DNA of 64,000 bases. Origin: Amphritea atlantica. Its GTDB lineage: Bacteria; Pseudomonadota; Gammaproteobacteria; Pseudomonadales; Balneatricaceae. Within the stretch, counting starts at the first letter, position 1, and each line of letters begins with the position of its first letter. Shown one piece after another: positions 1 through 64,000 of this stretch. The stretch spans positions 1 through 64,000 of the forward strand of contig CP073344.1 in NCBI GenBank assembly GCA_024397875.1. Direction: 5' to 3'. The position numbers were made by a program, and so were the translations under genes. The notes beneath the pieces are model-generated. The model had not been told where the DNA came from. It saw nothing but the letters and a program-made list of their open reading frames with translations, and made no database searches.

Positions 1-31
1 TTCGTTTAAGGCGCGTTTAACAAAGACGTGG

Positions 32-90
32 CCAGACGCGACTGCGTCGCTTGCTGGAACGGCGCTGCGCGCCTGCTAGTTGCTAGAAAA
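32..90 (+). repeat. Paired-hairpin interspersed repeat, copy 1
   Basis: Two short perfect hairpins in tandem: GCGAC-TGC-GTCGC (38-50) and GGCGC-TGC-GCGCC (61-73). They are embedded in a recurring frame of the type CTAG/CCAG-AAC before the stem and TTGCTAG/TGCTAG after it, followed by AGAAAAG. The same frame with other stems recurs at 24337, 25935 and, inverted, at 26857. No coding frame is convincing here. Confidence 0.6.
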
Positions 91-93
91 GCG

Positions 94-274
94 TCTTCGC
101 TGCAGGATGCAGCTCCTACCCATTTAAGGCACCTTTGTGCTCTCAGTGTCCCGCGTGATTGATCTGTTCTTTAAGAGCCGCTACACGCCCTATGGGGGCT
201 AACAGGGTGCATTGTGCAGGTCTTCGCTGCAGGAACTCCTACTCATTTGCGGCACCTCTGTGCTCTTCGTGTCC
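94..274 (+). repeat. Imperfect direct repeat (94-151 and 221-274)
   Basis: Two units of about 55 nt share TCTTCGCTGCAGGA, then CTCCTAC, CATTT, GGCACCT, TGTGCTCT and GTGTCC in the same order, with a few mismatches and small indels. The first unit contains the palindrome GCTGCAGGATGCAGC-like, reminiscent of REP sequences of pseudomonads. The rest of the gene-free stretch 275-469 shows nothing recognisable. Confidence 0.55.
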
Positions 275-469
275 TCGGTGGTGAACCTGTTTATGGTTTG
301 GTATTCCCTCTGGGTACCAGTGGCAATGAATGTGAAGGGGTTAAGTTTTATCGCTGTAGGGGCGTCCCTTAAAGAGAGGGTCTTTGGTCTTGATTGTGGA
401 TCAACAAGTTGTAAGTGCTGCGATCAGCTAAACGAAGGGTTTGGAGTGAAGTTAAATGACGCCACTGAC

Positions 470-491
470 CGCGGGCCTGATCTGGCCCGCG
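470..491 (-). terminator. Hairpin downstream of the chemoreceptor gene
   Basis: An 8-bp GC-rich perfect stem CGCGGGCC/GGCCCGCG with a 6-nt loop starts 12 nt beyond the stop codon of the minus-strand chemoreceptor gene. There is no clear U-tract, so it is either a weak terminator or an mRNA 3'-end stabilising structure. Confidence 0.45.
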
Positions 492-503
492 ATACACTGG
501 TGA

Positions 504-2486
504 TTAGTTACTGCTCTTCTTAAACTGTTCTAGCAGTTGCATCAGACTGCTTCCGATAAGGTCGACCTGGCGGGCATTTTGTCGGTTGTTCTGTGCTTCT
601 GCTGCGGATTCCTGAGAATGTTCCAGAGTCATGTTGATGACTTCAGATATCTGGTTGGTGACCGCGGACTGCTGCTCTGTTGCAGATGCGATCATGCTGC
701 TCATATTGTCTATTTCATCTATGGATAGACGGATTTGCTCAACACTTTTCCGGGCATTTTCAGCTAGATCTGCTGTGTTATGAACATGTTCGGCCTGCAG
801 TTCTACCTTTTTCGACATTTGATCAATCGCGCCATTGAGTTTCTTTATTATCAGGCCAATATTGTCGGCTGCTTTCGCTGTGTTGACCGCAAGTGAACGG
901 ACCTCATCGGCAACTACGGCAAAGCCGCGTCCGCTTTCTCCGGCACGGGCCGCTTCGATTGCCGCGTTCAGGGCCAGCAGGTTCGTTTGTTCTGCAAAAT
1001 TCTGGATAACGTGCAGTGCCGAGCCAATCTCCTTTCCGTCATCTTTAAGCTGTTGAAGTGTGCTATTGGTGGCTTCGGTTTCCTGTTCCAGCTGGCGTAT
1101 GCTCAGGCTGGTATTTTCCATCTCCTGAACGCCATTGACGGCGATCTCTGTCGCTTGACGTGTTGCAGTTGATGTTCGTACCGCGTTTTCAGCAACTTCC
1201 TGATATGAGCAACTGAGCTGTTGGATCTGAACCGATGCCTGCTCGGTGGAGTGCTGTTGCTGGTTGACTATCAGGGTCAGGGTGTCTGAGCTATTGTTCA
1301 GATCTTTGCCGAGCAGGTTCAGGGCATCACTTTCAGTATGGATTTTGTCTATCAGTGTCGTAAAGTAGTTTCGCAGGCTGGTGATGGAGTTGCTTAGAAT
1401 TTTAATCTCAATAATCTTGCTTGTTGTGCTGCTTTCATCATTAAGGTGGCCATTGGCCAGAGCATCAAGCTGCTGACAGGTATTGCTTATAATCCGGGTG
1501 AGACGGGTGTTGAGGATACCCATAAACAACCCGATAACAGCGATTAATATTATGCTGACAATAAGCAGAGCGTTTACCAGCTGACCGGTAGCATCGTACT
1601 GTTTTTGTAAGCGGCTCTGATTTTTCTGCAGTTGTTCGTTGAGTTGGTTAACCAGATAGGTTGTGTTTTTTATTGTCTCAGCCCGTTGTGTATAAATCTT
1701 CTCGATATTTAGAAGCTCTTTGTTATATCGGCTGATTAGGCTCTTAAGCTCCTGAATATACAGGTCGCCAAGCTCATCGCGGCTTGTCTGAATTTCCGTC
1801 GAGCTGTTTCCCAGCAGTGCTCCCAGAGCATCGTTGCTTTCAGCTTCTGTATAGATACCAAAACGAGGCAGTTCATGAAGCTGATTGCCCATCTTTTTTA
1901 AAATGCCCAGGCGCATATCAATATCTGAGCGGTTCGGCTGGCTGGATGAGAAAAAGCGCTGACGGCTATGCGCCAGTTCGGAAATTGCCAGACTAAGTCT
2001 GGTCATGATTGCGGCGTAGCGTTGCTTTAACTCTGGCTGATAGGTGGATCCCTCGTCACTGTAATCGGACAGCTGGCTTAGTGTTGCCAGAATTTCTCGT
2101 TCATTATTAATCAGCAGCTCCTGTGGCTGTCTGAGTTTGCCCGCGGCCCGAAGTTTCAACAAAGCGGTTGTCTGTAACTGGGTTAAGGTCTTCTGAATCT
2201 CCGGTGTACCGTCAGCTGTGAGGCTTTTAACCCGGGTGTCTGTTTCAATTAAGCGGTTAAGAGCGTTATCAATGTCCGTCAGCAGTGATGCATTGCCTGA
2301 GCTGAGATAGATAAGGATGGGGCGGTTTACCTGCGTGTCGACCTCCTCCTGAAGTAACTGATAGTTCCGGGTTTGAGCAAAGCTTTCGTCCAGGCGCTCC
2401 AGTGACCAAATCATTGACGCGGCCATTAGGGTGATAACAAGTAACAGAAGGGAGCCTGCTACCAGATTGATTTGAGATATTTTCAT
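504..2486 (-). CDS. Methyl-accepting chemotaxis protein
   Basis: Inner-membrane chemoreceptor of 660 aa. One transmembrane helix lies near the N-terminus (about residues 11-27), followed by a long helical periplasmic ligand-binding region, a second helix near 301-322, a HAMP-like linker and a cytoplasmic signalling coiled coil. The family's hairpin tip is intact ([19 protein letters not shown], continuing into [12 protein letters not shown]), so it should couple to CheA/CheW. The ligand cannot be read from sequence. The ATG at 2486 has an AGGAAG ribosome site 3-8 nt upstream. It is divergent from carA and has no chemotaxis partner genes nearby, as is usual for orphan receptors. Confidence 0.93.
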
Positions 2487-2589
2487 TGCTTCCTGCCTGG
2501 ATATTTAAAACAGCTATTTATATTTCTTTCTTGTTACAGGATTGTTTCACGGTTTTTTGCAGATACTCAGAATGGTGGGTGTGGTTACA

Positions 2590-2618
2590 TAGACAAGGCC
2601 GGCCAGATGAACTAAAAT
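2590..2618 (+). promoter_or_regulatory. Probable carAB promoter
   Basis: TAGACA (2590-2595) and TAAAAT (2613-2618) are separated by exactly 17 nt, a good sigma-70 match. Transcription would start near 2625, giving a leader of about 135 nt before carA that includes the terminator-like hairpin at 2665-2702. Confidence 0.6.
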
Positions 2619-2664
2619 GTCGCCGATTTGCATGCTGGAAATGCACTAGAAGAATTCTCTACAG

Positions 2665-2702
2665 AAAAGCGAGGTGGGCATTTTGTTCTACCTCGCTTTT
2701 TT
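2665..2702 (+). terminator. Intrinsic terminator/attenuator in the carA leader
   Basis: A perfect 11-bp stem (AAAAGCGAGGT / ACCTCGCTTTT) with a 14-nt loop is followed by a run of six T. It lies between the predicted promoter and the carA start, 57 nt before the start codon. Because the upstream gene is divergent, there is no upstream plus-strand gene to terminate, which favours an attenuator role. Confidence 0.65.
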
Positions 2703-2759
2703 GCAACTTACAGTTTATTAATTCTGTTTAGATTTTCGCACTAAGCGGGGAGGTTAATT

Positions 2760-3893
2760 TTGACAAGACCAGCCATTCTGGCCCTTGAGGACGGCAGTAT
2801 CTTCCGGGGAGTAGCGATTGGCGCGGATGGCCAGTCCAGCGGAGAAGTTGTGTTTAATACTTCTATGACTGGTTATCAGGAGATTCTGACGGATCCATCG
2901 TATTGCCGTCAGATTGTGACCCTGACCTATCCACACATCGGTAACGTGGGAACAAATACAGAGGATGAAGAGTCCTCTCAAACATGGGTTGCAGGTCTTG
3001 TGATCCGCGATCTGCCGCTGACGGCCAGCAACTGGCGTAGCGAGCAGAGCCTGGATGAATATCTGAAAGCGAAAAATATTGTCGGTATCGCTGATATCGA
3101 TACTCGTCGACTTACCCGGATTCTGCGTGAGAAAGGGGCGCTGAGTGGCTGTATTATGGCGGGTGATATTGATGAAGAGGCTGCTCTGGCAGATGCGAAA
3201 GCGTTTCCTGGCCTCAAAGGGATGGATCTGGCGAAAGAGGTTACCACCGACCAACAGTATCAATGGGTATCCACAACCTGGGATCCTGTTAAAGGGCATC
3301 AGGATATCTCTGACGCTGAGTTGCCGCATCATGTCGTTGCGTATGATTATGGCGTAAAACGCAATATTCTGCGGATGCTGGTTGAGCGTGGTTGCCGTCT
3401 GACGGTTGTTCCGGCAAAAACTTCCGCTGCGGACGTGCTGGCATTGAACCCTGACGGTGTCTTCCTCTCCAATGGTCCCGGTGACCCGGAACCATGTGAT
3501 TATGCGATTGAGGCGATTCAGGAGATCTGTAAAACTGATCTGCCAGTGTTTGGTATCTGCCTTGGCCATCAGTTGCTGGCTCTGGCTTCGGGCGCCAAGA
3601 CTATCAAAATGAAGTTCGGTCATCATGGTGCAAACCACCCGGTGCAGGATCTCGAAAATAAGCAGGTGATGATTACCAGTCAGAATCATGGTTTTGCAGT
3701 GGATGCAGATTCATTGCCGGCGACGCTGCGAGCGACTCACAAGTCTTTGTTTGATAGTTCCCTGCAAGGAATTGAGCGTACCGACCGTGCAGCCTTTAGT
3801 TTTCAGGGACACCCTGAAGCGAGTCCGGGTCCGCGCGATGTTGCGCCGCTGTTTGATCGCTTTATTCGCGATATTGAAGCGCGAAAGGCCTGA
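2760..3893 (+). CDS. carA: Carbamoyl-phosphate synthase small subunit
   Basis: Glutamine amidotransferase subunit (377 aa) of carbamoyl-phosphate synthetase. It hydrolyses glutamine and passes ammonia to CarB, feeding arginine and pyrimidine synthesis. The N-terminal CPSase domain is followed by a class I GATase domain with the nucleophile motif GICLGHQ (Cys about 267) and the C-terminal HPEAS histidine/glutamate pair. The start is TTG, chosen because a strong GGGGAGG site sits just upstream and the N-terminus aligns with the family. It lies 89 nt upstream of carB in an operon. Confidence 0.97.
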
Positions 3894-3982
3894 TAAGCCT
3901 GAATTAAGGTCAATACGTACTGCCTGTGAGATATCTCCGGGCAGCTTTTAAAGAATTAAAATTTTCGATCGGTTATTTACAC

Positions 3983-6900
3983 ATGCCAAAACGTACGGAC
4001 ATACAAAGTATTCTGATCCTCGGTGCGGGTCCTATCGTTATCGGTCAGGCCTGTGAGTTTGATTACTCCGGTGCCCAGGCCTGTAAAGCTCTGCGTGAAG
4101 AGGGCTACCGGGTTATTCTGGTCAACTCTAATCCCGCGACCATTATGACAGACCCGTCGATGGCTGATGCTACCTACATCGAGCCGATTCAGTGGAAAAC
4201 AGTCGCTAAGATTATTGAGCAGGAGCGTCCTGATGCACTGCTGCCAACCATGGGTGGTCAGACTGCCCTGAACTGCGCTCTCGATCTCGAGCGTGAAGGC
4301 GTTCTGGAAAAGTTTGGCGTCGAGATGATCGGTGCTAATGCTGATACTATCGATAAAGCCGAAGACCGTGACCGCTTTGATAAGGCGATGAAATCTATCG
4401 GTCTGGAATGTCCGCGTGCTGCGATTGCTCACAGCATGGAGGAAGCGCTTCAGGTGCAGTCACAGTTGGGCTTTCCCTGCATTATCCGGCCATCATTTAC
4501 GATGGGTGGAACCGGTGGTGGTATAGCGTATAACAAAGAAGAGTTTATCGAGATCTGTGAGCGCGGTCTGGATCTGTCTCCAACCAACGAGTTGTTGATC
4601 GACGAATCCCTGATTGGCTGGAAAGAGTATGAGATGGAGGTGGTGCGTGACAAACACGATAACTGCATCATCGTCTGCTCAATCGAAAACTTTGATGCGA
4701 TGGGTGTGCACACCGGCGACTCAATTACCGTTGCACCGGCACAGACGCTGACAGATAAAGAGTACCAGTGGATGCGGGATGCGTCACTGGCTGTTCTGCG
4801 GGAGATCGGTGTTGAAACTGGCGGTTCTAACGTTCAGTTTGGTCAGTGTCCGAATACCGGGCGCTTTGTCATTATCGAGATGAATCCCCGGGTATCCCGT
4901 TCATCTGCGCTGGCATCGAAAGCAACCGGTTTCCCTATCGCCAAAGTGGCGGCAAAACTGGCGATTGGTTATACCCTCGATGAGTTGCAGAACGATATTA
5001 CCGGTGGTGCTACACCCGCATCGTTTGAGCCGGCAATTGATTATGTTGTGACCAAGATTCCGCGCTTTACCTTTGAGAAGTTTCCGCAGGCAAATGACCG
5101 CCTGACGACCCAGATGAAATCAGTGGGTGAGGTGATGGCGATCGGCCGCACTCAGCAAGAGTCCCTGCAGAAAGCGCTTCGGGGGCTGGAAGTGGGTGCG
5201 ACCGGCTTTGATCCGATTGTTGATCTGCAGAGTGAAGATGCTCGCACAGAAATCGTGCGCGAGATGAAGCAGCCGGGTGCCGAAAGAATCTGGTATCTGG
5301 GTGATGGATTCCGCCTGGGTATGTCTGTTGAAGAGCTATATGAGCTGTCCGGTATTGATCCATGGTTCCTGGTTCAGGTCGAAGATATCATCAAAGATGA
5401 ACTGCGGGTTTCTACGATGACTCTGTCTGAGCTCGATAAGACAGAGCTGTATCGCCTGAAGCGCAAAGGTTTTTCTGATGCACGTTTGGCAACGTTGCTG
5501 GGTGTGTCTGAGAAGCAGGTACGTAAACAGCGTTATAAGCTGGATATCCGTCCGGTATTTAAGCGTGTTGATACCTGCGCGGCTGAATTTTCTACTGATA
5601 CGGCTTATATGTACTCGACCTATGAGGAAGAGTGTGAGGCGAATCCGACTGACCGTGACAAGATCATGGTTATCGGCGGAGGCCCTAACCGTATTGGCCA
5701 GGGGATCGAGTTTGATTATTGCTGTGTTCATGCAGCACTGGCTGCTCGTGAAGATGGTTATGAAACCATTATGGTTAACTGTAACCCGGAAACCGTTTCT
5801 ACGGATTATGATACCTCTGATCGTCTCTATTTCGAGCCGATTACGCTGGAAGATGTGCTGGAAATTGTGCACGTTGAGAAGCCTAAGGGTGTGATCGTAC
5901 AGTACGGTGGCCAGACTCCGCTGAAACTGGCGCTGGCACTGGAGCATGCAGGTGTACCTATTATCGGCACATCACCGGAAGCGATTGACCGTGCTGAAGA
6001 CCGTGAACAGTTCCAGCAGATGCTCAAGCGTCTGGGACTGAAACAGCCGGAAAACGCGACTGTTCGCTCTCTGGAGGAAGCAGTTATCGAAGCTGAGAAG
6101 CTGGGGTATCCGCTGGTTGTTCGTCCATCTTACGTATTGGGTGGCCGGGCAATGGAGATCGTCTATAAAGAGTCCGAACTGCGTCAGTATATGACCTCTG
6201 CGGTTAAAGTTTCTCATGATGCTCCGGTATTGCTGGATCACTTCCTCAACGCTGCTGTTGAGGTGGATATCGATGCTGTATGTGACGGTGAAACGGTCGT
6301 TATCGGCGCGATCATGCAGCATATCGAACAGGCGGGTGTTCACTCCGGTGACTCCGCGTGTTCGCTACCGCCTTACAGCCTGTCGGAAGCGCTGCAGAAC
6401 GAGATGCGTGATATGGTTCGCAAGATGGCCCTGGAACTGGGTGTGGTGGGTCTGATGAATACTCAGCTGGCCTATCAGGACGGCGAGGTTTACGTGATCG
6501 AAGTGAATCCGCGCGGCTCCCGTACAGTTCCATTCGTGTCTAAGTGTATCGGCGTTTCTCTGGCGAAGATCGGTGCTCAGGTGATGACCGGTAAAACGCT
6601 GAAAGAGATCGGCTTTACTGAAGAGATTATTCCTACGCTATTCAACGTAAAAGAAGCGGTATTCCCATTCAATAAGTTCCAGGGCGTTGACCCGATCCTG
6701 TCTCCGGAGATGAAATCCACCGGGGAAGTCATGGGTGTCGGTGAAACCTTTGGTGAAGCGTTCATGAAAGCACAACTGGGGGCGGGTGAAAAGATGCCGG
6801 CAACCGGGAAGGCCTTTGTTTCGGTTCGTGAAGTCGATAAGCAAAACGTTTTGCCGGTTGCCCGTGATTTGGTTGGGCTGGGCTTTACCCTTGTTGCTAC

Positions 6901-7189
6901 CCGGGGAACGGCCGCGCTGTTGAAGCAGGACGGTCTTGATGTGGAAGTGGTTAACAAAGTGATGGAAGGGCGTCCGAACATAGTCGATATGCTGAAGAAC
7001 GATGAGATTGTCTATGTTATCAACACCACTGAAGGTCGTAAGGCGATAGCGGACTCTGCTGAGATTCGTCGTTCAGCTTTGCAGCATAAAGTCCCTTACA
7101 GTACAACTTTGGCGGGTGCTGAAGCGATGATCATGGCGATGCAGTACGGCGAAGAAAAAACAGTGCGTCGTTTGCAGGACCTGCATTAA
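3983..7189 (+). CDS. carB: Carbamoyl-phosphate synthase large subunit
   Basis: Synthetase subunit, 1068 aa, close to the E. coli length. It has two homologous ATP-grasp halves, each opening with a glycine-rich nucleotide motif ([21 protein letters not shown]). The first makes carboxyphosphate/carbamate and the second phosphorylates carbamate. The C-terminal MGS-like allosteric domain (about 930-1068) binds UMP/ornithine-type effectors in the family. The ATG at 3983 (MPKRTDIQ) is preferred to an in-frame ATG at 3926, because family members begin with MPKRTD. It is followed 12 nt later by greA. Confidence 0.97.
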
Positions 7190-7201
7190 GGAGCTGGTAT
7201 T

Positions 7202-7678
7202 ATGAAAAAATTTCCAATGACGGTTGGCGGTGAGAAAGCGCTGCGTGAAGAACTGGATGATTTGAAAACAGTGCAGCGTCCAACCGTGATAGCATCAATT
7301 GCTGAAGCGCGTGAACATGGCGACCTGAAGGAAAATGCTGAATACCATGCTGCCCGTGAGCAGCAGGGGTTTATCGAGGGACGTATTCAGGAACTTGAAG
7401 GTAAGCTGGGCTCTGCTCAGGTGATCGATGTGACGCAGATTCCGCATACCGGTAAGGTGATTTTTGGTACAACGGTTGATCTGATCAACATGGATACTGA
7501 AGATACCGTGTGTTATCAGATCGTCGGTGATGATGAAGCCAATATAAAAGGTGGCAAGATCTCTATCAGCTCACCTATTGCCCGGGCTCTGATTGGTAAA
7601 GAGGAGGGGGATGTTGCTGTCGTGCAGACCCCTGGTGGCGGAGTTGAGTATGAAATTGATCAGGTTCGCCATATCTGA
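7202..7678 (+). CDS. greA: Transcription elongation factor GreA
   Basis: GreA, 158 aa, rescues backtracked RNA polymerase by stimulating transcript cleavage through the secondary channel. The N-terminal coiled coil carries the acidic tip (residues around 40-45, DLKENAEY), and the C-terminal FKBP-like domain ends with the GGGVEYEI segment. An AAGGAG ribosome site precedes the ATG. It follows carB by only 12 nt and is closed by a strong bidirectional terminator. Confidence 0.96.
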
Positions 7679-7691
7679 TCTCGCCGAATAA

Positions 7692-7717
7692 AAAAAACCG
7701 CCTATCGGCGGTTTTTT
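7692..7717. terminator. Bidirectional terminator between greA and yhbY
   Basis: A perfect 11-bp stem AAAAAACCGCC/GGCGGTTTTTT with a 4-nt loop has A and T runs on either side. It can therefore end both the plus-strand car-greA transcript and the convergent minus-strand yhbY transcript. Confidence 0.9.
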
Positions 7718-7741
7718 TGTTGTTGATCTGTTCCGTTCACA

Positions 7742-8044
7742 TTAACGTAGCAGATTAGACAGCTTCGGGTCCGGATGTTTGGCAGCGCGATAGAACAGAG
7801 CAACATTGCCGATTTCCTGAACGATGGTTGCTTCGACGATCTGGGCCATCTCACTGATGAGTTGTTTTTTTGCTTCGCGGTCGCCCACAGCAAATTTTAC
7901 TTTGATCAGTTCATGGTCTTCGAGGGCGCGATCAGCTTCCAGAAGGATATTCTCACTCAGGCCGTTACCGGCGACAGTGATGATAGGGTTGAGGCTGTGG
8001 CCGATAGTTCGGAACTGCTTCTTTTGCGTAGGGGTTAAGCTCAT
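7742..8044 (-). CDS. yhbY: YhbY-family ribosome assembly RNA-binding protein
   Basis: Small (100 aa) CRS1-YhbY (CRM) domain protein. It contains the family GxxG-like loop (VAGNGLSENI) and the alternating helix/strand pattern of the CRM fold. Homologues associate with pre-50S ribosomal particles. It is divergent from rlmE, another 50S maturation factor, as in many gammaproteobacteria. Confidence 0.93.
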   Translation of the reverse strand: MSLTPTQKKQFRTIGHSLNPIITVAGNGLSENILLEADRALEDHELIKVKFAVGDREAKKQLISEMAQIVEATIVQEIGNVALFYRAAKHPDPKLSNLLR

Positions 8045-8160
8045 ACTAAAATACTTGACCTTTGAATTGTGGAGCGGAAGATCCGCTCAGAATCATAATT
8101 TAGGGATTTTACCTGAGTTAATGTGTAGAAAGTAGACATTGACTCAAATTCAGAGCGGTG

Positions 8161-8787
8161 ATGTTGGTGGCAAGATCAAAAAGCAGCGGTCGTTGGCTGC
8201 AGGAACACTTCGACGACCAGTATGTCAAAAAATCCAGAGAGCAGGGGTACCGCTCTCGTGCAAGCTTTAAATTGCTGGAGCTGAATGAAAAGGATAAGCT
8301 GATTCGCCCCGGAATGGTTCTGGTTGACCTGGGTGCCGCCCCTGGTGGTTGGTCTCAGGTAGCCGCAGAATTGGTGGGTGATCATGGTCGGGTGGTATCA
8401 TCTGATATCCTGCCAATGGACCCTTTACCGGGTGTGCAGTTTATTCAGGGGGATTTTACCGAAGAGTCAGTGCTGAATGAAATTCTGCAAACATTGGGAG
8501 ATGAGCTGGCAGACCTTGTAATTTCAGATATGGCCCCCAATATGAGTGGTATGAATGCTGTTGATCAGCCTGCGGCGATGTATCTGGTGGAGTTAGCGCT
8601 GGATATGGCCCGGCAGGTGCTTAAACCCGGTGGTGATTTTGTGGCCAAGGTATTTCAGGGTGAAGGCTTTGATGATTATATGAACGATATGCGCAGCAGC
8701 TTTACTAAGGTTTATAGCCGAAAGCCGGACTCTTCCAGGGCCCGTTCGCGTGAAGTCTATCTGATTGGACGAAACTTCCGTCCCTGA
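8161..8787 (+). CDS. rlmE: 23S rRNA (uridine2552-2'-O)-methyltransferase
   Basis: RlmE/FtsJ/RrmJ, about 208 aa, methylates U2552 in the A-loop of 23S rRNA using SAM. The SAM motif [11 protein letters not shown] is clear, as are the catalytic K-D-K-E type residues ([18 protein letters not shown]) and the C-terminal [13 protein letters not shown] motif. The start is uncertain: GTG 8158, ATG 8161, TTG 8164 and GTG 8167 are consecutive with only weak ribosome sites. ATG is used here. ftsH follows, as in E. coli. Confidence 0.95.
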
Positions 8788-8867
8788 TATAGTCAATACA
8801 GTGTAACTACTGTAGTTTTGTTTGTTTTCGGACGGACACTAATTTTGAGAAGACAGAGGGTTTTCCT

Positions 8868-10853
8868 TTGAACGATATGGCAAAGAATTTGGTACTGTGG
8901 CTGGTTATCGCGGCAGTGCTGTTAACCGTTTTCAACAACTTTAATAGCGAAAGTACCGCGCAAAAACTTAACTACTCTGAGTTTATCAGTGCGGTGAAAG
9001 ATGATCAGATTCGCCGGGTTGTTATTGATGGTTTTACCATCGAGGGTGAACGGATTAACGGCGAGCGTTTTTCGACTGTACGTCCGGCGCTGCAGGATCC
9101 TAAGCTGGTTGATGATCTGTATAACCATAAGGTGGTTATTGAAGGTAAACAGCCAGAAAAACAGAGTGTCTGGACTCAGTTGCTGGTCGCCAGCTTCCCG
9201 ATTCTGATTATACTTGCCATATTTATGTTCTTTATGCGGCAGATGCAGGGCGGCGGCGGCGGTAAAGGCGGCCCGATGTCATTTGGTAAGTCGAAGGCCC
9301 GAATGATGGGGCAGGATCAGATTAAGACGACTTTTGATGATGTGGCGGGTGTCGAAGAGGCTAAAGAAGAGGTTAAAGAGCTGGTTGATTACCTGCGTGA
9401 TCCTGGGAAGTTTCAGCGTCTGGGCGGCCATATTCCCCGCGGCGTATTGATGTCAGGTAATCCTGGTACCGGTAAAACCCTGCTGGCCAAAGCGATTGCC
9501 GGTGAAGCGAAAGTGCCCTTCTTCACCATATCCGGTTCTGACTTCGTTGAGATGTTTGTCGGCGTTGGTGCATCCCGGGTCCGGGATATGTTTGAGCAGG
9601 CGAAGAAAAATGCGCCCTGCATCATCTTTATCGATGAGATCGATGCCGTGGGTCGCCACCGTGGTGTAGGTATGGGCGGTGGTAATGATGAACGGGAGCA
9701 GACACTGAACCAGTTGCTGGTTGAGATGGATGGTTTTGAGGGTACCGAGGGGGTTATTGTTATTGCTGCAACTAACCGCCCGGACGTGCTCGACCCGGCA
9801 TTGTTGCGTCCTGGCCGTTTTGACCGACAGGTACATGTCGGCCTGCCTGATATTCGCGGTCGCGAACAGATTCTGAAAGTACATATGCGTAAAGTGCCGC
9901 TGGGTGATGACGTCAAACCTGACCTGATTGCGCGCGGAACCCCGGGCTTCTCCGGTGCTGATCTTGCTAACCTGGTCAATGAGGCGGCGTTGTTTGCTGC
10001 GCGTGCCAGTAAACGTACAGTCGGGATGGAGCAGTTTGAGCGGGCGAAAGATAAGATCATGATGGGCGCTGAGCGTAAATCGATGGTTATGTCCTATGAA
10101 GAACGTCTGAATACGGCGTACCACGAATCGGGACATGCTATTGTGGGTCGACTGATGCCTGAGCATGATCCGGTATATAAAGTGTCAATCATCCCCCGCG
10201 GGCGTGCGCTGGGTGTAACTATGTTCCTGCCTGAGGAGGATCGATACAGTCATAGCCGTAAACTGCTGATATCCAATATTTGCAGTCTCTATGGAGGCCG
10301 TATTGCAGAGGAAATGACGCTCGGTAAGGACGGCGTGACCACGGGTGCATCCAACGATATTCAACGGGCTACCAGTCTGGCTCGGAATATGGTCTCCCGC
10401 TGGGGTCTGACCGACGAGCTGGGTCCGATTCTGTATGATGATGAAGAGCAGGATCCGTTTAACCGTGGCTATGGGCAGCAAGGCAAACCGATGTCAGAAG
10501 AGGTGCAGCGTAAAATTGATGCTGAAACCCGTAAGATTATCGATGAGTGTTATGCCAAAGCCTATAAGATGCTGGAAGATAATCGCGATATCCTGGAAAC
10601 GATGACCGCTGCGCTGATGAAGTATGAAACCATTGATAGTAAGCAGCTTGATGAGCTGATGGATCGCAAGCCGGTTACTCCGCCTGAGGGATGGGAGGAG
10701 TCTGACTCAAAAGCGGCAGCTGACGAAGCAGCTGCAGCAAAAAAGAAAGAAGAGTTTGATCTGGATGACGATGAACCGAATGATGCTTCTAAAGATGGCA
10801 ATGAAGATGAGCCATCATCTGATTCAGATGCATCGGATCCTAATCTGCACTAA
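8868..10853 (+). CDS. ftsH: ATP-dependent zinc metalloprotease FtsH
   Basis: Inner-membrane AAA protease (661 aa) that degrades misfolded membrane proteins and regulators. It has two N-terminal transmembrane helices flanking a small periplasmic domain, a glycine-rich hinge, an AAA domain with Walker A GNPGTGKT (197-204) and the SRH region, and the M41 zinc motif HESGH (419-423). A long acidic tail (about 615-661) is typical of marine relatives. TTG is chosen as start because MNDMAKNL matches pseudomonad orthologues and GAGGG lies upstream; ATG at 8877 is the alternative. Confidence 0.97.
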
Positions 10854-10872
10854 GCGATTAATCTGAGATAAT

Positions 10873-10899
10873 AAGGCCGGTCCCAGACCGGCCTTTTTT
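10873..10899 (+). terminator. Terminator after ftsH
   Basis: Stem AAGGCCGGTC/GACCGGCCTT (10 bp, 3-nt loop) is followed by a T-run, 19 nt after the ftsH stop. It separates ftsH from folP, so folP-glmM may need its own promoter or read-through. Confidence 0.88.
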
Positions 10900-10914
10900 A
10901 ATACAACGTAGCCA

Positions 10915-11799
10915 ATGGAAAACACTGTGAATGACTTTTCCGCTTACCGTTTCGGTGCCCGAACACTGGATCTGAGCCGCCCTCAGGTGATGGGTATTGT
11001 CAACGTCACGCCAGACTCTTTTTCCGATGGTGGGACGCTCTATGACGCCCGGAAACTTAGTGTTGATCAGGCGCTCGAACGGGCCCGGCAGATGGTTCAG
11101 GATGGCGCAACGATCATCGATGTTGGCGGAGAGTCAACCCGGCCGGGAGCCGCCGTCGTCTCGGTGCAGGAGGAACTGGATCGGGTGTTGCCGGTTGTTG
11201 AACGACTCAGTGCTGAGCTCGATGTGGTTATCTCGGTGGACACCAGTGCGCCAGAAGTGATTGCAGGAGTCGCCGGGCTCGGTGCGGGGCTGATTAACGA
11301 TGTGCGTGCCCTGGGGCGCGAGGGCGCTCTGGCGGCGGCTGCAGCCACTAACCTCCCTGTGTGTGTTATGCATATGCAGGGAAGTCCCGCCACTATGCAG
11401 AATGCGCCGCATTATGATGATGTACTGGATGATGTGAGCTACTTTCTGCAGCAGCGGATTGTCGCCTGCAACGAAGCAGGTATTGCCAGTGACCGGATAA
11501 TTCTTGATCCCGGATTTGGCTTTGGTAAAACCGTAGAACACAATCTGCGCTTACTGAATAATCTGCGACAGTTACACCGTTTTGGTATGCCTCTGCTGGT
11601 GGGGACTTCGCGTAAAAGTATGATTGATCATGTGCTTCACCGGCCGGTAGATCAGCGGCTGGCGGGAAGTCTGGCAACCGTTGCTATCGGTGTGCAGCAG
11701 GGCGGGCAGATATTCAGAGTGCATGATGTAAGGGAAACGGTTGATGTGGTGCGCATGGCCGAAGCCATATTGAATGAGGGCAGGATTGATAATGACTAA
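10915..11799 (+). CDS. folP: Dihydropteroate synthase
   Basis: FolP (294 aa) condenses 6-hydroxymethyl-7,8-dihydropterin diphosphate with p-aminobenzoate in folate synthesis; it is the sulfonamide target. Both pterin-binding signatures are present: [14 protein letters not shown] and GGESTRPGA. The TIM-barrel ends with the GTSRKSM phosphate-binding motif. The ATG at 10915 has a poor ribosome site; GTG at 10927 is possible. The stop overlaps the glmM start by 8 nt, which indicates translational coupling. Confidence 0.96.
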
Positions 11800-13126
11800 G
11801 CGATATTTTGGTACTGATGGGATTCGCGGCAAGGTAGGTACGGCGCCAATTACTCCTGACTTTATGCTGAAACTGGGTTGGGCTGCTGGAAAAGTTTTTG
11901 CCCGGGAAGGACGCAGTAAAATCATTATTGGTAAGGATACCCGGATTTCAGGTTACATGTTTGAGTCTGCCCTGGAGTCAGGGCTTGCTGCCGCGGGCGT
12001 CGATGTTCTGTTATTAGGGCCGATGCCAACTCCGGCAATTGCTTATCTGACGCGGACTTTTCGATGTAATGCCGGTATCGTAATCAGTGCATCGCACAAT
12101 CCTTATTACGATAATGGCATCAAATTTTTCTCCGAGCAGGGCACTAAATTGCCGGATGAGATCGAGCATGCTATCGAAGCGCAGATGGATATGGCGATGA
12201 CTACCGTTGAAGCGGCAGAGCTGGGCAAGGCGCGACGGATTGATGATGCCGCAGGTCGTTATATAGAGTTCTGCAAAGGTACTGTTTCCGGTGATCTGAG
12301 TCTCAAGGGTATGAAGATCGTGGTTGATTGTGCCAATGGTGCAACTTATCACATTGCACCCAAGGTACTCCGGGAGCTGGGCGCAACGGTTGTCGAGGTT
12401 GGCGCCTCGCCGGACGGAATCAATATTAATGAAGAGTGTGGTGCAACCTCTACAGCAATGCTGCAACGAACCGTTATTGAGCAACAGGCCGATCTGGGTG
12501 TGGCGCTGGACGGTGACGGTGACCGCCTGATTATGGTTGATCATACGGGCGCGGAGGTGGATGGTGACGAGTTGCTCTTTATTATCGCCATGGCTATGCA
12601 TCGGAAGGCGCAGCTGAAAGGTGGTGTAGTTGGTACACTGATGAGTAATTTTGGCCTTGAACAGGGGCTGAAGCAGGCGGGTATCCCGTTTATCCGCGCT
12701 AAGGTAGGTGATCGCTACGTGCTTGAGCAGTTGGTGGCTAATGACTGGCTTCTGGGGGGCGAGTCTTCAGGCCATCTGGTGTGTCGTCAACTGACATCGA
12801 CGGGTGATGGTATTGTTGCCGCGTTGCAGGTTCTCAAGGCGATGGCCGACGATAAAAAATCGCTCAATGAACTCAAGTCGGAAATGCGCAAGATGCCACA
12901 AACGATGATTAATGTTCGTTTGAGTGAAAAGCGGGATGTTGTTGCGCTTCCTGCGGTGCAGTCCGCAGTAGAGGATATCGAGTCACGCCTTGGTGAACGG
13001 GGGCGGGTGCTGCTTCGCCCTTCAGGCACTGAACCCGTGGTTCGGGTAATGGTCGAGGGCGATGATGAAGTCTGGGTTGAGGGGCTCTGTGAAGAGTTGG
13101 CTGAAGCTGTTCGTCAGGCGCTTTGA
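11792..13126 (+). CDS. glmM: Phosphoglucosamine mutase
   Basis: GlmM (444 aa) interconverts glucosamine-6-P and glucosamine-1-P on the way to UDP-GlcNAc for peptidoglycan and LPS. The phosphoserine motif SASHNP (Ser about 101), the metal loop DGDGDR and the sugar-binding GGESSGH motif are present. The ATG at 11792 ([13 protein letters not shown]) fits the family; an earlier in-frame start would add six residues without support. It overlaps folP by 8 nt. Confidence 0.97.
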
Positions 13127-13175
13127 TTATTTTGTAGAAAGCTTGAAATTTTATTGCTTACCCGGGTGTAGCTGC

Positions 13176-13204
13176 TTGTAACTTATCGGGAAACTGGGTA
13201 TTAT
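13176..13204 (+). promoter_or_regulatory. Probable tpiA promoter
   Basis: TTGTAA (13176-13181) and TATTAT (13199-13204) are separated by 17 nt, 29 nt before the tpiA ATG. There is no obvious terminator after glmM, so both read-through and this promoter may supply tpiA. Confidence 0.5.
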
Positions 13205-13232
13205 TTGCGCCGCTTTGCACAGAGGGGAACTC

Positions 13233-13997
13233 ATGCGTAAGACGATAGTCGCCGGAAATTGGAAAATGAACGGAACCAGTGAGTCGATCAGGACTCTGCT
13301 GGATGGCATCAAAGCGGGTGTTCCTGTGGTTGATGGTCTGGTGATACTGGTTTGTCCCCCTGCTGTTTACCTGCACCAGGTAAAAGAGCTGATCGGCGAT
13401 GCGTCAGTTGCAGTGGGTGCTCAGAATGTGTCTGCTCAGCCAAAGGGAGCGTTTACCGGTGAATGGTCACTGGAGATGCTTCGGGATCTGGGTTGTGAAT
13501 ATGTTATTCTGGGTCACTCTGAACGACGTAGCCTGTTCGGAGAAACCGATGCCGATATAGCCGATAAGGTTGCGGCAACGCTGGCTGCCGGATTGATCCC
13601 GATACTTTGTGTCGGTGAAACTCTGGAACAGCGTGAAGCGGGTGAGACTCTGGCCCTGGTGGCAGCGCAGATTGATGCTGTTGTGCAACGGATTGGTATT
13701 GAGTGTTTTGCATCTGTTGTCATTGCATATGAGCCGGTCTGGGCTATTGGTACCGGTCTGACAGCAACGCCTGAACAAGCGCAGGAAGTACATGCTGCGA
13801 TCCGTGCTCAGTTGGCTGGCAGTGATATGCAGGTAGCTGATAAACTGTCGATTCTTTATGGCGGTAGTATGAATGCCGGTAACGCGGCTGAGCTCCTTGC
13901 TCAACAGGATATTGATGGCGGCCTTATTGGTGGCGCATCTCTGAAAGCCGATGAATTCCTGACGATCTGCGCTGCGGCTGCAGAGAGTCGTAAGTAA
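13233..13997 (+). CDS. tpiA: Triose-phosphate isomerase
   Basis: TIM (254 aa) interconverts dihydroxyacetone phosphate and glyceraldehyde-3-phosphate. The catalytic set is visible: Lys in NWKMNG, His in LGHSERR, Glu in YEPVWAIGTG, and the phosphate-binding loop GGSMNAGN. ATG 13233 is chosen because GAGGGG lies about 7 nt upstream and the family begins R-x-x-x-GNWKMN. It is followed 12 nt later by secG, a common pairing. Confidence 0.97.
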   Translation: MRKTIVAGNWKMNGTSESIRTLLDGIKAGVPVVDGLVILVCPPAVYLHQVKELIGDASVAVGAQNVSAQPKGAFTGEWSLEMLRDLGCEYVILGHSERRSLFGETDADIADKVAATLAAGLIPILCVGETLEQREAGETLALVAAQIDAVVQRIGIECFASVVIAYEPVWAIGTGLTATPEQAQEVHAAIRAQLAGSDMQVADKLSILYGGSMNAGNAAELLAQQDIDGGLIGGASLKADEFLTICAAAAESRK

Positions 13998-14009
13998 GTG
14001 GAAAAATAG

Positions 14010-14375
14010 ATGGAAACTCTGGTTCTTGCTGTACATGTTCTGCTGGCTATTGCCATTATTGCTCTGGTGCTGTTGCAGCAGGGTAAAGGTGCTGAAGCAG
14101 GTGCATCTTTTGGTGCAGGTGCATCTCAGACTGTATTTGGCAGCCAGGGCAGCGGCTCATTTTTAAGTCGTATGACCGCAATTATTGCAACCGGACTGTT
14201 TATTACCAGTTTTGTGCTGGCGGTCTATGCAAAAGACAGGGCTGTATCGGTAAGTGATGCCGGTGTGCCTGCTGCAGAACTTATCCAAAGCGCAGCTGAT
14301 GAAGCTGAGCAGGTTCCGGTTCTGGAAGAAAATAAATTACCTGCAGGGGATGCGGACGTACCGCCTGCTGAGTAA
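14010..14375 (+). CDS. secG: Preprotein translocase subunit SecG
   Basis: Small SecYEG channel component (121 aa) with two transmembrane helices (about 3-23 and 52-72) and the conserved connecting segment [25 protein letters not shown]. The C-terminal tail is acidic and longer than in E. coli (110 aa). It sits directly upstream of the tRNA-Leu gene, as in E. coli. Confidence 0.95.
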
Positions 14376-14388
14376 GTCTCGTTTTAAT

Positions 14389-14475
14389 GCCGAAGTGGTG
14401 GAATTGGTAGACACGCCATCTTGAGGGGGTGGTGACCTAATGGTCGTGCGGGTTCAAGTCCCGCCTTCGGCACCA
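14389..14475 (+). tRNA. leuU: tRNA-Leu (GAG)
   Basis: 87 nt with encoded CCA. The acceptor stem is GCCGAAG/CTTCGGC, with the D-loop GGTAGAC, a long class II variable arm, and a T-arm with GGTTCAAGTCCC. The anticodon loop CTTGAGG reads GAG, decoding CUC/CUU. Position and anticodon match E. coli leuU between secG and metY. Confidence 0.97.
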
Positions 14476-14485
14476 TATTTAAAAG

Positions 14486-14509
14486 AAGCGCCCGGTGGGC
14501 GCTTTTTTT
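14486..14509 (+). terminator. Terminator after tRNA-Leu
   Basis: Stem AAGCGCCC/GGGCGCTT with a GGT loop is followed by a run of T, 11 nt beyond the tRNA CCA end. It would close the tpiA-secG-leuU transcript. Confidence 0.9.
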
Positions 14510-14686
14510 ATGCCTGCTTCGCCGGAAATTCTTTTAGAGAAGGATTTTGTCCGGTTCACCTGTCAGTGCAGTCCTGAGGGCCGTCATGCGGGGCTGCGAT
14601 ACCGGGCCTGCTTTATGTATATGTTGCGTGCGGAGCGGGGAAGGGTGGGATATTGCTGCTTGTTTGGTAATCAAGACAAGCTGTCC

Positions 14687-14715
14687 TTGAACTACTCTGG
14701 CTGTAAGAGTATAAT
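14687..14715 (+). promoter_or_regulatory. Strong promoter for tRNA-fMet/rimP operon
   Basis: TTGAAC (14687-14692) and a perfect TATAAT (14710-14715) have a 17-nt spacer. Transcription is expected to start near 14722, 10 nt upstream of the tRNA. It probably drives tRNA-fMet plus rimP-nusA-infB-rbfA-truB. Confidence 0.8.
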
Positions 14716-14731
14716 TCTCGCCGATTTCTGA

Positions 14732-14808
<77 letters not shown>

Positions 14809-14997
14809 TTTTTAAATGATATGTCAGAAACGAGAGATTCGTGTAACGGACTCTTGAGGGTTAATACGATTTAGCATTGTTTGGAGTTGTTGTCTTCCTT
14901 TAGGAAACTGATAACTGATGCTGATTCCCACTACCAATTTCAGTATGCAGCTGATTCGGCTACACCTGAAATTGTCGATCAAGCAGTACGTTGATTG

Positions 14998-15018
14998 GCC
15001 CCTTTTTAGGGGCTTTTT
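14998..15018 (+). terminator. First leader terminator upstream of rimP
   Basis: Stem GCCCC/GGGGC with a T-rich 6-nt loop and a T5 tail, downstream of the tRNA and 89 nt before rimP. It is a candidate partial terminator or attenuator. Confidence 0.6.
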
Positions 15019-15049
15019 CGTACTTGCGGCCCATCGGGGTCGTACGTTG

Positions 15050-15072
15050 AATGGGTCTTTGACCCATTTTTT
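15050..15072 (+). terminator. Second leader terminator upstream of rimP
   Basis: Perfect 8-bp stem AATGGGTC/GACCCATT with a 3-nt TTT loop and a T-run, ending 34 nt before the rimP start. Together with the hairpin at 14998 it makes a double barrier between tRNA-fMet and rimP-nusA. Confidence 0.75.
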
Positions 15073-15106
15073 GTTTGCCTAAGAAAGTGCGTTTAGAGGT
15101 TTTTGC

Positions 15107-15562
15107 GTGTCAGCAAAGTTGAGTGTGTTACAGGAACTGATTGAGCCATCCGTAGTGGCTCTCGGTTATCAGTTATGGGGTGTTGAGATGATATCCCAGG
15201 GGCGTCATAGCATGCTGCGGATCTATATCGATGCCGAAGCAGGCATCGGTGTAGAAGACTGCGCCAGCGTCAGTCGGCAGGTGAGCGGGATTCTGGATGT
15301 AGAAGATCCGATTAGCGGTGAATATACATTAGAGGTTTCCTCCCCGGGGATGGATCGCCCACTGTTTACTCTGGAACAGTACCAGGCGTTTGTCGGACAT
15401 GTAGTGCAGCTTAAGCTGCGTATGCCATTTGATGGTCGTCGCAGGTTTAAAGGCGTCCTCAGTGGTATTGAAGATGAAGATATTGTGCTGGTTGTCGATC
15501 AGGAAGAATACCTGTTACCGATTGACCATATTGAAAAAGCAAACATAGTTCCTCAGTTCTGA
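15107..15562 (+). CDS. rimP: Ribosome maturation factor RimP
   Basis: RimP (151 aa) is needed for 30S subunit maturation. It has the N-terminal alpha/beta domain with the core [24 protein letters not shown] and the SPGMDRPLF motif, then an SH3-like C-terminal domain. The GTG start has AGAGGT about 7 nt upstream. It is the first protein gene of the nusA-infB operon. Confidence 0.96.
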
Positions 15563-15598
15563 GAGTAAAGAATTGAATTTTGAGGTTGGGGCAGTTGT

Positions 15599-17089
15599 AT
15601 GAATAAAGAAATTCTACTGGTTGCAGAAGCAGTATCTAACGAGAAAGATGTTTCTAAAGAGGTAATCTTCGAAGCGATCGAGCTGGCGCTGGCAACAGCG
15701 ACTAAGAAACGCTATGACGAAGAAGCAGATATCCGCGTTGTAATCGATCGTACCTCTGGAAATTATGAGACATTCCGCCGCTGGGCCGTGGTCAGTAATG
15801 ACGATGTGCCATTATTAGGCACTGAATTGACCATGCAGGAAGCGGAAGAGATCGATAGCACTCTGCAGCCGGGTGATATTCACGAAGAAGAGGTTGAATC
15901 GGTTAAGTTCGGCCGTATCGCTGCGCAGACTGCTAAGCAGGTTATTGTGCAGAAAGTGCGTGAAGCAGAACGCGCCAAGGTTGTTGCGCAGTACAGCAGC
16001 CGCCTGGGAGAGCTTATCTCCGGTACCGTAAAGAAAGTGACACGGGATAACATTATTGTTGATCTGGGCAATAACGCGGAAGCGGTTTTGCCCCGTGATC
16101 AGTTGTTGCCGCGGGAAACCTACCGCATGGGTGACCGGGTACGTGCGGTACTGAATGAGATTCGTACTGAAGGCCGTGGTCCCCAGCTGGCGATGAGCCG
16201 CAGCTGTCCTGAGATGCTGATCGAGCTGTTCCGCATTGAAGTGCCTGAGATCTCTGAAGAGGTGATCGAAATTCGTGCGGCTTCCCGTGATCCGGGTTCT
16301 CGTGCCAAGATTGCCGTGAAAACCAATGATGGCCGTATCGATCCTGTTGGTGCGTGTGTGGGTATGCGTGGAGCCCGTGTTCAGGCCGTTTCAAACGAAC
16401 TGAGCGGTGAACGTGTTGATATCATTCTCTGGGATGATAACCCGGCGCAGCTAGTCATCAATGCGATGTCTCCGGCAGAGGTTGCCTCCATTGTTGTGGA
16501 TGAAGATTCCCGTTCGATGGATGTTGCTGTTGCAGAAGAGAATCTGCCGATGGCGATTGGTCGCAGCGGACAGAATGTTCGTCTGGCGTCAGATCTGACC
16601 GGCTGGAAATTGAATGTCATGACCGAAGAAGAGGCTGCAGAAAAGCAGCAGTCTGAAACCGGTTCAATCCTGGAGCTGTTTGTTAAGCACCTGGATGTCG
16701 ATGACGATATTGCGGGCATTCTGGTGGATGAAGGCTTTACCTCACTTGAAGAGGTCGCTTATGTTCCTGCCGATGAAATGCTCGAAATCGATGGTTTCGA
16801 TGAAGAGATTGTTGATGAACTGCGCAACCGCGCGAAAGATGCTCTGCTGAATCTGGCACTAGCGAATGAGGAGGCTCTGGAAAATGCAGAACCTGCTCAG
16901 GACCTGCTGGAGATGGAAGGTATGGAGCGTCACCTGGCTTTTGTTTTGGCCAGCAAAGGTATCGTGACCATGGAAGATCTGGCTGAGCAGGCGGTTGAAG
17001 ACCTGCTTGAGATTGAAGAGCTGGATAAAGAAAAGGCTGCAGCGCTGATAATGACAGCGCGCGCCCCATGGTTTGCGGACGAAGAATAA
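15599..17089 (+). CDS. nusA: Transcription termination/antitermination factor NusA
   Basis: NusA (496 aa) binds RNA polymerase and nascent RNA to control pausing, termination and antitermination. Domain order: N-terminal RNAP-binding domain (about 1-125), S1 (about 135-200), KH1/KH2 (about 200-345, with [12 protein letters not shown] and [13 protein letters not shown]), then two acidic AR repeats (about 365-490). In E. coli NusA autoregulates its own operon; the hairpins upstream of rimP are candidate targets here. Confidence 0.97.
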
Positions 17090-17112
17090 GTCAACGGAGG
17101 AGATAAACCCAG

Positions 17113-19665
17113 ATGGCAGAAGTCACAGTAAAACAACTTGCCGAAGTAGTTGGCGTTCCCGTTGATCGTCTGCTTACGCAGATGAAAGAAGCAGGTATTG
17201 CAGGCAAAAATGAAGCCGCTTCCGTTACCGAAGATGAGCGTCAGAAACTGCTGAACCACCTTAAGCGAAGCCACGGTGAAAAATCCGATAGTGAGCCTAA
17301 GAAAATTACGCTGAAGCGTAAAACAACCAGCCAGATCAAAGTATCAGGCGCGGCAGGCAAGAAAACGATTAATGTTGAAGTGCGCAAAAAGCGCACTTAT
17401 GTCAAACGTTCCGATGTCGAAGAGACACCGGCTGCAGAGGTTAAAGGGACTAATCTTCAGGCTGAACTGGAAGTTCAGGCACGTCGTGATTCAGAGCTGC
17501 AGGCAGCTCAGGAAAAGCAGCGCGAAGAGATGCGTCTTAAAGCGGCAGCTGAAGCAAAAGCCAAGGCGGAGCGAGAAGCGTCTGATAAGCAGGGTGAAGC
17601 TAAACCTGCCGTATCGAAACCTTCTATGACCAAGCCAGCGCCGGCAAAAGCGGCAGCACCAAAGGCAGCTGTTGCCGATGCTGCACCCGCTGCGGCTGCG
17701 CCAAAGCAGGATCGGAAGCCGACCCGGGAAAAGAATTTCCGTAGTCAGGATAAGCCTGCTGCGGGCCGTAAGGGCGGTGATAAGCGTCTGTCCCGCAAGC
17801 CGGGCGGACGTGACGGTGGTCGTCGTGGTGGCGGTAAGCCGGTTCAGAGAGGCATGACCAGCTCCAACGTTCAGGCGTTTGAACGGCCAACCGCTCCGGT
17901 CATTCATGAAGTGGCTATTCCGGAATCGATCACTGTAGCCGAACTGGCGAAAAAGATGTCGGTTAAGGCCGCTGATGTGATCAAGGTTATGTTCAAAATG
18001 GGTGCCATGGCGACCATTAACTCCGTCATTGATCAGGATACTGCAAGCCTGGTTGTTGAAGAGATGGGTCATACCGCTGTTGCGATGCAGGAAAATACTG
18101 TTGAAGACCAGCTGATCGAAAGTTCCGGTGCCGCAGAAGATATCGCCGGTGAGCAGGTTGAGCGTGCGCCGGTAGTGACGGTAATGGGTCACGTTGACCA
18201 TGGTAAAACATCACTGCTTGACTATATCCGTGAAACCCGTGTTGCTGCTGGTGAGTCTGGTGGTATTACCCAGCATATCGGTGCTTATCACGTTGAAACG
18301 GGCCATGGTATGGTCAGCTTCCTGGATACACCGGGACATGCTGCCTTTACCGCGATGCGTGCCCGTGGTGCACAGTTAACCGATATCGTAATTCTGGTGG
18401 TTGCCGCAGATGATGGCGTGATGCCTCAGACTGAAGAAGCTGTTAACCATGCGAAAGCGGCGGGTGTTCCGCTGGTTATTGCGGTCAACAAAATCGATAA
18501 AGAAGATGCGGATCCTGAGCGGGTTAAGAATGAGCTGGCTCAGCGTGATGTCTTGCCGGAAGAGTGGGGCGGTGATGTTCAGTTCGTCAATGTTTCGGCC
18601 AAAACCGGTGAGGGCATCGATGCGCTGCTGGATGCTGTTCTGCTGCAGGCTGAGATTCTCGAACTGAAAGCGATTCCGGAAGCGTCGGGACGCGGTGTTG
18701 TAGTTGAATCCCGTCTGGATAAAGGACGTGGTCCGGTTGCTACTCTGCTGGTTCAGAATGGTACCCTGAGACAGGGTGATATCGTACTGGCGGGCCTGCA
18801 ATACGGCCGTGTGCGCGCAATGCTGGACGAGAATGGTAAACCTGTTAAAGAAGCCGGTCCGTCTATTCCGGTGGAGATTCTCGGTCTGGATGGTACGCCG
18901 GGTGCCGGTGATGAGTTCACCGTGGTTTCCAACGAGAAGAAAGCGCGTGAAGTGGCGCTGTTCCGTCAGGGTAAATACCGTGAAGTTAAGCTGCAGCGTC
19001 AGCAACAGGCGAAACTCGAGAACCTGTTCGAGAACATGCAGTCCGGCGATGTGAAGACGCTGAATATCATCATCAAAGCGGATGTCCGCGGCTCACTGGA
19101 AGCGCTGATGAGCTCTCTGGTGGATCTGAGCACCGATGAAGTTAAGGTGAATATTGTCTCCGGCGGTGTCGGTGGTATCGCTGAAACGGATGCCAACCTG
19201 GCCGTTGCATCCAGCGCGATCATGATCGGCTTTAACGTTCGTGCGGATGCTCAGGCGCGTGCCATTGTTGAACGTGAAGAACTGGAACTGCGTTACTACA
19301 GCGTTATCTATGACATTATCGATGACGTTAAGCAGGCGATGACCGGTCTGCTGTCTCCTGAGTTCAAGGAACAGATCGTTGGTATTGCTGAGGTTCGTGA
19401 TGTCTTCCGTGCGCCTAAGATCGGTGCTGTTGCCGGTTGTATGGTAACTGAAGGCAATGTATTCCGTAACAAACGCATCCGGGTACTGCGTGAAAACGTG
19501 GTGATCTATGAAGGTGAGCTGGAATCTCTGCGCCGCTTTAAGGATAACGTCGCTGAAGTCCGTCAGGGCATGGAGTGTGGTATCGGTGTTAAGAACTACA
19601 ATGATGTGAAAGTCGGCGATCAGATCGAAGTCTTCGACACCATTGAAGTCGCGCGTACGTTATAA
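17113..19665 (+). CDS. infB: Translation initiation factor IF-2
   Basis: IF-2 (850 aa) delivers fMet-tRNA to the 30S subunit and drives subunit joining. The N-terminal IF2_N module (2-52) is followed by a low-complexity Ala/Lys/Arg-rich linker (about 100-250) and a second IF2_N-like module. The GTPase domain has G1 GHVDHGKT (359-366), DTPGH and NKID, and domains II-IV follow. A GGAGGAG ribosome site precedes the ATG. It lies 23 nt after nusA. Confidence 0.97.
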
Positions 19666-19685
19666 GAGTGTATTGACAGACTATT

Positions 19686-20081
19686 ATGGCAAGAGAATTC
19701 AGTCGTACACAGCGGATATCTGACCAGGTCCAGAAGGACCTGGCTCAGTTGATCCAGCGTGAAATTAAAGACCCTCGCCTGGGCATGGTGACGATCAGCT
19801 ACGTTAAGATCGCCAAGGATCTCGGTTATGCCGATATCTATATCACCGTGATGGCAATGGGGGGTAAAGATGAAGCCACGGCGGTGAAGGAATCTCTTAA
19901 GGTTCTGAATAATGCTGCTGGTTTCCTGCGTGGACAGCTGTCCGGTAAGATCAAACTGCGGGTGATGCCGCAACTGCGCTTCCATTTTGATGAAAGTGTT
20001 GACCGTGGCCGCCGCCTCAACGACCTGATTATTCAGGCCTCCCGGGCGGACGATAAGCACGGTCAGGACGACGGAGAGTAA
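19686..20081 (+). CDS. rbfA: Ribosome-binding factor A
   Basis: RbfA (131 aa), a KH-type cold-shock ribosome assembly factor acting on the 5' end of 16S rRNA. Family features include the N-terminal REFSRTQRISDQVQKDLAQL, the DPRLGMVTIS strand and the VMPQLRFHFDESVDRG segment. It lies between infB and truB in the usual operon order, with a weak ribosome site. Confidence 0.96.
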   Translation: MAREFSRTQRISDQVQKDLAQLIQREIKDPRLGMVTISYVKIAKDLGYADIYITVMAMGGKDEATAVKESLKVLNNAAGFLRGQLSGKIKLRVMPQLRFHFDESVDRGRRLNDLIIQASRADDKHGQDDGE

Positions 20082-20084
20082 CCC

Positions 20085-21053
20085 TTGGCTAGGCGGGCAA
20101 AAGGCCGCCCGGTCAACGGTATTTTTCTGCTTGATAAACCGGGTGGAATGTCGTCAAACCGGGCGTTACAAATTGTAAAACGGATTTATGGTGCCGCGAA
20201 GGCGGGCCATACCGGGGCGCTTGACCCTCTGGCTACCGGGATGTTGCCGCTTTGCTTTGGTGAAGCGACCAAGTTTTCCCAGTTCCTGCTGGATGCTGAT
20301 AAGCGCTATATCACGACCGCTAAGCTGGGGCAGAGAACCGATACCAGTGATGCTGACGGTGAAGTGGTGGAAGAGCGGCCACTGCCGGAAAATCTCACTG
20401 CAGAGCTGATTGATGAGCTGTTACAGCGGGAGTTTACCGGTCTGATTACTCAGGTGCCATCGATGTTTTCGGCCCTTAAGCATAACGGCCAGCCGCTGTA
20501 TAAACTGGCCCGGCAGGGGATTCAGGTCGAAGTGAAAAGCCGTCAGGTGACGGTATTCAGTATCGACTTGCTGGCTTTCCGTGGCGATGAAGTGGATCTG
20601 GATATCCGCTGCAGTAAAGGCACTTATATCCGCTCGATCGTTCAGGATATGGGGGAGATGCTGGGGTGCGGAGCACATGTTAAAATGCTGCGTCGTCTTG
20701 ATTCCGGCCCTTACAAAGCCGAAAGCATGATGCCCCTGGTTGATCTGGAACAGTTAGTGGAAGAAATGGGCAGTGCTGCTGAGCCGGAACGCATACAAAA
20801 GCGTCTGGATGAGTTATTATTGCCGCCATGGAGTCCGGTAGCGGATGCCCCTGAGGTAGTGCTTACTGAGCGACAGACCCGCACCCTGTGTTTTGGACAG
20901 TCGGTGGTACTGGATACTTCCGATGGTGCGAATCCGGCACAACCGCTGGTTCGCTTGCTTGAAGAAACCAGCGGACGCTTTCTGGGTATAGCTGAGATTG
21001 ATGCTGAGGGCACACTGTTACCCCGGCGTCTGATGAGTACTCAGGAAAACTAA
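20085..21053 (+). CDS. truB: tRNA pseudouridine(55) synthase
   Basis: TruB (322 aa) makes pseudouridine 55 in the T-loop of tRNAs. The catalytic Asp is in GHTGALDPLATG (Asp about 47), followed by KRYITTAKLGQRTDTSD and RCSKGTYIRS motifs, and a C-terminal PUA-like domain. The TTG start, 3 nt after the rbfA stop, has a GGAG site inside the rbfA 3' end, which points to coupling. Confidence 0.96.
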   Translation: MARRAKGRPVNGIFLLDKPGGMSSNRALQIVKRIYGAAKAGHTGALDPLATGMLPLCFGEATKFSQFLLDADKRYITTAKLGQRTDTSDADGEVVEERPLPENLTAELIDELLQREFTGLITQVPSMFSALKHNGQPLYKLARQGIQVEVKSRQVTVFSIDLLAFRGDEVDLDIRCSKGTYIRSIVQDMGEMLGCGAHVKMLRRLDSGPYKAESMMPLVDLEQLVEEMGSAAEPERIQKRLDELLLPPWSPVADAPEVVLTERQTRTLCFGQSVVLDTSDGANPAQPLVRLLEETSGRFLGIAEIDAEGTLLPRRLMSTQEN

Positions 21054-21185
21054 TTGAATTTACCGGTGTGGCTCAGGCGACACTGGTAATCTGACGTTGA
21101 ACTGAAAATATGCTCGGTACAACGCGACTATCAATCCACCACACACATATAGCGTGGTGTGCATATTACTTTTGGAGTTATTAAA

Positions 21186-21455
21186 ATGGCATTATCTGTT
21201 GAAAAGAAAGCTGAGATCGTTGCTGAGTACGCTCGTGGCGAAGGCGACACTGGTTCACCTGAAGTACAGGTTGCTCTGCTGACCCACAACATCGTTGGTC
21301 TGCAGTCTCACTTTAAAGGTCACATCCATGACCACCATTCTCGTCGCGGTCTGATCCGCATGGTAAACCAGCGTCGTAAGCTGCTGGACTACCTGAAGAA
21401 GAAAGATGTAACGCGTTACGCTGATCTGATCAAGCGTCTCGGCCTGCGTCGTTAA
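21186..21455 (+). CDS. rpsO: 30S ribosomal protein S15
   Basis: S15 (89 aa), a primary 16S rRNA-binding protein. The family core [11 protein letters not shown] ([23 protein letters not shown]) is intact. ATG 21186 (MALSVEKK) is chosen, with a GGAG site 8 nt upstream. The 132-nt leader contains a CACCAC/GTGGTG hairpin (21137-21159) just before the ribosome site, a plausible location for S15 autoregulation known in E. coli. Confidence 0.97.
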
Positions 21456-21464
21456 GATAATGTT

Positions 21465-21489
21465 CCGGGGCCATCTATGATGGCCCCGG
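21465..21489 (+). terminator. Hairpin after rpsO
   Basis: A perfect 11-bp GC-rich stem CCGGGGCCATC/GATGGCCCCGG with a 3-nt loop begins 10 nt after the stop, followed by the weak tail TGCTTTT. Probably a partial terminator, with some transcripts reading into pnp. Confidence 0.75.
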
Positions 21490-21552
21490 TGCTTTTAAGA
21501 TCTGCTGATACAGCGATCTGTATATGCGTCTGTTCAACGTTTAACACCAACC

Positions 21553-21599
21553 AGCCTGTACTCTGGTGTGCTCTGTCAGAGCCCAGCAGAGTACTGGCT
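21553..21599 (+). promoter_or_regulatory. Long hairpin in the pnp leader, candidate RNase III site
   Basis: A 47-nt near-perfect palindrome: AGCC/GGCT, a T/T mismatch, GTACTCTG/CAGAGTAC, a 4/4 internal loop, then GCTCT/AGAGC closing a 3-nt loop. It lies in the rpsO-pnp gap, 68 nt before the pnp start. In E. coli, RNase III cuts a comparable stem there to allow PNPase to autoregulate. Confidence 0.7.
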
Positions 21600-21666
21600 A
21601 TAAAGAGGCCGGTGTGACGTAGTACAGACATTTTTTTTGTTTTGCATAAAGATAAGGAATTGTATC

Positions 21667-23769
21667 GTGCCACAAGCAATTACTAAAACATTCCAATACG
21701 GTAAGCATGAAGTTACCCTCGAAACCGGTCGGGTTGCCCGTCAGGCGAGCGGTGCTGTACTGGTTACTATGGCCGGTGTACAGGTTCTGTGTACCGTCGT
21801 TGGCGCTAAATCAGCCCGCGAAGGTCAGGACTTTTTCCCACTGTCTGTTCACTACCAGGAAAAGTACTACTCAGTAGGCCGTATCCCGGGTGGTTTCTTC
21901 AAGCGTGAAGCACGTCCGTCTGAGAAAGAGACGCTGACCTCCCGCCTCATCGACCGTCCTATCCGTCCACTGTTCCCTAAGGGGTACATGAATGAAGTGC
22001 AGGTTATCTGTACGGTTATGTCTGCGGATAAGATTAACGATCCTGATATCGCTGCGATGATCGGTACGTCTGCCGCGCTGGCGATCTCGGGTATCCCTTT
22101 CCAGGGCCCAATCGGTGGTGCACGTGTAGGTTACACTGAAGAAGCCGGTTATACGCTGAACCCAACCTATGAAGAACTGCAAGCCTCTATGCTGGACATG
22201 GTGGTTGCGGGTACTTCTGATGCGGTTCTGATGGTTGAATCTGAAGCTCAGGAACTGTCTGAAGATGAGATGCTGGGTGCGGTTGTATTCGGACACCAGC
22301 AGATGCAGGTTGCGATCAATGCGATCAATGAACTGGTTGCTGAAGCCGGTAAGCCACGCTGGGAATACACTCCGGAAGCTAAGAATGAAGCCCTGATCGA
22401 ACAGGTTCGCGGTGTTGTTGGTGCTGATATCAATAATGCTTACCTGACGGCTGATAAAATGGAGCGTCAGAACGCTCTGGCAGCTGCCCGTGATAAAGCG
22501 GTTGAAGCACTGTGTGGTGAAGAGGATCAGCCTTCTGCCGGTGAAGTATCCGGTATCTTCAAATCACTGGAGAAAGAGATCGTTCGTGGACGTATCCTGG
22601 ATGGTCAGCCACGTATCGATGGTCGTGACAGCAAGACTGTTCGCGGTATCGACGTTGAAATCGACGTACTGAGCGGTACTCACGGTTCTGCACTGTTCAC
22701 CCGGGGTGAAACTCAGGCGATTGCTACCTGTACACTGGGTACTGCCCGTGACTCCCAGATCATTGATGCGATCGAAGGCGAACGCCGCGATCCGTTCATG
22801 CTGCACTACAATTTCCCTCCATATTCTGTCGGTGAAGCGGGTCGTATGGGTGCTACCGGTCGTCGTGAGATCGGTCATGGTCGCCTGGCGCGTCGCAGTG
22901 TTGCTGCGGTTCTGCCGACACAAGAAGAGTTCCCGTACACCATCCGTATCGTGTCTGAGATCACTGAATCTAACGGTTCAAGCTCTATGGCGTCTGTTTG
23001 TGGTGCGTCACTGTCGATGATGGATGCCGGTGTGCCGCTGAAAGCGCCAGTTGCCGGTATTGCGATGGGTCTGGTTAAGGACGGAGAGCGTTTCACCGTA
23101 CTAACCGATATTCTGGGTGATGAAGATCACCTGGGCGACATGGACTTTAAAGTAGCAGGTACTGAAGCCGGTGTAACCGCGCTGCAGATGGATATCAAGA
23201 TCACCGGTATTACCGAAGAGATCATGGATATCGCGCTGGAGCAGGCTTATGAAGCCCGTGCTCTGATCCTCAAAGAGATGGCAAAAGTCATCGGTTATGC
23301 CCGTCCTGAGTTGCCTGACAATGCGCCTGCAATGACTCTGCTGGAGATCAACCCAGAGAAGATTCGTGACGTGATCGGTAAAGGTGGTGCGACTATCCGT
23401 GCCCTGACTGAAGAGACCGGTGCAACGATCGATATCGAAGATAACGGTACTGTACGCATCTATGCAGCCGATAAAGCTGCCGCTAAAGCTGCTGTGGATA
23501 AGGTTCGTGAGATCACTGCAGAAGCCGAAGTCGGTAAAATCTACGAAGGTAAGGTTGTACGTCTGGAAGAGTTCGGCGCGTTCGTAAATATCCTGCCGGG
23601 TAAAGATGGTCTGGTGCACATCTCTCAGATCGCGAATAAGCGTATCGAGAAAGTCACCGATTACATCAAGATGGACGATGTCGTTAAGGTTAAGGTGATG
23701 GAAGTTGATCCCCGTGGTCGTATCAAACTGACCATGCGTGATCTGGAGCAGGATGAGTCTGTAGAATAA
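21667..23769 (+). CDS. pnp: Polyribonucleotide nucleotidyltransferase (PNPase)
   Basis: PNPase (700 aa), a phosphorolytic 3'-5' exoribonuclease and degradosome component. It has two RNase PH domains separated by an all-helical region, then a KH domain (about 555-615, [20 protein letters not shown]) and an S1 domain (about 622-690, [21 protein letters not shown]). GTG at 21667 is chosen for the AAGGA site and the PQAITKTF N-terminus; an upstream in-frame ATG adds ten unsupported residues. Confidence 0.97.
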
Positions 23770-23786
23770 GCACTCATTCCGCTGTT

Positions 23787-23816
23787 AAAAAAGCCCTGCT
23801 GATGCAGGGCTTTTTT
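23787..23816. terminator. Terminator after pnp
   Basis: Perfect 13-bp stem AAAAAAGCCCTGC/GCAGGGCTTTTTT with a TGAT loop, 17 nt after the pnp stop. It ends the long housekeeping block. Confidence 0.93.
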
Positions 23817-23865
23817 GTTTCTGCAGTACGTTACAATACGTTGAAATCTGTATAGGGCGCTGAAT

Positions 23866-24321
23866 ATGAAACGAGTAACAGGCATAGTGTTGGCTCTGCT
23901 GCTGGCCGGCTGTGGTGGCGATGAGGTGGGGGATGTGTCGCTCGGCATACTGACAACTAAAGATATTAAACTGAATGTGCTGGTGGATCCTGTGGTGACC
24001 GGTGTCACCTGTCATATCGCCAGTATTGAAGCCGATCTGGACTTTGCCGATCCCAGTGATTCATCGATTGCCTGTCGTCAGACCGGCCCGATAACCCCGC
24101 AGATGATCACCGCGATCGATCGCTCAAAAGATGGCGAAGTTGTGTTTCGAAAATCTAAAAGCATACTGTTCAAAACCATGAAAGTGCGGCGTATCTTCGA
24201 TCCTGAATCACAGACGCTGATGTACCTGTCCTACTCCACTAAAGAGATCAATGGCAGCTACAAGCACAGCCTTTCAACTGTGCCTCTTTGGGGGACGCAG
24301 GGCTATAACAGCAGTCGTTAG
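23866..24321 (+). CDS. CreA-family lipoprotein
   Basis: CreA-like protein of 151 aa. A signal peptide ends in the lipobox LLAGC (Cys about 17), so it is predicted to be lipid-anchored in the envelope. The rest matches the CreA pattern: VDPVVTGVTCHIAS, an IACRQTGPI segment, EVVFRKSKSILFK and YLSYSTKEINGSYKHSLSTVPL. Most CreA proteins carry a plain signal peptide, so the lipobox is notable. The biochemical function of CreA is not established. It is a single gene between the pnp terminator and a repeat-rich gap. Confidence 0.85.
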   Translation: MKRVTGIVLALLLAGCGGDEVGDVSLGILTTKDIKLNVLVDPVVTGVTCHIASIEADLDFADPSDSSIACRQTGPITPQMITAIDRSKDGEVVFRKSKSILFKTMKVRRIFDPESQTLMYLSYSTKEINGSYKHSLSTVPLWGTQGYNSSR

Positions 24322-24336
24322 ACGTCACTGTTTCAC

Positions 24337-24374
24337 TTGCCAGAACGTCGCTTCGCGACTTGCCAGTGGCTAGG
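24337..24374 (+). repeat. Hairpin interspersed repeat, copy 2
   Basis: TTGCCAGAAC, then stem GTCGC-TTC-GCGAC (24347-24359), then TTGCCAGTGGCTAGG. Same frame as the repeat at 32-90 but a different, still perfectly paired stem. Confidence 0.6.
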
Positions 24375-24479
24375 AAAAGCGCTATTAAGAGTATGGGGAT
24401 GCTGCCGTATAAAGTTGGTTTTATGCGCTGGGTATTTATTGCCCGCTCTCCCAGAGCCCAGTGATTATAAGGTTTACGG

Positions 24480-24531
24480 CAGTTGTCCCAGTGTTATGCA
24501 CAGCCTTGTGCGGGCGAATCTGGGGATAAAA
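24480..24531 (+). repeat. 52-bp exact direct repeat, copy A
   Basis: Identical over 52 nt to 25208-25259. It contains TTATGCACA, one base from the DnaA box TTATCCACA, and ends with GGGGATAA, whose complement is the related TTATCCCC. It can fold as nested stems CCCAG/CTGGG around GCACA/TGTGC. It is followed by AAAGC in both copies. Confidence 0.8.
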
Positions 24532-24584
24532 GCGCAGCAGCCGGATGTCGCTGTGCGCCTGCTCATGGCGAGTCGGGAGAAATA

Positions 24585-24935
24585 TTAGCTTGCTGATCGG
24601 TATAACTCCAGGCCTGCAACGGAGGGTTGTTCTACCTCGTTGTCACTCAGTGCCAGGGCTCGCAACAGACGACCGGTTATGCAGGTAAAACACTGCGGAC
24701 CGTTTTTGCTGCAGATTGAGTTTGCACAGGCATTGAGCAGTAGTTCATGAGCGGCTTGTTGTTGCACTCTGCGATTGGTTGAAACTAACTCGTTGCAGGT
24801 CACGATTCCCTGTTCTATTAATTCGAAAACCGCACTGCCACGCCATTCAGCGATGAGTGCTTCAGACATTCCACTGTGTAACCTGATGATCGGTTCCTCT
24901 CGCTCCAGCCAGGCATCAATTCTGAGTGCATTCAT
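24585..24935 (-). CDS. Fur-box-controlled Cys-rich protein of unknown function
   Basis: 116 aa, no family recognised. No signal peptide or membrane segment. The middle carries a compact cysteine group in NACANSICSKNGPQCFTC (C-x4-C-x6-C-x2-C), which could bind a metal or Fe-S cluster. The ATG at 24935 has an AAGGGA ribosome site, and a strong Fur box lies just upstream (24959-24977), so iron-repressed expression is expected. It is a monocistron facing CreA. An iron-related role is inference from the box and the cysteines only. Confidence 0.7.
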   Translation of the reverse strand: MNALRIDAWLEREEPIIRLHSGMSEALIAEWRGSAVFELIEQGIVTCNELVSTNRRVQQQAAHELLLNACANSICSKNGPQCFTCITGRLLRALALSDNEVEQPSVAGLELYRSAS

Positions 24936-24958
24936 GTAAATTTCCCTTTAAATTAGAT

Positions 24959-24977
24959 GATAATGATTCTCATTATG
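24959..24977 (-). promoter_or_regulatory. Fur box
   Basis: GATAATGATTCTCATTATG matches the 19-bp Fur consensus GATAATGATAATCATTATC at 16 positions and retains the inverted-repeat symmetry. It is centred about 33 nt upstream of the minus-strand ATG at 24935. Confidence 0.85.
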
Positions 24978-25207
24978 TTTGATTCTGTTATGAATGCAAC
25001 TGTTTTTAACCCGGTTTTTCGATAAGAGCCGTCGCTGAATGCAACTGCGTCACTTGCCTGATTGGCGCTGCCACCTTGTTTTTGGCTGTAACAAGCGTTT
25101 TTTCAGAGCATGGGAAAACTGTTGTCTGTTACTTATTTTCAGCCCTGCATACTTGCTGAACATTTATTGCCCGGTATCCCCAACCCCAGCCCTGATAGGG
25201 CTCACGT
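24978..25207. other. Gene-free stretch with a degenerate hairpin-repeat copy
   Basis: No supported gene. Around 25028-25075 a decayed version of the hairpin repeat is visible (CAACTGCGTCACTTGCC and GGCGCTGCC). Upstream of the second 52-bp repeat, ATTTATTGCCCG is shared with the flank of copy A, showing that the duplicated unit once extended further. Confidence 0.4.
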
Positions 25208-25259
25208 CAGTTGTCCCAGTGTTATGCACAGCCTTGTGCGGGCGAATCTGGGGATAAAA
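25208..25259 (+). repeat. 52-bp exact direct repeat, copy B
   Basis: Second copy of the block at 24480-24531, same orientation, 728 bp apart. The Fur-controlled gene lies between the two copies. Confidence 0.8.
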
Positions 25260-25385
25260 AAAGCCGAAGTCAGACGTCTCTGGGCATCTTGTGAGTGGTT
25301 ATGAAGAGCGCTTTAAGAGCAAGGGCAGTAGTGAGGGATGAACTTGGGGATGTTAAGCGGGTCTTATTGGAAATGGGAGAAGTAT

Positions 25386-25931
25386 ATGAACCGGATTAGC
25401 CGAACCTCTTTGTTGTTACTCTTAAGCTTGAATCTGGCGCTTAGCTTCAGCGTAAGCGCTGGAAAGCTGGAAACCCCCTTGCCTGCCCCAGAATTCTCCC
25501 AGACCGATGCCGATAGTTGGTTGAACAGTGCGCCCTTATCCTTAAGGGAGCTGCGGGGGAAAGTGATCATGCTGGATTTCTGGACCTTTGATTGCTGGAA
25601 CTGTTATCGGTCGTTTCCATGGATGCGTCAGCTTGAGCAGGCGCTTGCTGACGAGGCATTTACAGTGATTGGTATCCATACTCCGGAATTCGCCCATGAA
25701 CGCGTCAGAGCCAATGTAGAGGCCAAAATAGATGAATTTGAGCTGCATCATCCGGTGATGATGGATAATCAGTTTATCTACTGGCAGATGATGGGCAATA
25801 AATACTGGCCAGCCTTCTACCTGATCGACAAACAGGGAAAGGTCCGTTCAATCTATATCGGCGAGACGCATGTGGGGTCGGCGCAGGCGAGGGCGATCGA
25901 AGGAGATATTCGGGAATTGCTTCGTGAGTAG
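25386..25931 (+). CDS. Secreted thioredoxin-fold protein (DipZ/TlpA-like)
   Basis: 181 aa with an N-terminal signal peptide (MNRISRTSLLLLLSLNLALS... about 1-27). The redoxin domain has the active site CWNC in a DFWTFDCWNCYRSFPW context, which resembles the DipZ-type FWTYSCINC motif more than the usual WCxxC of TlpA. It also has a cis-Pro region (NKYWPAFYLID). Probably a periplasmic thiol-disulfide oxidoreductase; the partner is unknown. ATG 25386 is chosen for GGGAGA 5-10 nt upstream and the signal peptide. Confidence 0.82.
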   Translation: MNRISRTSLLLLLSLNLALSFSVSAGKLETPLPAPEFSQTDADSWLNSAPLSLRELRGKVIMLDFWTFDCWNCYRSFPWMRQLEQALADEAFTVIGIHTPEFAHERVRANVEAKIDEFELHHPVMMDNQFIYWQMMGNKYWPAFYLIDKQGKVRSIYIGETHVGSAQARAIEGDIRELLRE

Positions 25932-26768
25932 TTAGACGTCGCTTCGCTTAAAAGCAGTAGCTAGAACGGCGCTTCGCGCCTGCTCGTGGTTAGAAAAGGC
26001 CTTCTTAACTAGTGTGTGACAATCTGCGTGGTAAGCTTGGTTCTGTGCAATTATAAACCGGTTATCAGAAGTAGGTTGGGATGAGGTCCGAATCCCAACA
26101 GCAAAGTTATACGTGACGGCGTCACTTTCGAGCTGGTAATAGATTCCTTTTTGATACCAGGCTTTAAGATAGTTTCCAGAGTATAAAAGGGCATCAGAAT
26201 AGTCTGTATATAATTGAGTTATTAAGGGCTCGTAGCTATATACAGTTGACTGGTTGTTTTCAGCCTTAATGTAAGTTTCGAAGGAGTTTACAACATCCTG
26301 ATACTCGATGAGGTTGAGTTCAGCCTCGTGCATCTGAATCTTTAGTTCTGATATTGCTGTTATCAGGTCTTTGTCTAAACGTGGCGATACATGTAATGCT
26401 TCTCTGGCATGCTGTAATGATTCTCGCGGGTCATTTCCTGCTTTGTATAGGCTGTATGCGGTGTTGCTCAAAAAATGAGATGATTTTAGAAAGCTTCCAG
26501 CACATTCGAAACTATTTGATTTTTAAAGCAGCTATCGAGCGCTGAATCAAAGCTTATGTCATCTTGGGGTAAAATGGATATGAATGACTGATGAGGGAAG
26601 GATCGGCTGTTTCTTTCCAGACCTGAATTGCATTTTTGAATTATGGCATTCAGATATCTATCATCCTCTTTTCCATAACCGAGTAATCTGGGGTCATAGA
26701 AAAAAGCAAAGCAGCTAAAACAGATACAGCCGCAACAGCGATCGTGTTGATGAAAAAATCCCTTTCAT
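25932..26768 (-). pseudogene. Frameshifted gene of unknown function (three homopolymer frameshifts)
   Basis: Translation of the minus strand from ATG 26768 (AAGGA ribosome site) gives one long coherent protein only if one base is added in each of three homopolymers: T6 at 26753-26758, T6 at 26700-26705 and A5 at 26520-26524 (minus-strand bases). The product would begin MKGIFFINTIAVAAVSVLAA, a signal-anchor-like helix, and continue through YDPRLLGYGKEDDRYLNAII and DSALDSCFK into the long 3' frame (helical, TPR-like, around NTAYSLYKAGNDPRESLQH). About 280 aa in total. The C-terminal 20 or so codons run into a hairpin repeat. Family not recognised. It may be genuine decay or homopolymer sequencing error. 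Confidence 0.6.
25935..26000 (+). repeat. Hairpin interspersed repeat, copy 4
   Basis: CTAGAAC, stem GGCGC-TTC-GCGCC (25968-25980), then TGCTCGTGGTTAGAAAAGG. A partial first unit CGTCGCTTCGC precedes it. It overlaps the 3' end of the broken gene. Confidence 0.6.
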
Positions 26769-26856
26769 TGTACGTCCTTGTTAATTAGAGCAAAGCCTCA
26801 TAACTCTTTCCCTATGAGCACATATATTTATCGAGATTCAATGTTTTACGCTTTTT

Positions 26857-26922
26857 CTAGCAAGGGAAGCGAAGCTTCCCGTCTAACCACTAGCAAGTGA
26901 CGAAGTCACGTTCTAGCCACTT
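26857..26922 (-). repeat. Hairpin interspersed repeat, copy 5 (inverted, two stems)
   Basis: Two hairpins, GGGAAGC-GAA-GCTTCCC (26864-26880) and GTGAC-GAA-GTCAC (26897-26909), in the frame CTAGCAA...GTCTAACCACTAGCAA...GTTCTAG. This is the reverse complement of the frame at 25935, so the broken gene is flanked by inverted copies. Confidence 0.65.
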
Positions 26923-27590
26923 TGTTTTTCCCGCATGACACAATACAGCCGATATCCGTATATCGTATAAAGGCAGTTAAGGAATCCGAAGACGATATCA
27001 AACAGGCTGCGAAGGATGAGTGAATCGAGTCCTATGCTTTGCAGCAGCGTTTCGATCAGCAGGTTGCTTCCCAGAAGTATGACAAACAGCACGGCAAGGC
27101 CGTTCAGCAGGGGCCAGAAGTATTCTGAAGTGTCCTGCCAGCTGTTTTTCAGGGATTCGGTCGGGCTGGTTTTTTCGATAATACTGAAGTATTCCGCAAA
27201 CCCCCAGCGGATCATCATGAATACCCCTGGGATAAAAAACAGCAACAGACCGATGGCGATACCGAATGCACCGAGCAGTTTGGTGACAAACAGGGGGACC
27301 CAGCGGCTGAGGCCAACTTTCAGGGCTTCGGTAGTGCTGATAGGGGCGTTATTTACCACCGACTCCAGATACGCGATGGTCGCGCCGACATAAAGAGGCA
27401 GAAAGATCAGGCTGGCCAGATAGAACATCAGGATAGAGTTGTTCAGCTCCGGATTCTCCGGATCGACCGATTGCATTGCGCTCATGCTGATCAGCGTTAT
27501 CAGGATGATGAACGGCAGCTGTATGCGCATAATCGCTTGGATATTGGCGCGGAAAAAAAACCAGGTTTGTTTCAGATAGGTGGAAACCAT
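26913..27590 (-). CDS. YciC-like integral membrane protein
   Basis: 225 aa, about six hydrophobic segments, resembling the YciC/UPF0259 family of inner-membrane proteins (paired helices with YLKQTWFFFRANIQAIMRIQLP at the N-terminus and GVFMMIRWGFAEYFSIIE in the middle). Function unknown. The 3' end touches the repeat at 26857. It is 21 nt downstream of the rsmC-like gene and probably co-transcribed with it. Confidence 0.7.
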   Translation of the reverse strand: MVSTYLKQTWFFFRANIQAIMRIQLPFIILITLISMSAMQSVDPENPELNNSILMFYLASLIFLPLYVGATIAYLESVVNNAPISTTEALKVGLSRWVPLFVTKLLGAFGIAIGLLLFFIPGVFMMIRWGFAEYFSIIEKTSPTESLKNSWQDTSEYFWPLLNGLAVLFVILLGSNLLIETLLQSIGLDSLILRSLFDIVFGFLNCLYTIYGYRLYCVMREKQSG

Positions 27591-27611
27591 GCTGTACTTT
27601 TAACTCATTTC

Positions 27612-28655
27612 TTATTTCGGTTGAGCCAGTAATACCAGCTTAAAGCTGCCATTATCGGCTATTGTTTCTATGGTAGAGAAGCGTTTCCGGGCTTTTCGTT
27701 CAAGCGGGATATGCAGGTTAACCACAAAGCAGGCGATACCATCAGCCTGCAGGTGGTTACGGGTAGCATCCAGAAACCGATCAGTCATATCCCCTTCAAT
27801 GCCGAAGCCCTGATGGAACGGTGGATTGCAAAGAATCAGTGGGAAACGCCCGGCAATACCGTCTGCGCAATCTGCGGCAATGACTTCAGCGTCGATTCCC
27901 CGCAATCGGAAATTTTCCTGACAGGCTTTAAGGGCGCCGGCATTGTTATCGGTGGCGGTGATCCGGCAGCCGAGTGGTGCGCAGTTAAGTGACAGATAAC
28001 CATATCCACAGCCCAGATCAAGCGCGGTTTCCGGCTTCTGTGGGAGTCGTTCAATAAAGCGGGGCAGTTCGGCGATCAGAAAAGCGCTGCCTTTATCGAT
28101 CTTATTCCATCCATAGACACCAGGCTTGCTGATATAGCTGAAGTTTTCGTCCGTGGCGACTTCCCGAAGCGTGGTGTAGTCGTGGTCCTCCAATAGCTCC
28201 GTGTCGGGTGCCCCGGGTGACTGCAAAATGCCCATCCAGGTATTCTTGTCTGATTTTGACTGCTCGATCTGTCCGGCAAAGAGTTTCTTGGCTTTATCCA
28301 GATAGGTTTTAATGCCTTCGTTTTTAAGGCCAGAGATACACAGTTTTCCACCGGGCTTGAGAATACGGATCGCCTGGTTGATCACATGGTGTACCACCGG
28401 TTTTTCTTTTGATACCCGGTAGAGAATCTTATCCACGCTATGATCGGCGTAGGCAGTAAAATCAAAATCAGAGAACAGGCTGTGCCAGCCGGCGCTTTCA
28501 AGTTGCTGACAGAGATCTAAGCGGTTGCTGATAACTGTAACGTCAGGGTTTACACGACTGGTCTGATTCAGCAGGTTTTCATCGGCGATCCACAGAGCAA
28601 TACCGCTGGCGCTGTCCAGTTCAGGCTTCAACAGGGAAAATGCAGTATCAGTCAT
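27612..28655 (-). CDS. rsmC: RsmC/RlmG-type rRNA guanine-N2 methyltransferase
   Basis: 347 aa, two tandem Rossmann-like halves as in RsmC: a degenerate N-terminal domain and a C-terminal SAM domain with DLGCGYGYLSL and the catalytic NPPFHQG motif. This architecture makes m2G in rRNA (RsmC acts on G1207 of 16S). RlmG (23S G1835) is a close relative and cannot be excluded. It overlaps rsuA by 4 nt (ATGA), so two 16S modification enzymes are coupled. Confidence 0.85.
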   Translation of the reverse strand: MTDTAFSLLKPELDSASGIALWIADENLLNQTSRVNPDVTVISNRLDLCQQLESAGWHSLFSDFDFTAYADHSVDKILYRVSKEKPVVHHVINQAIRILKPGGKLCISGLKNEGIKTYLDKAKKLFAGQIEQSKSDKNTWMGILQSPGAPDTELLEDHDYTTLREVATDENFSYISKPGVYGWNKIDKGSAFLIAELPRFIERLPQKPETALDLGCGYGYLSLNCAPLGCRITATDNNAGALKACQENFRLRGIDAEVIAADCADGIAGRFPLILCNPPFHQGFGIEGDMTDRFLDATRNHLQADGIACFVVNLHIPLERKARKRFSTIETIADNGSFKLVLLAQPK

Positions 28656-29344
28656 CGGAAGGATTTAGCCTCTTCATCGGTCAGAAAGCGAAATTCGCCG
28701 GGTTCCAGATCATCATCCAGCACGATCTTGCCAATCTGTTCCCGGTGCAGGGCGATCACTTTATTGCCCATGGCGGCAAACATCCGCTTTACCTGATGGT
28801 AGCGCCCCTCCTGCAGGGTAACCCGGGCCTGAGTGTCTGAGAGGATATCCAGTGTGGCAGGCAGGGTGGGCGTTTCTTCATTACGCAGCGTGATGCCTGT
28901 GGCGAACTGTTCTGCATAGTCCGGCGAGATAGGGTCGGCGGTGGTGACGAGATAGACCTTATCGCAATGGTGTTTCGGTGAAGTCACCCGGTGGGACCAC
29001 TGACCATCGTTGGTGATCAGTACTAATCCGGTGGTATCGATATCCAGACGGCCAGCGGGGTGCAGATCGCGGATGTTTTCCAGATCGAGAAGATCGATAA
29101 CCGTAGGGTGTTCCGCATCTTCAGTGGCGCACACAGTGCCTTCCGGTTTATTCAGCATCAGATATTTGGGGCCGGGAGCAGAAACCTCGCGCCCTTCGAG
29201 TAGCACGGCGTCACTGCTGACGACTTTGTAACCGTGATCCTGACAGATCTGACCGTTTACCTCGACATTTTTGCATTTGATCTGTCGTTTAATAAGACTG
29301 CGGGGTAAACCGGTTGCCTGACTCAGATATTTATCCAGTCGCAT
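28652..29344 (-). CDS. rsuA: 16S rRNA pseudouridine(516) synthase
   Basis: RsuA (230 aa): an N-terminal S4 RNA-binding domain (MRLDKYLSQATGLPRSLIKRQIK) followed by the catalytic domain with GRLDIDTTGLVLITNDG, whose Asp is the nucleophile, and the GRYHQVKRMFAAMGNKV motif of the RsuA/RluB/E/F group. First gene of the minus-strand rsuA-rsmC-yciC-like set. Confidence 0.9.
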   Translation of the reverse strand: MRLDKYLSQATGLPRSLIKRQIKCKNVEVNGQICQDHGYKVVSSDAVLLEGREVSAPGPKYLMLNKPEGTVCATEDAEHPTVIDLLDLENIRDLHPAGRLDIDTTGLVLITNDGQWSHRVTSPKHHCDKVYLVTTADPISPDYAEQFATGITLRNEETPTLPATLDILSDTQARVTLQEGRYHQVKRMFAAMGNKVIALHREQIGKIVLDDDLEPGEFRFLTDEEAKSFR

Positions 29345-29473
29345 CGAATTTCATCTGCCTGTTATCAAAAAACAGCTAGTATACCGGTACCAGCCTGAAT
29401 GCAATAGAGCTGGTAATCAGCTAATATACGCCGCCCGTATAATGACTAATTTAAACTGACCGTGTGACTGCCT

Positions 29474-30310
29474 GTGAAGCTTTTTGTAGATAACCTGACC
29501 AATGTTGATTTTTCCTACCTGCATCCGCAACGAGGCCTGCTGGGAGAGTCCTGGCTGGTCCAGCTGGTGCTGGACGGCAATCTGAATGAGCAGGGGATGA
29601 TCTGCGACTTCGCGGTTGTTAAAAAGGCGGTAAAGCAATGGTTTGATAATTGTATCGACCATGCGTTAGTCGTGCCCACGGGAATGACTAACCTCAAAGC
29701 CAGTCAGGCCGGAGGGGAAACCGTTGTTACCTGGCAGTATCCAGACGGCGGAGAGTTCTTCTGTCGTTCCCCTCAGCAGGCGATAGTGCTGGTGGATATG
29801 GATCAGGTGACCGAAACCAGCCTGGCCAAGTGGTGTAAAGACCAGTTGCTGGCGCTGTTTCCGGATGGGGTGCAGGGGCTTGAGATCAGTTTTGTGCCCG
29901 AATCGATCAGTGGTGCGTTTTATCACTACAGTCACGGCTTGCAGCAACACGACGGTAACTGTCAGCGCATCGCCCACGGGCATCGTTCACGCATTGAAAT
30001 CTTTCTCGATGGTCAGCGTGATACCGGTGTTGAACAGCAGTGGGCTGAAACTTTTCATGATATCTATATCGGCACCCGCAGCCATCTGCTGTCTGAGCCT
30101 TCAGCTGAGCACCATTATTTGTATAACGCCCCGCAGGGGGAGTTTGAGATCCGGCTGCCAGCAAAGAACTGCTATCTGATTGATACCGAGACGACAGTGG
30201 AACAGATTGCCTGCCATCTGGCGCAGCAGGTTAAAGCAGAATATCCAGATAAAGCGGTGACTGTGCGCGCCTTTGAAGGAGTCGCTAAAGGGGCGATCGC
30301 CGAAGCCTGA
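29474..30310 (+). CDS. Tandem 6-pyruvoyl-tetrahydropterin synthase/QueD-like protein
   Basis: 278 aa, about twice the length of a QueD subunit. The N-terminal half (1-110) has the PTPS fold signature with GMICDFAVVKKAVKQWFDNCIDHALVV but lacks the zinc histidines. The second half (about 145-278) has YHYSHGLQQHDGNCQRIAHGH, giving Zn-ligand-like histidines and a Cys. A single chain may mimic a PTPS dimer. The pathway (queuosine or folate/pterin) is not indicated by neighbours. GTG start, weak ribosome site. Confidence 0.75.
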   Translation: MKLFVDNLTNVDFSYLHPQRGLLGESWLVQLVLDGNLNEQGMICDFAVVKKAVKQWFDNCIDHALVVPTGMTNLKASQAGGETVVTWQYPDGGEFFCRSPQQAIVLVDMDQVTETSLAKWCKDQLLALFPDGVQGLEISFVPESISGAFYHYSHGLQQHDGNCQRIAHGHRSRIEIFLDGQRDTGVEQQWAETFHDIYIGTRSHLLSEPSAEHHYLYNAPQGEFEIRLPAKNCYLIDTETTVEQIACHLAQQVKAEYPDKAVTVRAFEGVAKGAIAEA

Positions 30311-30343
30311 TCATTCGTTTTCTTTAGCTGAGTGAGTAGAAAC

Positions 30344-30374
30344 AAAAAACCGCGGTTAAGACCGCGGTTTTTTT
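30344..30374. terminator. Bidirectional terminator
   Basis: Perfect 13-bp stem AAAAAACCGCGGT/ACCGCGGTTTTTT with a TAAG loop between the convergent PTPS-like and thiolase genes. Confidence 0.92.
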
Positions 30375-30388
30375 AAAGCAGGTATCGC

Positions 30389-31570
30389 TTAGCTGCGCTC
30401 AATTGCCAGCGCAGTACCCATGCCGCCACCGATACACAGAGTCGCCAGGCCTTTCTTCGCATCGCGACGAGCCATTTCGTGTAGCAGGGAAACGAAGATA
30501 CGGCAGCCTGAAGCGCCGATTGGATGACCCAGCGCTATTGCCCCACCGTTAACGTTAACGATGTTGGTATCCCAGCCCAGATCTTTGTTGACAGACATTG
30601 CCTGTGCCGCGAAGGCTTCGTTGGCTTCAACCAGTTCCAGATCATCAATTGTCCAGTCGGCTTTTTCCAGCGCTTTCTGAGTTGCGCAAATAGGACCGGT
30701 ACCCATGATAGATGGATCAACACCTGCAGACGCATAGGCTTTGATTGTCGCCAGCACCGGCAGACCCAGTTCAGCCGCTTTCTCAGCAGAGCACAGGATT
30801 ACGGCAGCGGCGCCGTCGTTGAGAGTAGAAGAGTTACCGGCAGTAACAGTACCGTCCTTTTTGAAGGCCGGGCGCAGTTTGCCCAGCGCTTCAGCGGTTA
30901 CACCGTGACGTGGCTGCTCATCGGTATCGAACACAACCGGATCGCCCTTACGCTGAGGGATAACAACCGGAATAATCTCATCCGTAAACTTACCCGCTTT
31001 CTGCGCCGCTTCAGCTTTGTTTTGAGAGGCTGCTGCAAAAGCATCCTGCTCTTCGCGGGTGAAACCGTATTTCTCAACGATATTTTCAGTGGTGATGCCC
31101 ATGTGATAGTCGTTGAACGCATCCCAAAGACCATCTTTGATCATGGTGTCGACCATCTTCCAGTCACCCATTCGGGCGCCGTTACGGGAATTGGGCAGCA
31201 CGTGTGCAGACGCACTCATGTTTTCCTGACCACCGGCGATAATCATCTCAGCATCGCCACAACGGATCGCCTGAGTTGCCAGCTGAATCGCTTTAAGGCC
31301 TGAACCACAGACTTTGTTAATCGTCATAGCGGAGACTTCAATTGGAAGCCCGGCATTCACCGTCGCCTGGCGGGCTGGGTTCTGGCCGCAACCGGCAGTC
31401 AGCACCTGACCGAGAATAACCTCATCAATCTGGTCACCGGAAATACCGGATTTTTCCAGCAAACCTTTAATAACAGCAGCGCCAAGATCACTGGCAGAAA
31501 CTGATGCCAGAGAACCATTAAAACTACCAACAGCCGTACGGCCTGCGGCTACAACAACAACATCACGCAT
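30389..31570 (-). CDS. Acetyl-CoA C-acetyltransferase (thiolase)
   Basis: Biosynthetic-type thiolase, 393 aa, condensing two acetyl-CoA to acetoacetyl-CoA (PhaA/AtoB group). The nucleophilic Cys is in [10 protein letters not shown], the conserved GHPIGASG and CIGGGMG motifs supply the catalytic His and Cys, and NEAFAAQ is intact. The second of two ATGs (31570) is chosen: GAGGA abuts the first ATG (31576) but sits 6 nt from the second. A single gene with no PHB or beta-oxidation partners next to it, so the pathway is unspecified. Confidence 0.93.
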
Positions 31571-31738
31571 GATCATTCCTCTTGCTTGTAAGATTGCCGC
31601 AGTAGTTTAGCCATACTGTGTGACTTTTTGATGGCGGATCAGTCAGTAATCCAACACAAAACACTCTGCAGCTTTTTTGTAATAATCTTATTTGTGCAGT
31701 GCAGTACAGCATAGTCAAAAGGCAACTGCAATGGGGTT

Positions 31739-31787
31739 TCACCTGTCTGGCGGCATGAGTCATAAAAAAATGACGCCAGACAGGTGA
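31739..31787. repeat. Long inverted repeat between thiolase and panC
   Basis: 14-bp perfect arms TCACCTGTCTGGCG/CGCCAGACAGGTGA. The stem extends inward by TCAT/ATGA if a 7-nt bulge is allowed, closing an A-rich loop. There is no U-tract after the stem on either strand, so it is not a typical terminator. The rest of 31571-31851 shows no gene. Confidence 0.6.
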
Positions 31788-31851
31788 ATTTAGCAGTTGT
31801 TGGGTGGATTACCAAGCCTACCAAAGGTGAATAAACCTGAGATGGCTATGA

Positions 31852-32700
31852 TCAGAGATCGATGACCATGTTATCGATCAGGCGGGCTTTACCCAGATAG
31901 GCGGCGGCAACGATTACCAGCTGAGTATCTTCAGGGCTGGCAGGCTGGAGATTTATACGATTGCAGATGGCGTAGTAATCCCGTTTGAAGCCAGACTGCT
32001 CCAGAATCTCCTGAGCTTCTTCCTGCATCGCCGTATAATCCCTGCGGCCGGAACTGATCTGGGCGATGGTCTGACTGATAGTGCTGTTGAGGGTAGGGGC
32101 TGTTGCCAGTTCCTCTTCGGTCAGATAACCGTTTCGGGAACTGAGGGCCAGGCCGCTCTGTGCCCGGGCAATCGGGGCGCCGAGCACTTCAACCGGCAGA
32201 AACAGGTCTTCCGTCATACGCCGGATTACCATCAGTTGCTGGAAATCCTTCTCGCCGAAGATGGCAACATCCGGCTGGACAATACCAAACAGCTTGCAGA
32301 CTACGGTGGCAACGCCCCGAAAGTGTCCCGGACGACTGGCACCACAGTGAATATCAGAGATTCCCGGTACTTCAATCAGGGTCTGGATCACCTGTCCATT
32401 GGGGTACATTTCATTGATATTGGGTGCAAACAGGTAGTCGCAGTTGGCCGCTTCGAGCTTTTCCTGGTCGCTTGCCAGGGTGCGGGGGTAGGCATCCAGA
32501 TCTTCATTTTCACCAAACTGCAACGGGTTTACAAAGATGCTGGCAACCGTGATGTCGGCATGATTGTTAGACTGGTGGATCAACTGGATATGTCCGGTAT
32601 GGAGGTTGCCCATGGTTGGAACAAAGCCGATTTTTTTACCCGCACGTCGCTCTTCGCCGATGGCTTCACGCAGCTCAGCAATAGAATAGATAGTTTTCAT
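31852..32700 (-). CDS. panC: Pantothenate synthetase
   Basis: PanC (282 aa) joins pantoate and beta-alanine with ATP. The nucleotidyltransferase HIGH-like motif HTGH follows FVPTMGNLH, with FVNPLQFGENEDLDAYPR, FGEKDFQQL and the KMSKS-equivalent LALSSRNGYL. It lies 5 nt downstream of panB. Confidence 0.96.
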   Translation of the reverse strand: MKTIYSIAELREAIGEERRAGKKIGFVPTMGNLHTGHIQLIHQSNNHADITVASIFVNPLQFGENEDLDAYPRTLASDQEKLEAANCDYLFAPNINEMYPNGQVIQTLIEVPGISDIHCGASRPGHFRGVATVVCKLFGIVQPDVAIFGEKDFQQLMVIRRMTEDLFLPVEVLGAPIARAQSGLALSSRNGYLTEEELATAPTLNSTISQTIAQISSGRRDYTAMQEEAQEILEQSGFKRDYYAICNRINLQPASPEDTQLVIVAAAYLGKARLIDNMVIDL

Positions 32701-32705
32701 GATTA

Positions 32706-33497
32706 TCAGAATCCGTGTTCAGGTCCGGGGAAAGTGCCCGCCTTCACTTCTTCAGCGTAGGCTTTGAAGGCACTGGCGATATCATCGCTGTCCGCCATGT
32801 AGTTTTTCACAAACCTTGGACTGCGACCCGGAGTGATTCCCAGCATATCGTGCATCACCAGCACCTGAGCATCGGTGTCAGCGCCTGCGCCAATACCGAT
32901 AACCGGAATATCGACCGCTTTAGTGATTTCGCCGGCCAGCAGTGAAGGAATACATTCCAGCAGTAGCATTGCTGCGCCAGCCTGTTCCAGGCGTACCGCA
33001 TCTTCGATCATTTTTTTGGCGGCGCTGTTGTCGCGCCCCTGCACTTTGTATCCGCCCAGTACATTGACTGCCTGTGGCGTTAGTCCCAGATGGGCGCACA
33101 CCGGAACGCCGCGCTCTGCCAGCAGGGTGATCGTGTCATCCAGCCAGGCCGCGCCTTCCAGTTTGACGATATGGGCTCCGGCCTGCATCAGCACAGCAGC
33201 GCTGTCCATTGCCTGCTCGGGTGTGCCATAGCTCATAAACGGCAGATCAGACATGATCATAGAGCCCTGATTGCCTGCTTTTACGGCCGCAGTATGGTAA
33301 ACCATCTCCTCGATGGTTACCGGCAGAGTACTGTCATTGCCCTGCAATACCATGCCCAGGGAGTCGCCCACTAACATCACCTCAACACCGGCAGTGCTGA
33401 TAAGGTGGGAAAAACAGGCGTCGTATGCGGTAAGTACCGCAAACTTTTCACCGGCCTGTTTACGAGCCATCAGTGTATGAAGGGTAATGCTGCTCAT
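32706..33497 (-). CDS. panB: 3-methyl-2-oxobutanoate hydroxymethyltransferase
   Basis: PanB (263 aa) forms ketopantoate, the first committed step of pantothenate synthesis. Mg-binding [20 protein letters not shown] and the catalytic-Glu region LLLECIPS are all present. Operon folK-panB-panC is as in Pseudomonas. Confidence 0.96.
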
Positions 33498-33627
33498 AAG
33501 AGAACCTGCTTATTTATTACTCAGACGGGGGGGATTATACATAGCCCTTTTCGGTTTAACTATTATCTATTGTGCATAGCGGAATAAGTCTTCATAAGTT
33601 ATTGTTTTTTAATAACTTGTGGTTTTT

Positions 33628-34131
33628 CTAAATTCGTTCGAGAGAGCCTTTGTCGCACGCTTTAAGGCATTCGGCGAGACTTTTCTGCTCCGGAATGTGC
33701 ACCTGAGGTGCAATTTCTGCCAGGGGATAGAGCACAAAACTGCGCTCATGAAGATAGGGGTGGGGCACGGTTAATCGTTCATGAGTGATCTGTTGGTCAC
33801 CATAGAGCAGCAGATCAAGATCCAGCGTGCGCGGTCCCCAGTGCTGAATTCTGACCCGCTGGTGTTGTTGCTCGAGTGCCTGCATTGCATCAAGCAGTTC
33901 GAGGGGACGAAGGGTGGTTTCCAGGCTGGCGACAGCGTTGATATAGTCAGGCTGGCCGGCAGGACCAACCGGATCGCTACGATACAGGCTGGAATGAACC
34001 AGATTGCGGCAACCATCCAGACGTTCCAGCTCCAGCAGTGCGGTGACAACCTGAGTGACCGGATTTTCAAGGTTACTCCCCAGCCCTATATAGCAGCGGG
34101 TCCATGGGGTGAGGGCCGGAGATTCAGCCAT
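33628..34131 (-). CDS. folK: 2-amino-4-hydroxy-6-hydroxymethyldihydropteridine diphosphokinase
   Basis: HPPK (167 aa), pyrophosphorylates hydroxymethyl-dihydropterin to make the FolP substrate. It shows YIGLGSNLENP at the N-terminus and the signature GPRTLDLDLLLYG with PHPYLHERSFVLYPL. ATG 34131 is chosen; a longer in-frame version would extend into pcnB without family support. It overlaps the pcnB 3' end by 8 nt. Confidence 0.95.
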   Translation of the reverse strand: MAESPALTPWTRCYIGLGSNLENPVTQVVTALLELERLDGCRNLVHSSLYRSDPVGPAGQPDYINAVASLETTLRPLELLDAMQALEQQHQRVRIQHWGPRTLDLDLLLYGDQQITHERLTVPHPYLHERSFVLYPLAEIAPQVHIPEQKSLAECLKACDKGSLERI

Positions 34132-35536
34132 TATTCTGTTCGTGCTTCTTTGTCGGTGAGCGGCGTCTGCGACGTCGCTTGGGAGGCTCGTCTTTGGTCG
34201 CTTCACGGGACATATGACTGCGGATCTGTGGGTTCTGTGTCTGGTAGTCGGTCCACCATTTACCCAGCCCTTCTAAATCCTCGCCACTGTTTTCACGCAG
34301 CACCAGCAGGTCATAAGCCGCCCTGAAGCGCGGGTGTTCCATCAGCCGGTCGGCGCGTTTGCCCTGACGGCGGGGCAGGCGGAACTGCAACTCCCAGATC
34401 TCTCTGATTGGTGTGGAGAAACGGCGGGGAATGGCTGTCTGACTAATCTGCTTGCCAATCACCTGATTCGCGGCTTCGTGCATCGCCGGTACCGTATGCA
34501 TCCCCTCCTGTTGTTGCAATTTAGCCATCCGCTGCTGCATTGGATACCAGAGCAGTGCGGCAAACAGAAAGGCGGGGGTTACACTTTTATCCTGTTGAAT
34601 ACGGCGATCGGTATTCTGCAGTGCGTTGAGCACCAGCTGTTCTACCGGAGCGTCTCCGGGGTTTTCAAGGCAGTAGGCAGTCTGGCTGAAAACATGCTCC
34701 AACAAACCGTATTTGCGAAACTGATGGTAGGACTCAACACCATGTCCGGACTGGAAGATTTTAAGGACTTCATCGAACAACCGGGCCGGAGCGATATCAT
34801 TGAGCAGGTATCCCAGCTCATACAACGGGGCTTCAGTTTCCGTTTCAATACTAAAACCGAGCTTGGCGGCAAAGCGTGCCGCTCGCAGCATGCGTACCGG
34901 ATCTTCCCGATAGCGGGCATCGGGGTCGCCGATCATGCGCAGGGTGCGGTGTTTGAGGTCACTGAAGCCGTTAGTAAAGTCGTAGACACAGTGGTCTTTA
35001 GGGCAGTAATAGAGAGCATTTACCGTGAAGTCGCGTCGCAGTGCATCCTCTTCTATGGTGCCATAAACATTATCGCGAACAATCATGCCGCTGTCGTTCT
35101 GTCGCCCATGTTCGCCATCGCTGTTCTTGGGATGACTATCATGGCTGGCGCGGAAGGTGGCGACTTCGATCATGTCCCGTCCAAACCGGACATGGAGCAG
35201 TTTAAAGCGCCGGCCGATCAGACGTGAGCGACGGAATAGCGCATGGGCCTGTTCCGGTGTGGCATTGGTTGCAACATCAAAATCTTTGGGATGTTTGTTC
35301 ATCAGCAGATCACGGATGCAACCACCGACCAGATAACCTTCGTAGCCTTCATCCTGCAGATGGTAAGCGGTTTTCATCGCCGCGTCGTTCAGCTGTCGGC
35401 GGGGAATCTGATGAACCTCTTCAGGAATTAGCTGAGGGCCGCAGGTTTGCGTGCTGACTTCGCCGGATGGGCGTTTTCGATTACTACCGAACAATTTACG
35501 GATAAACGAGCCTATAGGTGATGAGTTTTTGTCCAT
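34124..35536 (-). CDS. pcnB: Poly(A) polymerase I
   Basis: PcnB (470 aa) adds poly(A) tails to RNA 3' ends and so promotes decay. The class II nucleotidyltransferase motif GGCIRDLLMNKHPKDFDVATNA supplies the catalytic Asp pair, RRDFTVNALYY and the RFAAKLGF motif follow. The C-terminal tail is strongly basic (KRRRRRRSPTKKHEQNNG), a likely RNA-binding extension. It lies downstream of the sRNA candidate between it and cbrB, as in Pseudomonas. Confidence 0.95.
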   Translation of the reverse strand: MDKNSSPIGSFIRKLFGSNRKRPSGEVSTQTCGPQLIPEEVHQIPRRQLNDAAMKTAYHLQDEGYEGYLVGGCIRDLLMNKHPKDFDVATNATPEQAHALFRRSRLIGRRFKLLHVRFGRDMIEVATFRASHDSHPKNSDGEHGRQNDSGMIVRDNVYGTIEEDALRRDFTVNALYYCPKDHCVYDFTNGFSDLKHRTLRMIGDPDARYREDPVRMLRAARFAAKLGFSIETETEAPLYELGYLLNDIAPARLFDEVLKIFQSGHGVESYHQFRKYGLLEHVFSQTAYCLENPGDAPVEQLVLNALQNTDRRIQQDKSVTPAFLFAALLWYPMQQRMAKLQQQEGMHTVPAMHEAANQVIGKQISQTAIPRRFSTPIREIWELQFRLPRRQGKRADRLMEHPRFRAAYDLLVLRENSGEDLEGLGKWWTDYQTQNPQIRSHMSREATKDEPPKRRRRRRSPTKKHEQNNG

Positions 35537-35595
35537 ATCTCACTGAGAAACTTACGTAGAAATAAGAGCGCAGAATAATAGCATGAAATTCAATC

Positions 35596-35889
35596 AAAAA
35601 ATGCAGTTTACGCCGCAGTTTTACTGATCTTTAGTGCAAGCAGGATATGAGTAATAGGAGGGCAAAAGTAGATGGGTAAGCTGACCGCTTTTAGACAACA
35701 ACTATGTCTTAGCTTGTTGTTTTTATTTCTAAGAGCACTGTTTCGGGACCGTTGTATTGGGTGTCAATCCAGCGATCAGCTTTTAGAGCCTCATTTTTAT
35801 TTTTATTCGAGGCAGGTTACTTATCGGCTCATAATCTGGGTTTTATTTTTATTATGATTATTGGCGGTAAGTATTGTTCTTCTTCTTGC
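35596..35889 (-). ncRNA. crcZ: CrcZ-like Hfq/Crc-sequestering small RNA (candidate)
   Basis: The minus strand from about 35889 has no credible ORF but carries A-rich Crc/Hfq-type motifs: AAGAAGAAGAACAA (35874-35887), CAATAATCATAATAAAAAT (in 35841-35863), and two displayed in hairpin loops. These are AATAAAAATAAAAAT within CCTC/GAGG (35789-35812) and AAATAAAAACAACAAG within CTTAG/CTAAG (35708-35733). It follows a sigma-54 promoter, and cbrB lies upstream and pcnB downstream, exactly where Pseudomonas encodes CrcZ. The 3' end is set tentatively at a T6 run (35596-35601) after a weak 5-bp stem. Primary sequence similarity to CrcZ could not be tested. Confidence 0.75.
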
Positions 35890-35900
35890 CCGTATATAGA

Positions 35901-35915
35901 GCAGTTGTTGTGCCA
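35901..35915 (-). promoter_or_regulatory. Sigma-54 promoter of the sRNA
   Basis: Minus strand reads TGGCAC-AACAA-CTGC, followed by T. GG and GC are separated by exactly 10 nt, and there is one mismatch to TGGCAC-N5-TTGCW. Start expected about 12 nt downstream, near 35889. Confidence 0.75.
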
Positions 35916-35966
35916 GTTTTTGTAAGTATTTGTTTTTATTGTGCTTGATGTTTTGAGTTGCCGTTT

Positions 35967-35996
35967 TGTTACCCTGTACTCGCGAGGAGGGTAACA
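35967..35996 (-). promoter_or_regulatory. CbrB-type upstream activating palindrome
   Basis: TGTTACCCT/AGGGTAACA, a perfect 9-bp inverted repeat with a 12-nt centre, about 80-105 nt upstream of the predicted sRNA start. TGTTAC...GTAACA palindromes are the recognised CbrB target type at Pseudomonas crcZ; from memory the spacer there is near 14, here it is 18. Confidence 0.65.
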
Positions 35997-36001
35997 AAAA
36001 G

Positions 36002-36050
36002 TGTTACCTTTTTACTCATGCTGCATCTGCGTAGTGGGGGATAAGTAACA
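36002..36050 (-). promoter_or_regulatory. Second TGTTAC/GTAACA half-site pair
   Basis: GTAACA at 36045-36050 and TGTTAC at 36002-36007 (plus strand) add two further half-sites 3' of the cbrB gene. Together with 35967-35996 this gives four half-sites in 84 bp, consistent with cooperative binding of an NtrC-type activator. Confidence 0.5.
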
Positions 36051-36089
36051 CTTCTGAAATCTTTCCTGTCCAGCAGGAAGTGGCCCTCG

Positions 36090-37490
36090 TTACGCTTCTT
36101 TAGACTTTCGTGGAATGCCCAGCTTCTGACGGCGCTCCCATAAACACTTGCGGCTGACACCCAGCTTTTTAGCCAGTTTGGTTTCACTCATACTGTCCTG
36201 GTTTTCCAGCACGAAGCGCTGGAAGTAATCATCCAGAGAGAGGTTTTGCTCTGGTCGGCGTTCTCTGAGGTCAATGTCGCTTTCCGCTACCAGTGAATGG
36301 CCACTGGCAAAACTGGATTCCAGTTCAGCAAGGGAGCCCGATTCGATATCCAGTCCCAGCAGGTCAGTGGTGATGCTGTGATCGTCAGCCAGAATAACCG
36401 CCCGTTCGATGGCGTTTTGCAGTTCCCGCACATTACCCGGCCAGTTATAGCGAATCATCGTCTGGCAGGCATCTGCACTGAAACTGAGCAGCGGGGAGCC
36501 AAGCTTTTCGCAGCTCTTTTGTAAAAACTGCTGGGCGATCTCGATAATATCCTCACCCCGTTGCCGTAGCGGCGGCATCTGCAGTTCCATTACATAGAGC
36601 CGGTAGTACAGATCCTCGCGGAACTCTCCGGTCTTGGCCAGCGCTTTCAGATTGCGGTGAGTTGCAGCAATAAGGCGGACGTCGACATTGATCGATTTAA
36701 CTGCACCGACTCTGCGGATCTCGCCCTCCTGTAAAAATCGTAACAGCCGTGCCTGAGCTTCCAGAGGCAGTTCGCCAATCTCATCGAGAAACAGGGTGCC
36801 GCCATGGGCCGCTTCGATCAAACCGTTGCGGGCAGAATCAGCGCCGGTAAAAGCCCCTTTTTCGTGGCCAAACAGCTCTGATTCTATCAGCGTTTCCGGA
36901 ATGGATGCGCAGTTAACCGATACCATTGGCGAACCTGAACGGTCACTCTGCTGGTGGATGGCTCTGGCCGCCAGCTCTTTGCCTGTGCCGGACTCTCCCT
37001 GGATCAGGACGGTAGCATCGGTTCGGGCGACTTTTTGAATTCGGCTAAAGAGATTTTTCATCGCTGCGCAGTTGCCGACCATCTGGTTTTCCGGGGTCGG
37101 CTGGGAATTTCCATCTTGCTGAGTAGTTTTGTCCTCGGCTCCGCGTAGTCGGATGATATTGGCGATGGTTTCCAGTATTTCGTCGTGATCAAAGGGTTTG
37201 GCGATATAGTCGACCGCACCCAGTTTCATCGCATCCACCGCGGAGCGCATACTGGCGTAACTGGTCATAATGACTACCGGAACCGCTTTGGCCAGGTTAA
37301 TCAGGTCGGTGCCCGGTGCGCCAGGCAGGCGCAGATCACTGATGATCAGGTTATAGTCGTTGAGATTGAACTGACTGGTTGCTTCGTCGACAGACCCTGC
37401 GTCGTCAACATTGTAATTGTTGCGCTCCAGCAATCGCCGGAGGGCAGAACGTATAATAGACTCATCTTCTACGATCAGAATGCGGCTCAT
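36090..37490 (-). CDS. cbrB: Sigma-54-dependent response regulator CbrB
   Basis: 466 aa NtrC-family activator. The receiver domain (1-120) has Asp in ISDLRLPG and Lys in AKPFD. The AAA domain has Walker A GESGTGKE, the sigma-54 contact GAFTGA and Walker [10 protein letters not shown]. The C-terminal Fis-type HTH is [24 protein letters not shown]. In Pseudomonas CbrB activates crcZ for growth on poor carbon sources. It follows cbrA by 56 nt. Confidence 0.93.
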
Positions 37491-37546
37491 TCGGTTTACC
37501 TTTGCTTCTTGTCCTCTGGTCGGCAGGTGTTTGTTATTTTACAAAC

Positions 37547-40450
37547 TTAATCCTGCAAAGTGACCGGGAGGGTGATAACCACCTGAGTGCCATTGTTCTG
37601 ATTTTTATTGGCGGGACTCACTATGCGTATACTACCATAATGCTCCTCAATGATGTTATAGACCAAAGGCAGCCCTAATCCGGTTCCTTTGCCGGGATCT
37701 TTGGTAGTAAAGAACGGTTCAAACAGTTTGTTCTGATGCTCCGGAGCGATCCCCGTACCCTCGTCGTTAACGGTGATCTCGATTGAGTTAGCGGTCTGCT
37801 TCGCTTCGAGCCACACCCTGCCATGAGGGGGGGAGGCATCACAGGCATTATTGATCAGATTGACAAACACCTGCATCAGTCGTTGTAGGTCTCCACTGAT
37901 ATTGATCGCAGCATCAATATTGTTGATCAGTTTAATCTCCCTTCCCCGGCTGTCCATCGATACCAGGTGAAGCGCTTCGCTGGTTAGCTCTTTGAGGTTT
38001 ATGTTTTCCTGGAGTTGTTGGCTGTCAGTCTGGCCGGTATGAGCAAAACGGATCAGCGACTGCACTATACGGGTGATGCGGTTGGTCTGGGCCACAATCT
38101 GTTCACCGCTTTCGAGGATGATCTCATCATCGGTCTCATATTTCAGATTTTGTGCCAGGCAGGCGATCCCGGTGACTGGATTGCCGATCTCATGTGCCAC
38201 GCCGGCAGCAAAGCGGCCAATCGACGCGAGTCGTTCGTTGTGAGACAGGCGGTTCACCAGAATCTGGTTTTCGGTTTCATTTTCCAGCAGGATCACCATC
38301 GACTCAGAGTTTTCAGCCAGACTGGCTTTGTGCAGGCTTAGCCAACAGTTCTCTTCGTTGATTAGCAGATGGTGCGAGAGCAGGTGGTTTTGCTCCTGAG
38401 TTGAAAAGTTATTCAGTAGTTCGCCCCAGGGCGCGGGCAGGCTGATTAGTTTTCGGGTTAAGACTGATGAGCTCTGCAATCCGGTAAATTGTTCCATCTC
38501 CTCGTTCCAGAAAATGATCTGCCCCTTTTCGTCCAGTGAGCAGGCGCCGACGGGTAAGCGTTGCAGCGTCATGCGGTGGTGGCGGCGCAAATTATCCAGT
38601 TCGGCAGCCAGACCGCTGAGCCGGGTCTGATAGTTTTCCAGTTGCCCCTCCAGCAGATGGATGTCCCGGGTGCGGTATTGATCTGGTGTACCCTTGCGAA
38701 CCTGCTGATTTAGCAGTGCGCTGGCCTCAACCGGCCCAAATACCGCGCTGAGGCGGCTTTCAATCAGGGTTCGCAGGCGCATAAGGTCGATGGCATTCAA
38801 CTCGCCACTGCGCAGGTTCAGTTCCTGCAGGGCCTGTTCAACTTCCTTCTGAGCGGTTGTTTTACCCAGGCGAGAGCTGAGTAAAGTCACCAGCTCATCG
38901 CTGTGACTGATGCTAAGCTGAGGTCCGACTGGGCGTTGCAAGCTGTTATGCAGGCAAGCGCTGGCGCTGGCGATCTCTTCCGGTGAGCTGCGTGTCAGAA
39001 TGGAGGCCAGCAGAAACACGATAATGTTTGCTGTGAGTGCGTAGATCGCAATCTGATGCCAGCTCTGATGATACATAATTGATGTTGCATCGCTGATGCT
39101 GCCGTTCAGCAAGGCGCTGAGCATCGGGAAAATCCAGATACTCATGCCCACAATAAGTCCGAGGCTGAAGCCTGTGCGGTTGGCTCCTGGCCAGAACAGT
39201 GTCGCGAGGATGCCCGGCAGGAACTGCATAAAGGCAATAAACGCCAGAGTGCCCAGCCAGTGGATGTTGTAGTTCAGACCGACCTCGGTGTAGAACAGAT
39301 AGCTTCCCAGCATCATAACGATAATGAGTATCCGTCTGAGCCATAGCAGCCGCGAATAGAGCTTTTGCGTCGACAGAGGCGGGACCAGTGGCAGAATAAG
39401 ATGGTTCTGCAGCATTGATGCGATTGATATGGTGGACACAATGATGATGCCACTGGCAGCGGTCAGTCCACCGATAAAGGCCAGTGTTGTGAGGAAATTG
39501 GACTCCAGCTTTATCCCCAGATTGAGAATCAGGAATGCCGGTTGATCGGCAACCCCCAGCCGGATGCCCGCCCATAGAATTGGGGGAACCGCCAGCGCCA
39601 GGATCAGCAGGTAGAGGGGGACGCCCCAACTGGCTTTATGCAGACTGTTGGATGAGGTGTTTTCGGTAAACAGCATATGGAAGGTGTGAGGCATCACAAT
39701 AATGGCTGAGAAAAATCCCAGCAGCATGGTGCGCCACAGATTGCTGTCCAGCTGAGTATCGAATACCGCCAGCTCTTCCGGATGCTGCTGCAGCCAGAGT
39801 TCCAGTCCGTGCGGGCCGCCCATCACATTGAATAGTGCGTATAGCGCAATGGTTACAAGGGCGAACAGCTTTATCAGTGATCCCGTTGCCATCGCCACAA
39901 TCAGACCGGTGCGGTTATAGCGCAATGAGGGGTTGCGGGCCCCTGCCAGAATTGAAAACAGAGCGATCAGGGTACAGAAGCCGACGGCGATCTGGTCTGA
40001 AGAAAAATCCTGGTTAAGAATATGCAGTGAATCTGATACCGCCTGAATCTGAATTGAGATCAGTGGCAGAATGGCAATCAGTGAAAAGAATGCCGTGAGT
40101 GCCCCGGCAGTGGCTGAACGAAAGCGGAAAGCGAACAGGTCGGCCAGCGAACTTAACTGATAGGTTCTGGTGATGCGCAGAATCGGGATCAGTATAACCG
40201 GCGCCAGAAAGAAGGCTGCTGAAGCGCCGAGATAAGATGCCAGAAAGCTATAACCGGACTCTTTGGCGATGGCGAATGTGCCGTAAAAGGTCCAGACGCT
40301 GGTGAATACCCCCAGTGACAGGACGTAGGTAACCGGATGATAGATGATACGTTTCGAAACCCAGCCCCGCTCGGTGATGTAGGCGGTACCAAACAGTGCA
40401 GTCAGGTAGGCGATGGCGATGAGCAGCAGTTCGATCAGATTAAAATTCAT
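37547..40450 (-). CDS. cbrA: SLC5-type sensor histidine kinase CbrA
   Basis: 967 aa. Residues about 1-490 form a multi-helix sodium:solute-symporter-like membrane domain. A STAC-like linker follows (about 505-600), then a PAS-like domain (about 640-720), HisKA with the phospho-His in VAHEIGNPVTG (about 755), and HATPase with NLINNACDA, DEGTGIAPEH and GTGLGLPLVYNI. The symporter-kinase fusion is diagnostic of CbrA; in Pseudomonas the domain transports histidine. Its start overlaps the upstream small gene by 11 nt. Confidence 0.93.
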   Translation of the reverse strand: MNFNLIELLLIAIAYLTALFGTAYITERGWVSKRIIYHPVTYVLSLGVFTSVWTFYGTFAIAKESGYSFLASYLGASAAFFLAPVILIPILRITRTYQLSSLADLFAFRFRSATAGALTAFFSLIAILPLISIQIQAVSDSLHILNQDFSSDQIAVGFCTLIALFSILAGARNPSLRYNRTGLIVAMATGSLIKLFALVTIALYALFNVMGGPHGLELWLQQHPEELAVFDTQLDSNLWRTMLLGFFSAIIVMPHTFHMLFTENTSSNSLHKASWGVPLYLLILALAVPPILWAGIRLGVADQPAFLILNLGIKLESNFLTTLAFIGGLTAASGIIIVSTISIASMLQNHLILPLVPPLSTQKLYSRLLWLRRILIIVMMLGSYLFYTEVGLNYNIHWLGTLAFIAFMQFLPGILATLFWPGANRTGFSLGLIVGMSIWIFPMLSALLNGSISDATSIMYHQSWHQIAIYALTANIIVFLLASILTRSSPEEIASASACLHNSLQRPVGPQLSISHSDELVTLLSSRLGKTTAQKEVEQALQELNLRSGELNAIDLMRLRTLIESRLSAVFGPVEASALLNQQVRKGTPDQYRTRDIHLLEGQLENYQTRLSGLAAELDNLRRHHRMTLQRLPVGACSLDEKGQIIFWNEEMEQFTGLQSSSVLTRKLISLPAPWGELLNNFSTQEQNHLLSHHLLINEENCWLSLHKASLAENSESMVILLENETENQILVNRLSHNERLASIGRFAAGVAHEIGNPVTGIACLAQNLKYETDDEIILESGEQIVAQTNRITRIVQSLIRFAHTGQTDSQQLQENINLKELTSEALHLVSMDSRGREIKLINNIDAAINISGDLQRLMQVFVNLINNACDASPPHGRVWLEAKQTANSIEITVNDEGTGIAPEHQNKLFEPFFTTKDPGKGTGLGLPLVYNIIEEHYGSIRIVSPANKNQNNGTQVVITLPVTLQD

Positions 40451-40616
40451 CGCTGCGGCGTCTCCGTTCCAGTATGGCTACCAGCAGAATAAGGACTGCC
40501 CAGATAATATAGGGCCTGTACCAGGGGGTGGCAGAATCGGGCCACCACTGATCGAGAAGCGGTGATAACAGGTATCCACCAATGACCAGTACGATCAGGA
40601 CACGGTAAAAATGCAT
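40440..40616 (-). CDS. cbrX: Small membrane protein CbrX, overlapping cbrA
   Basis: 58 aa, read on the minus strand from ATG 40616: MHFYRVLIVLVIGGYLLSPL at the start, a WWP turn, and a second hydrophobic stretch YIIWAVLILLVAILE, ending RRRRSDEF. Two predicted membrane segments. The ATG overlaps the gluQRS stop (TAATG), and the 3' end overlaps the cbrA start by 11 nt. A small coupled ORF named cbrX occupies this position in Pseudomonas putida; the name here rests on position and topology. Confidence 0.8.
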   Translation of the reverse strand: MHFYRVLIVLVIGGYLLSPLLDQWWPDSATPWYRPYIIWAVLILLVAILERRRRSDEF

Positions 40617-41491
40617 TAGTTATCCTCCAGAATGATACCCGTTTGCTTCGGAATCGCCGTGATGTCCCAGTGCGTAGTTGCCCAGCACAGGCACTCTTCG
40701 ATGGTGCCATCGGCTAATTCTGCCACGGGTTGCTGGCCAAGAAAATCCAGTGCGCGGATGGTCAGTTGTAGCGCCTGACGCTCATCCAGAGCCGGGGCCA
40801 GCGTCTGTTTACTGAGTTTCTGTCCCTGTCTGTTGGTTGCTACGGGAATGTGCGCGTACACCGGCTGACGGTAACCCAGCTTTTGTTGCAGGTGTATCTG
40901 TTTCGGGGTTGAGTCGAGCAGGTCTGAGCCGCGGACAATATGGCTGATCTGTTGTGCCGCATCATCAATGGTGACGGCCAGCTGATAGGCGAAAAAACCA
41001 TCCCTGCGGAAAATAACAAAATCTTCAGTCAGATTGCTGAACTGCTGATGTCCCTGAATCAGGTCATCGAACGGGTAATCCTGGTCGCAGCGAATGCGCA
41101 TGGCGCAGCGTGCTCCGGTCATTGGCGGGTGACTGCGACAATGGCGGTCATACAGTGGGTTGCTACTGCGTTTCTGAATCTGTTGTCGGGAGCAGCTGCA
41201 TCGATAGGCAGCGCCGCTATTACTCAGTTGGGACAGAATATCATTGTAGATAGCGAGTCGGTCGCTTTGACGAATCACTTCACCATCCCAGTGCAGACCA
41301 AACTGTTCAAGTGTTCTGAAAATACTATCAGTAGCCCCTTCAGCCTCGCGGGGAGGATCGAGGTCTTCGATGCGTAACAGCCAAAGGCCATTATGTGCGC
41401 GGGCGTCGAGATAGCTGGCAACTGCGGCCAGAAGGGAGCCGAAATGGAGCGGGCCAGTGGGTGAGGGAGCGAAACGACCGGTATAGACCAT
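40616..41491 (-). CDS. gluQ: tRNA-Asp glutamyl-queuosine synthetase
   Basis: GluQRS (291 aa), a truncated glutamyl-tRNA synthetase paralogue that attaches Glu to queuosine in tRNA-Asp. The HIGH-equivalent is SPTGPLHFGSL, the zinc site is YRCSCSRQQ with LYDRHCR, and the KMSKS-equivalent is KLSKQ. It lacks the anticodon-binding domain, as the family does. It lies between dksA and cbrX, as in Pseudomonas. Confidence 0.95.
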   Translation of the reverse strand: MVYTGRFAPSPTGPLHFGSLLAAVASYLDARAHNGLWLLRIEDLDPPREAEGATDSIFRTLEQFGLHWDGEVIRQSDRLAIYNDILSQLSNSGAAYRCSCSRQQIQKRSSNPLYDRHCRSHPPMTGARCAMRIRCDQDYPFDDLIQGHQQFSNLTEDFVIFRRDGFFAYQLAVTIDDAAQQISHIVRGSDLLDSTPKQIHLQQKLGYRQPVYAHIPVATNRQGQKLSKQTLAPALDERQALQLTIRALDFLGQQPVAELADGTIEECLCWATTHWDITAIPKQTGIILEDN

Positions 41492-41493
41492 TG

Positions 41494-41520
41494 CAAAAGC
41501 GGCTGACGAGGGTCAGCCGC
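41494..41520 (-). terminator. Terminator after dksA
   Basis: On the minus strand, the 9-bp stem GCGGCTGAC/GTCAGCCGC is followed by TTTTGC. It lies between dksA and gluQRS, so gluQRS-cbrXAB transcription from dksA would be only partial. Confidence 0.85.
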
Positions 41521-41527
41521 GAACAGA

Positions 41528-41956
41528 TCAGATACCGAGCTGTTTCTCTTTGATCTCAGCCAGTGTTTTGCAGTCAATGCAGAGGGTTGCTGTCGGACGT
41601 GCTTCCAGACGTCGCACACCGATCTCTACACCGCAGGCGTCGCAATAGCCGTAATCATCTTCGTCGATGCTTTCCATCGCCTTAGATATCTTGTTGATCA
41701 GCTTACGTTCCCGGTCCCGGGTGCGCAGTTCCAGGCTGAACTCCTCTTCCTGGCTGGCTCGATCGCTGGGATCAGCAAAGTTGGTTGCTTCTTCCTGCAA
41801 ATGGTTAACGGTACGGTCTACCTCTTCCATCAGCTCCTGTTTCCAGGCGTTCAGAATTTGGCGGAAATGATCTTTTTGAGCTTCGTTCATGTACTCTTCG
41901 CCATCCTTAATCGGATAGGGTACAAAGTGTGTGAACTGTGTTTCTTGATTCGGCAT
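41528..41956 (-). CDS. dksA: RNA polymerase-binding factor DksA
   Basis: DksA (142 aa) binds the RNA polymerase secondary channel and works with ppGpp in the stringent response. The coiled-coil tip DPSDRA (DxxDxA) and the four-Cys zinc finger CDACG...CIDC are complete. Length is slightly below the E. coli protein (151 aa). Not a Cys-less paralogue. Confidence 0.96.
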
Positions 41957-42335
41957 AGTTCTGCCTCGCTTCTCTCTAAACAGGTCGGGCTAGGGTGCCC
42001 GAACGCTTCTACCAACGGCTACGATGCTGAAGGTGCTTAAACCAACCATCAGAAGGGAGCTGAAGTTACCAGAACCTTTGGGTTTTCACCAGCCCCAAGA
42101 TAAAAAAACTGTAAATCATCTGCAACGGCCACATTTTTTAATCTTTTCAGACTGTTGTGCAGCACTGAGTCATTGAAAGGGGCACAACAACTAACTATAG
42201 CAGCGATTAGCTGTTTTATAGCAACTGCTCAGCGGTTTCAGTCGTGATTCCGGGTAGAGGTGTCCTTCTTTCAGGCTATGAGTAATGTATAATCCTGTCC
42301 ATTCAAAAAAACGGTCAACAGGGGAGTCACCTGTG
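41957..42335. other. Divergent intergenic region dksA/aminotransferase
   Basis: No gene seen. A perfect -10 hexamer TATAAT lies at 42288-42293, about 43 nt before the aminotransferase ATG, with a weak -35. An inverted repeat TTGTGC/GCACAA with a long loop (about 42160-42192) has no assigned role. Confidence 0.4.
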
Positions 42336-43493
42336 ATGAATCACTGGTCGGATCGGGTCGCTGATATCGAGTCCTTTAAAGTAATGGATCTGCTTAAACG
42401 CGCTAAAGAGCTGGATGCTCAGGGGCATGATGTGGTGCATATGTGTGCCGGGGAACCGGATTTTGCCACCCCGGAACCTATTGCGGAAGCGGGTATCGCG
42501 GCGATTCGTGAAGGTCATACCCAATACACCCCGGCGGCCGGAATACCGGCGCTGCGTGAGGCGATAGCGGCTTTTTACCGGCACCGCTATGACCTGCATA
42601 TTCCGGCGGAGCGGGTGATTGTCACGGCAGGTGCCTCGGGGGCATTGCTGATGGTGTTTGCAACCCTGACTAACCCGGGCCAGACCTTCATGATGGCTGA
42701 CCCCGGTTACCCCTGTAATCCGCGCTTTTTACGCTTGCTGGAGGCCCGGGGGCAACTGGTGCCGGTTGGCGCGGAAGATAACTACCAGTTAACGCCGGAA
42801 TTGATTGATCAGAACTGGAACAGCAATACCGCCGGGGTTCTGCTGGCATCGCCGGCTAACCCGACCGGCAGTGTGGTTCACAGAGAGCAGCTGGAACTCA
42901 TCTCCCAGACGGTAAAAAGTAAAGGCGGTCACCTGGTCGTGGATGAACTGTATCATGGCCTGACTTACGGTTTTGATGCCACCTCTGTGCTATCGGTCGA
43001 TCAGAACGCCTTTGTGCTGAACAGTTTCTCCAAGTATTTCGGTATGACCGGCTGGCGGCTGGGCTGGACTATCGTGCCGGAAGCCGCTGTGGCGGATATT
43101 GAGCGGCTGGCGCAAAACCTGTTTATCTCACCGCCGACTATCGCGCAACACGCGGCTCTGGCTGCATTTCGCCCAGAGACCATTGATATCCTTGAGCAAC
43201 GCCGGGAAGCGTTCCGTGAGCGGCGGGATCTGCTGGTCAATGGATTGCGGGAGCTTGGCTTTGAGATTCCCCTGATGCCGGAGGGCGCATTTTATGTCTA
43301 TGCGGACGCCTCCCGCTTTACCGATAACACCTTCGATTTCTGCTGGGATCTGCTGGATCAGGATAAGGTTGCGGTAACCCCGGGCATTGATTTTGGCGAA
43401 TACCGGGCGAACCGTTATATTCGTTTCTCCTACACCACCAGTGTGGCGCAGATCGAAAAAGCACTTGAACGACTGCGTAAAAGGCTTAGCTGA
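42336..43493 (+). CDS. Class I/II pyridoxal-phosphate aminotransferase
   Basis: 385 aa fold-type I aminotransferase. It has the substrate segment CAGEPDFATPEP, LASPANPTGSV, and the PLP-lysine motif SFSKYFGMTGWRLGW. Substrate is not assignable from sequence; an aspartate/alanine-type transaminase is likely. ATG 42336 is chosen with GGGGAG 10 nt upstream; GTG at 42333 is nearly as good. The stop overlaps the sfsA start (TGATG). Confidence 0.9.
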   Translation: MNHWSDRVADIESFKVMDLLKRAKELDAQGHDVVHMCAGEPDFATPEPIAEAGIAAIREGHTQYTPAAGIPALREAIAAFYRHRYDLHIPAERVIVTAGASGALLMVFATLTNPGQTFMMADPGYPCNPRFLRLLEARGQLVPVGAEDNYQLTPELIDQNWNSNTAGVLLASPANPTGSVVHREQLELISQTVKSKGGHLVVDELYHGLTYGFDATSVLSVDQNAFVLNSFSKYFGMTGWRLGWTIVPEAAVADIERLAQNLFISPPTIAQHAALAAFRPETIDILEQRREAFRERRDLLVNGLRELGFEIPLMPEGAFYVYADASRFTDNTFDFCWDLLDQDKVAVTPGIDFGEYRANRYIRFSYTTSVAQIEKALERLRKRLS

Positions 43494-44197
43494 TGCAACT
43501 GGAGAATATGCAGTCAGGCCGGCTGATCAAACGCTATAAACGCTTTCTGGCGGATATTGAACTGGACAGTGGGCGGCAACTGACAGTGCATTGCCCCAAC
43601 ACCGGTTCTATGAAGAACTGTGCTGATCCGGGGAGTGAAGTCTGGATTCAAGATACCGGGAACCTGAAACGTAAATACCCGTTTGGCTGGGAGCTGGTTC
43701 AGGTTGAGGAGCGTTTCTGGGCCTGTATTAATACCGGTCGGGCGAATGCACTGATCCGTGAAGGGATCGAAACCGCTGTGATCACTGAGTTGCAAGGCTA
43801 CACTTCAATTCGTCAGGAGGTGAAGTATGGCGATGAGAACAGTCGTATCGATCTGTATCTCGAGGATGCTGAGCGGCCACCCTGTTATGTGGAGATCAAG
43901 AATGTCACCCTGCTGGAACAGAACGGGATCGGCACCTTTCCCGATGCGGTAACGACACGGGGAGCGAAACACCTGCGGGAACTGATGCTGATGGTCGCGT
44001 CCGGGTATCGGGCGGTGCTGATGTTCTGTGTGCCGCATACCGGTATTGAACAGGTGCGCCCGGCCGATCATATTGACCCTGAATATGGCCGGTTGTTGCG
44101 CGCAGCCGCTGCTGCCGGTGTCGAGGTCTATGCCTATGGCGCCACCATTTCACCACAACAGGTGACTATCACTCATGCGCTGCCGGTCTGTCTCTGA
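43493..44197 (+). CDS. sfsA: DNA/RNA-binding protein SfsA
   Basis: SfsA family, 234 aa: an OB-like N-terminal part (KRFLADIELDSGRQLTVHCPNTGSM) and a nuclease-like core with YVEIKNVTLL and FPDAVTTRGAKHLREL. It was named as a sugar-fermentation stimulation factor; the molecular role is poorly defined. Coupled to the aminotransferase by a 1-nt stop/start overlap. Confidence 0.93.
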   Translation: MQLENMQSGRLIKRYKRFLADIELDSGRQLTVHCPNTGSMKNCADPGSEVWIQDTGNLKRKYPFGWELVQVEERFWACINTGRANALIREGIETAVITELQGYTSIRQEVKYGDENSRIDLYLEDAERPPCYVEIKNVTLLEQNGIGTFPDAVTTRGAKHLRELMLMVASGYRAVLMFCVPHTGIEQVRPADHIDPEYGRLLRAAAAAGVEVYAYGATISPQQVTITHALPVCL

Positions 44198-44200
44198 TCG

Positions 44201-44527
44201 CTATTCGCGGATACAGACCTGACCATCAATGATCTCGCAGGCAACGGGTGCCAGGCTGGCGCCAGCGCAGGGGCCTGCAATACAGAGTCCCTGATCAATC
44301 GTGAACAGGGCGCCATGGGTCGAGCACTGAATAAACTGCTTTTCTATGTCGAGAAAAGTATCTGGCAGCCATTCCAGTGGAACACCTTTATGCGGGCAGC
44401 TATTTTCATACAGGTAGACCTTTCCCTGACTGCTGACCGCAAAGAGTTTTCGCTGATTCACTTCCAGCCCTTTTGCGCTGTTTTCAGCCAGCTCACTGAT
44501 GTGGAATAAAGGTGTAACAGTCGCCAT
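44201..44527 (-). CDS. Rieske [2Fe-2S] ferredoxin-like protein
   Basis: 108 aa, a soluble single Rieske domain with cluster ligands CPHKG and CSTHG (C-x-H...C-x2-H), no signal peptide or membrane anchor. It resembles NirD/ferredoxin subunits of oxygenases, but no partner reductase or oxygenase is adjacent. Convergent with sfsA (3-nt gap) and divergent from tonB. Confidence 0.88.
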   Translation of the reverse strand: MATVTPLFHISELAENSAKGLEVNQRKLFAVSSQGKVYLYENSCPHKGVPLEWLPDTFLDIEKQFIQCSTHGALFTIDQGLCIAGPCAGASLAPVACEIIDGQVCIRE

Positions 44528-44644
44528 AGTGAATCCGTTTAATCTTCCGATGAGAAAATATCAGACAGTTGTGCTGATACTGCTATTATAATCGCCAACT
44601 TTTGTTGTCAATTATACCTTTAAAATACTGGGTGATCTGAATTT

Positions 44645-45445
44645 GTGAACAGCCTGTTGGCGACTCTGATTGAGTTGCGTATTTTGATTATTACCCTGTT
44701 TGTGTCGGGTGCTGTTCATCTGACACTGATCGGTAGCGGCTGGTTGGATTCACAGCAACCGGTTCGCTTAGGCGGGCAGGAGCTTAAAGTGACGGTAACG
44801 GCATCCCAGACTGACAACGACAGTGGTGATAATGACAGTGCTGATACAGCCCTCGAAGATACAGCCCCGCCTGTTGCCGCAGCAACAACCACTAAGCAGA
44901 CAGATAAACCGTTAGCGAGGCCTGCTGCGAAGCAGCCAGATATCCTATCCGGATCGCTCCGCGACCGGGCTGCGCCGATCTCGGCCGGGACGTCAGAATC
45001 AGCCCCTGACACCAGCTCGACGGCTTCTGCCGAACTCAAGCCGGTGACTGAAGACGTAGCTGAGATCCGGACGCGAAAAGCCATGGCGCAGACTGAGACT
45101 CCGGTGGCGCCGGCTGCAGCAGAGAGTCAGCCGGAACCGGTTTCATTGCAAAGCGCCCTCCTGTATCAGTCCCACCCGGAATTCCTGATTCCGCCAGAAT
45201 CACCCCGTTATCCACGGCTGGCCCGTAGACGGGGGCTTGAGGGGCAGGTGGTTTTGCGGGTTGAGATCGGTCGGGATGGTTTGGTTGAGGGCTTACAGAT
45301 AGAGCGCAGTTCAGGGTCTGATCTGCTCGATCAGGCGGCCCGGAATGCGGTGCAGCGCTGGCAGTTTGTCCCGGCCAGGCAGAATGGCTCAACGGTGGCT
45401 TCCTTTGTCCGGGTGCCGGTTGATTTTGTTCTGGAGAAACACTGA
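44645..45445 (+). CDS. tonB: Energy transducer TonB
   Basis: 266 aa. N-terminal signal anchor (about 10-33), a long Ala/Pro/Thr-rich periplasmic spacer (about 55-165), and a C-terminal TonB domain (about 180-266) with PRYPRLARRRGLEGQVVLRV and RNAVQRWQFVPA. It transmits proton-motive force to outer-membrane receptors. No exbB/exbD here. GTG start; the stop overlaps the permease start. Confidence 0.9.
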   Translation: MNSLLATLIELRILIITLFVSGAVHLTLIGSGWLDSQQPVRLGGQELKVTVTASQTDNDSGDNDSADTALEDTAPPVAAATTTKQTDKPLARPAAKQPDILSGSLRDRAAPISAGTSESAPDTSSTASAELKPVTEDVAEIRTRKAMAQTETPVAPAAAESQPEPVSLQSALLYQSHPEFLIPPESPRYPRLARRRGLEGQVVLRVEIGRDGLVEGLQIERSSGSDLLDQAARNAVQRWQFVPARQNGSTVASFVRVPVDFVLEKH

Positions 45446-46434
45446 TGAGTCATCGCAATATATTGATTGCATTATGGTTATCATTGATCGTGTCGGTATT
45501 ATTTTCACTCACGACCGGTCCGGTGGCCCTGGATCTGAGGGGTATATTTGATGACTCTGTTGCCAGTCAGGTGTTCTGGCAGTTGCGGTTGCCGCGGCTG
45601 TTATTGACGCTGCTGGCTGGCGCCCTGTTAGCGATCACCGGAGCCGCCGCGCAGTCATTGTTTCGTAATCCGCTGGCTGATCCTGGTCTGATCGGTATCT
45701 CCGCTGGCGCAGCGCTTTGTGCCGGTGTGATGATGGTCTTGCTTGGCAGCTCGGTCTATCTGCTGGGGGGGCTGATGCTGCCGCTGGCAGCGTTCGCGGG
45801 TGGTGTGCTGACCACGCTGCTGGTGGCCCGGTTGTCGGTCACCCTGCAGGGCGTTTCGGTCACCAATATGCTGCTGTGTGGCATTGCCATCAATGCGATT
45901 GCGCTGGCCGGCCTTGGCGGGTTGAAATACCTGGCGGCGGATCAGCAGTTGCGGCAGTTGAGTTTCTGGTTGCTGGGCAGTCTTAGTCATAGCCGCTGGC
46001 AGGATCTGCTGGTGCTGCTGGCAGCGGCTGTACCGGTGCTATGGTTGTTGCCCCGCTATGGGCAAAAGCTCAACATACTGTTGCTGGGAGAGCAGCAGGC
46101 CGGATTACTGGGGCTGGATGTGGTGCGCTGTAAGCGTGTCATGATCCTGTTAATCGCTCTGGGTGTCGGAGCGGTGGTGGCGCTGACCGGTATTATCGGT
46201 TTTGTTGGCTTGGTCGTGCCCCACCTGGTGCGCTTGTTAACCGGTCCCGATAATCGCCGCCTGCTGCCTTTGTCGGGTCTGCTGGGGGCGGTGTTGCTGA
46301 CCGTTGCTGATATCGTCTCGCGGCTGCTGGTGAGTCCGGCAGAGCTGCCGGTGGGCATCGTCACTGCGCTGGTGGGCGGGCCATTCTTTTTGTTGCTGTT
46401 AACCCGGCGTAAGCGGGAGCTGAGAGTATGTTAA
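45445..46434 (+). CDS. hmuU: FecCD-family iron/heme ABC transporter permease
   Basis: 329 aa, about nine or ten membrane helices, BtuC/FecCD fold: LRLPRLLLTLLAGALLAITGAAAQSLFRNPLADPGLIGISAGA is the family signature region, and GIIGFVGLVVPHLVRLL the coupling region. Heme or siderophore as substrate is inferred from the tonB and HmuV-like neighbours. Coupled to tonB (TGATG) and overlapping the ATPase gene by 7 nt. Confidence 0.85.
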   Translation: MSHRNILIALWLSLIVSVLFSLTTGPVALDLRGIFDDSVASQVFWQLRLPRLLLTLLAGALLAITGAAAQSLFRNPLADPGLIGISAGAALCAGVMMVLLGSSVYLLGGLMLPLAAFAGGVLTTLLVARLSVTLQGVSVTNMLLCGIAINAIALAGLGGLKYLAADQQLRQLSFWLLGSLSHSRWQDLLVLLAAAVPVLWLLPRYGQKLNILLLGEQQAGLLGLDVVRCKRVMILLIALGVGAVVALTGIIGFVGLVVPHLVRLLTGPDNRRLLPLSGLLGAVLLTVADIVSRLLVSPAELPVGIVTALVGGPFFLLLLTRRKRELRVC

Positions 46435-47195
46435 CGGCGTCCGGCCTCAGCCTGAAACGAAACGGCAAAACGCTGTTGCAGAATATCTCTCTGGAGCTGC
46501 ATCCGGGAGAGATTACCGTATTGCTGGGACCCAACGGGGCGGGCAAATCAACCCTGCTGGGGCTGCTTTGCGGCCTGAATCCGGCGGACCGCGGTGAGGT
46601 TTGTCTGGAGGGGGTTGCGTTGTCCGGGATGGAGCCGCAGCTCAGGGCGCGCTATCTGGCGATGTATACCCAGCAGCAGCCGCTCAATTTTCCCTTTCGG
46701 GTCGAAGAGGTGGTGGCTTTGGGCTGCTATCCGTTGATGCTCAATCGGGATGCAACTGCGGCAAGGGTTAGCGCCTGTCTGCAGCAGTTTGAACTTGAGT
46801 CGCTGGCACTGCGGGACTATACCTCCCTCTCCGGAGGTGAACAGCAGCGGGTGCAGGTTGCCAGGGTGCTGGCTCAGACCGGTTCCGATTGTCAGGTGTT
46901 ATTGCTTGATGAACCGGTGAGTGAGATGGATCTGCGATATCAGCAGATACTGCTGCAACAGATCAGGGCGGTAGCCGCTGCCGGAGTATCGGTCTGTTGT
47001 GTGTTGCATGATCTTAACCTGGCAGCACAACTGGCAGACCGGGTGGTGTTGTTGCAGCAGGGACAGATGGTTGCCGCAGGAACGGTTGACCAGGTGATGA
47101 CGGCAGCGCATCTCAGCGCACTTTATCAGGTATCGGTACGAAAAGTTGAAACCGTATCAGGCCCTGTTTTTATCAGCCAGCCGGGTGTTAAATGA
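46428..47195 (+). CDS. hmuV: Heme/iron ABC transporter ATP-binding protein
   Basis: 255 aa ABC ATPase with Walker A GPNGAGKST, Q-loop TQQQ, signature LSGGEQQRVQ, Walker B LLLDEPVSEMD and H-loop LHDLN. Closest in pattern to HmuV. It completes a tonB-permease-ATPase set that lacks a periplasmic binding protein and an outer-membrane receptor in this window. Confidence 0.85.
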   Translation: MLTASGLSLKRNGKTLLQNISLELHPGEITVLLGPNGAGKSTLLGLLCGLNPADRGEVCLEGVALSGMEPQLRARYLAMYTQQQPLNFPFRVEEVVALGCYPLMLNRDATAARVSACLQQFELESLALRDYTSLSGGEQQRVQVARVLAQTGSDCQVLLLDEPVSEMDLRYQQILLQQIRAVAAAGVSVCCVLHDLNLAAQLADRVVLLQQGQMVAAGTVDQVMTAAHLSALYQVSVRKVETVSGPVFISQPGVK

Positions 47196-47291
47196 CGCTG
47201 CCTTTGGTTATTTAATCTCAGGCCGTTGACGCTTAATGGGCCAGGCCTTTATTAAGTCAGACCCGGGAATCGCAGCACTGCGTTAAACTAC

Positions 47292-48953
47292 TCAGTCACT
47301 TACAGGCAGTGTGATCAGGGGGTCCTGTCTGATCATTTCGAAAAGGCTTTCAATCGGGTTAGCTGAGTTGGTGTCCACTTTGTAACAGTAGTGTTGTTCT
47401 GCTCTGGTTAATGGCTGCCCGGTTTTCTGCTGTTGTCGCATGATCTTCACATCGGCATCTGATGGGTCCGACCCCTCTGCTTCGCGGCGCTCCAGGCGTT
47501 GCTCCATCAACAACTGGTTGCAGGTACAGGATATTATGCGAATCTCAACCCCCAGTTTTTTAGCTATACGGATATAGCTCTGACGGGTACGCTCACGAAT
47601 AAAGGTTGCATCAACGATCACGGTTTCGCCTGCTCTGAGCAGTGTCTTGGTCAGTGCTTTAAGATGATTGAAGGTATGGGCATTCATCTCATTGCCATAC
47701 ATCTCCAGCTTTTCCCCTTTCAGACTGAGCTCCCGGTGCAGGCGCTTGCGCTCAACGTCTGAGCGGATACGGATCGCGCCGCTGTGTTCCAGCAAGTGCT
47801 GGCTCAGATAGCTTTTTCCGCTGCCGGAAACACCGTGCATAAGGAACAGCACCGGGGAGGGTTTGTTGGCATAACTTAAAGCCAGCTTGATATAGCGGCG
47901 GTACACCTCCAGGTTGTGTTCTTTGCCGATCACTGCAACCTTGGCACGCACCATCGCCCGATAGCCCTTATAAAAATTAAGTAGCTGGGTGCCGTCGTAG
48001 TCGCCGGTGATCTCCAGATAGCGGTTCAGGCAGCGGTTGGAAAAAGCGTGCTGTTGATTGGCTTCCAGGTCCATCAGCAGGAAGGCCAGATCACAGATGG
48101 TGTCTATCCAGCGGAACTCCAGATTGAACTCAATACAGTCAAACAGTCTGACCTGATTTTCCAGCAGGGTGGTATTGGCCAGGTGCAGATCACCGTGGCA
48201 CTCACGAATATTGCCCTCGCGCTTGCGTTGTTCAATCTTTGAAGACAGACTGCGGAACTGCTGGCTGACCTGATAGGCGAGTTGCTGCAGTTCCATCCAG
48301 TCATCGAGGGAGTCAAGATGCTCGCCTGTGTGAGCGAAATTATCGCTGACCACCCGCCAGACGGTGTCCGTCTCGCCCCAGGGGCCGTCGTTACTGGCAT
48401 GGGGTACAGCGAGATGAAACTCAGCGATCTGCTGACTCAACGCGTCAATATGAGCGTTGGTCAGGGCGCTTTTCTGTAACAGGCGGTCTAACCGCAGGGC
48501 ATCGTCAAACTGCCGCATTTTTACGGCATACTCGAACGGTTGTGCAGAACTATCCACCCCTGCGTTGTCAATATCTGCAGCGCGCGCGTCAGAATTCGTC
48601 GATGCCGCTGCCGTTGAAGCAAGTTTTGTTGAGGGGATAGTGGCCGGTTCAGGATTGGTTAATTCCTGGCGGGTTAATTTAGGGTTGGCCGGCGAGCCAC
48701 AAATCGCGATCACTTCCTGATAAATATCCGGAGCTAATCGCTGATTCAGGCGGAGTTCTTCATTACAGTAGTGTTTGCGACTCTCCAGACTGGTAAAATC
48801 CAGGAAACCAAAATCGACCGGTTTTTTGATTTTATAGGCGATCTCACCGGTCAGAATTACCCAGGAGATATGCGTCTCAATCACCCGGATCTCGGAGACC
48901 GGATGAGGATAATTGTTTGGTTCTGACAGGGCTTTGATCAGTTCTGGAGTCAT
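47292..48953 (-). CDS. APH-like kinase fused to a P-loop (Zeta-like) kinase
   Basis: 553 aa. The N-terminal two thirds resemble aminoglycoside/choline-type phosphotransferases (ECHGDLHLANTTLL with catalytic Asp, FDCIEFN as the Mg-binding segment). The C-terminal part (about 365-553) is an AAA/kinase domain with Walker A HGVSGSGKSYLS. A low-complexity Ser/Thr/Ala insert (about 97-140) interrupts the first domain. Homologues sit beside ponB/mrcB in pseudomonads; the substrate is unknown, and resistance is not implied. Confidence 0.82.
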   Translation of the reverse strand: MTPELIKALSEPNNYPHPVSEIRVIETHISWVILTGEIAYKIKKPVDFGFLDFTSLESRKHYCNEELRLNQRLAPDIYQEVIAICGSPANPKLTRQELTNPEPATIPSTKLASTAAASTNSDARAADIDNAGVDSSAQPFEYAVKMRQFDDALRLDRLLQKSALTNAHIDALSQQIAEFHLAVPHASNDGPWGETDTVWRVVSDNFAHTGEHLDSLDDWMELQQLAYQVSQQFRSLSSKIEQRKREGNIRECHGDLHLANTTLLENQVRLFDCIEFNLEFRWIDTICDLAFLLMDLEANQQHAFSNRCLNRYLEITGDYDGTQLLNFYKGYRAMVRAKVAVIGKEHNLEVYRRYIKLALSYANKPSPVLFLMHGVSGSGKSYLSQHLLEHSGAIRIRSDVERKRLHRELSLKGEKLEMYGNEMNAHTFNHLKALTKTLLRAGETVIVDATFIRERTRQSYIRIAKKLGVEIRIISCTCNQLLMEQRLERREAEGSDPSDADVKIMRQQQKTGQPLTRAEQHYCYKVDTNSANPIESLFEMIRQDPLITLPVSD

Positions 48954-49000
48954 ATTTTTTTAAGTAATTGCCGGAATTCACAGAGGATTATACGTAGCCA

Positions 49001-51346
49001 ATGGCAAAAAAGAGAGGGGCAGCAGCATCCCGTTCCCAAAAGAGTCGCAAAACGAAGTCAAATAAGCCCTCCTGGAAGCGTCGGCTATTTAAACTGTTTC
49101 TGAAAGTCTCCCTGGTGATGCTGGTTATTGCCGCCGCCGGGCTGGTTTATCTTGATGCTCAGGTCAGGGCTAAGTTTGAGGGTAAACGCTGGGCGCTGCC
49201 GGCGAAAGTCTATGCCCGTCCTCTGGAGCTGTTTCCCGGTCAGCAGCTGAGTCGGGACGATCTGAAAATTGAGCTGAAAGGGCTGGGGTATCAGTTCACC
49301 TCCCGGGCCTCTCAGCCGGGTAGTGCTGAATGGGCTACCTCACGGGTGCGGGTTTTTACCCGTGGTTTTGATTTCCCCGACGGACAGGAGAGCGCCCGTA
49401 AACTGCTGATTGATTTCAGCGGCGATACGCTCACCCGTATCCGTGATGAGTCCGGCAGTCAGTTGCCGCTGGCGCGCTTAGAACCGGTGCTGATTGGAGG
49501 GATCTACCCCAAAGATAATGAAGATCGTGATCTGATTCAGTTGTCTGAAGCACCACCCCATCTGGTGGATGCACTGATCGCTATTGAGGACCGTAACTAT
49601 TACAGTCATTTCGGTATCTCTCCCAGGGGGATTACCCGGGCGATGGTGGCCAATCTTAAAGCCGGACGATTTGTACAGGGGGGCAGCACCCTGACGCAAC
49701 AGCTGATTAAGAACTTCTACCTTAGTTCTGAACGCTCTCTGAGTCGTAAGCTGACTGAGATTCCGATGGCGGTATTGCTGGATCTGCACTATAGCAAGGA
49801 TGAGATCCTCGAAGCCTATCTCAACGAAGTGTATCTGGGGCAGGAGGGCTCCCGGGCGATTCATGGCTTCGGTCTGGCCAGCCAGTATCTCTTCGCTCAG
49901 CCGATCGGCGAGTTGAAACTGCATCAGGTCGCGCTGATGGCGGCCATGGTCAAGGGCCCCTCTTTCTATGACCCCCGTCGTCATCCTCAGCGAGCCACCG
50001 AGCGCCGCAATCTGGTGCTGAAGGTGCTGCAGGAGCAGGGTAGCATCTCCCCGGAGGAGCGGCTGGCGGCGGAGACTCAACCCCTGGGAGTGGTGAAACA
50101 GCAGAGTCTGCTTAAAGGTGCTTATCCGGCCTATCTGGATCTGGTGAAACGGCAACTGCGGGAAGAGTATCCCGAAGAGGCCCTCAACAGTGATGGCTTG
50201 CGGGTGTTTACTGCGTTGGATCCGATCGCTCAGACCCGGGCAGAAAACAGCCTGGTCGGTGTCATCGGTAAATTGCAGCAGCGTCATGGATCATCAATCA
50301 AAGAGCTGGAAGGCAGTATGGTGGTGAGTAACCCGCTGAGTGGCGAAGTGCTGGCCATTGTCGGCGGTCGAAACACCCGCTACCAGGGCTTTAACCGGGC
50401 TCTGGATACCCTGCGCCCGGTCGGTTCGCTGATTAAACCGGTGGTCTATCTGGCTGCGCTGGAAGGGGATTATAGTCTCGCTTCGGTTATCGAGGATGAG
50501 CCGGTCGAGGTGAAGCTGCCAAACGGCGATGTCTGGCAACCGCAGAATTACAGCCGCACCAGTCACGGTCCGGTACCGTTGCATACGGCATTGGCACACT
50601 CCTACAATCAGTCTTCAGCCCGTCTGGGGCTTGAGGTAGGCACACCGAAAGTGGTGGATATGCTGAAACGGCTGGGATTGCAGCGAGATGTCGATGAGTT
50701 CCCTTCGATGCTGCTCGGTTCTACGGCTTTATCGCCACTGGAAGTGGCGCAGCTTTATCAGACTATCGCCGGAAACGGCTTTCAGGTGCCGATGCGGGCT
50801 ATCCGGATGGTGACGGATAATGAGAATCAGGAGCTGTCACGCTATTCGTACAATATTCTGCAGACGGTAGCTTCCGGTCCGGTGCATCTGATTCAGTACG
50901 GTTTACAGGAAGTTGTGCGCGAGGGCACTGCCCGTTCGGTGTATAATCGGTTGCCGCAGGAGCTTACGGTAGCGGGTAAAACCGGCACCACCAATGATCA
51001 GCGTGACAGCTGGTTTGCCGGGTTTGCCGGCGACCGGCTGGCGGTTGTCTGGCTGGGGCTGGATAATAATAAACCGCTGCCTCTGACCGGTAGTAGTGGT
51101 GCGCTGCGGGTATGGACCGAGTTTATGGCACAGGCCCGGCCACAGCCTTTCATGGCGGAACGGCCGGACACCATCACTTATCACTGGGTCGAAGATTCCT
51201 CCGGTCTGATGTCGGGTGAAGGCTGTGTGGGAGCCCGTCAATTGCCATTTATTGAAGGCACTGAACCTAAGGAATCGTCCGGGTGCGGTGATAATGTTAT
51301 CAGTAATCCGCTTGATCTTTTCAAGCGCTGGTTCAGAACGGAATAG
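49001..51346 (+). CDS. mrcB: Penicillin-binding protein 1B
   Basis: Bifunctional peptidoglycan synthase, 781 aa. A basic cytoplasmic tail and one membrane helix (about 34-53), a UB2H-like domain, glycosyltransferase with EDRNYYSHFGI (Glu about 196) and GGSTLTQQLIKN, and transpeptidase with SLIK (Ser about 476), SYN and KTGT (Lys about 660). Divergent from the APH/kinase gene. Confidence 0.95.
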   Translation: MAKKRGAAASRSQKSRKTKSNKPSWKRRLFKLFLKVSLVMLVIAAAGLVYLDAQVRAKFEGKRWALPAKVYARPLELFPGQQLSRDDLKIELKGLGYQFTSRASQPGSAEWATSRVRVFTRGFDFPDGQESARKLLIDFSGDTLTRIRDESGSQLPLARLEPVLIGGIYPKDNEDRDLIQLSEAPPHLVDALIAIEDRNYYSHFGISPRGITRAMVANLKAGRFVQGGSTLTQQLIKNFYLSSERSLSRKLTEIPMAVLLDLHYSKDEILEAYLNEVYLGQEGSRAIHGFGLASQYLFAQPIGELKLHQVALMAAMVKGPSFYDPRRHPQRATERRNLVLKVLQEQGSISPEERLAAETQPLGVVKQQSLLKGAYPAYLDLVKRQLREEYPEEALNSDGLRVFTALDPIAQTRAENSLVGVIGKLQQRHGSSIKELEGSMVVSNPLSGEVLAIVGGRNTRYQGFNRALDTLRPVGSLIKPVVYLAALEGDYSLASVIEDEPVEVKLPNGDVWQPQNYSRTSHGPVPLHTALAHSYNQSSARLGLEVGTPKVVDMLKRLGLQRDVDEFPSMLLGSTALSPLEVAQLYQTIAGNGFQVPMRAIRMVTDNENQELSRYSYNILQTVASGPVHLIQYGLQEVVREGTARSVYNRLPQELTVAGKTGTTNDQRDSWFAGFAGDRLAVVWLGLDNNKPLPLTGSSGALRVWTEFMAQARPQPFMAERPDTITYHWVEDSSGLMSGEGCVGARQLPFIEGTEPKESSGCGDNVISNPLDLFKRWFRTE

Positions 51347-51350
51347 ACAG

Positions 51351-51941
51351 ATGAGTAAAGTTATAACAACGGGTTGCGGGCTGCTCTTAACATCATTGCT
51401 GGCGGGGTGTATGGGCGGTAATGCCAATATAAACCCCATTGTTGAAGATCGTTCGGTATCCCGCTCGACAACCGGAAACGGGGTGATGATCGATCAGAAT
51501 GTCAGTTCAGGAACCGCCGTGACTACGCCGGTGGATACCGCTCAGGGATTCACCGTCGTGAGCAGTCCGGCGAGCAGTCAGATGAGCAGTCAGGTTGCTG
51601 CGCCAACACCGGTCTCCAGCAGTAATCCTGCTGTCATTGCCCTGCTTCAGGGCGCTGTGGCGCAGCAGAAACAGGGTGAGTTCAGTGCCGCGCAAAGCAG
51701 CCTTGAACGGGCGCAGCGGATCGCTCCCCGGGATCCTCATGTGTATATGCAGCTGGCCGATTTGCGTCGTCAGCAGGGGCAGTATCTGCAGGCGGAACAG
51801 TTTGCCCTGAAAGGCCTGACACTGGCCCGGGGACAGTCTGCACTGGAGCGCAGGTTATGGATTCTGATTGCCGATATTCGCAGCGAAGGCGGTGATCACA
51901 GTGGTGCTGCGGCTGCCCGGGATAAAGCCCGTTTGTACTGA
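51351..51941 (+). CDS. TPR lipoprotein
   Basis: 196 aa. Signal peptide with lipobox LLAGC (Cys about 19), a Ser/Thr-rich linker, then TPR-like repeats (about 95-190; ALLQGAVAQQKQGEFSAAQSSLERAQRIAPRDPHVYMQLADLRRQ). It follows mrcB by 4 nt, so it may be a partner of PBP1B comparable in placement, though not in sequence as far as can be seen, to LpoB-type activators. The activator role is inference. Confidence 0.75.
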   Translation: MSKVITTGCGLLLTSLLAGCMGGNANINPIVEDRSVSRSTTGNGVMIDQNVSSGTAVTTPVDTAQGFTVVSSPASSQMSSQVAAPTPVSSSNPAVIALLQGAVAQQKQGEFSAAQSSLERAQRIAPRDPHVYMQLADLRRQQGQYLQAEQFALKGLTLARGQSALERRLWILIADIRSEGGDHSGAAAARDKARLY

Positions 51942-52132
51942 TGCCAGCGTCAGACAGGAGTTTTTCAGTGCTGAATCTGCGTAGCAAAGATTCAGGACAA
52001 CGACTTAAATGCCGGGGCACCCCCGGCCATTGCAGCTTGACTGAATAGCGGTTCATCTTTGTTTAATCGTCTGAAGATCAAAGCTTTAGTCGGTACGGAG
52101 CCGATAGCTGGTTTATGAAATCAGCTATAACC

Positions 52133-52531
52133 CTAATGCTCAATGCGGGTTTCCGGGCACCCCCGGCTTCCCGGGTGAAAGTGCTGGCCGCTGATTGCTT
52201 TCGCTAAAGCGAAGATACCCAGCAGAACAAAACCGGTGTGCATCACAATCAGATAGAGCAGCATCATAGCGATTCCCGCCGCACTGCCTGCCAGTAAAAT
52301 CCAGAGCGTTACTCCCCCACCCATCACAATCAGGCAAAACCACCCGGTTATCAGGCAGGCTTGCTGCAGATGGCAGCGACCCAGAGCGTTGCTGCTGTGC
52401 CGGTATTTCCAGCGCAGATAACAGAGTATCAGTAACGCAATGCCGGGCAACGCCAGTAAGTTGATCAGATAAAGTGACTCAGCGGCGATAGCCAGTTGGT
52501 TTCTGTCTGATGGCGATCCGGGGTGGCGCAT
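52133..52531 (-). CDS. Nor-linked membrane protein of unknown function
   Basis: 132 aa with about three hydrophobic helices (SLYLINLLALPGIALLILCYL, ITGWFCLIVMGGGVTLWILLAG, LLYLIVMHTGFVLLGIF). It is divergent from norC with the DNR-type box between them; a small membrane protein occurs next to norC in Pseudomonas too. Start uncertain: ATG 52531 is used, TTG 52543 is possible. The function is unknown. Confidence 0.65.
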   Translation of the reverse strand: MRHPGSPSDRNQLAIAAESLYLINLLALPGIALLILCYLRWKYRHSSNALGRCHLQQACLITGWFCLIVMGGGVTLWILLAGSAAGIAMMLLYLIVMHTGFVLLGIFALAKAISGQHFHPGSRGCPETRIEH

Positions 52532-52626
52532 AGCGGTCTTCAACCTGTTGAAAATCTATTCATATGCTCATTAATAGCTCAGATCTTTCTAAAAACCTAT
52601 AAAAACGCTCGGGTATTTTCTGGAAA

Positions 52627-52640
52627 TTGACGGTGGTCAA
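52627..52640 (+). promoter_or_regulatory. DNR/FNR-type box upstream of norC
   Basis: TTGACGGTGGTCAA is a perfect TTGAC-N4-GTCAA palindrome of the CRP/FNR class. A class II start would fall near 52675, with GACAAT around 52661 as a possible -10. The dnr-type regulator at the far end of the cluster is the obvious ligand. Confidence 0.8.
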
Positions 52641-52741
52641 GGTCGCGTTTAGGTAAGTGGCGACAATTGTGGCACGTAGTGAATTGCTATAAGACAACCG
52701 TTTCTGGTTGTCGGCCACAGTTTAAGGGTTGGAGATACCTT

Positions 52742-53176
52742 ATGAACGAAACGTTTACCAAATCGATGGCCAGGAATATCTTCTTCGGAGGAAGCTTGTT
52801 CTTCTTTCTGTTGCTGATAGGACTGACCACACACTCCGTGCGGGGCTTACCTGAACAGGATAACCGCCAGAACCTGACTGAAGAGGTTGCTCTCGGTAAG
52901 AAGGTCTGGGAAGACAATAATTGCATTGGCTGCCACACGTTACTGGGCGAAGGGGCATATTTCGCGCCGGAACTGGGTAATGTTTATGAGCGCTTCGGCC
53001 ACAGTAAAGAGGCGATTAAAGGGTTTATCCAGAGCCGTCCGGTGAATGGTATTCCAGGGCGCCGCAGTATGCCTCAGTTTAACCTGACTGATCAGGAACT
53101 GGATGCGATAGCAGCGTTCCTGAAATACTCCTCAGAAATCAAAGCCAATAACTGGCCACCGAATATTCAGGGCTAA
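52742..53176 (+). CDS. norC: Nitric oxide reductase cytochrome c subunit
   Basis: NorC, 144 aa. An N-terminal membrane anchor (about 12-32) precedes a periplasmic monoheme cytochrome c domain with CIGCH (Cys61-His65) and a distal Met in RSMPQF. It passes electrons to NorB. ATG 52742 is chosen (GGAG site, MNETFTKSMARNIFFGG matches NorC). It is the first gene of the cluster. Confidence 0.95.
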   Translation: MNETFTKSMARNIFFGGSLFFFLLLIGLTTHSVRGLPEQDNRQNLTEEVALGKKVWEDNNCIGCHTLLGEGAYFAPELGNVYERFGHSKEAIKGFIQSRPVNGIPGRRSMPQFNLTDQELDAIAAFLKYSSEIKANNWPPNIQG

Positions 53177-54589
<1,413 letters not shown>

Positions 54590-54595
54590 CGGGAA

Positions 54596-54622
54596 ATGCA
54601 CTCCTCCCCAGCGGGGGAGTGC
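54596..54622 (+). terminator. Hairpin after norB
   Basis: GCACTCC... pairs with ...GGAGTGC through a GC-rich stem with one bulge, directly after the norB stop. There is no T-run, so it is probably a stabilising or processing hairpin that lowers downstream expression. Confidence 0.5.
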
Positions 54623-54636
54623 TTCTGGATATTCTG

Positions 54637-55575
54637 ATGTACCAGCCTCAGCAGTTCTACCGAAACCTTAGCCGCAGTGTCTTCTTCATTCTGTTTCTGT
54701 TGGCACCCGTAACCGATCTGTTCCGCTATGACCTGACTCAGGGGCATTTTATTCTGTTTGGGCAGTCGCTGGGACTGGGTATCGATCAGGCGGTTGCCGG
54801 GGCGGGTGGTTCCGATGCTGCAGTACAGATTCTGTTGCGGATACTGCTGCCCATTGTGGTGCTGGTGGTTGCCGGAATCTGGATCGCCGCCAGATATGGC
54901 CGGCTTTATTGTGGCTGGTTGTGTCCCCATTTTTCAGTCGTGGAGCTGATTAACGGGCAGATGCAGAGGCTGATCGGTCGGCCCACTATCTGGGAAAAAG
55001 GCAGTAAACCTCACAGCCTGAGCGCCTGGCTGATGCTGATTGTCAGTAGTACGGCGATCGCTTTGATATGGGCTGTCGGATTGCTGGGTTATCTGGTACC
55101 ACCGCTGGAGCTGTACCGTGATCTGTGGCAACTGCTATTAAGTGGGGGGCGGGCGTGGTTTCTCGGCGTCGCCACGCTGGCGTTTCTCAGCGACTTTCTG
55201 TTTGCCCGGCATCTGTTCTGTAAATATGGTTGTGCGCTGGGGGTATTGCAAAGCCTGTTGTGGATGATGAATCCCAAAGCACTGATGGTCAGTTTTGACA
55301 GCAGCAGAGCTGCGTTGTGCAAGGACTGTAATAATGCCTGTGATACTGCGTGTCCCATGCGCTTACCCGCGCGCAGTATCAAGCGCCGCAAATTTACCTG
55401 TACCCAGTGTAGTGAATGTATACATGCCTGCAACGAGGTACAGAAAGATAACCCGGATGGCGGCCTGCTGCACTGGACCGCAGGTGATCAGCGGCGCTCG
55501 GCGGATAGTGATCGGATGATTCCGGTATTGGAACTTGATAGTGCTAAGGATAGTGCTAAGGAGAGTGAAAGATGA
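54637..55575 (+). CDS. CcoG/NosR-like membrane 4Fe-4S protein in the nor cluster
   Basis: About 312 aa. Several membrane helices with the CGWLCPHF motif of the NapH/NosR/CcoG group and a second LFCKYGC motif, then two ferredoxin clusters: CKDCNNACDTACP and CTQCSECIHAC. Presumably an inner-membrane electron carrier or maturation factor. ATG 54637 is preferred to GTG 54619. The stop overlaps norE (ATGA). CcoG is normally with cbb3 oxidase genes, so its place between norB and norE is unusual. Confidence 0.8.
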   Translation: MYQPQQFYRNLSRSVFFILFLLAPVTDLFRYDLTQGHFILFGQSLGLGIDQAVAGAGGSDAAVQILLRILLPIVVLVVAGIWIAARYGRLYCGWLCPHFSVVELINGQMQRLIGRPTIWEKGSKPHSLSAWLMLIVSSTAIALIWAVGLLGYLVPPLELYRDLWQLLLSGGRAWFLGVATLAFLSDFLFARHLFCKYGCALGVLQSLLWMMNPKALMVSFDSSRAALCKDCNNACDTACPMRLPARSIKRRKFTCTQCSECIHACNEVQKDNPDGGLLHWTAGDQRRSADSDRMIPVLELDSAKDSAKESER

Positions 55576-56165
55576 ACGCTGTTGGATACCCGCAACCGGT
55601 TACCGCAGTGAAAACTCTCCCGGGAGACTTTGCTGTCTGGTTGTTTATCTTTGCCGAACTGAGTGTATTTGCGCTGTTGTTTCTGTTGTTTGCGATTACC
55701 CGGGTACGTTATCCGGAGATATTTGCTCAGGGACAGGCCTCTGTCAGCACCAGTGCCGGACTGATAAATACTCTGGCGCTACTGACCAGCAGTTATTTCG
55801 TGGTTATCGCGCAGCGGGCATTGTTAAACAATCAGCGAATGGTCAGCGTGATCAATCTGTTGCTGGCGCTGGCCTGCGCCGGGCTCTATCTGGGGGTAAA
55901 GAGCGTTGAATATCAGCACCTGGCGGAACTTGGGTTTGGCTTGGGGAGTAATGATTTTTATTTCTTCTACTTCGGCCTGACCGGCTTTCATATGCTGCAC
56001 GTGATTCTGGGCATGCTGGTGCTGCTGTTCCTCAGCTACAAGGTGTACCGGGGCAGTTATCACCGTGAACGGATGAATGAGTTTGAGAGCGGCGCCTGTT
56101 ACTGGCATATGGTGGACCTGTTATGGCTGATGCTGTTTCCACTGGTGTATGTACTACAAGGCTGA
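55572..56165 (+). CDS. norE: NorE, cytochrome c oxidase subunit III-like
   Basis: 197 aa, about five helices, heme-copper oxidase subunit III family (GDFAVWLFIFAELSVFALLF, FYFFYFGLTGFHMLHVILGM, ACYWHMVDLLWLMLFPLVY). NorE supports NO reductase activity, though its exact role is not settled. Translationally coupled to the Fe-S protein gene. Confidence 0.9.
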   Translation: MNAVGYPQPVTAVKTLPGDFAVWLFIFAELSVFALLFLLFAITRVRYPEIFAQGQASVSTSAGLINTLALLTSSYFVVIAQRALLNNQRMVSVINLLLALACAGLYLGVKSVEYQHLAELGFGLGSNDFYFFYFGLTGFHMLHVILGMLVLLFLSYKVYRGSYHRERMNEFESGACYWHMVDLLWLMLFPLVYVLQG

Positions 56166-56188
56166 TGAGGCGTGGGAGGGTAAGATTG

Positions 56189-56443
56189 ATGACGGGTAAA
56201 TACACACTGACCGGGCTGTGGTTGCTGCTGTTACTGCTGACCATTGCTATGGCGCTGCTGACAGAGTCTTACCGGATAACCTTTGGACTGGTGGCTATAG
56301 TGCTGCTGGGTAGCGTGATTAAAGCCAGTCTGCTGGTGGAGTATTTCATGGGGCTGAAACAGGCTCCGCTGATGTGGCGTGGGTTAATGCTGGCCTATAT
56401 TCCGGTGCTGGCAGTTTGTATCAGTCTGACCTATGCCTTTTGA
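56189..56443 (+). CDS. norF: NorF, cytochrome oxidase subunit IV-like
   Basis: 84 aa, three hydrophobic segments, small subunit IV-type protein usually next to norE. ATG 56189 is chosen for the GGGAGGG site about 8 nt upstream; ATG 56165 overlapping the norE stop is possible but has no ribosome site. Confidence 0.82.
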   Translation: MTGKYTLTGLWLLLLLLTIAMALLTESYRITFGLVAIVLLGSVIKASLLVEYFMGLKQAPLMWRGLMLAYIPVLAVCISLTYAF

Positions 56444-56475
56444 AGCCGTAAAGTGAATGTTTTCGGAGATGCGTT

Positions 56476-57291
56476 ATGAGCACTGTTTCTCAACTGAATA
56501 CGGCAGAGACGCTGCCGTTTTATGAACCGCAGGGGCATGAGATTGAACTCTTTATGCATGCCTATGAGCACCGGCTGCCCGTACTCATAAAGGGGCCGAC
56601 CGGTTGCGGCAAGACCCGTTTCATCAGTTATATGGCCGAAAGGCTGGGGTTGCCGCTGTATACCGTGGCCTGTCACGATGATCTGAGTGCGTCGGATCTG
56701 GTCGGGCGTCACCTGATCGGCGATGGCGAAACCGTCTGGAGCGATGGGCCGCTGACCCGGGCCGTGCGTACCGGCGGTATCTGCTATCTGGATGAAGTGG
56801 TGGAAGCGCGTAAAGACACCACCGTGGTGATTCACCCGCTCACCGATGACCGGCGGATTCTGCCGATCGATCGCACCGGTGAAACCTTGCAGGCGCCGGA
56901 TAATTTCATGCTGGTGGTGTCCTATAACCCAGGCTATCAGAATCTGCTGAAGGGGATGAAGCCCAGCACCCGGCAGCGCTTTGTCTCGATGAGCTTTGAT
57001 TATTTGCCAGCCGCAGCCGAAGTTGAGGTGTTGCTGAATGAGACCGCGGTGGATAAAGCGATAGCCGAGCAGTTGGTGATTCTGGCTAACGGTTTACGGC
57101 AGCTGAAAGATCAGGATCTGGAAGAGGGGGCCAGTACCCGCCTGCTGGTGTATACCGCAACCCTGATCAGTACCGGGTTTGATCCGGTGAAGGCCTGCCG
57201 GGCGGGCATGATTGAGCCGTTGAGTGATGATCAGGACACCATTGCCGGGTTGATGGAGTTGGTGCAGGCGGCTTTTGGTCGCACTGATTAA
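56476..57291 (+). CDS. norQ: NorQ, MoxR-family AAA ATPase
   Basis: 271 aa. Walker A GPTGCGKT (40-47), Walker B ICYLDEVVEAR and sensor VVSYNPGYQ. NorQ with NorD is needed to insert or activate the non-heme iron of NorB. Adjacent norD makes the MoxR-VWA pair complete. Confidence 0.94.
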   Translation: MSTVSQLNTAETLPFYEPQGHEIELFMHAYEHRLPVLIKGPTGCGKTRFISYMAERLGLPLYTVACHDDLSASDLVGRHLIGDGETVWSDGPLTRAVRTGGICYLDEVVEARKDTTVVIHPLTDDRRILPIDRTGETLQAPDNFMLVVSYNPGYQNLLKGMKPSTRQRFVSMSFDYLPAAAEVEVLLNETAVDKAIAEQLVILANGLRQLKDQDLEEGASTRLLVYTATLISTGFDPVKACRAGMIEPLSDDQDTIAGLMELVQAAFGRTD

Positions 57292-57326
57292 ACCATCATT
57301 ATCTGATTGCACAGGAGAATACAGCG

Positions 57327-59192
57327 ATGGAAGAGCGGGTCGGTCAGCTATGGGATCGCTTTATCACCCGGATGGCCCATCAGGGGCATCCGCAGGCGGC
57401 AGTGAAGCTGGATCAGGTCAGTGGCCCGCTGGGCGTATTTTATCGGGCTCTGGGGGGCAATAGCGCGTTGCGTATCAGTGCCACCACCGCGACCCTGCAT
57501 CAGGCGCGGCGTAGCTGGTTACACCGGGTGGCAGGTACCGGACGTAAAGCCGAACTGGCCTGGCAGGATGAAAGCTGTCTTTATCTGCCCGCCTGCCTGG
57601 ATCTGTTTGCCGAGCCGCAACTGAACCGGGATCTGTATTTCTGGCTGGCGGCACTGGCCGGCACCCCGATCGCAGCAGAGACTCTCCCTGATACCAGCTG
57701 GATTGTTGAAAGCCAGCAACGCACCTGTCAGGCCCTGCAGCGGTATCAGGGGTTGCGGCAACGCTATCAGCGGCTGGTAAAGGCATATATCGCATTACGG
57801 CCTGCACCCGCCAGCCTGAAGTATGATGCGGCCGCGCAGGAGAGAGCGATTCAACAGGCTTTGAAGGTTCCCGGTTCGGTGACTGAGTTGCCCGATGGTA
57901 AGTATGCCCCGGCACCGGTAGCGCTGTGGTTGCATCCGGATGCGCCTCGTTGTGGCGGGCAGGCGGCTGATGGCGAGATCAGCGATCGTCAGGCTTCGCA
58001 GGGGGAAACCCGACAGGCAGAGCAGCGGCGGCGGCAGGCCGAACGGGTGGATAAACCGGATGAGCAGGGGGCCACTCTGGGGGTGCGTCATGAGGCGGAT
58101 CTGTTTTCCTTTGCCGAGTTTATCAAGATGGATCGCAGCACGGATGAGGAAGATAACCCTGATCAGGCCGAAAGTATTGCTAACGATATCGATAAAATGT
58201 CGGTCACACAGGACAATTCCACAGTGGCCAGCCGGATAAAGTTCGATCTGGATCTGCCCTCCGCACAGGAGGACGATATTCCGCTCAGCGAGGGCATTCT
58301 TTATCCGGAATGGGATTATAAAAAAAGCCGCCTGCTCAGCGACTATTGTCGCATCATTCCGATGCGCAGCCGGCATGCGGTTGACGCTGAACTGCCGCAG
58401 CATTTGCAGAAGCCGGCGCGCCGGCTGCGGCGCCAGTTTGAAAGCCTGTCGCTCAGCCCGCAGTGGATTCGGGGGCAGTATGAGGGGGATAAGCTGAATC
58501 TGGATGCGTATCTTGATTACCGTGGCTCGGTTGCCAATAATCCCTCCGGATACACCGGTGATCCCCGCTTGTATTGTCAGAAGCGCCCGCTGGTAAGGGA
58601 TATCGCCAGTCTGCTGTTAGCAGACCTGTCGCTCTCGACCGATGCCTGGGTGAATAATGAACAACAGGTGATCGATGTGATCCGGGATTCAGTACATCTG
58701 TTTGCTGAAAGCCTGCACGCCAGTGGCGATCAGTTTGCTATTCATGGATTTTCATCCCGCCGGCGTCAGCATGTACGCTTTAACTGCATCAAAGATTTTA
58801 ATGAAACCTACGATGCCGGTATCAGAGGGCGTATTGCCGATATGAGCCCTGGTTTCTATACCCGGATGGGGGCGGCCATTCGTCATGCAACCGAGTTGCT
58901 GAGTCACCAGAGTGCAGAGAAAAAGCTGTTGTTACTTCTGACCGATGGTAAGCCTAATGATCTGGATCGCTATGAAGGACGACATGGTGTCGAGGACACC
59001 CGTAAAGCGATTCAACAGGCCCGCAGTCAGGGCTTGATTCCGTTCTGTATCACCATTGATGCCGATGCCAGTCAGTATCTGCCCTATCTGTTTGGCGTGC
59101 AGGGCTATACGGTTATTCGCCAGGCGGAACAGTTACCGAAACGCTTGCCGCAACTTTATATGACCCTGACAGGAAAATTGTATGCCGGGTAA
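57327..59192 (+). CDS. norD: NorD, von Willebrand factor A domain protein
   Basis: 621 aa. The C-terminal VWA domain (about 425-615) has the metal-ion site DLSLST (DxSxS, Asp433) and LLTDGKPND. The middle (about 215-300) is charged low complexity. Partner of NorQ in NO reductase activation. Its 3' end overlaps an in-frame upstream start of the regulator gene. Confidence 0.93.
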   Translation: MEERVGQLWDRFITRMAHQGHPQAAVKLDQVSGPLGVFYRALGGNSALRISATTATLHQARRSWLHRVAGTGRKAELAWQDESCLYLPACLDLFAEPQLNRDLYFWLAALAGTPIAAETLPDTSWIVESQQRTCQALQRYQGLRQRYQRLVKAYIALRPAPASLKYDAAAQERAIQQALKVPGSVTELPDGKYAPAPVALWLHPDAPRCGGQAADGEISDRQASQGETRQAEQRRRQAERVDKPDEQGATLGVRHEADLFSFAEFIKMDRSTDEEDNPDQAESIANDIDKMSVTQDNSTVASRIKFDLDLPSAQEDDIPLSEGILYPEWDYKKSRLLSDYCRIIPMRSRHAVDAELPQHLQKPARRLRRQFESLSLSPQWIRGQYEGDKLNLDAYLDYRGSVANNPSGYTGDPRLYCQKRPLVRDIASLLLADLSLSTDAWVNNEQQVIDVIRDSVHLFAESLHASGDQFAIHGFSSRRRQHVRFNCIKDFNETYDAGIRGRIADMSPGFYTRMGAAIRHATELLSHQSAEKKLLLLLTDGKPNDLDRYEGRHGVEDTRKAIQQARSQGLIPFCITIDADASQYLPYLFGVQGYTVIRQAEQLPKRLPQLYMTLTGKLYAG

Positions 59193-59274
59193 AAAAGTGA
59201 ATATAGACACTGGTGGTTCGCAAAACTCCGGTTATGATAGTGCGATTGATCCTCTACTAACGGATAACACTACG

Positions 59275-59958
59275 ATGTCAGAATCCAGATTACAGGCGGT
59301 TATCGGTGAGCACTTCCTGTTTTCATCGTTGTCGCAACAGGCCCAGGAAACACTGTTGCAGCACTGTCGCACTCTTAAATTGAAAAATGATGAAACCCTG
59401 TTTAGTCAGGGAGGCGAAGCACATAGTTTCTATCTGGTGCTCAGCGGTACGATGAAACTATTTCGGGTGTCCCCTGACGGTCAGACCAAAGTGATCGAAG
59501 TGATCCGTGCCGGCGAGGCCTTTGCCGAGGCCCTGATGTTTATGGATCAGATACGTTATCCGGTCAATGCAGCGGCCATGGGTAGTACCGAAGTGATGGT
59601 GATTCCTAATAAACTTTACAAAGATATGCTGCTAGCAGCGCCCGAGAGCGCGATGAAACTGATGGGTACCATGGCGGTTAAGCTGCACCGGCGGATTAAA
59701 GAGATCGAAACCCTGACCCTGCAAAACACCCGTCACCGGCTGGGGAATTACCTGTTCGGGCTGGCGCCGGATCCGGCGGCAAAGCAGTGTGTCTTCCTGT
59801 TACCGATGGCCAAGCAGCTGATCGCATCGCAGTTAGGCATGCAGCCAGAAACTTTCTCCCGACTGATTAAAGAGATGAAAGTTCAGGGGCTTATCGAAGT
59901 TAACGGGGCTGAGATCCAGGTGCATGATCTGCAGGGATTGCGGGCGTTTGGTCACTGA
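59275..59958 (+). CDS. dnr: Crp/Fnr-family NO-responsive regulator (Dnr-like)
   Basis: 227 aa, the same length as Pseudomonas Dnr. A cyclic-nucleotide-binding-like sensor fold (GGEAHSFYLVLSGTMKLFRVSPDGQ, AFAEALMFMD) and a C-terminal winged HTH (IASQLGMQPETFSRLIKEMK). No N-terminal Cys cluster, so it is the heme-type NO sensor rather than FNR. ATG 59182, with an AGGAAA site and overlapping norD, would add 31 residues and is a real alternative. It likely acts at the box before norC. Confidence 0.88.
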   Translation: MSESRLQAVIGEHFLFSSLSQQAQETLLQHCRTLKLKNDETLFSQGGEAHSFYLVLSGTMKLFRVSPDGQTKVIEVIRAGEAFAEALMFMDQIRYPVNAAAMGSTEVMVIPNKLYKDMLLAAPESAMKLMGTMAVKLHRRIKEIETLTLQNTRHRLGNYLFGLAPDPAAKQCVFLLPMAKQLIASQLGMQPETFSRLIKEMKVQGLIEVNGAEIQVHDLQGLRAFGH

Positions 59959-60000
59959 TTATCCCGGTTGGCTGAGCTGCTCCCAAAAAAAAGAGATAAA

Positions 60001-60034
60001 AAAAGGGCAAACCCCGCAAGGTTTGCCCTTTTTT
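60001..60034. terminator. Bidirectional terminator dnr/csp
   Basis: 13-bp perfect stem AAAAGGGCAAACC/GGTTTGCCCTTTT with a 6-nt loop between the convergent dnr and cold-shock genes. Confidence 0.93.
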
Positions 60035-60049
60035 AAATGGAGCTATCGA

Positions 60050-60259
60050 TCAGATAGCTACAATGTTCTCAGCCTGAGGACCCTTAGGACCACTGGTAAC
60101 GGTAAACTGTACTTGCTGGCCTTCTGCCAGAGTTTTGAAACCATCGCTGACGATTGCGCTGAAGTGAGCGAAAACATCGGGACCGGATAGTTGCTCGATG
60201 AAACCAAAACCTTTAGTTTCGTTGAACCATTTAACCGTGCCAGTCGTTGTATTAGACAT
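60050..60259 (-). CDS. Cold-shock protein (CspA family)
   Basis: 69 aa single cold-shock domain with RNP1 KGFGFIEQ and RNP2 VFAHFSAI, an RNA chaperone. ATG 60259 is chosen (AGGATA site; the family begins about six residues before TGTVKWFN). The gap 60260-60517 has no gene; an extended leader, common for csp genes, could lie there. Confidence 0.93.
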
Positions 60260-60517
60260 AATAATATCCTGAAATATAAATAAAGTAGTGCCTTCAAAAG
60301 GCTTGAATTGCATCAAAATGTAGACTGAGACTTAGAAACTGCAGGACGTGGTGTTACGAATAAAACAACGAAATGTAGGATGTAAATATGAGACTTCTTT
60401 CTAGCTGCTGATCACTGTATAGAGTTACTCAGTGCCTGTCTATAAGTTTCTGATATTAAATATTTATTGTAGCGGACAATATAACGGACAATGGGAAGTG
60501 CAGTTCAGTATGATTGC

Positions 60518-61711
60518 TCAGATACGTTGTTTTACTTTGATGGCCAGTGCTCCTATACCGAGAAAAGCGAGCCCGAGGAGAACCAGCGTGACTGGCCAGC
60601 CCAGCGAGTTAGCAAAATACTTCTCAGAGAAATAGACCATGAAGCCCAGCATCGCGATGACTGTGGTTAACAACAGAGCCCGGCTTTGCAGCACTACACA
60701 GGCATAAAGCCCCGATGCGGCTACCGCCAGATAGAGGAGTTCTATTGAGGTGTTCTGCACCAGGTCGAACAAACCACTATAGGCCATGATCGAGCCGAGG
60801 AAATAACCCAGTGCTACCAGCCGTGGATAACGTGCCGATTTGTGCATTCCGTAAGCGGTAAAGACGATGCATACGCCCGTAATCAGGCTGGCCCAATTGG
60901 TCGATGTGAACAGATCAATGCGATCAAATAAACCGCTGTTGAGCCAGCAGGTGCCAATCAGCAGAGCCGGTTCAGCAAGCAGTTTGTAAGGGGTTTTTTC
61001 CAGAGCGGTTCCCACCAGAAAAACGGAGGCTCCCAACGCAATGGAAATATAGGCGATGGGGACACCGAGCATATCGAGCCCCACTTCTAAAAAGCCATAG
61101 CTGAAAAACAGGCTGGTAAACAGCAGAGCCGTGCGTCGATATTTAAAGAACAACGCTCCCTGATGCAGGGCCATCACCGCAAACACGCACAGTGTGGCAG
61201 CCCGCCAGTTGTCGCCCCGGGGATAGAGTTCGTGAATCAGAACAAACCAGCCGCTGGTCAGCATGCATACTGAGGTAATGGTCAGTGGCAGAATGAGTCT
61301 GGGATATCTTCTCTCATGCAGCGCTGCGACAAGGACAATAAGCAGGATATAACCCACTCCCAGAGTCATCAGAACCCGCATTACACTGCCCATGCTATCC
61401 CAGAACATACTGATATAGGTGCTGATCCCTGCGAGAATAAAAATCCCGCCAAGGTAGGCAAACAGCGTTCTGGCAATATCGCCTTTGCTGCGATTGTCAG
61501 CATCGCTTCTGGCAGAGGTCTGTTGATGAAAGGCGGTATCGATATCGTCGGGGGTAATATCATATCTGTTCATCAGCTGCGTTATATGGTTTAACGCACC
61601 GGCTTTATCCGTGACGCTGGCGATTCCAAGTAAGCCTGCCAGCAGCGGCCATCCCCAGATTCCCCCGCCAATCAGCACGATGATGACGATAAATACCAAT
61701 AGTGCCGTCAT
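60518..61711 (-). CDS. DUF2157-like integral membrane protein
   Basis: 397 aa. An N-terminal helix, a soluble stretch (about 35-75), then about eleven membrane helices resembling the DUF2157 group. Function unknown. Overlaps the next upstream gene by 4 nt (ATGA), so the two are one transcription unit and probably one system. Confidence 0.65.
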   Translation of the reverse strand: MTALLVFIVIIVLIGGGIWGWPLLAGLLGIASVTDKAGALNHITQLMNRYDITPDDIDTAFHQQTSARSDADNRSKGDIARTLFAYLGGIFILAGISTYISMFWDSMGSVMRVLMTLGVGYILLIVLVAALHERRYPRLILPLTITSVCMLTSGWFVLIHELYPRGDNWRAATLCVFAVMALHQGALFFKYRRTALLFTSLFFSYGFLEVGLDMLGVPIAYISIALGASVFLVGTALEKTPYKLLAEPALLIGTCWLNSGLFDRIDLFTSTNWASLITGVCIVFTAYGMHKSARYPRLVALGYFLGSIMAYSGLFDLVQNTSIELLYLAVAASGLYACVVLQSRALLLTTVIAMLGFMVYFSEKYFANSLGWPVTLVLLGLAFLGIGALAIKVKQRI

Positions 61712-62325
61712 GAAGGTATGACCCAGCCTATGAAGTGGGTGTTACCCCGGTAGTAGCGGCCAGCCATATCTGGCAGGCGGATAGTCCGTCCATTTTTGCT
61801 CAGCACCGCTGCGTTGCGATAACGTGAGGAGTAAAACAGGCCACCAAAAACATTACGGGACGTGCTATTGCCGATGCTGAATTCGTATCCATCCGGAGCA
61901 ATGCTGGATGAATCAACCGTTACACCGTCCAGATCAGGCAGATTGATAATGCTGGCTTCGGGTCTCTCGTCCGTCGCGGCAGGTTGGTTTTCGTTAGCCC
62001 TGTTTTGCCCGGAAACAACCGGTCTTGGCGGCAGAATAAAAGCGATCTCCTGCACCGCACCGGTTTGAGCATTGTAGCGCCAGATCCGGGGCTTCTGGTT
62101 GTTGGGCATATTGCCCTGATCAATGACCTGAACCGAGCGGTTGATAACCGAAATCTGGACCCCGTTCTGGTAGTTATAGTATTCAGTGGCGAACAGCAGA
62201 TCATACTGTGGCGGGGCGACCAGAAGCGCGGGTATTCCGGATATCAGTAAGAACAGTGTCACCAGCAGCAATGGCAAGCCCAGACCAAAAGCGATCGTGG
62301 GGTTCTCTCGGAGAAAGCTCTTCAT
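61708..62325 (-). CDS. Membrane-anchored protein of unknown function
   Basis: 205 aa: an N-terminal anchor (about 12-34) and a periplasmic domain with no recognised family (NYQNGVQISVINRSVQVIDQG, TSRNVFGGLFYSSRYRNAAVL, GRYYRGNTHFIGWV). Coupled to the DUF2157-like gene downstream. Confidence 0.65.
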   Translation of the reverse strand: MKSFLRENPTIAFGLGLPLLLVTLFLLISGIPALLVAPPQYDLLFATEYYNYQNGVQISVINRSVQVIDQGNMPNNQKPRIWRYNAQTGAVQEIAFILPPRPVVSGQNRANENQPAATDERPEASIINLPDLDGVTVDSSSIAPDGYEFSIGNSTSRNVFGGLFYSSRYRNAAVLSKNGRTIRLPDMAGRYYRGNTHFIGWVIPS

Positions 62326-62475
62326 AACCGGCGTCCTGCTACAGGGTGATGGAAATCATACCGTGGTGGTTAATTTATATCAGTACAGTATATCAGCACA
62401 TTTGGATGAGGCTTATAAAGGTCAGATTGTTAATCATGCTGATGTTTCCGGGTTGACCCTTTTTGCACGTTTGCT

Positions 62476-62967
62476 TTAAAGCACAAAGGGCAGATCGGCC
62501 ACACCAAAATCGATATCCAGCTGGCTCAGGGCCGCGGTGAGTTGTCCCCGGTGATGAGTGCTGTGGTTGAACATATGGGTTGCCAGCAACCATGCAGGTT
62601 TGGTCCGCGAGCTTCCATCCACTTTACTGACATAGGAAAAATCGCTTTCCAGCCAGCTTTGCTCCAGATGATCCGCCCACTCGATGATTTTCTGGTCCCA
62701 CTCTTTTCTGGCCTCAGCGAGTTCAGAGAAATCCGGGTAAAGAATGGCGCCAAATTCAGGCACTTCACTATCCTTCCCCATAAAGCGGGATAACCAGGCA
62801 ATATCGCCAAACATAAGATGATCCAGAGTGCCATGGATCGATTTGAAGAACAGTTTCATATCCGCCCGGCGTTGTTGATCCGCAATCGTGGCGCAGGCGT
62901 TGTAGAGCTGGTCATTCATGTTGGCGTTGTAGCGGGCCATGGTTTGACAATAGGCGGGGGTAATCAT
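62476..62967 (-). CDS. DinB-family protein
   Basis: 163 aa four-helix bundle of the DinB/YfiT type. The metal-site histidines are visible as HGTLDHLMFGD and FNHSTHHRGQL. Substrate unknown; family members are putative metal-dependent thiol transferases. ATG 62967 is chosen for an AGGAAT site and the MITPAYCQTM start. Confidence 0.85.
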   Translation of the reverse strand: MITPAYCQTMARYNANMNDQLYNACATIADQQRRADMKLFFKSIHGTLDHLMFGDIAWLSRFMGKDSEVPEFGAILYPDFSELAEARKEWDQKIIEWADHLEQSWLESDFSYVSKVDGSSRTKPAWLLATHMFNHSTHHRGQLTAALSQLDIDFGVADLPFVL

Positions 62968-63145
62968 GGGGATTCCTTGTCGGTTGCGGCTGCTGGAGCA
63001 CAGATAAAGTCTCTCATCCAATCTGACGGATAGTGCATCAGATCAGGGTGAAATTCCAGTGGCAGATCGTGAGGGGATTAGGGGAAGAAGCGCACTCTAT
63101 CTTTGATAGGTAAAGCCTGACCGGCTGTACTGAAGCGTTCTTCGG

Positions 63146-63781
63146 TCAGGCTTTTTTCAGATTAAACAGGACGGTTTTTTTAATAGCTATGGCTGAAAGG
63201 GGCAGGGCGCCTGCAAGCAATAGCGGGTATAGATAACTGTAGTTGGACAGCGCATCCGGTACCAGCGCGCCAGGGCCGGTCAGCAGCAGGGCGATAGACA
63301 TATGGACGGCCGCTAACAGGGTGATACTCCGCAGCTGTTTCTGGCGGGTCATGAGGACGGCTGCGAGCATGACCGCGCTGACGGCCACTGCAACCACCTG
63401 AGTATAGGTTTCGCCATGTTCCATGCGTCGTAATAGCTCAAACAGGGCAAACAGACCGATCAGCCAGCGTCCCCAGGCGGGACGTTCCCAGTGGCTATTA
63501 CGGACACTGACCAGCATAGCGGTTGCCAGCAATGGGATAGCGGCATAATAGGCCAGATTGGTCGACATCCGCTGCAGGGTTTCAATATCGCTGCCGGTCT
63601 GGTTGAGCAGCAGCTCAGCTAATGCGGAAAAGGCGATAAAGAGGGCGCTTAAAGCGCCCGCCTGCAGGGTTGTTCTGGGCGCATCAGCCAATTCTGTCGT
63701 CAGTTTTACTGCACCTGTCTGCAGCAGATAGGCTGCGAACAAGGCACCGATCAGCAGTGCGCCTAAAGCCAGACTCAACAA
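63146..63781 (-). CDS. Membrane protein of unknown function
   Basis: 211 aa with about six or seven hydrophobic helices and a basic C-terminus (KKTVLFNLKKA). No family recognised. TTG start with a GGAG site formed by the end of hemL; the 5-nt spacing shows co-transcription with hemL. Confidence 0.65.
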   Translation of the reverse strand: MLSLALGALLIGALFAAYLLQTGAVKLTTELADAPRTTLQAGALSALFIAFSALAELLLNQTGSDIETLQRMSTNLAYYAAIPLLATAMLVSVRNSHWERPAWGRWLIGLFALFELLRRMEHGETYTQVVAVAVSAVMLAAVLMTRQKQLRSITLLAAVHMSIALLLTGPGALVPDALSNYSYLYPLLLAGALPLSAIAIKKTVLFNLKKA

Positions 63782-63786
63782 TCGTG

Positions 63787-64000
63787 TTACTCCGCTGCCA
63801 GCTTGGCAAATACCCGACCAGCCGCTTCGATGGTGGCGTTGATATCCGCTTCGGTGTGCGCCTGAGACATAAAGCCCGCTTCAAACGCAGACGGCGCCAG
63901 ATAGACACCCTCTTCAAGCATACCGTGGAAGAAACGGCCAAACTTATCGGCATCGCACTTCATCACTTCAGCGAAGCAGGTGACCTGCTCCTGATCGGTG
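63787..64000 (-). CDS. hemL: Glutamate-1-semialdehyde 2,1-aminomutase, C-terminal part
   Basis: Partial gene running off the window edge; 70 C-terminal residues are readable. [30 protein letters not shown] is the characteristic HemL C-terminal region. The enzyme makes 5-aminolevulinate for tetrapyrrole synthesis. The PLP-lysine lies outside the window. Confidence 0.92.

Follow-up and report, generated by a model that had tools for sequence, protein, structure and literature searches.

CrcZ of Pseudomonas aeruginosa is described as an RNA of 407 nt with six A-rich stretches (PMC4063720). The accompanying CbrA-CbrB system has been called exclusive of pseudomonads (PMC6296734), and a 2022 review, in the excerpt available, regards CbrAB as unique to the Pseudomonadaceae, with no orthologous systems described (PMC8871633). 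Transcripts of cbrAB have been reported from mesopelagic Atlantic samples (PMC5073097, in the part available), so that annotations of cbrAB outside Pseudomonas may already exist. The open-access literature searched contained no paper on CrcZ in Oceanospirill- (as a search stem), Marinobacter or Alcanivorax and none on CbrAB in Hahella; in one paper on CrcZ (PMC9049629), Halomonas occurs in the reference list only. Here we present a candidate RNA from the minus strand of the gap between cbrB and pcnB of Amphritea atlantica, which is very probably a decoy of the CrcZ type. This reading is supported by sequence, conservation, a covarying structure and the presence of the partner genes. New, in our view, are the taxonomic range, the compact form with four blocks and covarying helices, and the persistence of the RNA in genomes without CbrA, CbrB or Crc.

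The window, i.e., the whole stretch of 64,000 nucleotides that was analysed, belongs to a genome of 4.55 Mb in two contigs. According to NCBI, Amphritea is a member of the Oceanospirillaceae (the CbrA of another genus member, G009, is 90% identical), which places the locus outside Pseudomonas, as a preliminary description made from the letters alone had supposed. On the minus strand, the gene order is dksA, gluQRS, cbrA, cbrB, a gap of 553 bases (35537-36089) and pcnB, and the ORFs beyond pcnB can be read from their sequences as putative folK, panB and panC. The RNA lies on the same strand as both flanking genes, the same placement as in the Pseudomonas loci examined. None of the ORFs in the gap reaches 80 aa (the longest ones listed have 58 codons on the minus strand and 61 on the plus strand), in agreement with the preliminary description. 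CbrA could be aligned over its full length with 12 relatives, including one from f21, a family that is probably Pseudomonadaceae, judging from Rfam CrcZ scores above 300 bits. CbrX of Pseudomonas is described as a short membrane peptide with translational coupling to cbrA (PMC13022988, in the part available), and a small ORF overlapping the start of cbrA is a candidate counterpart. Elsewhere in the window, the Rfam models of the S15 leader (21136-21242) and the cspA thermoregulator (60000-60419) scored above their cut-offs. The features of the locus, together with RNAs of two other genera discussed below, are summarized in Table 1.

Table 1. Features of the cbrB-pcnB locus in the window, and RNAs of two other genera.
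Feature	Position	Strand	Evidence or context
dksA	41528-41956	minus	
gluQRS	40616-41491	minus	
CbrX-like ORF of 58 codons, small and membrane-like, that overlaps the start of cbrA	40440-40616	minus	translation; candidate by description
cbrA, sensor kinase (PAS, HisKA and HATPase domains)	37547-40450	minus	ORF and domain search
cbrB, sigma-54 activator with receiver domain	36090-37490	minus	ORF and domain search
CbrB half-site TGTTAC	36045-36050	minus	motif scan
CbrB half-site GTAACA	36002-36007	minus	motif scan
CbrB half-site TGTTAC	35991-35996	minus	motif scan
CbrB half-site GTAACA	35967-35972	minus	motif scan; 24 bp from the neighbour at 35991-35996
sigma-54 promoter box TGGCAC-N6-TGC, GG-N10-GC, TGGCACAACAACTGC	35901-35915	minus	motif scan; in 17/17 aligned genus sequences
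CrcZ-type RNA (probable), conserved part	35677-35889	minus	conservation, fold, covariation; 3' end perhaps as far as about 35596
CA block 1, 14 nt, RNA 5' end	35874-35887	minus	motif scan
CA block 2, 11 nt, predicted hairpin loop 35862-35831	35843-35853	minus	motif scan and fold
CA block 3, 14 nt, hairpin loop 35813-35788 (GCCTC/GAGGC)	35794-35807	minus	motif scan, fold, covariation
3' domain, closing long-range helix 35780-35771/35689-35680	35680-35780	minus	alignment consensus; 7/10 pairs with two-sided changes in at least one sequence
CA block 4, 14 nt, inside the 3' domain	35714-35727	minus	motif scan and fold
putative pcnB -10, TGCTATTAT, downstream of the RNA	35575-35583	minus	block conserved in genus alignment; missed by consensus promoter scan
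pcnB	34124-35536	minus	ORF and domain search
RNAs of genus g4	L236 1502-1695 (G019); L237 1502-1680 (G034)		between gluQRS and pcnB
RNAs of genus g2	L238 1525-1640 (G032); L240/L221 (G017)		near hslU-like ORF

The GG-N10-GC box lies on the minus strand of the gap where the preliminary description had placed it, and from its position the RNA would start at about 35889. Four perfect CbrB half-sites upstream of the box are an addition to that description; the mean in shuffled sequences was 0.14, and none of 5000 dinucleotide shuffles reached four. The published consensus of the half-sites is TGTTAC/GTAACA with a spacing of 20-25 bp (PMC6296734, in the part available); the spacings between neighbours in the window are 43, 11 and 24 bp, one of the three (24 bp) falling within the published range.

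A CA block is defined here as the AANAANAA motif. Downstream of the box, where four or more A-rich blocks had been announced, four CA blocks were found; they cover 53 nt of the RNA stretch, compared with a shuffled mean of 9.7 (none of 2000 shuffles as high), and one more CA block, not part of the RNA, precedes the box. The box together with all four blocks is conserved in each of the 17 Amphritea-genus sequences aligned; the comparison of the same gap in relatives, which the preliminary description had named as a refuting test, therefore turned out in favour of its reading.

The stretch 35655-35876 folds with -47 kcal/mol (z -4.89). When ten RNAs of the window's own family (f1) were folded singly, CA block 1 was found at the free 5' end in seven, and blocks 2, 3 and 4 were found in hairpin loops in nine, eight and four of the ten, respectively, the window RNA not being among the four. 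Regarding the two loop hairpins that had been proposed, the GCCTC/GAGGC hairpin around block 3 is real and covaries, whereas the CTTAG/CTAAG hairpin (35733-35708) can be drawn but the minimum-energy fold of the window pairs this stretch partly otherwise. The loop around block 2 and the long-range helix of the 3' domain had not been described. The consensus structure from an alignment of 25 RNAs comprises 16 pairs, i.e., the block 3 hairpin and the helix spanning about 100 nt; the hairpins of blocks 2 and 4 are absent from it. Within the two helices, nine pairs and 21 cells are changed on both sides, values neither of which was reached by any of 500 shuffles, and no shuffle out of 500 had a covariation score as high. 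The number of further pair types, one of five covariation measures, was reached by 56 of the 500 shuffles. In the consensus structure 99.7% of the cells are paired, a figure that is favoured by the use of one alignment both for deriving the structure and for counting, and the value falls to 15-44% when the structure is slid by one to three columns.

The Amphritea genome encodes CbrA, CbrB, Hfq, sigma-54 (RpoN) and Crc. The Crc gene is located on the second contig between ORFs read as pyrE and rph, and the best solved relative of its product is P. aeruginosa Crc (268 bits from the longer start, 267 bits from the inner start); a separate exonuclease III is also encoded. A basic, RNA-contacting patch of Crc residues has been described (PMC9890229, in the part available), and as read from the alignment all six residues (K77, K135, R138, K139, R140 and R141) are kept. 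Hfq is identical to P. aeruginosa Hfq at 68 of 76 aligned residues. Its residue 25 is F, as opposed to Y in P. aeruginosa, where the exchange Y25D is described in the part of the source available as making Hfq defective in CrcZ binding; from the residues alone, F for Y is a conservative change. Position, box, half-sites, CA blocks, Crc, Hfq and RpoN all appear to be in place, consistent with the complete CbrAB-CrcZ switch that had been proposed, and the suggested genome search for crc and hfq recovered both.

The suspicion that homology searches may miss this RNA proved justified. The Rfam model of CrcZ (RF01675) scored 16.5 bits (E 0.03) on the window RNA and did not reach its gathering cut-off of 95, and a search of the own genome with this model yielded no match. 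Among 293 genomes of the order, it scored above cut-off in 14 (11 from f21 and three from f2) and at E 1 or better in 91, as well as in three of 14 control genomes; the model alone was discarded as a detector of range, as 14 of 293 genomes above cut-off is too narrow. A second model, R1, was built from 25 f1 RNAs (the own genome and some other f1 genomes are in the training set) and detects relatives that Rfam misses. It matched all 12 f1 genomes of this sample (E 4.8e-54 to 4.5e-4), one of them (G017) without CbrA, and the own genome gave a single match. With a threshold of E 0.01, it matched 30 of the 293 genomes, i.e., 18 of the 281 beyond f1, and is likewise narrow. Several of the weaker matches lie just downstream of cbrA-cbrB (e.g., in G072, G041 and G082, judging from the distance to the CbrA match, and in G321) and others elsewhere; no match was obtained in G055 or in most genomes outside f1. 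Because R1 matches Pseudomonas CrcZ weakly (E 2.8e-4 to 0.36 where matched; best score 25.7 bits), the case for common descent depends less on the sequence of the RNA than on its position, its promoter and the CA blocks. The CrcZ sequence features that were checked were all found, whereas the score required by the current Rfam model was not reached, and for this reason we would call the RNA a diverged branch of CrcZ.

The spread of the RNA was assessed by a signature, defined as a sigma-54 box followed after 22-60 nt by a CA block, with three or more CA blocks within 400 nt. The limit from the box to the first block was originally 50 nt (126 of 148 gaps) and was widened to 60 nt after inspection of L196 and L197; two of the 148 gaps, shorter than 150 nt, were dropped. 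Considering all sources, the signature was present in 128 of 146 gaps, which are not all independent because the named loci L111, L123, L182 and L186 repeat sampled genomes, and it occurred in one of 7300 shuffles and on none of the 146 reverse strands. Regarding the gaps downstream of cbrB in the sampled genomes, it was found in 55 of 68, representing 20 of 28 families including presumed Pseudomonadaceae (17 of the 68 gaps are from one genus, and the sample includes several MAGs and fragmented genomes). At least two perfect half-sites within 200 nt upstream accompanied 53 of these 55 signatures. In f1, 30 of 31 gaps of CbrA genomes carry the signature. The 13 gaps without it comprise one of f1 (L054, a gap of 204 nt), single gaps of f2, f4, f7, f8, f9, f10 and f18, and all five of f43; the f2 miss is due to a cut contig, Rfam finding CrcZ on another contig of the same genome. 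Among 80 named loci, the signature was detected in 11 of 17 that are not Pseudomonadaceae according to their titles and in 62 of the 63 others (which include one Pantoea and one Serpens record), where the miss, L156, is a contig end. Named carriers outside Pseudomonas include Neptuniibacter, Marinobacterium, Neptunomonas, Motiliproteus, Balneatrix, Bacterioplanes and Bermanella.

CbrA was matched at E 1e-120 or better in 207 of the 293 order genomes and Crc at E 1e-45 or better in 224; by these thresholds, 172 genomes have both, 35 CbrA only and 52 Crc only. CbrA was also matched at the same threshold in 30 of 274 genomes of the class, 27 of them labelled as outside the order; these counts cover CbrA alone.

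Several genomes carry extra copies. Two tandem signatures were found in L052, L053, L057, L073 and L076; in L053 there is also a third promoter accompanied by CA blocks, uncounted by the signature, in which CGGCAC replaces TGGCAC. In the Bermanella locus L184, two of three boxes pass the signature. G042, inferred to be an Endozoicomonas, has no signature at cbrB, and CA-rich copies accompanied by one or more half-sites occur elsewhere in its genome (L224-L226). The box ends in TTGT instead of TGC in two of these three copies. In L227 (G041), CCAGTT repeats are arrayed in tandem after a CrcZ-like copy.

These copies bear on whether the conserved stretch is a free RNA at all. If the sigma-54 promoter drove pcnB, the stretch would be the leader of the pcnB mRNA, and its CA blocks would place that gene under Hfq/Crc control, with no free sRNA. 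The RNA does lie on the pcnB strand, and no clear terminator follows the conserved part: the one terminator-like site found in a scan of the gap (35617-35602; 1.3 expected) is no more than chance would give, so that the 3' end of the RNA is only provisional. A scan of the gap for sigma-70 promoters found none (1.4 expected), but a -10-like block immediately ahead of pcnB is conserved in the genus, and the stretch between the RNA and pcnB is poorly conserved and variable in length in the genus alignment. The tandem signatures in the five loci named above and in Bermanella would suit separate transcripts, and the G042 copies lie away from cbrB. On this evidence we consider a leader unlikely, and a free decoy RNA is preferred.

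A slightly smaller chance is given to the possibility that such a free RNA works mainly by base pairing, with Hfq as its chaperone, and does not titrate Hfq as a decoy. The conservation of the 3' domain within the genus beyond what the mere display of CA blocks would need is in its favour, but the majority of the invariant columns across the family are A positions of the CA blocks, and the variable number of blocks and the tandem copies fit a dosage of binding sites. That A-rich intergenic DNA happens to lie beside a chance sigma-54 box can practically be dismissed: the gap is A-rich and the bare block count modest (four versus 1.1 in shuffles, 0.4% of which reach four), but conservation across families, the single occurrence in 7300 shuffles and the covariation argue against it.

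As a CrcZ-type decoy, the RNA would act as follows. Upon exhaustion of the preferred carbon source, CbrA would phosphorylate CbrB; CbrB, bound to the TGTTAC/GTAACA half-sites, would activate sigma-54 transcription from about 35889; and the RNA would draw Hfq/Crc off the mRNAs of catabolic genes, whose repression would be lifted. Its transcription, dependence on CbrB, binding of Hfq/Crc and effect on carbon use are what we infer from the sequence.

The RNA is kept in some genomes in which other parts of the switch are missing; the readings of half-sites, promoter and structure in f27, g4 and g2 are based on two genomes each. The CbrA matches at E 1e-120 in the 293 order genomes include none from f27. 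In G321 (L222, L233), the order, with dksA and gluQRS named here and in the genus below by reading their ORF sequences, is dksA, gluQRS, cbrB, RNA, pcnB, cbrA being missing between gluQRS and cbrB, and no Pfam receiver domain was found in its CbrB at E 0.001; in G130 (L223), cbrB, RNA and pcnB adjoin. The sigma-54 box, GTAACA half-sites and CA blocks are all kept in both genomes. A plain case of Crc without Cbr was ruled out for f27, as cbrB, the RNA and pcnB were found there.

In the related genus g4 (G019 and G034), the locus has lost both cbrA and cbrB and reads dksA, gluQRS, RNA, pcnB. A CbrB-grade match is absent from both genomes (the best is 42% over the front part, versus 72% in G028), and the sigma-54 box and half-sites are gone from the RNA loci, although RpoN is still encoded in both. 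Ahead of ACAACAACAA stands TTGAAT-N17-TATAGT or TTGAAC-N17-TATATT, which we read as a putative sigma-70-like promoter. The g4 RNAs matched R1 at E 2.3e-13 and 1.6e-10 and retain four CA blocks in unchanged order; the G019 RNA folds with z -5.84 and has a block 3 stem of GCTCC/GGAGC, as compared with GCCTC/GAGGC. In genus g2 (G017 and G032), no CbrA-grade or CbrB-grade match was found. A shorter RNA located near an hslU-like ORF has two CA hairpins and a strong terminator, and its putative promoter is sigma-70-like; the two RNAs matched R1 at E 4.5e-4 and 4.2e-5, and that of G032 folds with z -4.01. This RNA is possibly an independent Hfq decoy, its descent from CrcZ being unproven.

Crc-grade proteins were not matched in seven tested genomes of two lineages, namely three of four in f29 (identity 26-28%, close to the 29% of the second, non-Crc match in G055) and four of four in f43, probably Alcanivoracaceae in view of a near-identical RNA in an Alloalcanivorax locus (L190 versus L191). 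All four f29 genomes carry the signature, three of them without a Crc-grade match, which contradicts the idea that genomes lacking Crc always lack CrcZ as well. In f43, half-sites and CA blocks remain in five gaps (L191-L195, cf. L190), and the TGGCAC box is missing.

The decoy RNA may be the most persistent part of the switch, its partners being exchangeable. On this reading, to which we give an even chance, it would survive the loss of CbrA (with a CbrB lacking a recognisable receiver), of both CbrA and CbrB (a sigma-70-like promoter being newly acquired), of Crc and of the sigma-54 box; it would then buffer Hfq independently, and carbon control by CbrAB-Crc would be one of several wirings. 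If the overall reading is true, the switch would be widespread in this gammaproteobacterial order, including marine heterotrophs, with CbrA relatives beyond the order. Genomes that have naturally lost CbrA, CbrB or Crc but retain the RNA would allow direct tests of how far the RNA acts via Hfq alone and of what role Crc plays.

Compared with known systems, the window RNA is most like Pseudomonas CrcZ (RF01675), with which it shares the placement between cbrB and pcnB, the sigma-54 box, the CbrB half-sites, several CA blocks with the first at the inferred 5' end, and the presence of Crc and Hfq in the genome. It differs in its length of about 210-295 nt (the 3' end being provisional), in having four CA blocks, in its occurrence in the Oceanospirillaceae and in scoring below the Rfam cut-off. 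CrcY and CrcX of Pseudomonas, as described in the parts of the sources available, resemble the extra copies in that a single genome has further decoys of this kind, whereas in several Amphritea relatives the extra copies are in tandem at the cbrB locus and the window genome has one R1 match. RsmY and RsmZ titrate a translational repressor through repeated motifs, and the RNA taking up such a repressor is the likeness to the present case; titration of RsmA by RNA is described in the literature, as far as the available parts go. The RsmA-binding motif is GGA, whereas the window RNA would use AANAANAA for Hfq. Finally, sRNA99 of Acinetobacter baumannii, likened here by description from the part of the source available, shows CrcZ-like behaviour in Hfq RIL-seq and has three A-rich motifs (PMC12802169).
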